Assembly (NCBI GenBank): GCA_023263555.1
Contig: JALQVX010000248.1
Location: forward strand, 1-36,495
DNA: 36,495 bases
From: Crocinitomix sp.
Lineage (GTDB): Bacteria; Bacteroidota; Bacteroidia; Flavobacteriales_D; Crocinitomicaceae
Direction of reading: 5' to 3'
The notes below the pieces were generated by a model. The model was given only the letters and a program-made list of their open reading frames with translations, made no database searches and was not told the origin of the DNA. Below, piece by piece: positions 1-36,495 of this stretch. Positions within the stretch are counted from its first letter, which is position 1. Each line of letters opens with the position of its first letter. Made by a program: the position numbers and the translations under genes.

Positions 1-1103
1 ACATAATCGCGCATTACATAATAATTATGCACCGATAAATCTTGCAACGCATCACCGTCTGGCTTACGTAAAACTTGGTATTCCGCAAATACTTTTGGCC
101 AATCTTCGTTATGTTTTTCCATCAACTGCGCCATTACCGTACAATCTTCAAATCCACCATTCATCCCTTGACCATAAAACGGAACCGTTGCATGCGCAGC
201 ATCTCCCATCAAGGCAAATTTACCAACCGTCCAAGGATAACAACGCACAATGGCTAATGAAGACAGTGGATTGGCATGCCAAGAGTCCAATAAATTTGGA
301 CAGAGGTCATAAAAATCACGGAAAGTCTCTTTGAAAAATTTCGTTACCGCCTCGTCATTCGTTAAGGTTTCAAATGAATTCTCCCCTTTAAACGGCATAA
401 AAAGCGTACAGGTAAACGAACCGTCTTCGTTCGGTAAAGCAATGAGCATAAAACGACCGCGTGGCCAAATATGCAAAGCATTTTTATCGATTTTATACGA
501 CCCATCTGCATTCGCGGGCAATAATAATTCACGGTACCCATCATCAATAAAATCTTGCGAATAATCAAAACGATCTGTCTTTTGCATGGCATTGTAACGA
601 ACCGCAGAAAATGCGCCATCACAAGCAAATACAACATCCGCTTTGTCATCAAAATGCTCGCCTGTTAAGCTGTTTTTTAAATGGACAATGCCCGCCTCCA
701 AATCTGCTCCAACACACTGAATATTATAATGAATCGTTGCTTTGCCTCTTTGCTCAGCAATGTCCATCATTTTCGCATTTAAGCCACCACGTGAAACCGA
801 ATAAATGGCTTCTCCCTCTTTTCCATAAGGCTGATACGTTACCTTACCTTCCTCATCATGCATAATTCTGCCTGGCATTGGAATGGCAATCGAATCCACT
901 TCATGCTCTACTCCTACCCCTTTTAGCGCCGTCCATCCGCGAACAGAAAGTGCTAAGTTGATTGATTTACCCGCCGAAATTTCAGCTTTTCTAATATCCG
1001 GTCTACGCTCGTAAATCGTTACTTTGTAACCTGCTTTTGATAAGTAAACAGCCCATAATGATCCCACTAAACCGGCTCCTACAATGATTGCACTTTTTTC
1101 CAT
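1..1103 (-). CDS. kmo: Kynurenine 3-monooxygenase (FAD-dependent), 3' end truncated by window edge
   Basis: Manual minus-strand translation from ATG at 1101-1103: MEKSAIIVGAGLVGSLWAVYLSKAGYKVTIYERRPDIRKAE...; GxGxxG FAD motif; later ...FALMGDAAHATVPFYGQGMNGGFEDC... motif. Open to the edge, so missing from the ORF track. Next to kynureninase. Confidence 0.93.
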   Translation of the reverse strand, partial: MEKSAIIVGAGLVGSLWAVYLSKAGYKVTIYERRPDIRKAEISAGKSINLALSVRGWTALKGVGVEHEVDSIAIPMPGRIMHDEEGKVTYQPYGKEGEAIYSVSRGGLNAKMMDIAEQRGKATIHYNIQCVGADLEAGIVHLKNSLTGEHFDDKADVVFACDGAFSAVRYNAMQKTDRFDYSQDFIDDGYRELLLPANADGSYKIDKNALHIWPRGRFMLIALPNEDGSFTCTLFMPFKGENSFETLTNDEAVTKFFKETFRDFYDLCPNLLDSWHANPLSSLAIVRCYPWTVGKFALMGDAAHATVPFYGQGMNGGFEDCTVMAQLMEKHNEDWPKVFAEYQVLRKPDGDALQDLSVHNYYVMRDY

Positions 1104-1108
1104 TTCAA

Positions 1109-1327
1109 TTATTTATTTCTCCACTGTTTTTGAAAACGTGAATTTGAAAACACGTTTTGGTGTCGATTCTGTCTTTTGCGATTAAAAATACTACTAATTC
1201 GCCACAGCATTATTCCGACAACAAGTATAACAAGTACCTGCGCCATAAGTTTTACCATGGGCATTCCTTCGCTTGCCAATCCCCCAAGGTATTGCTTAAT
1301 TAATTCCGGATCGTAGGTCTCAATCAT
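1109..1327 (-). CDS. Small single-TM hypothetical protein (72 aa) between kynU and kmo
   Basis: ORF overlaps the kynU stop by 8 nt and ends 5 nt before the kmo start; contains hydrophobic segment [19 protein letters not shown] followed by a basic tail. Confidence 0.65.
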
Positions 1328-2606
1328 GGCTTATTGCTTTTTCTAGACATTCACTAAAACGGTAAACATCTTCGTAAGAATTATAAAGCGGAACTGGGGC
1401 AATACGAATCACATTGGGTTCACGCCAATCAGCGATCACACCCATTTTAGTGATGGCATCAAATAATCCTTTGCCCATTCCATGTAATAAGATCGACAAT
1501 TGCGCCCCTCTCTGTTTAGGATCCTTTGGTGTAATAATTTCGAATGAACATAAATCACCTTTGCGCGCTGAAAGATCATGGATTAAAAATTCAAGATAAT
1601 TCGTCAGGTCGATACGCTTTGCAATTAAGGCATCCATTCCAACCTCATCAAAAATATCCAATGAAGCTAAATGAGCGGCCATGCCCAACACAGGTGCATT
1701 GCTCAATTGCCAACTCTCAGCGCCCGGCATTGGATTAAAACCAGGTTCCATTAAAAACCGTGTTTCTTTATCGTGTCCCCACCAACCTGCAAATCGAATT
1801 AATGATTTGTCATGGGCGTGACGCTCGTGCACAAACAGTCCTGATACACCACCCGGACTTGAATTTAAATATTTATATGAACACCATGCGGCAAAATCAA
1901 CACCCCATTTATTCAGTTCTAATTTTACATTACCCGCAGCATGTGCCAAATCAAATCCCACTTTTGCTCCCACCGCATGGCCAGCTTTTGTAATCGTTTC
2001 CATGTCAAATAATTGACCAGAATAATAGTTAACGCCACCAATCATGATCATTGCAAGTGAATCACCCGCTTCTGCAATTGCAGCTAAAATATCCTCTTCG
2101 TGAATTAAATGTTCGCCGGCACGCGGACCTACTTCGATAATCGCTTCTTTTGGATCTAAGCCATGAAATTTAACTTGCGATTCAAGTGCATATTGATCAG
2201 AAGGAAAAGCTTTCTTCTCGCATAGAATTTTGTAGCGTGTTGCCGTGGGTTGATAGAACGATACCATCAATAAATGCAAATTCGTTGTTAAACTATGTGT
2301 TACTACCACCTCAATTGGTTTAGCTCCTACAACTTTTGCAATTTTCTCCGTTAAAAATTCGTGATAAGAAAACCAGGGTCTTTTTGCTTCAAAATGTCCT
2401 TCAACACCCCAATTTTTCCACGCCTCTAATTCTTCTTCAATATAGCCTTTCGTAGACGTAGGTTGAAGACCGAGTGAATTCCCCGTAAAATAAATCGTTT
2501 CAATTCCATTAATAACCGGAATGTAAAAACGATCACGATAGGATCTCAAGGGATCTTTTAAATCTTTTTCTTTTGCGAATTCGAGCGAACTTTTGTATGC
2601 TACCAT
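1320..2606 (-). CDS. kynU: Kynureninase
   Basis: 428 aa; PLP-fold kynureninase features (GNSLGLQP near N-terminus, [23 protein letters not shown] with PLP lysine, WWGHD). Confidence 0.95.
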
Positions 2607-2623
2607 TGTTTATTCTAATTTTG
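2592..2623 (+). promoter_or_regulatory. Putative Bacteroidota-type promoter for hemL (TTTG-N20-TAATTTTG)
   Basis: TTTG at 2592-2595, 20-nt spacer, TAATTTTG at 2616-2623, matching TTTG/TAnnTTTG; 43 nt upstream of hemL ATG. Confidence 0.5.
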
Positions 2624-2638
2624 CACTTACAATTTATT

Positions 2639-2646
2639 CAAAGATA
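2639..2646 (-). promoter_or_regulatory. Putative -7 element for kynU operon (TATCTTTG on minus strand)
   Basis: Plus-strand CAAAGATA = minus-strand TATCTTTG, 33 nt upstream of kynU start. Confidence 0.45.
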
Positions 2647-2666
2647 CTAACATTGGTAAAAAAGCT

Positions 2667-3959
2667 ATGATCTCACGTCACAAATCTGAACAACTCTTCG
2701 AAAAAGCTAAACATCTATTCCCAGGCGGTGTCAATTCACCCGTCCGTGCCTTTCGATCGGTGGACGGTGCTCCGCTCTTCATAAAAAAAGGAGATGGTGC
2801 GCATATTTGGGATGAAGACGGGAATCAATTTATCGATTTTTGTTGTAGTTGGGGGCCCCTTATTTTGGGTCACAATCATCCTCAAGTGCGCGAAAAAATT
2901 ACTGAAACATTGCAAAATGGAACTTCATTTGGCGCTCCTACAGTGTTGGAAAACGAATTGGGTCAATTGATTTTAGATCGCAATCCATTTATTGATAAAA
3001 TAAGATTTGTAAGTTCAGGAACCGAAGCCGTGATGTCTGGCGTGCGATTAGCAAGAGGTTATACAGGCAAAAATAAAATTGTGAAATTTGAAGGTTGTTA
3101 TCACGGACATGTGGACTCGCTTTTAGTAAAAGCAGGATCGGGTTTGGCGACATTTGGCACAGCAACATCAGCTGGAATTCCAGAAGGATTTACGAAAGAA
3201 ACCTTGGTTTTACCCCTTAATGATGAAGCGGCCGTTTTAAAATGCATTGAAGAATATGGACATGATATTGCGTGCATCATTATCGAACCCATTCCAGCAA
3301 ATAATGGCTTGCTTTTGCAAGAAAAATCATACCTCGAGTTTTTACGTAAAGTATGTACAGAAAATAATATTCTCCTCTTTTTTGATGAAGTGATTTCAGG
3401 ATTTAGAGTTGCTTTTTCAGGTGCAGCAGAATTATATGGCATTCGCCCCGATATCGTGACCTACGGAAAAATTATTGGCGGAGGATTACCGGTTGGAGCC
3501 TATGGTGCTTCAGACGAATTGATGGCCTGTATCTCACCTTTAGGAGATGTCTATCAAGCAGGAACATTGAGTGGAAATCCGGTAGCTATGTCTGCGGGAA
3601 TTGCGCAATTGAGTGTCTGTGCGCAAGATGGGTTTTATGAAGATCAAGAAAAACGAACGCGCTTTTTTGTAGATAAGATTAATGCCTTCGCGAAAGCAAA
3701 TGAAATTGCGTTCGAAATGGTGACCATTGGTTCTATTTTTTGGCTCACTTTCGGAAAACATGACGCCATTCGCAAGGCAGATGAAATTGATGCAAGTACC
3801 ATGTTGGACTTTAAAAAGATGTACGGTGAATTATTAAATCACGGCATTTATATTGGTCCAAGTGGATACGAAGTTGGCTTCATTTCTCAAGCACATACAT
3901 ACGAAGTATTAGAAGAAGCAGCAACTCGTTTTTGTGAGGTTTTAGCTCAACTTAAGTAA
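2667..3959 (+). CDS. hemL: Glutamate-1-semialdehyde 2,1-aminomutase
   Basis: 430 aa; FPGGVNSPVRAF, GCYHGHVDSLLVKAGSG, FDEVISGFR, YGKIIGGGLPVGAYG motifs. Confidence 0.96.
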   Translation: MISRHKSEQLFEKAKHLFPGGVNSPVRAFRSVDGAPLFIKKGDGAHIWDEDGNQFIDFCCSWGPLILGHNHPQVREKITETLQNGTSFGAPTVLENELGQLILDRNPFIDKIRFVSSGTEAVMSGVRLARGYTGKNKIVKFEGCYHGHVDSLLVKAGSGLATFGTATSAGIPEGFTKETLVLPLNDEAAVLKCIEEYGHDIACIIIEPIPANNGLLLQEKSYLEFLRKVCTENNILLFFDEVISGFRVAFSGAAELYGIRPDIVTYGKIIGGGLPVGAYGASDELMACISPLGDVYQAGTLSGNPVAMSAGIAQLSVCAQDGFYEDQEKRTRFFVDKINAFAKANEIAFEMVTIGSIFWLTFGKHDAIRKADEIDASTMLDFKKMYGELLNHGIYIGPSGYEVGFISQAHTYEVLEEAATRFCEVLAQLK

Positions 3960-4786
3960 AAATGATCCATCCAAAACAACAGTGGAAGGAGAATCAATAA
4001 GCCATCTATTACGAAAGAAAAATAAAAATCATTACTCGCTTTTTTTGCGCCATTGACAAGAATGATTGACAAACAGACGCCGAGTAAACTGGCGTATAGA
4101 ATCAGGCCTGTCAGCAAGCAAAGCAGCGGCCAATAGACAATTAATAATACTACGGCTATTTGTACCGAACGCCTTTCACCTACTAATTGAGGGATCGTTT
4201 TCTTTTCTGGTTCATCTAAATGCAAATCTCTAATATCGAAAGGAATGGTGAGAGCGATAATGAATAAGAAATTCGCTGTGAAAAGGAGCCATGGAAATTC
4301 GCCCACATGATTTTGAAGATTTAAATAGGGAATTAAAGTGGCCGTTGCCGACCAAACCGTGGCAATCAAGAAAATCTTTAACGAGGGAATGTCCCTCAAG
4401 TTTTTTCCTAATTTTCCTGGGATTTTAACGATATAAAACAAGGATAAAAATCCACATCCAACCAAGAGTACATAGACTTCGAAAGTGAAGTAAAAAGCGT
4501 GTCGAATGCATGCAACTGTTGATAAAATAAGGATGGCTTTCACAAGTAAGTCATTCCTCCGCATCCATCTCAAACGGGCATTTTGGGTCCTTGACTGATT
4601 GAGCAATTTAACAGATCGCTGAAAAGTATAGGTTAAAATTGTTGCAAAAAACACGAAACCAATAACTTCATAATCGATTGGATAGTCATGAATAATATAA
4701 GTTTCCCATGTAATTAGTCCCGCTCCTAATCCAATCCAAAAATTAGAATAAACTAAAAACGTAAGAAGTCGACCGATTAAATTCAA
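3947..4786 (-). CDS. UbiA prenyltransferase-like integral membrane protein
   Basis: 279 aa polytopic; second Asp-rich-like motif FDIRDLHLDEPEKKTIPQLVGERRS typical of UbiA family; 13-nt tail-to-tail overlap with hemL. Confidence 0.6.
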   Translation of the reverse strand: MNLIGRLLTFLVYSNFWIGLGAGLITWETYIIHDYPIDYEVIGFVFFATILTYTFQRSVKLLNQSRTQNARLRWMRRNDLLVKAILILSTVACIRHAFYFTFEVYVLLVGCGFLSLFYIVKIPGKLGKNLRDIPSLKIFLIATVWSATATLIPYLNLQNHVGEFPWLLFTANFLFIIALTIPFDIRDLHLDEPEKKTIPQLVGERRSVQIAVVLLIVYWPLLCLLTGLILYASLLGVCLSIILVNGAKKASNDFYFSFVIDGLLILLPLLFWMDHFYLS

Positions 4787-4792
4787 AATACT

Positions 4793-5491
4793 TTACTGTT
4801 TAAAGACGGCGTAGGTGACTAACCCTGCTCCAATTCCTAAAAGACTGCCGCGCAATGCGCCCAAAATTCTTTTTTGCTTTGCAATTCTATGATAACCTCT
4901 ATAATAACTTTCGTCATTCAATAAATGCATTTGAATCATCTGTTTCTCCTTAATTTTAAAACTGGGGAACGACCAACCAACCGACAAGACGAGCGGTGCG
5001 AGAATTGGCATAAAAGTCGGGTCTGATTTAAAAAAGCCCTTCGTTGTCTGATTGCCAAAATAGTCGGGATGATTTATGGTCTTTTGCAAGAGATACGTAT
5101 CGTAGAGCGAAGCACCATACCCAATTACAAAACTCGACCAAAAAACAAATCGTGGTTTAAAGGTTTGTCGTGCATCATAACTTCCCAAGGTTGCATTTCT
5201 CGCCTCTTCGACTGTCAAAAAATTATCTTTGTACTCATCTTGTTCGTAAACAACCTTTTCCATTCCGTTTTGTGTATACGAGAATACGCGATAATATTCC
5301 ATCACCCCTGAAAATTCATTTCCTTTTCGATCAATTTCTTTATAAGTAAGCAGATTATCAGAAGTTCCAGTAATTGTGCCGCGATAAACACGCCCATTCA
5401 ACAAAATTATAGAGTCCAATTCGGTCTGAGCATAGAGCGATAAACTCGTAAGAAAGAAGATCAAAATGCTAATTGTTTGCTTTATCATCAT
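4793..5491 (-). CDS. Exported hypothetical protein
   Basis: 232 aa; N-terminal signal peptide MMIKQTISILIFFLTSLSLYAQ; N-terminal LDSIILLNGRVYRGTITG...LLTYKE domain. Confidence 0.7.
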   Translation of the reverse strand: MMIKQTISILIFFLTSLSLYAQTELDSIILLNGRVYRGTITGTSDNLLTYKEIDRKGNEFSGVMEYYRVFSYTQNGMEKVVYEQDEYKDNFLTVEEARNATLGSYDARQTFKPRFVFWSSFVIGYGASLYDTYLLQKTINHPDYFGNQTTKGFFKSDPTFMPILAPLVLSVGWSFPSFKIKEKQMIQMHLLNDESYYRGYHRIAKQKRILGALRGSLLGIGAGLVTYAVFKQ

Positions 5492-5686
5492 GTCCTTAAA
5501 ATTAGGGTATCTTTTGAGGTAAAGTTGATAAATTTATTTGATAATCGAACCTTAAATTTTGCTATTTATCCCAATAGAAATGTTAGTTGATCTAAATTTC
5601 CGATATAATTTCTTCGACCTTCACGCACACTTCCGAAATTATTTTATTTTTATACTTAAATAACAAAGTGAACTAAATTCAATTGT

Positions 5687-6043
5687 ATGAGTGATTATGG
5701 ATCAACATTAACGATCACAAAGAAAAATTTAGAACGTTTTAATGAAGCTGAACTGGATGCTCTTTCGCATGAAATGGGTAAACTTATTGATTCACTTGAT
5801 TTGACAGATGCAGTAGGATCAAAATTACAAAATGAACTCTTTATCTATGCTGGTGATAGCGAAGATCCTCCCTGCATTTTTGGGCGATTGAGCGAACATT
5901 TTTACGGGAATAATGGGGACGAAAATAAAGAAGGTTTTGATTTTGTTGAAGAAATGGAAATGGATGAAATCGAAGATTTAATCGAGGCGCTCACAAAGGT
6001 TTTTCCAACCTATAATTTTAAACGATCCATTCAAGAATGGTAG
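5687..6043 (+). CDS. Acidic hypothetical protein (118 aa)
   Basis: Single-frame ORF MSDYGSTLTITKKNLERF... in otherwise uncoded space; no signal peptide. Confidence 0.65.
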   Translation: MSDYGSTLTITKKNLERFNEAELDALSHEMGKLIDSLDLTDAVGSKLQNELFIYAGDSEDPPCIFGRLSEHFYGNNGDENKEGFDFVEEMEMDEIEDLIEALTKVFPTYNFKRSIQEW

Positions 6044-6124
6044 GATGCGAATGGATTGTATAGAAATTAACGTCATTTTTATTTTATAACAAACTGATAA
6101 TATTCAGTTAAATAACCATTTCAA

Positions 6125-6159
6125 TTTGAACAATTTTAACAGCAATCTATTTATATTTG
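6125..6159 (+). promoter_or_regulatory. Putative gcvP promoter (TTTG-N23-TATATTTG)
   Basis: TTTG 6125-6128 and TATATTTG 6152-6159 fit the Bacteroidota -33/-7 pattern, with a slightly long spacer. Confidence 0.4.
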
Positions 6160-6211
6160 CATGCTTGAAGGCTAAGCATAAAGTAAAGTGCAAAAAATTA
6201 ACTGAAACATA

Positions 6212-6256
6212 CTGACAAACCTCCCCAACTTAAAGGAGTTTTGGAGGTTTAATCAG
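6212..6256 (+). promoter_or_regulatory. Hairpin in gcvP 5' leader
   Basis: CTGA-c-AAACCTCC ... GGAGGTTT-aa-TCAG (6212-6224 pairing with 6243-6256), 37 nt upstream of gcvP ATG. Confidence 0.5.
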
Positions 6257-6292
6257 ATGTTGCAAGTGACCATAAAAAAAAGGAAATAACAC

Positions 6293-9172
6293 ATGAAATT
6301 TCAAGACAGACATGTAGGTCCAAATGCTTCCGAAAAATCGGAAATGTTAGCGGCGATTGGCATTAATTCATTGGATGAATTGATCGACAAAACAGTGCCC
6401 AATCAAATTCGTTTACAACGACCGTTGGATTTAAAACCAGCATTAACAGAAAACGAATATCTCGGTCACATGCGTGAGATGGGTGCTAAAAATAAATTGT
6501 ATACCAACTTTATTGGACAAGGTTATTTTGGAACAGTTGTTCCAAGTGTAAACTTGAGAAATATTTTTGAAAATCCGGGATGGTATACGGCTTATACACC
6601 TTATCAAGCTGAAATAGCTCAAGGTCGACTTGAAGCCTTATTAAACTTTCAAACCATGGTTGCTGATTTAGCAAAAATGGATTTTGCAAATGCATCTCTA
6701 TTAGATGAGGCAACTGCGGCAGCCGAAGCCATGATTATGTTTCACAGTTTAAGAACGAGAGATCAAAAGAAAGCAGACGCCAATAAATTTTTCTTATCGA
6801 ATACATGTTATGCGCAAACAATTGACGTGATTAGAGGACGTGCTGAAGGAATGAACATAGAAGTAGTGATGGGCGCACCTGAAAGTTTTGTTCCGACACC
6901 TGAATTTTTCGGAGCAATCGTTCAATACCCAGATACATTTGGCCGTGTTGGTGATTTAGGCGATTTTATCGAAACCGCACACGCGAACGAAATTAAAGTC
7001 GGAGTTGCTGCAGATATCATGTCATTAGTCGTGCTAACACCTCCAGGTCAACTGGGTGCAGATGCCGTTTTTGGAAATACGCAGCGTTTTGGTGTGCCAA
7101 TGGGATTAGGTGGGCCGCATGCAGCGTATTTTGCTACGCGAGATGATTATAAACGTCAGATCCCTGGTCGTATTATCGGAATCTCTGTTGACGCAGAAGG
7201 AAATCAAGCCTTGCGAATGGCGCTTCAAACGCGTGAGCAACACATTAAACGGGATAAAGCAACATCAAATATTTGCACAGCGCAAGCCTTATTGGCGATC
7301 ATGGCGAGTATGTATGCCGTGTATCACGGACCAACTCATTTGAGAAATATTGCATTAGCCATGCATCTTAAAGCGGTGCATGTTGAGAATAAATTGAAAG
7401 CACTCGGTTATACTTCACTGAACGGAAGTTATTTCGATACACTTCACATTCAAATGCCAAATGGATTATCAACTTCTGATTTGCAATCTGTTGCTTTAGA
7501 ACATGAAATCAACTTGCGATATGTAAATGATACAGAAGTAACAATTTCAATTGACGAATCAATCAATGATACTGGTTTAACAACATTGTTAGCTGTATTT
7601 GCAAAAGCAAATAATAAAGATGCGTCAGTTGTGAATGAAGAATGGCAATCAGAAAAATGTCCACTTGCTCCTGAGCATTTAAGAACAGATAAAATCCTAG
7701 ATTTCCCTGTCTTCCAATCACATCATTCAGAATCAAAAATGATGCGATATATCAAGAGTTTAGAAAATAAAGATATTTCACTTGTACATTCCATGATCGC
7801 TCTTGGATCATGTACTATGAAATTAAATGCTGCATCTGAATTGATTCCTTTATCGTGGCCTGAATTTGCAAATATGCATCCACATGCACCGGAAGATCAA
7901 ATTCAAGGTTATGAAGAAATCTTGAGTGAATTAGCAAGTGACCTTTGTGAGATTACCGGATTTGCAGGCATGTCAATGCAACCAAATTCAGGAGCGCAAG
8001 GAGAATATGCCGGTCTAATGGTTATTCGTGCTTATCATCATGCAAATGGTGATTTACAACGTAACATCTGTTTAATTCCTTCTTCTGCTCACGGAACGAA
8101 TCCTGCATCTGCTGTAATGGCGGGAATGGAAGTGGTTGTTACAAAATGTGATGAAAATGGAAATATTGACGTAGCTGATTTAAAAGAGAAAGCAACATTA
8201 CACAAAGATAAATTATCTTGTTTAATGGTCACTTATCCTTCAACACACGGTGTGTACGAGGAGTCAATTATTGAGATTACATCAATCGTTCACGACAACG
8301 GTGGGCAAGTTTACATGGATGGTGCGAATATGAACGCACAAGTTGGTTTAACGAACCCTGGAAATATTGGCGCTGATGTGTGTCACTTGAACTTACATAA
8401 AACATTTGCTATTCCTCACGGAGGCGGTGGACCAGGAATGGGGCCAATTGGTGTTGCTAAACATCTCGTTCCATTCTTACCGGGCAATCCTAATGCAAAT
8501 CCAGCAGATAAAACGAATGAAATCAAATCGATTTCTGCAGCTAAATATGGTAGTGCTTTAGTTTCACTTATCTCATACGGATACATTAAAATGTTAGGGG
8601 CTGAAGGATTAACAGAATCTACACGTATAGCTATTTTAAATGCGAATTATTTGCGCGTTAAATTGGCGCCTCATTACCCTATTTTATATACAGGTAAAAA
8701 TGGAACAGTTGCCCATGAAATGATTGCGGATTGTCGTGATTTCAAAAAGACAACCGGTGTTGAAGCGGGTGATATTGCAAAACGATTGATTGATTATGGT
8801 TTCCATGCACCAACGGTTTCATTCCCAGTGGCAAACACATTAATGATTGAACCAACGGAAAGTGAAGACAAGGAAGAATTAGATCGATTTATCGAAGCTA
8901 TGATTTCAATACGTAAAGAAATTTCGAATATTGAAACGTTAGGACTAGATCATTCGAACAATCTATTACACAATGCACCGCATACAGCAGCTTGCTTAAT
9001 CGCGGATAACTGGGAATTCCCTTATTCGCGTAAAGAAGCCGCGTATCCAGCTGCCTATTTACAGTCCTCTAAATATTTTGCCCCGGTGAGACGTGTAGAT
9101 AATGCTTATGGTGACCGAAACCTCGTATGCAGTTGTTTACCTATCGAGGCCTATTTAGAAACTTCAGTTTAA
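6293..9172 (+). CDS. gcvP: Glycine dehydrogenase (decarboxylating), P-protein
   Basis: 959 aa; FIGQGYFGTVVPSVNLRNIFENPGWYTAYTPYQAEIAQGRLE and PLP-lysine region HLNLHKTFAIPHGGGGPGMGPIGV. Confidence 0.98.
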   Translation: MKFQDRHVGPNASEKSEMLAAIGINSLDELIDKTVPNQIRLQRPLDLKPALTENEYLGHMREMGAKNKLYTNFIGQGYFGTVVPSVNLRNIFENPGWYTAYTPYQAEIAQGRLEALLNFQTMVADLAKMDFANASLLDEATAAAEAMIMFHSLRTRDQKKADANKFFLSNTCYAQTIDVIRGRAEGMNIEVVMGAPESFVPTPEFFGAIVQYPDTFGRVGDLGDFIETAHANEIKVGVAADIMSLVVLTPPGQLGADAVFGNTQRFGVPMGLGGPHAAYFATRDDYKRQIPGRIIGISVDAEGNQALRMALQTREQHIKRDKATSNICTAQALLAIMASMYAVYHGPTHLRNIALAMHLKAVHVENKLKALGYTSLNGSYFDTLHIQMPNGLSTSDLQSVALEHEINLRYVNDTEVTISIDESINDTGLTTLLAVFAKANNKDASVVNEEWQSEKCPLAPEHLRTDKILDFPVFQSHHSESKMMRYIKSLENKDISLVHSMIALGSCTMKLNAASELIPLSWPEFANMHPHAPEDQIQGYEEILSELASDLCEITGFAGMSMQPNSGAQGEYAGLMVIRAYHHANGDLQRNICLIPSSAHGTNPASAVMAGMEVVVTKCDENGNIDVADLKEKATLHKDKLSCLMVTYPSTHGVYEESIIEITSIVHDNGGQVYMDGANMNAQVGLTNPGNIGADVCHLNLHKTFAIPHGGGGPGMGPIGVAKHLVPFLPGNPNANPADKTNEIKSISAAKYGSALVSLISYGYIKMLGAEGLTESTRIAILNANYLRVKLAPHYPILYTGKNGTVAHEMIADCRDFKKTTGVEAGDIAKRLIDYGFHAPTVSFPVANTLMIEPTESEDKEELDRFIEAMISIRKEISNIETLGLDHSNNLLHNAPHTAACLIADNWEFPYSRKEAAYPAAYLQSSKYFAPVRRVDNAYGDRNLVCSCLPIEAYLETSV

Positions 9173-9226
9173 TCAACCAGTCCTACGGTTAAATTGATTA
9201 GATCATTTTATTACTCATTTTACTTT

Positions 9227-9270
9227 GTTGAGCTAAAGCTATTTATTAACTTTAGCTCAACTTATTTTAT
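9227..9270. terminator. Putative intrinsic terminator downstream of gcvP
   Basis: Perfect 12-bp stem GTTGAGCTAAAG (9227-9238) / CTTTAGCTCAAC (9250-9261), 11-nt loop, followed by TTATTTTAT. Confidence 0.65.
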
Positions 9271-11107
9271 GTACACTATGAAAAAAATTTACTTGAGTAT
9301 TGGGACACTGCTTTTGGCGAGCATGTCTTTTTCGCAAGCACCATTTATGCAGCACAATTTCAGTTACCAACCGACTGAAAAATATGCCCCAGGTGCAATC
9401 TCAACTATGGACGGTCGACAAATTACGACAGATGCAGATCGTGCTATTTACTATTCAGAAAATTTTGATGACGGATTTGGGGGTTGGGAGGCCAATATCC
9501 AAACTGGGCCAGTTGGTTTCAAATTGACCAGTACCGGTCATGAAAATGATCCGGCAAACACTTTCCAGATTCCTGTTTTGACTACAAGTACTCCTACACA
9601 ATGGGTATTGGTAGATTCTGATGGAGACAATAGTAGCTATGCCATTGCTGAAGCCACTACCTTAACTTCTCCGGAAATTGATTTAACACCTGCGGCTGGA
9701 ACATATGTTGCACTGCAATTCGAGCAATTTTTTGCCGAATGGCAACCTGCAGAAACTGCTGATCATTGTTATATCGCCATTTCTACGGATAGTTTAACTT
9801 GGACTGAAATTGAAATAAACGAAGGTGCAGGACGAGAAGCACGGCCAAATCCAGAATATATTTCTTGGGATATTACAGACATCATAGCTGGCGCAGAGTC
9901 TTCTGTTTGGATTCGTTTTCGTTGGGAAGGCGCTTGGAATTATGGGTGGCAAATCGATAATGTAAGCATTGAGAATATCAATGAATCTGATTTGGCTATT
10001 GTTGATACCTACCGTATGTATGATGGTGGAATCGTCTATTCAAAATTAGCACAAGCGCATACACAGGAATTTAATATCGGTGCAATTATCAAAAATATCG
10101 GTCATATTGAACAAACAAATATTGGTTTTAATTGGACCATTAAAGATCCTTCTGGAGCAGTTGCTGCCAGCGGTACTTCTGAAACGATCACTTCATTATT
10201 AAACGGTGAGCAAGATACGCTTATCATTGCAACGGGTTATACACCTGCCGATCTTGGTTTTTATACGATCGAATGGACTGCTTTTGGAGATGATGTAGAT
10301 GACGAAATGACGGACAACGAACGTTCAGATGATTACTTCGAATTGACGGAATACACCATGGCACTAGATTATACAGGTGGCCCTGTAATTGAAACGTTAA
10401 ATTGGCCCCTAAAAGAAAGTTTGGCTTATTTTGGTAATCTTATCACCTTTCAGGGGGATGATGTCGCGACGGCTCTATTGGTAAAATTAACCGATTACAG
10501 CGAAAATGCAGGTGAAATAATTGGTGGCGCTGTATGGGAATTCCCTGAAGGTGGTGCAGCTTGGAATCTCATTTATACGACTGACGACTATGAAATTAGA
10601 CCCGAAGATATCGGTACTTTTGTAACATTTGATTTGGAAGAATTTTATGTAAATGCTACCTCTACTTACGTCTTCTGTTCTTTCCAATATTCTAATGGAC
10701 CACAACCAATATTTGAGCGTCAAGGTGACATTGGATTTAACAACGTACAAGGTTTTGATGATGAATTCCTTTCAAGAGGATTCTTTGACAGAAGTGCACC
10801 AATTGTGCGCGTTCGATTAAACGAAGGAGAAGTAAGTTTAGATGAAAATGAAACCTCTGAATTCTTAAGTGTTTTCCCTAATCCAGCAACAGACGCAATC
10901 ACCGTTCGTTTTTCCACAAAGGAGACTACAAATACAACTGTTAATGTTCTTGATATTACTGGTCAAATTATTCGCACTATTAATTTGGGAACGACAACAG
11001 GTGAACAACAATTTCAAATTGATTTGAATGAACTAACAACAGGTATTTATTTTATTGAAATGGTAAACGATCAAGGAAGCCAAATCAAGAAATTCGTAAA
11101 GAAATAA
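9269..11107 (+). CDS. T9SS type A sorting domain-containing secreted protein (cleaved-adhesin/jelly-roll-like N-terminal domain)
   Basis: Preferred start MYTMKKIYLSIGTLLLASMSFSQ (ATG 9269); YSENFDDGFGGWEA...GWQIDNVSI jelly-roll pattern; C-terminal LSVFPNPATDAITVRF...GIYFIEMVNDQGSQIKKFVKK. The ORF-track start at 9194 would run through the terminator hairpin. Confidence 0.88.
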   Translation: MYTMKKIYLSIGTLLLASMSFSQAPFMQHNFSYQPTEKYAPGAISTMDGRQITTDADRAIYYSENFDDGFGGWEANIQTGPVGFKLTSTGHENDPANTFQIPVLTTSTPTQWVLVDSDGDNSSYAIAEATTLTSPEIDLTPAAGTYVALQFEQFFAEWQPAETADHCYIAISTDSLTWTEIEINEGAGREARPNPEYISWDITDIIAGAESSVWIRFRWEGAWNYGWQIDNVSIENINESDLAIVDTYRMYDGGIVYSKLAQAHTQEFNIGAIIKNIGHIEQTNIGFNWTIKDPSGAVAASGTSETITSLLNGEQDTLIIATGYTPADLGFYTIEWTAFGDDVDDEMTDNERSDDYFELTEYTMALDYTGGPVIETLNWPLKESLAYFGNLITFQGDDVATALLVKLTDYSENAGEIIGGAVWEFPEGGAAWNLIYTTDDYEIRPEDIGTFVTFDLEEFYVNATSTYVFCSFQYSNGPQPIFERQGDIGFNNVQGFDDEFLSRGFFDRSAPIVRVRLNEGEVSLDENETSEFLSVFPNPATDAITVRFSTKETTNTTVNVLDITGQIIRTINLGTTTGEQQFQIDLNELTTGIYFIEMVNDQGSQIKKFVKK

Positions 11108-11125
11108 AAACGAATAAACCTTTTG

Positions 11126-11160
11126 AAAAGCGTCTTAGCATGAGCTGAGGCGCTTTTTTT
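11126..11160. terminator. Intrinsic (possibly bidirectional) terminator
   Basis: AAAAGCGTCTTAGC-ATGA-GCTGAGGCGCTTTTTTT; lies between convergent genes. Confidence 0.8.
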
Positions 11161-11500
11161 ATTGCGCGCGATCCAAACGAATATTGATAGTGTCTAGTGC
11201 CGCTTCATAGATCAAAAATAAGGTGTCTACCTGTTTTGAATAGAAAGTTAAACTTTCGACAAAATCCCCTTTTGTGATACCATGATTAACAAATATAGAA
11301 ACTGAAGAAGAATCCAGCGATTCACGGTATAAATCAACACGGGAAAATTGCCGTTGAAAATGAGATTCTAAAATTTGAAGATCGACTAAGACGGGAATTA
11401 ATTCCTCCTTCGTTAAGATATTTTCAGGTAGCTGATACGTTTCTTCATTTGAGCAACTCAAAAGCAAAATAACAATTATCGGTACTATTCTTCTCATCAT
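11159..11500 (-). CDS. DUF4296-like lipoprotein
   Basis: Lipoprotein signal MMRRIVPIIVILLLSCSNEE; ILTKEELIPVLVDLQILESHF pattern typical of DUF4296. Confidence 0.75.
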   Translation of the reverse strand: MMRRIVPIIVILLLSCSNEETYQLPENILTKEELIPVLVDLQILESHFQRQFSRVDLYRESLDSSSVSIFVNHGITKGDFVESLTFYSKQVDTLFLIYEAALDTINIRLDRAQ

Positions 11501-11524
11501 TTTACTTGCTTAGCCTATTCGCTT

Positions 11525-12859
11525 TTATACATGAAACGTCATACGTTGTCCTGTATTGCCTTCGATAACCTTATTTTCAGCGTAAACGATCTCCCCGTTA
11601 ACAAAAGTAGTATCGATCGTATGATTAAACGTAAACCCTTCAAAAGGAGACCATCCACATTTATATAACACATTGTCTTTCGTCACTGTCAATGTTTTAG
11701 TTGAATCGACAATTACCAAATCAGCAAAATAACCTTCGCGAATGAATCCTCTCTTCTCAATCTTAAAACAAACCGCCGGCGCATGTGCCATTTTCTCCAC
11801 CGCACGAACCAATGAAATTTTCCCTTGATCTACCTTTTCAAGTATAGCCAATACTGCATGTTGAACTAGAGGTCCACCTGATGGTGCTTTGAAATAATTT
11901 TGCTCTTTTTCCTCGATTGTATGTGGGGCGTGATCAGTAGCAAGAATATCAATACGGTCATCATTTAACGCCGCCCAAATTTCATCTTGATCCGCTTGTG
12001 ATTTCACCGCCGGATTCCATTTAATATAACTCCCTTTTTTATCATAATCTGCATCCGAGAACCAAAGGTGGTGAATACACGCTTCTGCCGTAATTCGCTT
12101 TTCCGCAAGCGGAATGTCATTGCGGAATAAATTCGTTTCAATTGCTGTACTGATATGCAAAATATGTAACCGTGCATCATGTTTTTTAGCCAAATTAACC
12201 GCCATGGAAGAAGATAAATAGCATGCCTCTGCATTTCGAATTTCGGGGTGATATTTCATGGCCATATCCTGTCCATACTTTTCTTCGTATAGGGCTAAAT
12301 TTCTTCTAATTGTTGCTTCGTCCTCACAATGTGTAGCGATTAACATAGGACATTGCGAAAATATACTTGTCAATGTTTGTTCATTATCAACCAACATATT
12401 ACCCGTTGATGATCCCATGAATATTTTAACCCCACACACCGTGGCTGGATCAGTCTTTAAAACCTCCTCAATATTGTCATTCGTAGACCCCATAAAAAAG
12501 GAGTAGTTTGCGATTGATGATTCTGCCGCAATGGCATATTTATCTGCTAATAATTCTTGTGTAATTGCATTTGGCTGCGTATTCGGCATCTCCATAAAGG
12601 AAGTAATACCACCTGCAACAGCAGCCCGAGACTCAGTTCGTATATTGCCCTTATGCGTCAAACCCGGTTCTCTAAAATGAACTTGATCGTCTATCATACC
12701 AGGTAATAATAGTTTACCTTCCAAATCAATCACCTTTGCCGTTTCATCCGATAAGGAGGTTCCAATTTTTTCAATATAGGCACCGTTAATTAATAGATCT
12801 GAGATGAAATCTTGACCTTCGTTTATGATTCTTGCGTTTTTTAATAAGTAGCGTGACAT
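11525..12859 (-). CDS. pyrC: Dihydroorotase
   Basis: Start chosen at MSRYLLKNARII (ATG 12857-12859); LPGMIDDQVHFREPGLTHKGNI metal-site motif; ATDHAPHTIEEK. Confidence 0.94.
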   Translation of the reverse strand: MSRYLLKNARIINEGQDFISDLLINGAYIEKIGTSLSDETAKVIDLEGKLLLPGMIDDQVHFREPGLTHKGNIRTESRAAVAGGITSFMEMPNTQPNAITQELLADKYAIAAESSIANYSFFMGSTNDNIEEVLKTDPATVCGVKIFMGSSTGNMLVDNEQTLTSIFSQCPMLIATHCEDEATIRRNLALYEEKYGQDMAMKYHPEIRNAEACYLSSSMAVNLAKKHDARLHILHISTAIETNLFRNDIPLAEKRITAEACIHHLWFSDADYDKKGSYIKWNPAVKSQADQDEIWAALNDDRIDILATDHAPHTIEEKEQNYFKAPSGGPLVQHAVLAILEKVDQGKISLVRAVEKMAHAPAVCFKIEKRGFIREGYFADLVIVDSTKTLTVTKDNVLYKCGWSPFEGFTFNHTIDTTFVNGEIVYAENKVIEGNTGQRMTFHV

Positions 12860-12958
12860 GGAAAAATCGTTTTTTGTTTGGGATAAAGTTAAGGATAATC
12901 TCGCATTTTTACAGTTTGAATTAGATGACAAAAAGCAGCCAATTATTCATGCCATTGA

Positions 12959-13666
12959 TTACAACTTCAACTTACGCATCTTCCAAACCCCAAAAATGGC
13001 TTCTTTGAAAATACCTGTACTCATTTTAGAAATACCAAACTCACGGTCGATAAAGGTAATGGGTACCTCAACCACGTTGAACCCGTGTTTAATAGCTGCA
13101 TATTTCATGCAAATTTGGAACGCATACCCTTTAAATGTAACCGCATCAAAATTGATTTTTTCCAATACGCGTCGATTATAGCATTTAAACCCGGCTGTTG
13201 TGTCTTTTATTTTGATCCAAAGAATCGTGCGCACATACCAAGAAGCAAAATAAGATAGTAAAAGTCGTTTTCGATCCCAATTCGCCACTTTACCTCCCTT
13301 TACATAGCGTGAACCAATGGCTAGATCTGCTCCATTTTTACAAGCGTCCAACAATCGAACGAGATCATCCGGATTGTGAGAAAAATCAGCATCCATTTCA
13401 ATTAAATGCTCATACCCTCTTGCTAGTCCCCAACGAAAACCATGTATATAAGCCGTCCCTAGACCTAACTTACCCTCACGTTCTTCAATGAATAATCGGT
13501 CAGGGAATTCGGTTTGTAAACCTTTAACAATTGCACCCGTTCCATCAGGAGAACCGTCATCAACGATTAAGAGATGAAATTTTTCATCCAAAGAGAAGAC
13601 CTTTCTGACCATTTTTTCAATGTTGTCTTTCTCATTATAGGTCGGTATGATGACTAAATTTTCCAA
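12959..13666 (-). CDS. Family 2 glycosyltransferase, polyprenol-phosphate mannose synthase (Dpm1)-like
   Basis: MENLVIIPTYNEKDNIEKMV...LLIVDDGSPDGTG...LIEMDADFSHNPDDL...IGSRYVKGG motifs. Confidence 0.92.
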   Translation of the reverse strand: MENLVIIPTYNEKDNIEKMVRKVFSLDEKFHLLIVDDGSPDGTGAIVKGLQTEFPDRLFIEEREGKLGLGTAYIHGFRWGLARGYEHLIEMDADFSHNPDDLVRLLDACKNGADLAIGSRYVKGGKVANWDRKRLLLSYFASWYVRTILWIKIKDTTAGFKCYNRRVLEKINFDAVTFKGYAFQICMKYAAIKHGFNVVEVPITFIDREFGISKMSTGIFKEAIFGVWKMRKLKL

Positions 13667-13816
13667 ATTTATTATTGGGATTGCTAAGATAGTTTTTTTT
13701 TATGATTTCATCCTTTTAGACCTTTCTTGGCTTGAATTTTTAACGTATTTTTAAAAAAAATGTTCCTTTAGCAGCTATCATTGAGTCATTGGTAAGCGAG
13801 TTTGCACAAATCAATC

Positions 13817-13824
13817 TATTTTTG
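13817..13824 (+). promoter_or_regulatory. Putative -7 element TATTTTTG
   Basis: TAnnTTTG motif 14 nt upstream of the TTG start of the next ORF. Confidence 0.35.
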
Positions 13825-13838
13825 TAAAAATAAATTCA

Positions 13839-15176
13839 TTGAATAAACTTTTCCTCATATTGTTACTTCTGAGTTGCGTTAGCTCATTTTCGCAGGCTCA
13901 AAAAAATGTGATTCTAACGGACAATTGGTCGGATACAAGTTTTATAGCCGGTTTGGAAAACGCCCGTTTCAATGATGTTTGGGGATTTGAGCATCAAGGA
14001 CAAAACTATGGTGTAATGGGATCATCTCAAGGAACACATATCTTTCAAATTAACCCAAATGAATTAAAAGAGATTGACTTCGAACCAGGTCGATTCCAAA
14101 ATAGATATGTTGAGCATAGAGATTTTAAAACGTATAAAAATTACCTCTATGGAGTTTGTGATGAAGGCACAAGTAGTTTACAAATTTTCGACCTGAATTA
14201 TTTGCCTGACTCTCTTCACAAAGTGTATGACGAAGCACTTTACTTTCAAATTTGTCACAATATTTACATTGATACGCTAAACGCCAAGTTATACGCTGCC
14301 GGTCCAAATAATATGGGAATGCAAATTTTTGATCTTTCCAATCCGACCAGTCCTGTATTAATTGAAAGTTTTAATAAAGTTGATTACGTTCATGACTGTT
14401 ATGTTCGAAATGATACCGCTTTTCTAAATTGTGGATTTGATGGTTTACACGTTTATAATTTTAGTACTTCTCCACCAACCGAACTAGGTATTATTGATTT
14501 TTACCCAAATCAAGGTTATAATCACAGCGGTTGGCTCGCCCCCACGAAAGATGCATATGTCTTTATAGACGAAACACAAGGCACTAAATTGCGCTATTGT
14601 GAATGGAATACGAGTCTTTCAGAAATTAGAATTACCGAAACCTTTGGAACGAAAGATTACGAAAACTATGTTCCTCACAATGTAATCCTTCTAGACAACC
14701 TAGCCTTTATTGCCTATTATAACGAGGGATTTCGCATTTTTGACTTAAGTACAAAACCCTTCAAGGAAATTGGTGTTTATGATACTTTTTTAGAGGATAC
14801 AAATTATAAACTAAACGGTGCTTGGGGGGTCTATATATTCGAAAATACAAACCAAATTCTAATTTCTGATCGCCAAAATGGCCTCTTTTTATTTTCATTC
14901 CCAATTCAAGTTTTAAACCAATCGTCAACGGGAACCTTTATAAGCGGTGTCCCTTTTCTTGATGAAAACGGTTATCTAATTCCCCGCGCTCATTTGGATG
15001 AAAAAGAACTCTATTTCTCCATATATGCAATTGATGGACAATTAATTTATGAGCAAGAAAATTATTTAAATTACCTTCAAATTCCACTTTCAATCACTTC
15101 AGGAACATACGTTTTTACCATTTATAATCAATTTGGTGATCGGATAGAGAGTGGTAAATTTGTCAAAGGAAATTGA
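13839..15176 (+). CDS. Choice-of-anchor B / LVIVD-repeat-like secreted protein with T9SS type A-like C-terminus
   Basis: TTG start; signal peptide MNKLFLILLLLSCVSSFSQA; repeated LQIFDL/MQIFDLSNPTSPVLI/FRIFDLST beta-propeller units; C-terminal ISGTYVFTIYNQFGDRIESGKFVKGN-type tail. Confidence 0.8.
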   Translation: MNKLFLILLLLSCVSSFSQAQKNVILTDNWSDTSFIAGLENARFNDVWGFEHQGQNYGVMGSSQGTHIFQINPNELKEIDFEPGRFQNRYVEHRDFKTYKNYLYGVCDEGTSSLQIFDLNYLPDSLHKVYDEALYFQICHNIYIDTLNAKLYAAGPNNMGMQIFDLSNPTSPVLIESFNKVDYVHDCYVRNDTAFLNCGFDGLHVYNFSTSPPTELGIIDFYPNQGYNHSGWLAPTKDAYVFIDETQGTKLRYCEWNTSLSEIRITETFGTKDYENYVPHNVILLDNLAFIAYYNEGFRIFDLSTKPFKEIGVYDTFLEDTNYKLNGAWGVYIFENTNQILISDRQNGLFLFSFPIQVLNQSSTGTFISGVPFLDENGYLIPRAHLDEKELYFSIYAIDGQLIYEQENYLNYLQIPLSITSGTYVFTIYNQFGDRIESGKFVKGN

Positions 15177-15291
15177 CGCGCCCTAATCAGCAATTTAAAA
15201 AATCAAAAAGTGCATGTTCATAACTCCCTTGCAAGTATGATCAACCAAGTTATCATTCTTTGCATCTTTGTGTACGGAGAAAACACGGGAG

Positions 15292-16254
15292 ATGAAGAAA
15301 ATTATAGTTATCGCAATTGTTGGAGGATTATTGGCCTGTGTGCCAATAAAGAAATATAAGGATTTAGAAGCCAACTATAAGAAATGTCAAGAAGATGAAG
15401 CGTCCTACAAGACAAAAGCTATTGACTACGAAAATCAAGTAAAAGAGCTGAATGTTCAAGTTGATGTATTAAAATCAGGTCTACAAGCCTTACAAAAAGA
15501 CACTGCATTATTAGGTGATGTTCACCGTCAATTAATGGTAGATTACGAGAAAACCAAACAACTCAACCAAGTTTTAGAAGAGAAATACGCAAGTCTCCAG
15601 AAATCCGGATCTTCAGAAAATGCCAATCTTATACGCGATTTAGAAGCTACTCGAATCGAATTACAAGCGAAGGAGGATCGATTGAATAAATTAGAACTAG
15701 AACTGAATGCACGAGAGCGAGCAATCGCATTAAAAGAAGCGCGTATTAATGAACTTGAAAGTATGTTGCGCAATAAAGACGAGGCGTCTAAATTGCTGAA
15801 AAATAAAATTGCATCTGCCCTTCGAGGTTTTTCGGACAAAGGAATTTCGGTAGAAGAACGAGAAGGCAAAATTTATGTGAGTATGGAAGCTCAGTTACTT
15901 TTTGCCTCAGGAAAAACAGATGTAAATGCCGAAGGTAAAAAAGCAATTATTGACCTTGCAGTCGTGTTAGAATCACAGCAAGATATTGATATCCTTGTAG
16001 AGGGACACACGGATTCGGATGTGTTAAGAAGTGCCGCTCATCCAAAAGACAATTGGGAATTAAGTGTACTACGCGCTACTTCAGTGGTTAAGATCATGTT
16101 AGCAAATAGTGAAATGGATCCAAAACATATCTCTGCAGCTGGGCGTTCAGAATTTCATCCTGTTGATCCAACTAACAAAGCAAAAAATAGAAGAATTGAA
16201 ATTATTATCACTCCTGATTTAAGCGAATTGTTTGAGTTGATTTCCAAAGAGTAG
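15292..16254 (+). CDS. OmpA-family lipoprotein with coiled-coil stalk
   Basis: Start MKKIIVIAIVGGLLACVPIKK (ATG 15292, lipobox LLAC); long heptad-rich region; OmpA-C motif ILVEGHTDSD...AAGRSEFHPVDPTNKAKNRRIEI. Confidence 0.9.
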   Translation: MKKIIVIAIVGGLLACVPIKKYKDLEANYKKCQEDEASYKTKAIDYENQVKELNVQVDVLKSGLQALQKDTALLGDVHRQLMVDYEKTKQLNQVLEEKYASLQKSGSSENANLIRDLEATRIELQAKEDRLNKLELELNARERAIALKEARINELESMLRNKDEASKLLKNKIASALRGFSDKGISVEEREGKIYVSMEAQLLFASGKTDVNAEGKKAIIDLAVVLESQQDIDILVEGHTDSDVLRSAAHPKDNWELSVLRATSVVKIMLANSEMDPKHISAAGRSEFHPVDPTNKAKNRRIEIIITPDLSELFELISKE

Positions 16255-16331
16255 TTTATAATTATTGAATAAGGGCTTTACTTATATACACTCAGAATTG
16301 GCCGAATAATCTACAACAACAAACCAAAATC

Positions 16332-16367
16332 AAACCCCTCCTGCTACCAATCGGAGGGGTTTTTTTA
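16332..16367 (+). terminator. Intrinsic terminator after OmpA-family gene
   Basis: AAACCCCTCC-TGCTACCAATC-GGAGGGGTTTTTTT. Confidence 0.85.
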
Positions 16368-16378
16368 TTCATCACCGC

Positions 16379-16395
16379 TGAAACCTAGGGTTTCA
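16379..16395. repeat. Short perfect inverted repeat TGAAACC-TAG-GGTTTCA
   Basis: 7-bp arms, 3-nt centre, just upstream of the transposase remnant. Confidence 0.5.
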
Positions 16396-16531
16396 AAAAT
16401 TAAATGAATTTCTTCATATCAGGCTACCAAACACTTGTTATATACGTCTTTAAACTCAATTTCCTAGAATATGGCAAAACGTAAATAGATTACGTTGCTA
16501 GCATTGATCTTAGCTCACAAAATTATGAGTT

Positions 16532-16995
16532 ATGGATTTGACATTTATTACAACCCATTTGAACACACACAAAAAGTGCATCAAGTATCTTGAGCAACAG
16601 AGATGGAGCGGGACACCATGTTGTCCGTATTGTAAAAGTACTAAGAGTAGCCCAAAAGCCCTTCGGCATACCTGTTTGAGTTGCTCTAATTCTTATAGCG
16701 TGACAGTAGGAACAGCTTTTGAAGACTCTAACCTGCCTCTTTATAAGTGGTTTATGGCTATTTCATTAATTCTATCAGCCAAAAAAGGAATTTCATCAAT
16801 GCAGCTCTCGCGCGATATTTCAGTTAATAAAAATACGGCCTGGCTATTACAAATGAAGATCCGTAAAGCTATGGAACAGGATGGTGATTTGTTGTTGGAT
16901 GGAATTGTAGAGGCTGATGAAACCTTTGTGGGAGGGAAAATCAATGGTCAATTTCCGAGAAAGAAAAATCAACCTGGAAAAGCAAGAGGGCAAGC
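16532..16995 (+). pseudogene. IS1595/ISXO2-type transposase, N-terminal portion only (ORF runs to 17002)
   Basis: Zinc-finger CCPYCKSTKSSPKALRHTCLSC; FEDSNLPLYKWFMAISLILSAKKGISSMQLSRDISVNKNTAWLLQMKIRKAM; first catalytic Asp VEADETFVGGK; ends abruptly at KARGQAA and lacks the rest of the catalytic domain. Confidence 0.85.
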
Positions 16996-17748
16996 AGCGT
17001 AACAATTACCGTTCATGAATTACCAATTGTCACTGCAATTGTTACTCCAGATCAAATTTGTCTCGGTGAATCTGTAATTTTTAAAGGAGACGGAGCAATT
17101 GATTATACATGGGACGGAGAAATGATTGATGATGAAGAATATACACCTCTCGAACCTGGCTCATTCACATATACAGTTATAGGAACGAACGAATGGGGGT
17201 GTGAGAATAGCGCCACTGTAACATTAACAGTAAATGATTTACCTGATCTCACAGCGGGAACAGATACCATTATCAATACCGCGGGAACGGCTTTACTGGG
17301 TGCCTATAGCAGTGAAACAGGGAGTTATTTTTGGTTACATGATCAAAATATCGTTTGTAATACCTGTCCGATTACAACGGCTAATCCTGTTGAAAACACC
17401 ACATATATCGTTGAATTCGTGGATGCGAACGGATGTAGCTCGTATGCAGAAGTACTGATCCTTGTGAATTTTGTGAAAGGGATAGGCGTTGCGGATGCCT
17501 TTACACCGAATGGTGATGGAATCAATGATGCCCTTTTTGTCCTCGGATACAACCTCGAACAAATACATTTTGAAATTTACAATAAATACGGCGAAAAAGT
17601 TTTTGCATCTTCAGACAAGCGTATAGGATGGGATGGTACTTATCATGATATGGAGCAAAATCCTGGCGTTTTCACGTGGGTTCTCTATTATACACTAACA
17701 GACGGCGAGCGAGGTATTTTAAAAGGCAATACTACCTTAATTCGATAA
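16996..17748 (+). pseudogene. C-terminal remnant of a T9SS type B (gliding motility-associated C-terminal domain) protein with Ig/PKD-like repeats
   Basis: Frame open from at least 16999 (VTITVHELPIVTAIVTPDQICLGESVIFKGDG...) through the track ORF at 17122; C-terminus VADAFTPNGDGINDALFV...FEIYNKYGEKVFASSDKRIGWDGTYH...LKGNTTLIR. No signal peptide and no start codon at the 5' end. Confidence 0.85.
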
Positions 17749-17919
17749 GAAGAAAGCCGTATGCCTCCAAAAAAATAGGTCAACTATTGTTTAACCGATT
17801 AGAAAAGAGTAGATTAATCCGTTATGAATAGAATTCAAATCGCATTAAATTGATTTTTTTGCAGAAACTTAGAAAGATAATCCTTTCGATTATAGTTTAA
17901 AACATTCTATCTTAACAAC

Positions 17920-19059
17920 ATGAAAAATTTGCTCCTTTGCTTTAGTCTATTAATCCTTAACACGTCAATTGCTCAAGACACGATCGTTTTTGCAGATGGC
18001 AAAGTCAAAAACGTGAATGTGATTTCTATAGATAGTTTAGGTCAGATCATCTATGAACAGAACGGCAAAACGAAAACAATTCATCAATCAGAAATTATCG
18101 AATATTCGGATGATGGACAATGGTATGGTTATCAAAACGAAACCAATAATTTTGTTAAAATCGACGGATCGAATTACCGCTTATATAATCGATTTTTTGA
18201 TTCAAGTCCCCGCTATAGTTACGGCCGCTTTTCAATTGCAACAAGTTTAATGGAGCCGTTTATTTATGCAAATATGGCCGATTGGACAAACGTAAATGTA
18301 CTTTTTACAAATCCAAGAATAACGATAGAACCTGCTTACAGAATAAGTGAGTATTGGTCCGTTAAAATTCCGTTCTCTTTGGGCTTTAATCTTCGCGCAA
18401 CATCAAGTTATGACCTACCTGTGAATAATCTCTATGAAAATAATTCGATCTACCAAGGAAATGTGAGGTTGTCTTCTAGAATGCACAATTACGCACTTCC
18501 AAACGCAGTTGGCGACGGAATTCAACCCAATATCACTCCACTCTCTCCACGGGACAATTGGAACTCGAGCTCAAATATCATTACCCATGAGCGAAACTTT
18601 CTTTATCAACTGGGGATTTCTCCCAAATTTTACCCCTTTCGACAAAAAAGACAATCACTTTTTATTCAGCAAAGTTTTATCGTAGGGATAGCTGATTATT
18701 TTCAGGTAGATTATTATTCAAACTTTGATACGACACATTTAGACATGTCAGAAACCGAATTAATACAATGGAATTTATACAGTGAAAAAGCATTGCAAAG
18801 CAATAGTCAATTTGTATTTTTTAGATATGAGGCGCTTGTAGGCATGGAGTTCAACTGGGCGGAGAATTTTAATTTTTCTGCCGAATTGGGTTTCACCACA
18901 CAACCAATCAATAGGGGAGATCCTGATCGATTTTATTTTCAATACAATCCTGGTGAAGATTATCAACTGGTACAAACGAAAACGTATCAGTTCGCAAATC
19001 AAATCTATGCTTTGGGACGGATACATCTTATTTACAAATTTAACGGGATTAAATTATGA
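17920..19059 (+). CDS. Exported hypothetical protein, probable outer-membrane beta-barrel
   Basis: Signal peptide MKNLLLCFSLLILNTSIAQ; DTIVFADGKVKNVNVISIDSLGQIIYEQ N-terminal domain; many alternating aromatic strands; ends YALGRIHLIYKFNGIKL. Confidence 0.7.
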   Translation: MKNLLLCFSLLILNTSIAQDTIVFADGKVKNVNVISIDSLGQIIYEQNGKTKTIHQSEIIEYSDDGQWYGYQNETNNFVKIDGSNYRLYNRFFDSSPRYSYGRFSIATSLMEPFIYANMADWTNVNVLFTNPRITIEPAYRISEYWSVKIPFSLGFNLRATSSYDLPVNNLYENNSIYQGNVRLSSRMHNYALPNAVGDGIQPNITPLSPRDNWNSSSNIITHERNFLYQLGISPKFYPFRQKRQSLFIQQSFIVGIADYFQVDYYSNFDTTHLDMSETELIQWNLYSEKALQSNSQFVFFRYEALVGMEFNWAENFNFSAELGFTTQPINRGDPDRFYFQYNPGEDYQLVQTKTYQFANQIYALGRIHLIYKFNGIKL

Positions 19060-19820
19060 GCAACTCACCTACTTTTCGAATTCTTGCCATTCTTACAGTT
19101 GTTGTTCTCCTGCTCTCTGCTTGTGGTTCACTAAAAAATGGCAACTTTAATCGTCAAAAATATACAACTCTTAAAAAAATTGAATCCCATCATGAACCGG
19201 TTGCCGAAACGGAACATCATGACGAAGCTAACGTCTTTGTAGGTGTTGAAAATGAAGAAGTGACCTACGAAGAGACATTTGTCACAGATGACCTAAATCA
19301 AGGTTTTGAAATTGAACAAGCAGGGATTGTTGATGAAATACACCCTTCAGCTCCAGATTATGCCAATGAAGATATTAGTCGTCCAGTAGAAATAATTCAC
19401 CCTGAAAAACTGATTTGGGGGAATCCTGAAGCACCAGGAAATAAGGACTTCAATACCTTCTCACAAGAAGAAAAGAATAAGGCAATCATTCAATTTAACG
19501 CACTGTTCAATGCAGGTTTAGCACTGCTTATTGGTTCCGTGGTACTCTTCATCTTGGCCTTTATTATTTCATTGTCCTCCACAACACTGGTTACGTTCGC
19601 ATTCGCCTTTATAGGGGCGGCATTTTTATTCACAGCTTGGATTATCAGTCTTGTCGCTTTAAACAAAGTAAGACGTATTAAGAAAGAAAATTTTGTCGGA
19701 GATCTTGGTATTAAGGTTTGGTTAGCACGGGTTGTTGCTTTTATTGGGATTGCGGCCTGTATCATCACCTTATTAGGCGGGATAATACTCGGGATACTTT
19801 CTCTCGCGCGTCTCATCTAA
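19056..19820 (+). CDS. Hypothetical lipoprotein with C-terminal transmembrane helices
   Basis: Start overlaps the upstream stop (ATGA); lipobox VVLLLSACGS; three hydrophobic helices in C-terminal half. Confidence 0.7.
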   Translation: MSNSPTFRILAILTVVVLLLSACGSLKNGNFNRQKYTTLKKIESHHEPVAETEHHDEANVFVGVENEEVTYEETFVTDDLNQGFEIEQAGIVDEIHPSAPDYANEDISRPVEIIHPEKLIWGNPEAPGNKDFNTFSQEEKNKAIIQFNALFNAGLALLIGSVVLFILAFIISLSSTTLVTFAFAFIGAAFLFTAWIISLVALNKVRRIKKENFVGDLGIKVWLARVVAFIGIAACIITLLGGIILGILSLARLI

Positions 19821-19857
19821 TTTTCTCTGAAAACGAGATGAGCTAAAGAGCAACTAT

Positions 19858-20427
19858 TTAGGCTCCTTGAATAGGTTTAGCAGAGCGAATCGTTTTGACC
19901 ATATCCTCAATAATCGGTCTTAACTCACCTTCTTCACCACTCCGTAAAACATAATTATACCCGTCGATCATGACCTCACCGTAACAATGAAACGATTTTT
20001 TACCCCCTTGTCCTTCGTGCAGGGTTCGTTGATACATAATTAATTTAGGTTCATCTACGATATATTCATAGTCAAAAATTTTCTCCAATTCGGCCAAACG
20101 CTTTTTCTCATTTAACGTTTTATCTTTTTCTTTACCATAATCCTCAATGATCAATTCAAATCGTGGACCTATCGTCAAATACCACAAATAATCTCCCTCT
20201 TCATGATCAATACGTGGATCGATTGAATTTCCAGTGGATGAGGCCACTTCAGGCAACATAAGACTTAAATTTAAACCTTCATTCACCAGCGATATTTCAT
20301 TCATATCGTCGAAACTCAATGCTAAACTATCTTTATTAGCACCATCTGTTGCACTATCATTTGACGCTCCACCGCAACTTACTATTAAGAAGGGTAAAAA
20401 AGCAGCTAGTATAATTAATTTTTTCAT
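19858..20427 (-). CDS. Hypothetical lipoprotein
   Basis: Preferred start MKKLIILAAFLPFLIVSCGGASN (ATG 20425-20427); lipobox present. Confidence 0.7.
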   Translation of the reverse strand: MKKLIILAAFLPFLIVSCGGASNDSATDGANKDSLALSFDDMNEISLVNEGLNLSLMLPEVASSTGNSIDPRIDHEEGDYLWYLTIGPRFELIIEDYGKEKDKTLNEKKRLAELEKIFDYEYIVDEPKLIMYQRTLHEGQGGKKSFHCYGEVMIDGYNYVLRSGEEGELRPIIEDMVKTIRSAKPIQGA

Positions 20428-20657
20428 CATTTTCAATTTTAATCGCTCCATTAGGATTGAATCTTGCACATTCTCACCACGTAATTCCTAAACAGAATGT
20501 ATAAACCTCTATGGCAAAGTAAAGAAAAAAATTCTGTTCTGCTTTTAATCAACGCCGTAAAAACAAAAATAAACCTGATCTGTTATTCTTACTTGTGAAT
20601 TTAGTAATTTTATACGCAAATAGTGTCCACTAAAGCCAAAAAAACAAAGTCCGATAA

Positions 20658-21068
20658 ATGAAAGTTTCCGTTTGTAGAAAAGCACATTTTAATGCAGCAC
20701 ATAGATTATACAATCCCGCGTGGGATATGGCAAAGAATGATGCCATCTTTGGGAAATGTAATAATCCCAATTTTCACGGTCATAATTATGCATTGGAAGT
20801 TTGGCTTACTGGAGAAATTGATCCTGAAACGGGGATGGTGATCGATCTTAAAATTTTAAAAGACATTATCGAAACAGAAATTGAAGATCGATTTGATCAT
20901 AAAAATCTCAATTTAGATACCGAGGAATTTAAAACACTCATTCCGACAGCTGAAAATATTTGTGTAGTCATTTGGCAGTTATTGCGCCTAAAAATCGATT
21001 CAAAACTTGACCTCAAAGTGCGTTTATTCGAGACCGAACGCAATGTGGTTGAATGTGATGGCCACTAG
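20658..21068 (+). CDS. 6-pyruvoyl tetrahydropterin synthase / QueD family protein
   Basis: 136 aa; KAHFNAAHRL, GKCNNPNFHGHNYALEVWL, FDHKNLN, PTAENI, FETERNVVE motifs. Confidence 0.92.
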   Translation: MKVSVCRKAHFNAAHRLYNPAWDMAKNDAIFGKCNNPNFHGHNYALEVWLTGEIDPETGMVIDLKILKDIIETEIEDRFDHKNLNLDTEEFKTLIPTAENICVVIWQLLRLKIDSKLDLKVRLFETERNVVECDGH

Positions 21069-21072
21069 TCAA

Positions 21073-21966
21073 TCATTCGAAATAAGTATACGCTGTAAAT
21101 TGTAAAATGGTCATAAAATCAGTTGCCTCATCCCTCGTTATAATGGCCTTTAGCAGAAGAGATTCCTGAAAATAAACCAATTGATTCTCGGTGATATAAG
21201 CCTCATTTTTAAAATAATGCTGTGCCATTACATTGGAATGATCATCATATTCATACGTCCATTTTGAGGTGTAATTACCAATCACACTTTTCTCTACGTT
21301 TTTTTCAATGACCCGACCCTTTTCGTCATATTTATAAAAAGTATTGGTCAACCCCGACCCCATTTTCAAACGACCTTCTTGCCGGATAAGAAATCCATTT
21401 TCATCAAAATAGAAAAACTCATCCATGTAAATTCGACCTGATGTATTGTAATACACTTTCTTATAATTCATCCCCTCCAAATCAATGTACTCAAACTTCT
21501 CAATCGAAACGCTGAAGGATTGATCAAGTATAAAGTTTGTCTTATTTATTCCTTTTGTGAAATCTCTGCGATATTCTTCACTTAAAATGCGTCCCCTTTC
21601 GTCATAGAGGTAATGATACGATTCAAATCCTTGTTTGTCCGATTTTCGAAGCACAGCCAATCGCCCATTTTCATCATATTCATACATTCTTACCAAGGTA
21701 TCTCCGAATTGTGTGCGAAAATCTTTAACAAGCTGGCCTGCTCGGTTAAATTCATATCCGTAAAAATCTTTCGTTTTATGAATAACGTCCAAAGTCGCCT
21801 TGGTCGAATAATAGCCTCTGATCGTCTTCACTTTATTACGCTGAATAAAGTCTACACTAAAAAAGGGAACATCACCAAATGTCTTCCCATCAGTGTTGTC
21901 GATCATCTGTGTAAATCCTGTTTGTAAACCGATCAGCGCTATAACTATCAAACCATATCCCTTCAT
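21073..21966 (-). CDS. Exported YD/RHS-like repeat protein
   Basis: 297 aa; repeated YEYDENGRL / YLYDERGRIL / YFDENGFLI / YKYDEKGRVIEK / YEYDDHSNV units; hydrophobic N-terminus. Confidence 0.65.
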   Translation of the reverse strand: MKGYGLIVIALIGLQTGFTQMIDNTDGKTFGDVPFFSVDFIQRNKVKTIRGYYSTKATLDVIHKTKDFYGYEFNRAGQLVKDFRTQFGDTLVRMYEYDENGRLAVLRKSDKQGFESYHYLYDERGRILSEEYRRDFTKGINKTNFILDQSFSVSIEKFEYIDLEGMNYKKVYYNTSGRIYMDEFFYFDENGFLIRQEGRLKMGSGLTNTFYKYDEKGRVIEKNVEKSVIGNYTSKWTYEYDDHSNVMAQHYFKNEAYITENQLVYFQESLLLKAIITRDEATDFMTILQFTAYTYFE

Positions 21967-21996
21967 GAGTGCAAAAAAAAGCTATATTTTTGGTAT

Positions 21997-22019
21997 AAAT
22001 TTTAACCGGTTTAAAATTT
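21997..22019. promoter_or_regulatory. Near-perfect palindrome centred on AACCGGTT in a divergent intergenic region
   Basis: AAATTTTAACC|GGTTTAAAATTT; one unpaired T, otherwise symmetric. Confidence 0.45.
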
Positions 22020-22099
22020 CGTTCACAATTAATTGATGAAAACGTAGCAATATATGCGCCAAATGATATTTTTGGATCAAATTTTGATATTTTTGACGT

Positions 22100-23044
22100 A
22101 TGAATTCGAAGAAATTAATCTTTACGCTTTATTGTTTCCTTATCCTTGTCCCTTTTTACGCCAATGCTGGAGAAACTAAATACAAGACCGAAAACGTCAT
22201 TGTCCTCATTATGGACGGTCCTCGCTATACGGAAACTTGGGGCGATTCGACCCATCAATACATTCCGCACATGGCGAATGATATGGCACAACACGGGATT
22301 ATCTATTCGGGTTTTAGAAATAACGGTCCTACTTACACGAATGCGGGACATACAGCCATCTGCACAGGAGTTTATCAACGGATTGATAATATGGGTAAGG
22401 AATTGCCGAAAAATCCATCCATGTTCCAATACTGGTTAAAAGCAACTGGTAAGCCTCAAAATGCTGCTTACGTTATTGCTTCTAAAGATAAATTAGAGAT
22501 CTTAACAAACTGTAAAGATAGAGATTGGCGGGATCAATACCGTCCAAGTTCTAATTGCGGCGTTAACGGCAACGGAACGGGCTATCGTTTAGATTCTGAA
22601 ACATGCACGAATACGCTTCGTATTCTGAAAGAGGAGAAGCCAAATCTTGTGCTCGTAAATTTTAGACAACCCGACTCATGGGGACATGGCGGTAATTGGG
22701 AAAAATACCTCATTACCATGAAAGAAACGGACGCTTATATTTATAAAGTATTCCAATTCTTATTGGCGGATGAACACTATAAAGATAAGACCACCATCTT
22801 CGTGACAAACGACCACGGAAGACATTTGGATGGGCATAAAGATGGTTTTATATCGCATGGAGATAATTGCGAAGGTTGTCGAAAAATTAATTGTTTTGCC
22901 TATGGACCCGATTTTAAGAAAGGTGTCGTTACAGACCTACCACGCGAGCAAATTGATATACCTGTGACCATTGGCGAATTGCTAGGTTTTAAAATTGAGA
23001 ATTCGGATGGACAAGTAATGAAGGAGTTGTTTATTGATTGTTAA
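22100..23044 (+). CDS. Alkaline phosphatase superfamily hydrolase (secreted)
   Basis: Signal peptide MNSKKLIFTLYCFLILVPFYANA; VIVLIMDGPRYTE, GPTYTNAGHTAICTG nucleophile region, FVTNDHGRH metal site. Confidence 0.85.
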   Translation: MNSKKLIFTLYCFLILVPFYANAGETKYKTENVIVLIMDGPRYTETWGDSTHQYIPHMANDMAQHGIIYSGFRNNGPTYTNAGHTAICTGVYQRIDNMGKELPKNPSMFQYWLKATGKPQNAAYVIASKDKLEILTNCKDRDWRDQYRPSSNCGVNGNGTGYRLDSETCTNTLRILKEEKPNLVLVNFRQPDSWGHGGNWEKYLITMKETDAYIYKVFQFLLADEHYKDKTTIFVTNDHGRHLDGHKDGFISHGDNCEGCRKINCFAYGPDFKKGVVTDLPREQIDIPVTIGELLGFKIENSDGQVMKELFIDC

Positions 23045-23049
23045 ATCGT

Positions 23050-25458
23050 TTACCCTTCCAAATACACCCGCTTAACTCGAGCTGATATCGAACTGATGAT
23101 TTCGTAAGGAATGGTTTCCAACTGTTGACTCATTTCAAATACCGTATTACCATCACCGAAAAGTTGAACATCTGTTCCGGATTGAATCGTATCTTCTCCT
23201 AAATCAATCATGCACATATCCATGCAAATACGACCGATAATTGGATATTTTTTCTGATTAATGATCACCCACCACTTGCCGTGCCCTAGTCCTCTGCGTA
23301 TACCATCTGCATACCCAACAGGAACGATACCGATTCGTGTTGTTGAAACGGCCTTAAAATCTCTTCCGTAGCCAACCGTTTCCCCTTCTTCAACAATTCT
23401 TGTTTGCGAAATTTGGGAATGTAATTCAAGTACATTTTCTAAGTTACTACTTAAATCCTCCGATAATAGTCCATAAAGTCCAATTCCTATGCGCACCATG
23501 TCAAATTGGGTAGCAGGATGAAAATAAGCACCCGCCGAATTGGCTAAATGTTTAATAAATGAATATCCTATTCGGTTTTCAATATGCTGACAAACTTCTT
23601 CAAAACCTTGTTTTTGCTGAGTAGTGAATTCATCTTCTAGAGAAGAATCTGCAGCCGCCAAATGTGAGAATACTGAACGCACATAGACCTCTGGTTGTGC
23701 TGTTATACTACCCAGCGCATCCTTTAAATCATTACCCCGAAGTCCGAGACGATTCATTCCTGTATCAATTTTTAAATGAATCGGGAAGTTCACACGCTGA
23801 CGCAAAATGAGTTGACGAATAAAATGCTCTACTAATTCATACGAATAAAGACTTGGCTCTAACTCATAATCGATTATATCATCAAATGCTGCGGGTTCGG
23901 GATTCATAACCAAAATAGGTGTCTTAATTCCTGCCTTTCTCAAGGTCACACCCTCATCTGCGTATGCCACCCCGAAATAGGCTACCTTTTCACGCTCTAG
24001 AAACGAAGCCACCTCCACTATTCCTCCCCCATAGGATTGTGCCTTAACCATGGCTAAAATTGTGGTATTAGGATGTAATTTTGTTCTAAAAAAATTGAGA
24101 TTATGCCTCATCTTGGATAAATCGGCCACCAAACGCGTAATGTGTTTTTTTGCTGTAAAGGCATTCACCAAGATCTCTAAATGACTCTTTCGTGAACCTG
24201 TAAAAAGAATAACCGAATTTTGTATGGCCAACGGTACATCCAAGTAATCGATTGGCTTTTCATAGAAACGTGTGATGAATGGAAATTGCTCCGCCACTGC
24301 GCGTGATCCAAAATAAATTAGTTTAAACGGCGCCAATTGGGTCATCATTCGCTGTACCGCTGGTAGCAGGGTGTTTTGAAATGAAGTTAGCGATTCATCC
24401 TCTGCCAAGAACACATATTTTTCCTGTGCGTTTGACGTGGTATGCAAATAGTGTAAGCCGATTTCAAGTGATTTTTCATCCAAATTATACACGTCACTGA
24501 TCAAGACATTATGGTCCTTTCCTTCAATTTTTTCAAGACGCATTGAAATAATCGGCAACTCATTAATTTTGCTCTGAATCTCCTCTTCTGTCATCCCGAA
24601 AACCCGAGCAACACATGCGACAATTGCAATATTGTGGTTAGATGCAGTATCTTGGAAGTTGGTGGAATAATCTTCTGATTTATTTTCATTGCTCAACGAA
24701 AATCCCTGATCAGTTTGATGATATAAAAAGTGATCTACAGGCTGCCTTGATTGATAAATTTGAATTTTATCATCCGCCCATTCAAACAATTGATCAACAG
24801 CGTTGAAAAGGAGAAATTTTTCGGCTTTTTTTTGCTGAATTGGATCGCTTGCAGAAAAACCTGCATTATGGGCATCACCTATTCCTGTGAAAACACCAAT
24901 CGTTGGTTGTATCATTCCTTGAAGATGGGCCATTTCGTCCACTTGAGATATGCCAGCCTCAAAAATAGCCAAAGTATGCTGTTCACTTAATTCTAAAACC
25001 GACAAGGCAACGCCGATCTGGCTATTGTAACTTTTAGGACTTCGAACGATCGTAAAACGATCCTTCAAGGTTGCGTAGAGCCATTCCTTAACCGTTGTTT
25101 TACCATTGCTCCCTGTAATTCCGATAACGGGAATAGTGAACTGTTGACGGTGATGTTTAGCAATTGCTTGTAATGCCCGCAAGGTATCCTTTACGATTAT
25201 TTGACTCAAGGTCGTCGTTGAAATAAAATGATCTGTGACGATACATTTGCCTCCCTTTTCTCCAAAATCAGCGATAAAATTTGCACCATCCAATTTATTA
25301 CCATTGAAGAGAATAAATACGGTTTTATCCCCAATAATCGGTGAGCGACTGTCAATAACTATATTTTTAATGGAAGAAGATTCGCCGATTTCGGCTGTAT
25401 CAATAAATTGGCCATTCGTAATCGCTCGAATGGATTTTATTGAGAGGTTTAGATTCAC
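23050..25458 (-). CDS. Bifunctional UDP-N-acetylmuramoyl-tripeptide:D-Ala-D-Ala ligase / alanine racemase
   Basis: GTG start; MurF half with GITGSNGKTTVKEWL; Alr half with AMVKAQSYGGG PLP lysine and VGYADGIRRGLG; 802 aa. MurF-Alr fusions are known in Bacteroidota. Confidence 0.94.
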   Translation of the reverse strand: MNLNLSIKSIRAITNGQFIDTAEIGESSSIKNIVIDSRSPIIGDKTVFILFNGNKLDGANFIADFGEKGGKCIVTDHFISTTTLSQIIVKDTLRALQAIAKHHRQQFTIPVIGITGSNGKTTVKEWLYATLKDRFTIVRSPKSYNSQIGVALSVLELSEQHTLAIFEAGISQVDEMAHLQGMIQPTIGVFTGIGDAHNAGFSASDPIQQKKAEKFLLFNAVDQLFEWADDKIQIYQSRQPVDHFLYHQTDQGFSLSNENKSEDYSTNFQDTASNHNIAIVACVARVFGMTEEEIQSKINELPIISMRLEKIEGKDHNVLISDVYNLDEKSLEIGLHYLHTTSNAQEKYVFLAEDESLTSFQNTLLPAVQRMMTQLAPFKLIYFGSRAVAEQFPFITRFYEKPIDYLDVPLAIQNSVILFTGSRKSHLEILVNAFTAKKHITRLVADLSKMRHNLNFFRTKLHPNTTILAMVKAQSYGGGIVEVASFLEREKVAYFGVAYADEGVTLRKAGIKTPILVMNPEPAAFDDIIDYELEPSLYSYELVEHFIRQLILRQRVNFPIHLKIDTGMNRLGLRGNDLKDALGSITAQPEVYVRSVFSHLAAADSSLEDEFTTQQKQGFEEVCQHIENRIGYSFIKHLANSAGAYFHPATQFDMVRIGIGLYGLLSEDLSSNLENVLELHSQISQTRIVEEGETVGYGRDFKAVSTTRIGIVPVGYADGIRRGLGHGKWWVIINQKKYPIIGRICMDMCMIDLGEDTIQSGTDVQLFGDGNTVFEMSQQLETIPYEIISSISARVKRVYLEG

Positions 25459-26063
25459 TTTTCTTTTAGTTCATTGTAGCAACTGCGACACAAAGGTACA
25501 TATTTATCTTTCTCTCCTAATACAACAATACCACTGTCTTTTGATACGCGGTGTGAATAGCGCGCACGACCTGAACAGAATGTGCAAACTGAATTCAGTT
25601 TAACGACTTCATCAGCCATTGTCATTAAGGCAGGCATTGAACCAAAAGGATTTGATTTATAATCCATATCTAAGCCAGCAACCACAACAGATTTACCGTG
25701 GTCGGCAATGATATTACAAACTGCAACGATAGAGGAATCAAAAAACTGCACTTCGTCAATCGCTACAACATCTGCATGATGAAAAAGATCAAGGATTTCT
25801 GAAGGTTTTGAAACGTTCACCGCTTGTGTTTCATCTTTATCGTGTGAAACAATTGCCGTATCAGCATAGCGATTATCAAACGCTGGTTTAAAGACCACAA
25901 CCGTTTTTCCTTTCGCCTTAAATTTATCTATGGTTTTAATCAACGTTTTGGTTTTACCCGAAAACATTGGTCCACAAATCACTTTAATTTTTGTGCCTGA
26001 TACACGAGGACTGAAAGCAAACGGTCCTGAGATGTTAACATCTTCTTTTTGAGAAATTTTCAA
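25455..26063 (-). CDS. tdk: Thymidine kinase
   Basis: VICGPMFSGKTKTLI P-loop, VVAIDEVQFFD, zinc-binding CTFCSGRARYSHR and CRSCY; TTG start; 4-nt overlap (GTGA) with murF-alr. Confidence 0.95.
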   Translation of the reverse strand: MKISQKEDVNISGPFAFSPRVSGTKIKVICGPMFSGKTKTLIKTIDKFKAKGKTVVVFKPAFDNRYADTAIVSHDKDETQAVNVSKPSEILDLFHHADVVAIDEVQFFDSSIVAVCNIIADHGKSVVVAGLDMDYKSNPFGSMPALMTMADEVVKLNSVCTFCSGRARYSHRVSKDSGIVVLGEKDKYVPLCRSCYNELKEK

Positions 26064-26090
26064 TTTGATAACGTTTTGCTATCAAATATA
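26063..26090 (-). promoter_or_regulatory. Inverted repeat overlapping putative tdk -7 element
   Basis: ATTTGATA (26063-26070) / TATCAAAT (26080-26087), 9-nt spacer; minus-strand TATATTTG at 26090-26083 matches TAnnTTTG. Confidence 0.45.
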
Positions 26091-26136
26091 ACTTTAATTT
26101 TATCAGAATTTTAAAATTGTGAATAAGTTTTAGAAA

Positions 26137-26895
26137 ATGGGTAAAACATCCTTCAATAGCACCTCGGAATTAATTAAAAATCTTTCCGAAAAAATAAATG
26201 ACCTGAATTCAGGCAAGCTCTCATTATCAGATTTAGATCTGCTTGTTAAAGATAGTCAAGCCTTGTATGAACAGTTAATTATCCTTCGCTATAAAGCCTA
26301 TGACACCTTGGGTGAACCAATGCGTCAAGCGGCTGAAATTAAGGAAGAGCCAATTGTCATTCAACCCGACCAACCTAAAAATGAACCACAAGAAATAGAA
26401 GAAATTCCGTTCGATTTTTCAGGTATCACAAGTACGCCCCAACCAGAGGCGCAAGAAGAACCGGTAGCACAAGATGAACCTGAATTGAATGAACCTGAAA
26501 TCGAAGAGCCCGTGCCGGTAACCGAGCCCACTCCAGTGAAACGAATGAGCGCTCCGATTGAAGATGAGGACGAAGATGAGAAGGACGAGGCGGTTAATTC
26601 ACTCAATGATATTTTCAAAAAAGATGAAGATCAATCTCTTAGAAAGATCTTCCAAAACTCACCTATTTCAGACATCAAGTCGCAAATTAGCATTGGTAAA
26701 AAATTTGAATATATCTCAAGTATGTTTAAAGGGGATGCTTTAGCGTACGAGGATGCAATCGACTTTTTAAACACGGCTGCAAATGGCAATGAGGCGAAGT
26801 TGAAATTAAATGAGTTAACCCACAAATATGATTGGGACCTCGAAGATAAATCAATTATAAAATTTATAGAATTGGTTGAAAGACGCTATATTTAG
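26137..26895 (+). CDS. Hypothetical protein with acidic Pro/Glu-rich linker
   Basis: 252 aa; helical N- and C-terminal parts separated by PEAQEEPVAQDEPELNEPEIEEPVPV linker. Confidence 0.75.
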   Translation: MGKTSFNSTSELIKNLSEKINDLNSGKLSLSDLDLLVKDSQALYEQLIILRYKAYDTLGEPMRQAAEIKEEPIVIQPDQPKNEPQEIEEIPFDFSGITSTPQPEAQEEPVAQDEPELNEPEIEEPVPVTEPTPVKRMSAPIEDEDEDEKDEAVNSLNDIFKKDEDQSLRKIFQNSPISDIKSQISIGKKFEYISSMFKGDALAYEDAIDFLNTAANGNEAKLKLNELTHKYDWDLEDKSIIKFIELVERRYI

Positions 26896-26917
26896 AGCTG
26901 ACCAAATTGAATTGCAC

Positions 26918-28177
26918 GTGAAAATTTCTTTCTTTCTTACAATTGTTCTTTCGTTCTCTTTTGCGGCTAATGCTCAACTAGAATATGCAAAACAAGTTCT
27001 AGATTCACTCTGTAGCGATCGTTATGATGGACGCGGATATGTGAATAATGGAGACAATCGTGCCGCTGATTTCATTGTTAGAGAATTGAAAAATTTGGGC
27101 GTAGAAAAATTCCCCGATCACGACTTTACGCAAGCATATAGTTTTAACGTTAATACTTTTCCGAATGCCATTGAACTAGTCTTAGGAGACGATACTTTAA
27201 TTCCAGGTGCCGACTATTTAGTTCACCCTTATTCTGGCACAGCACAAGGTAATTTTGAAGTAATCGAAATTAATGAAACAAATTTTGAATCCGTTTATAA
27301 AAGTGCGGTAGATTTAAGTGGAGCCCCAAAAAATCAATCGATTTATGCCTTTAACTTTACGTCACTTCAGGATAAAACATTAAAAGCTAAAATTCACGAA
27401 TCGGCCATTAAGACCATGAAATATTTTCCAGTCATTTGGGTAGAAACTTCTAAACAAATGTATAGTGTTGGAAGAGGACAATTTAATTATCCCTTATTTT
27501 CGATCGACTCTGCTGCCTACAAATCGGTAGAAATCGCGTCCATAAAAGTGACCAATCGCTATGTCCCATCTTACAAAACGAAAAATGTAATCGGCTATAT
27601 TCCCGGTAAGAAAAAGAAGAAATATATCGTCTTATCGGCCCATTTTGACCATTTAGGTCGTATGGGTGCCTCCACGATTTTTCCCGGAGCAAATGACAAT
27701 GCGAGTGGCGTATCCATGCTTTTATCTTTGGCAAAGTATTTCAAAGAAAATCAGCCCCAATACTCTATTGTTCTTTGCTTTTTTAGCGGAGAAGAAGCTG
27801 GATTGGAAGGATCAAAATATTTTGTGTCACATCCGTATTTTAAATTGAGCAAAACAAAATTTGTACTCAATATTGATATCATGGGCAGCGCGAGTGACGG
27901 AATTACGGTCGTGAATGGAACAGAGCACGAAAAATCGTTTGACAAACTTGTTGGGATCAATTCTGACAAAGATTACATTCCGCAAATAAAAAAAAGAGGC
28001 CCGACTGCAAATTCGGATCATTATTTTTTCTCTCAAGCTGGCGTTCCGGCCTTCTTCATTTACTCCATGGGATCCGTAAAAAATTATCATGATATTTATG
28101 ATACTTCGGAGAACACACCACTCGATAATTTTGACGCGGTTCAAAAATTACTTCTTGATTTTATTAGCACAATCTAA
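26918..28177 (+). CDS. M28 family metallopeptidase (secreted)
   Basis: Likely GTG start MKISFFLTIVLSFSFAANAQ; VLSAHFDHLG, GANDNASGVSMLL, FFSGEEAGLEGSKYF, NSDHYFFSQAGVPAFF zinc-site motifs. Confidence 0.88.
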   Translation: MKISFFLTIVLSFSFAANAQLEYAKQVLDSLCSDRYDGRGYVNNGDNRAADFIVRELKNLGVEKFPDHDFTQAYSFNVNTFPNAIELVLGDDTLIPGADYLVHPYSGTAQGNFEVIEINETNFESVYKSAVDLSGAPKNQSIYAFNFTSLQDKTLKAKIHESAIKTMKYFPVIWVETSKQMYSVGRGQFNYPLFSIDSAAYKSVEIASIKVTNRYVPSYKTKNVIGYIPGKKKKKYIVLSAHFDHLGRMGASTIFPGANDNASGVSMLLSLAKYFKENQPQYSIVLCFFSGEEAGLEGSKYFVSHPYFKLSKTKFVLNIDIMGSASDGITVVNGTEHEKSFDKLVGINSDKDYIPQIKKRGPTANSDHYFFSQAGVPAFFIYSMGSVKNYHDIYDTSENTPLDNFDAVQKLLLDFISTI

Positions 28178-28438
28178 GGTTGTTTAAATTATAACGTATT
28201 TCTAATATTTGTTTATTTTTTAACATCCTTATTTCAGGTTGGCTTAAAAATAAAACATTCTAAATGCTAGTTTGTCAGCAGCTTAAGTGGACTGCACTTC
28301 GTTGAAAAATCAGTTAAACCTCCCAACCAATAACTCAAAACCCGCTATGACCTTTTGAAAAACGCGAACTATAGTGAGATTAAACCATTGAATGCGAAAA
28401 GATAAAGCGTCCAAAACGAATAAAAATTAGGCTCTTTC

Positions 28439-28449
28439 TTTTTTTTTTT
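28439..28449 (+). repeat. T11 homopolymer upstream of the glycine-rich secreted protein gene
   Basis: Uninterrupted T run about 34 nt upstream of ATG 28483. Confidence 0.8.
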
Positions 28450-28482
28450 ATAAATTCATCCCAAAATTTTTCGATTTAAGAT

Positions 28483-30495
28483 ATGAAACATTACTACAAT
28501 TTAAAGAAACTCTTCTTGCTTTGCCTTGGCCTTGGTGTCACGGCTGCTTGGGGACAGGTCACCGTGTTTGACTACACGGGTGATTTTGTAACATACACTG
28601 TACCTGCAGGTGTTACATCTATTAATATCGAGGCGTTGGGTGCACAAGGTGCATCTGGACAATCTGGATATGTTGGAGGTAAAGGCGCCAAAATGTCTGG
28701 CGATTTTGACGTAGTTCCTGGATCTCAATTGTTAATTGCCGTTGGTGGTAAAGGACAAGGTCAAAATAGTGGCTCTAACGGTGGAGGTGGCGGAGGAAGC
28801 TTCGTTGTTCAAGTTGATCCTGCAGGTCCATATACTATGGCAGTTGCAGCTGGTCCATTTGCTTCAGGAACTAAAGTAACTCCATTGATTGTTGCTGGTG
28901 GTGGAGCTGGAACAAGAGCTTCTGTTAGCCAAAACGGTAACCCTGGCGTTGTTGGAAACCAAGGAACTTCTGGTTCTGGTTCTGGTATGGTCGGTGGTGG
29001 CACTCCTATTACTCCTCCTGAAGGTGGAGGACTTGTATCTAGCTCTTCTTGGGGATCAGGTGGTGGAGGTTTCGTAGGTAACGGAGCTAATGACGGATCT
29101 TACGGATGCGGTGGAAAATCATTCATCAATGGTGCTCAAGGTGGCACTGGATGTGGGTCTTCTGGTGATAATGCTGCTGGTGGTTTCGGTTGTGGTGGTC
29201 AAGGTCGTGGCTCTTGGGGCGGCGGCGGCGGCGGCGGCTGGAGCGGCGGACAAGGTGGTCGTGTAGCTGGTGGTGGCGGATCTTACAACATTGGTATGGA
29301 TCAAGATAATGAAACAGGTTTCCGTGATGGTGATGGCTTAGTAACAATTGAAGTTAATTGTGCTGGAATTGTTATTGATGTCACTGAATACTCTGCTTGT
29401 GTTGGAGAAAATATTACTGTTACCGGTACATCATTGACAGGTGGTACTGTTACTTGGGACATGGGTGTTATTAATGGTGTTCCTTTTCCGATAACTCCTG
29501 GAGAGTTAACATTAACGGGGACTTCTACCAGTCCTGAGGATTGTGCTGTAGAAATAACCCTTTTTGGAATATGTTGTTCAACACCGGATGTGGGGGCAAC
29601 AGCTGACCCTGCCAATGTGTGCTTAGGAGATGGATACGTCATTTCTGGTAGTGGTGACGTTTTCGTTGAATTTTTATGGGGAGCTGGACTCGAAAATGGT
29701 GAAACAGTTGTTCAAGAAACGGCTGGAACATACGTTCATACAGTAGTTGGTTTAAGTGATGATGGTTGTTCTGATACGTCAACTGTTACGGTTGTGGTTA
29801 GCCCATTACCAACTGTACACGCGGGTATGGACTTTACAGTTTGTGAAGGAACAGATATCACATTAACAGGTGAAGGTGCTGAGACATATGTTTGGTCTCC
29901 TGCTATTGTTGATGGTGTTGAATTCCCTGCATTAGTTGGTGAAAATACTTATACAGTAACTGGTACTGATGGTAACGGTTGTAGTGATGAAGATGACATC
30001 ATTGTAACTGGTGTTGATATTCCAGAAATCTCAAGTGCTATTGTTACTGATGAGTACTTTGGATATGATGGATCAATCGATATCACTGTTACTGGTGGTT
30101 CTGGTTCTTACATCTTTGAATGGTCTCATGGTCCAACAACAGAAGATGCTATTGCATTAACTGCTGGTGTATATACCGTAACGATCGACGACATCACTAT
30201 TGATAAAGGATTATGTCCTTATGAAGAAACATTCATATTGACAAGCTTTATTGGTGTTGATGAAAATACAACGAGTACTCTAAATGCTTATCCTAACCCA
30301 ACAACTGATCTTGTAACAGTTGTATCAGAAGGACAATTCAACTACCAAATCTTAAATGTGGTTGGTGAAATTGTTGCGAATGGATCTGCAAATGGACAAA
30401 CTACTGTTTCTATGGCTGACTTAGCAAATGGAACTTACGTTATTAAAGTAATGGCGGGAGATGACATTAACTTCGTTCAAGTTGTAAAACAATAA
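28483..30495 (+). CDS. Secreted glycine-rich (ALK/LTK-like GRD) protein with PKD/Ig-like repeats and T9SS type A sorting domain
   Basis: Signal peptide MKHYYNLKKLFLLCLGLGVTAAWGQ; GGGGGGSFVV, PLIVAGGGAG, GGFGCGGQGRGSWGGGGGGGWSGG, GDGLVTIEV; C-terminal LNAYPNPTTDLVTVV...GTYVIKVMAGDDINFVQVVKQ. Confidence 0.85.
   Translation: MKHYYNLKKLFLLCLGLGVTAAWGQVTVFDYTGDFVTYTVPAGVTSINIEALGAQGASGQSGYVGGKGAKMSGDFDVVPGSQLLIAVGGKGQGQNSGSNGGGGGGSFVVQVDPAGPYTMAVAAGPFASGTKVTPLIVAGGGAGTRASVSQNGNPGVVGNQGTSGSGSGMVGGGTPITPPEGGGLVSSSSWGSGGGGFVGNGANDGSYGCGGKSFINGAQGGTGCGSSGDNAAGGFGCGGQGRGSWGGGGGGGWSGGQGGRVAGGGGSYNIGMDQDNETGFRDGDGLVTIEVNCAGIVIDVTEYSACVGENITVTGTSLTGGTVTWDMGVINGVPFPITPGELTLTGTSTSPEDCAVEITLFGICCSTPDVGATADPANVCLGDGYVISGSGDVFVEFLWGAGLENGETVVQETAGTYVHTVVGLSDDGCSDTSTVTVVVSPLPTVHAGMDFTVCEGTDITLTGEGAETYVWSPAIVDGVEFPALVGENTYTVTGTDGNGCSDEDDIIVTGVDIPEISSAIVTDEYFGYDGSIDITVTGGSGSYIFEWSHGPTTEDAIALTAGVYTVTIDDITIDKGLCPYEETFILTSFIGVDENTTSTLNAYPNPTTDLVTVVSEGQFNYQILNVVGEIVANGSANGQTTVSMADLANGTYVIKVMAGDDINFVQVVKQ
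29218..29238 (+). repeat. (GGC)7 trinucleotide tract encoding polyglycine
   Basis: TGG (GGC)7 TGG in frame, encoding W-G7-W. Confidence 0.9.
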
Positions 30496-30527
30496 ATAAA
30501 TTTTAACGCTTAGCAGCGTTTACTATA

Positions 30528-30559
30528 AAAAGGTCGTCTCACAAGGACGACCTTTTTTT
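30528..30559 (+). terminator. Intrinsic terminator
   Basis: AAAAGGTCGTC-TCACAAG-GACGACCTTTTTTT. Confidence 0.88.
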
Positions 30560-30568
30560 GTATCTACC

Positions 30569-31411
30569 ATGAGCATGATTCCAACGCACAAACTAAAAGA
30601 CGAAAAGGCAAAAGAAATCCGTGTGGTTAAACTCGGCTCGCTTTCCAGTTATAATATTACCGAGCCACACCGTCACGACTATATCGAACTGTTTGTTTTT
30701 GATAATGGTGGAGGCGTTCACGAAATCGATTTTACACCTTTTGAAGTGAAATCTAAATCAATTCATTTAGTTTCTGCAGGACGCGTTCATCAAATGAAAC
30801 GTGAATTAAATTCAAACGGATATGTCATCCTCTTTCACCCAAGTATATTTGAATATGACCATTATATCGCGGAGTTTCTATTCGAACTTGATTGCTTTGA
30901 CGTAAATGAGCTTGACCCCTGTTTTAGTTTTGACATAGAGGGGCAAGCAGAAGTAATTGAAATTGCTCAAAAAATATGGAAATACAGTCAATCCAACGAC
31001 AAATTCCGACATCAACTTATTTTAGTTCAGCTCAACTTACTTTGTTTATTCTGTTTGCGAGAAATGAAGGAAAGCAATGGAGATCAATCCAAAGACCAAT
31101 CCTACTATACTCAATTTAGACATGAATTACGCGCTCAATTCAGAACCCATAAAAAAGTCAATTATTACGCCGACAAAATCGGTATTACAACTCGAAAGTT
31201 GAATGAAATCGTTGTTGCGAAAGCAGTTCTTAATGTAAGTAAAATGATTCACAAGCAAATTATTTTAGAAGCTAAGCGGTTATTGAATTCTGGTATCGCA
31301 TCCAAAGAGATCGCCTACGAATTAAATTTTGATGATCCTGCTCATTTTAGTAAATTCTTTAAAAATCAAACAGGTATGTCGCCAACTGATTTTCAAAAAG
31401 TACATCCATAA
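30569..31411 (+). CDS. AraC family transcriptional regulator
   Basis: N-terminal cupin-like HRHDYIELFVFDNGGGVHEIDF; C-terminal double HTH ...YADKIGITTRKLNEIV...LLNSGIASKEIAYELNFDDPAHFSKFFKNQTGMSPTDF. Confidence 0.92.
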   Translation: MSMIPTHKLKDEKAKEIRVVKLGSLSSYNITEPHRHDYIELFVFDNGGGVHEIDFTPFEVKSKSIHLVSAGRVHQMKRELNSNGYVILFHPSIFEYDHYIAEFLFELDCFDVNELDPCFSFDIEGQAEVIEIAQKIWKYSQSNDKFRHQLILVQLNLLCLFCLREMKESNGDQSKDQSYYTQFRHELRAQFRTHKKVNYYADKIGITTRKLNEIVVAKAVLNVSKMIHKQIILEAKRLLNSGIASKEIAYELNFDDPAHFSKFFKNQTGMSPTDFQKVHP

Positions 31412-31469
31412 CGCATTATTATACATTGTCTCCCCTCCAAATCTTGCTTACCTTCGCCTAAAAAAGAAG

Positions 31470-32744
31470 ATGAAAAAAATTATTGTATTACTCAGCCTTA
31501 GCTTTTTCTCTACAAGCTATGCACAAGATTGGTTTGAAGTGGCAAGTGGTACCTCAAATGATTTGAATGTGATCGATTTCCCATCTAATTTGGTAGGTTA
31601 TATAGGAGGCACAGACAGTCTTTTACTTAAAACGATTGACGGGGGAAAAACGTGGGAAAAAATTGCCTATTCAGGCGTTACCTTTGTTGAGAGTGGCGGT
31701 TATGATGATGACATTATCAACCTTAAATTTATCAATAACGAAATCGGTTATATGACCGTTGGGCCTTATTCTAATGGTGTCTTTAAAACAATAGATGGGG
31801 GCCTGAATTGGATACTCGTAAGTCCTATGGAAGATGATTTATGTTATAATTATGGGTTGTATTTCTTTGCTGAAGATGATGGTTTTTTAGGAGGATCTGA
31901 TTGCTTTACAGGAGAACAAATACACCGCGTCGATTTGTCCGGCACCTACCCTGCTTCGATTATCGATTTGCCTTTGAGTGTTGCGACTGTTGCGGATATT
32001 GACTTTTACGACTTGAACTACGGACTAGCAGTTGGCGGATACGCTAGTGGAGGTTCGATCTTAAAGACAGAAGACGGTGGCTCAACTTGGACAGGCATTC
32101 CAACCGAGTTTGGCCCTTCATTTATACTTAACGAGGTTGTAATTGTTAACGATACGCTTGCTTATATCGCCTATGAAAATGATGACGATACCTACGGACT
32201 CTTGGAGTCTACGGACATGGGTGAATCGTGGCACTATCACGGTGAAACCACGACTTTTTATTATCCAAAATTTCGTGCTATTCACAAAGCAGGCAACGGT
32301 CAAGTATTTACGGCTGGAAGTACCGAAATAGAACCTCACGGCGTTATTTTTGGCAGTATGCTCACAGAGGTTTGGTGGAATTATTGGTCACTCGATCAAC
32401 CGATAGAAAGCATTTCTTCTTATAATGATTCGATTGTTTGGGCTGTGGGCGATAGCGGATACATTGTCGTCAATGTCAATCCTGAATCACTCACTATTCC
32501 CTCAATTGAAGAAGCGCCTTTTGACTTTACGATTTATCCTAACCCTGCGCGGGATTATTTCCAACTGACCGGAATAAATCAAGAGGACGTATCATCCATT
32601 ATGATTCACAATTGCCTAGGAGCAGTGCTATACGAAGGAAATGATTTCCATATCAACTCAAACGATATGAGTGAAGGGATTTATCTCGTAACGGTTTATC
32701 TCAATTCAGGACAACAGCTGACCAAAAAATTAATAAAAGGTTAG
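31470..32744 (+). CDS. YCF48/BNR-repeat-like secreted protein with T9SS type A sorting domain
   Basis: Preferred start MKKIIVLLSLSFFSTSYAQ (31470); TIDGGKTWEKI, TIDGGLNWILV, TEDGGSTWTGI, STDMGESWHYH repeats; C-terminal FTIYPNPARDYFQLTG...GIYLVTVYLNSGQQLTKKLIKG. Confidence 0.88.
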   Translation: MKKIIVLLSLSFFSTSYAQDWFEVASGTSNDLNVIDFPSNLVGYIGGTDSLLLKTIDGGKTWEKIAYSGVTFVESGGYDDDIINLKFINNEIGYMTVGPYSNGVFKTIDGGLNWILVSPMEDDLCYNYGLYFFAEDDGFLGGSDCFTGEQIHRVDLSGTYPASIIDLPLSVATVADIDFYDLNYGLAVGGYASGGSILKTEDGGSTWTGIPTEFGPSFILNEVVIVNDTLAYIAYENDDDTYGLLESTDMGESWHYHGETTTFYYPKFRAIHKAGNGQVFTAGSTEIEPHGVIFGSMLTEVWWNYWSLDQPIESISSYNDSIVWAVGDSGYIVVNVNPESLTIPSIEEAPFDFTIYPNPARDYFQLTGINQEDVSSIMIHNCLGAVLYEGNDFHINSNDMSEGIYLVTVYLNSGQQLTKKLIKG

Positions 32745-33688
32745 CGTTCGTCTTTGCCTTTTCTAAAACCATAGAATAGTTGACCGAAAAATGTAGTTGG
32801 GAACTCTTCAATTCGTTCAAATCCTAAACGGATGTCACGCCCATCATAGGGAATGTAATTGGTGCGGAAGATATAATCCCAAATGCTCAGTGAAATACCG
32901 AAGTTAACCCCGTGTTTTCTATCTTCTGGTAATTCATAGGCATGGTGCCAAATATGCATTTTAGGATTATTAAAAATATACCTTAACGAACCATACGACA
33001 AATTGATGTTGGCGTGATTTAAATGGCCAATCGCAATTGAAATATAATGCACCATGAAAGCTTGCTCAGGTTCAAATCCACCGATTAACATTACCGCAAA
33101 GGTTTTCAATGGTTTATAAATGATATTTTCCATCCAGTGGTAACGGAGGTGTGCAGCAAATCCCATCTCCTCTACCGAATGATGAACTTTGTGAAAGCGC
33201 CATAAGAAATTAAAACGGTGTAAGATTACATGCGTCAACCATTGTACAAAATCGTTCAGTATAAAAAAGACCAATAAAGCTAACCATGGGTTCCACTCTT
33301 TAATATCAAGGATTCCAATTTCCGAAACATTACCACCGTATAAATGATTTACAATTTTATAAACGCCACTGATAACAAGCGCAAAAATGAAGAAATTGAA
33401 AAACATATAGAACGCATCTAACCAAAAATCCTTTCGGAAAATGCCTTGATTTTTTCTCCAAGGAAAGATAATCTCCAATCCCCAGACGACTATGGAAAGC
33501 AAAACCAATAACCAAAAATAATTCTGATACCATGGAACGGTTTGAAAAGTGATTTCACTCCACAAATAGTTCGCATAACCAGCTATAGTGCTTGTAAATA
33601 ACTCGCCATAGGATACACCTGTTTCCTGTCCAAAACTGCTTGAACCAAATCCTACTAACGCAATAAGTGCCAAAATACGTTTCATCAT
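32741..33688 (-). CDS. Sterol desaturase / fatty acid hydroxylase family membrane protein
   Basis: Histidine clusters HVILHRFNFLWRFHKVHH, HLNHANINL, HIWHHAYELPEDRKHGVNFG; overlaps the preceding convergent stop codon. Confidence 0.9.
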   Translation of the reverse strand: MMKRILALIALVGFGSSSFGQETGVSYGELFTSTIAGYANYLWSEITFQTVPWYQNYFWLLVLLSIVVWGLEIIFPWRKNQGIFRKDFWLDAFYMFFNFFIFALVISGVYKIVNHLYGGNVSEIGILDIKEWNPWLALLVFFILNDFVQWLTHVILHRFNFLWRFHKVHHSVEEMGFAAHLRYHWMENIIYKPLKTFAVMLIGGFEPEQAFMVHYISIAIGHLNHANINLSYGSLRYIFNNPKMHIWHHAYELPEDRKHGVNFGISLSIWDYIFRTNYIPYDGRDIRLGFERIEEFPTTFFGQLFYGFRKGKDER

Positions 33689-33820
33689 TACCGTAATATT
33701 AAAGTTTTATTTACTCAAACGAATGAGAAAGCTGCTTTTCTTCCTTCATCAAACGATTGGAGGACTAAAATAGTTCAACCGAATCATTATCTTTGTGTGT
33801 TTTGTCACAAAGAATAAATT

Positions 33821-35011
33821 ATGATAGGTAAATTAGAAAAACAACTCCAAGACGAACTTGCAAGTATTCACGAAGCAGGTCTATATAAAAAAGAACGCAT
33901 CATTGTAACACCGCAAGGCGCTGAGGTCAAGGTAGACTCAGGCGAAGAAGTTGTGATTATGTGTGCGAATAATTATTTGGGATTGTCCTCTCACCCCGCT
34001 GTAATTGAAGGCGCGAAAAAAGCGCTAGATTCGCATGGGTTTGGCATGTCTTCAGTTCGTTTCATCTGTGGTACACAGGATATTCATAAGACCTTGGAGA
34101 AAAAAATCTCTGATTTCTTAGGAATGGAAGACACCATTTTATACGCAGCTGCTTTTGATGCAAACGGTGGGGTCTTTGAACCTTTATTCGGAGCAGAGGA
34201 TGCGATTATTTCGGACGAATTAAATCATGCTTCTATCATTGATGGGGTGCGTTTGTGCAAAGCTGCTCGTTTCCGTTATAAAAATTCAGACATGGCCGAT
34301 TTAGAGGCGCAATTAATTGCAGCGAAAGATCATAGAAATAGAATTATTGTAACAGACGGTGTATTCTCAATGGATGGATATGTGGCTAAATTGGATCAAA
34401 TTTGTGATTTAGCCGAGAAATATGATGCCATGGTAATGGTAGATGATTGTCACGCAACTGGTTTTATCGGTAAAACAGGACGCGGGACACACGAACACAA
34501 CAATGTGATGGGTCGTGTTGACATTATCACTGGAACGCTCGGAAAAGCGCTCGGAGGAGCCATGGGGGGATTCACCGCAGGAAAGAAAGAAGTGATTGAA
34601 ATGTTACGTCAACGCTCACGCCCATATTTATTCTCAAACTCATTGGCACCAAGTATTGTTGGGGCTTCTATCGCCGTTATGGACTTGTTAAGTTCTTCCA
34701 CTGATTTGAGAGATCGCTTGGAAGAGAATACAAAATATTTCAAAGAAGGGGTTAAAAAAATTGGATTAGAAATTCGTGATGGTGACTCTGCTATTGTTCC
34801 CGTCATGTTATACGACGCGAAAATAGCACAAGATTTTGCCAACCGTTTATTGGATGAAGGCGTTTATGCTGTTGGGTTCTTTTACCCTGTTGTACCAAAA
34901 GATTTAGCACGAATTCGCGTTCAACTTTCCGCTGCTCATACAAAAGCTCATCTGGACAAAGCCATTGCAGCATTTGAAAAAGTAGGAAAAGAATTGGGTG
35001 TGATAAAATAA
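33821..35011 (+). CDS. kbl: Glycine C-acetyltransferase (2-amino-3-ketobutyrate CoA ligase)
   Basis: 396 aa; [66 protein letters not shown] lysine. Confidence 0.95.
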
Positions 35012-35018
35012 GATAAGG

Positions 35019-35768
35019 ATGAAAAAATTACTGTTGTGTATTGGAATAATGTCCACGTTAGTGGCTTGCAACAATTCAGAAAAAGCGGAAGATGATACGA
35101 CGGGTAACTTACTCGAAGTGTCTCCTAATCAAGAAGAATTGGACGCCATTGAAATCGAAAGTCAGCCGGCCATAGTAAAGGATTTTTTCGCATTGGATGA
35201 AGACCTTTTGGGCGAAGATTTTTGTTATGAATACCGCGGAATCAGTCAACTGATCCTTTATGGAAATGACGGTGATGAAACGTGGAGCAAATTTGAAATT
35301 TCTGATAATTACCTCACTGCCTATCATGAAGATTGTGATGTCTTATTGGAGTTTATGACGTTTCATTTAGGCGACAAACAGATGGCTTTTCTAAGTCAAA
35401 TGAACCGAGGCCAACAGCAATTTAATTGTTTGAAATGGAACGAATCGAAAAATAAATGGACTGAAATTACTGTTTTCCCTCGTCCAGCATTGGTTGACTA
35501 TTTTGAAATTCTCACCAATGAAGAAGCCAAATTAGTGAAAGAGTATGGTGCAGATTTCATTTATATTAATCCAGAAGAAGAAAATGCCCGTTTTATCTAT
35601 TCTGAATGGAACATGGGCATGAACATGGGAGAAAAAGAGTTGCTTGAATTTAGTCGTGAAATGGATTATGAATTTGAGCTGAATACTTCAGGGTCAGAAT
35701 TCGCATTGGATCGTATTGCCTTAAAATCAGATGAGTTATCCGCGAATAATGAAGCGAATAATGAGTGA
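35019..35768 (+). CDS. Hypothetical lipoprotein
   Basis: MKKLLLCIGIMSTLVACNNSEK lipobox; 249 aa; 7 nt downstream of kbl. Confidence 0.75.
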   Translation: MKKLLLCIGIMSTLVACNNSEKAEDDTTGNLLEVSPNQEELDAIEIESQPAIVKDFFALDEDLLGEDFCYEYRGISQLILYGNDGDETWSKFEISDNYLTAYHEDCDVLLEFMTFHLGDKQMAFLSQMNRGQQQFNCLKWNESKNKWTEITVFPRPALVDYFEILTNEEAKLVKEYGADFIYINPEEENARFIYSEWNMGMNMGEKELLEFSREMDYEFELNTSGSEFALDRIALKSDELSANNEANNE

Positions 35769-35818
35769 TTTAAACAATTTTCTACTTAACTTGTTCTAAG
35801 AAAAAGATATCTAGTCAC

Positions 35819-36253
35819 ATGATCATTTTCATTTTTATATTGATTGCTTTCTTTGGTATGGAGTTCATGGCGTGGTTTACACACAAGTATATCATGCACG
35901 GTTTATTGTGGAATTTACATGAAGATCATCATCAACCCACCGGCAAAACCTTTCAAAAAAATGATCTCTTTTTCCTGATTTTCGCCATTCCATCTTGGTT
36001 AAATATCATGTTTGGCTTCATTAATCACAATGATTATATGATCGGAATTGGTTTTGGAATCGCCGCTTATGGCTTGGTTTATTTTTTGGTACATGACATC
36101 TTAATTCACCGGCGTAAAAAATGGTTTGATAATATTAATAACCGCTATTTTAAAGCTGTTCGTAAAGCGCATAAAGTGCATCATAAAAATCAGTACAAAG
36201 AAAAAGGAGCTTGTTTTGGCATGCTCATCTTCCCGTTTAAGTATTACCGCTAG
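35819..36253 (+). CDS. crtZ: Beta-carotene hydroxylase-like (CrtZ) fatty acid hydroxylase superfamily protein
   Basis: HKYIMHGLLWNLHEDHHQP, HDILIHRR, KAHKVHHKNQYKEKGACFGMLIFP, the CrtZ His-box pattern. Confidence 0.85.
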   Translation: MIIFIFILIAFFGMEFMAWFTHKYIMHGLLWNLHEDHHQPTGKTFQKNDLFFLIFAIPSWLNIMFGFINHNDYMIGIGFGIAAYGLVYFLVHDILIHRRKKWFDNINNRYFKAVRKAHKVHHKNQYKEKGACFGMLIFPFKYYR

Positions 36254-36265
36254 GTAAATCTTTTC

Positions 36266-36495
36266 CTATTTTCCTCCCATCCAAGATGGGGCTAAAAATC
36301 CAAACTTAAATCCAAAGATCGGAACAGGATAAGTTAATTTATGTCCATCTGTCAAGGTCCACATACCCCTTTGGTCAGGAAAACCTGATCCATTTGGAAG
36401 TTCACTGTTTGTTTGAACGCGAACGCTGCGTAAACTCAAGCCCATATACATTTCTATCAACACTGAATTATCGATCACTTTTTGAAACCCATACT
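36266..36495 (-). CDS. C-terminal part of hypothetical protein, 5' end beyond window
   Basis: Minus frame open to window edge (...YGFQKVIDNSVLIEMYMGLSLRSVRV...FGFKFGFLAPSWMGGK); tail resembles an outer-membrane beta-barrel end. Confidence 0.5.
   Translation of the reverse strand, partial: YGFQKVIDNSVLIEMYMGLSLRSVRVQTNSELPNGSGFPDQRGMWTLTDGHKLTYPVPIFGFKFGFLAPSWMGGK

Follow-up and report, generated by a model that had tools for sequence, protein, structure and literature searches.

A truncated IS1595-family transposase joined to the tail of a T9SS type B cargo gene in Crocinitomix sp.

The locus described here combines parts of two known systems. The first is the IS1595 family (NF033547; PF12760/PF12762), with which it shares a zinc ribbon, an HTH, the first catalytic Asp, and a left inverted repeat like that of a full-length relative (here L045); it differs from the family in having no 3' half of the transposase, no second Asp, no Glu and no right inverted repeat. 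The second is the group of T9SS type B cargo proteins (TIGR04131, CHU_C). Here the shared features are the C-terminal sorting domain, the Ig-like repeats and the presence of paralogs in the same genome, whereas the N-terminus and signal peptide of such proteins are absent. REPINs and their RAYT transposases form a further known system, of paired intergenic repeats with a transposase, and are relevant to the relatives of this IS.

The window, by which is meant the whole stretch of DNA analysed (36,495 nucleotides), corresponds to the complete contig C3 of a host genome of 3.11 Mb, which is assembled in 398 contigs with an estimated completeness of 85%. It was compared with other genomes by a DNA search of 59 genomes, and with same-genus relatives for synteny. 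The features around the join are as follows.

16332..16362, forward strand: terminator-like inverted repeat (AAACCCCTCC...GGAGGGGTTT), a 10-bp perfect inverted repeat 3' of an OmpA-family gene
16459..16475, forward strand: left terminal inverted repeat of the IS, ATTTCCTAGAATATGGC, a motif common to the ends of its relatives
16532..17002, forward strand: IS1595-family transposase, 5' half only (from the ORF, NF033547 and alignment with L045)
about 16986..16999, no strand: junction between IS-like sequence and cargo-gene repeat (from frame translation and paralog alignment; the base-level position is approximate)
about 16999..17748, forward strand: 3' end of a T9SS type B cargo gene, with Ig-like repeats and a CHU_C sorting domain (from profile matches and paralogs)
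17920..19820, forward strand: two intact genes of 379 and 254 aa, 3' of the cargo tail (from ORFs; context only)

The transposase ORF encodes 156 residues, ending ...GKARGQAA, and its stop codon is at 17000-17002. The initial annotation had placed the stop around 16995. The fragment retains the zinc ribbon, the HTH and the first catalytic Asp (VEADETFVGGK). In a profile search residues 66-154 match NF033547 (transpos_IS1595) with an E-value of 2.7e-24 and 86.3 bits, above the cut-off of 75; the Pfam zinc ribbon (9e-5) and DDE domain (0.034) both fall under their cut-offs on this fragment. The full-length relative L045 is about 285 aa long, with inverted repeats at both ends and a gene that ends at the right repeat, and is 69-71% identical to the window transposase over the shared part. 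On alignment, the window protein breaks off after 156 of about 285 residues, roughly half way. Because L045 continues beyond this point, the break is internal to the transposase, which bears out the original reading that the join lies inside the gene and not at an end of the IS. The catalytic triad is incomplete in the window copy, which has the first Asp and is missing the second Asp and the Glu, and no credible reverse-complement partner for the left inverted repeat is found within the window. Given these missing parts, the fragment should be unable to move itself.

The left end of the IS is recognised from related loci in public genomes (L045-L048), in which ATTTCCTAGAATTTGGC, either exactly or in closely similar form, precedes the gene and its reverse complement closes the element on the other side. 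The motif is present at the left ends of L045, L046 and L048, and the reverse complement at the right ends of the same three and of L047; the left end of L047 is uncertain, with two copies of the motif upstream. In the window the left inverted repeat begins at about 16459, about 80 bp later than the position of 16379 at which the IS region had been taken to start. It is the sole exact site in its own genome, and matches with two mismatches occur at the control level.

The cargo tail (17002-17745) matches CHU_C with an E-value of 6.9e-14 (52.2 bits, cut-off 27) and the TIGR04131 T9SS type B sorting domain with an E-value of 1.8e-11 (44.0 bits, cut-off 35), and there is a weak match to Ig_7 (E 1.2e-4). 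Type B paralogs are numerous in the genome. Those of the cargo tail are 47-52% identical at the protein level, the closest having 52% protein and 65% DNA identity, and DNA matches to the tail in its own genome reach only 65-74%. Intact homologues of 813 and 1053 aa are present in the same genome. The tail itself has no N-terminal Sec signal peptide, and the earliest ATG in its frame, at 17122, falls within a repeat. With no signal peptide and no ATG before 17122, it should not be exported. The proposal that a surface protein has lost its N-terminus is supported, the frame of the tail running directly into transposase sequence. As to the description of this protein as a large exported adhesin, the sequence identifies it no further than as a T9SS type B sorted Ig-repeat protein, and 'adhesin' was a guess.

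It is worth adding that contig C246 of the same genome (L108) carries, at 2-1414 on the minus strand, a T9SS Ig-repeat protein of which the N-terminal part, 471 aa long, is present before the contig end cuts it off. There is no overlap between this end and the window. The front that the window's cargo gene lacks may be the piece on C246, which could also belong to another gene.

Translation shows that the transposase and the cargo tail are in different frames. The cargo frame aligns with its own paralogs from about ASSVTITV onward and is open further upstream, to about 16921. This open stretch is compatible with the two halves being one gene, expressed through a frameshift. Against this stand the change of frame, the lack of a signal peptide, and the occurrence of the pair in no relative in the 59-genome DNA search, and such an explanation is barely credible. 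A single-gene fusion is rejected in view of the frame change and the lack of conservation. The matches in the 59 genomes are short, each lying on one side of the junction or in a flank. The repeats found around the junction, both direct and inverted, are short and have two copies each; they probably arose by chance.

The IS had been assumed to be a multi-copy family, and this is not so in the host assembly. It is present there as a single copy, with no second copy found, and the one other IS1595 transposase is 30% identical. When the full-length relative is used as query for the 3' half, the host genome yields only the window copy and a 26% identical relative. A near-identical copy of the cargo tail is likewise absent from the assembly.

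These observations bear on whether the join is an assembly misjoin in one species, with a contig that enters an IS copy being wrongly continued into a T9SS repeat gene. The host assembly is fragmented, and several T9SS repeat genes stop at contig ends (C246, C250 and C84), that on C246 being without its 3' end. In G059, the genome that carries the intact L045, contigs end inside or beside this IS, so that such an IS evidently does break assemblies. However, the reason originally given for a misjoin, that both halves are multi-copy, is weak, and the lack of any near-identical counterpart to either half in the rest of the assembly disfavours a repeat misjoin, with the proviso that copies not included in the bin would escape notice. 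We regard a misjoin as rather unlikely, but as the main alternative.

The surroundings of the join provide further evidence. On the left, 16300-16370 (query positions 1-70) matches relatives at 75-79%, at sites directly beside their OmpA genes. Since relatives keep this terminator region beside their OmpA genes, the left flank of the IS is, on this sequence comparison, native. The left block dpm-LVIVD-OmpA (a glycosyltransferase, an LVIVD-type protein and the OmpA-family protein) is kept in nine relatives, and the genes that come after OmpA in relatives are variable. On the right, a block consisting of the gene at 19858-20469, PTPS, the gene at 21073, a phosphodiesterase-like gene and MurF/Alr is conserved in same-genus genomes. 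The left and right blocks are adjacent in none of the relatives examined, and the arrangement before a deletion was not recovered.

The separation of OmpA from the right block in all of these relatives would fit a misjoin. It would also fit an event that united the two blocks, either recombination between copies of the IS or an inversion that had one of its ends inside it. An exchange between two ISs should leave a whole IS, however, rather than half of one joined to unrelated sequence, and the assembly has no second copy to serve as the partner that this option in the initial annotation would need. In addition, the point at which gene 19858 loses synteny with its usual neighbour, about 19820-19858, is almost 3 kb away from the junction (about 16990). 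Recombination or inversion is thus improbable.

The gene at 19858 adjoins a 119-aa ORF and an RDD gene in relatives. Here the 119-aa ORF and RDD gene are on C132, with other neighbours. Because this break is seen from two contigs (the window and C132), a real rearrangement near 19820-19858 is likely, and this change of partner by the right block counts against a misjoin. The genes to the left and to the right of the junction find their matches in one set of same-genus genomes; for G003 the identities are 66-92% on the left and 57-81% on the right. As these values are broadly comparable, the two sides are unlikely to come from distant species. The 379-aa gene (17920) has relatives of about 30% identity in the same-genus genomes G001, G003 and G005 (L142-L145), which are in other surroundings and are partly tandem paralogs.

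On the basis of these observations, we consider it probable that an IS inserted near the OmpA gene and that a single deletion then left two remnants. This is the best fit of the three options initially proposed, given the internal break and the absence of a second copy. It is favoured by the internal position of the break, the intact left repeat, the lack of a right half in the assembly, the native left flank, and the homology of the tail to intact paralogs in the same genome. The IS1595-family element would have entered about 90 bp beyond the terminator of the OmpA gene, oriented like that gene. Afterwards a single deletion would have removed the right half of the IS and the 5' part of the cargo gene, possibly together with DNA between them, so that an Ig-like repeat of the latter would now follow the transposase at about codon 150-156. 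Since the IS, the cargo tail and the two genes after it share one orientation, a single deletion would suffice. The anatomy of the join and the parts that are missing can be read from the sequence, and the order of events, with insertion first and one deletion afterwards, is what we infer. The outcome would be two pseudogene pieces in different frames, both probably non-functional.

The ends of the window IS also recur around a group of catalytically dead IS1595-derived proteins, all flanked by IS end repeats, at the following positions.

L046, 4001-4645: catalytically dead IS1595-derived protein
L047, 4001-4633: catalytically dead IS1595-derived protein
L048, 4001-4657: catalytically dead IS1595-derived protein
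L187, 2970-3605, minus strand: fourth catalytically dead IS1595-derived copy

These proteins, of about 210-219 aa, retain the zinc ribbon, the HTH and the C-terminal helices, and have lost the DDE middle. They are about 50-57% identical to one another, and all four frames are intact. Synonymous differences between the genes are saturated (pS 0.73-0.83) as against non-synonymous differences of 0.27-0.35, which together with the intact frames indicates purifying selection, part of which may date from an active ancestor. A literature search by title and abstract found nothing on point for IS1595 derivatives without catalysis.

One genome (G061) contains the 17-bp end motif ATTTCCTAGRATTTGGC 43 times genome-wide with up to two mismatches, the control giving 0. 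In the loci fetched from it (L187-L197), 34 of 42 motif sites are intergenic. Inverted motif pairs of 57, 72, 83, 125, 157 and 218 bp have unique and mutually unrelated interiors, two such pairs being 57 bp long, and two tandem units of about 119 bp are found at the start of contig C140. The layout is similar to that of REPINs and RAYTs, with the difference that it would be built on a DDE transposase without its catalytic core. We suggest, tentatively, that the window fragment may be a relic of an IS1595 subgroup with ends ATTTCCTAGAATTTGGC ... GCCAAATTCTAGGAAAT, which elsewhere in Flavobacteriales would have yielded a maintained, catalytically dead DNA-binding protein, with paired end motifs in intergenic positions in one genome.

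The junction itself is ordinary, a product of common genome decay or, in the worst case, of faulty assembly. For annotation, neither the transposase fragment nor the cargo tail should be called functional. The main use of the window copy is that it supplies the ends of the IS1595 subgroup, and these lead to the family of dead transposases.
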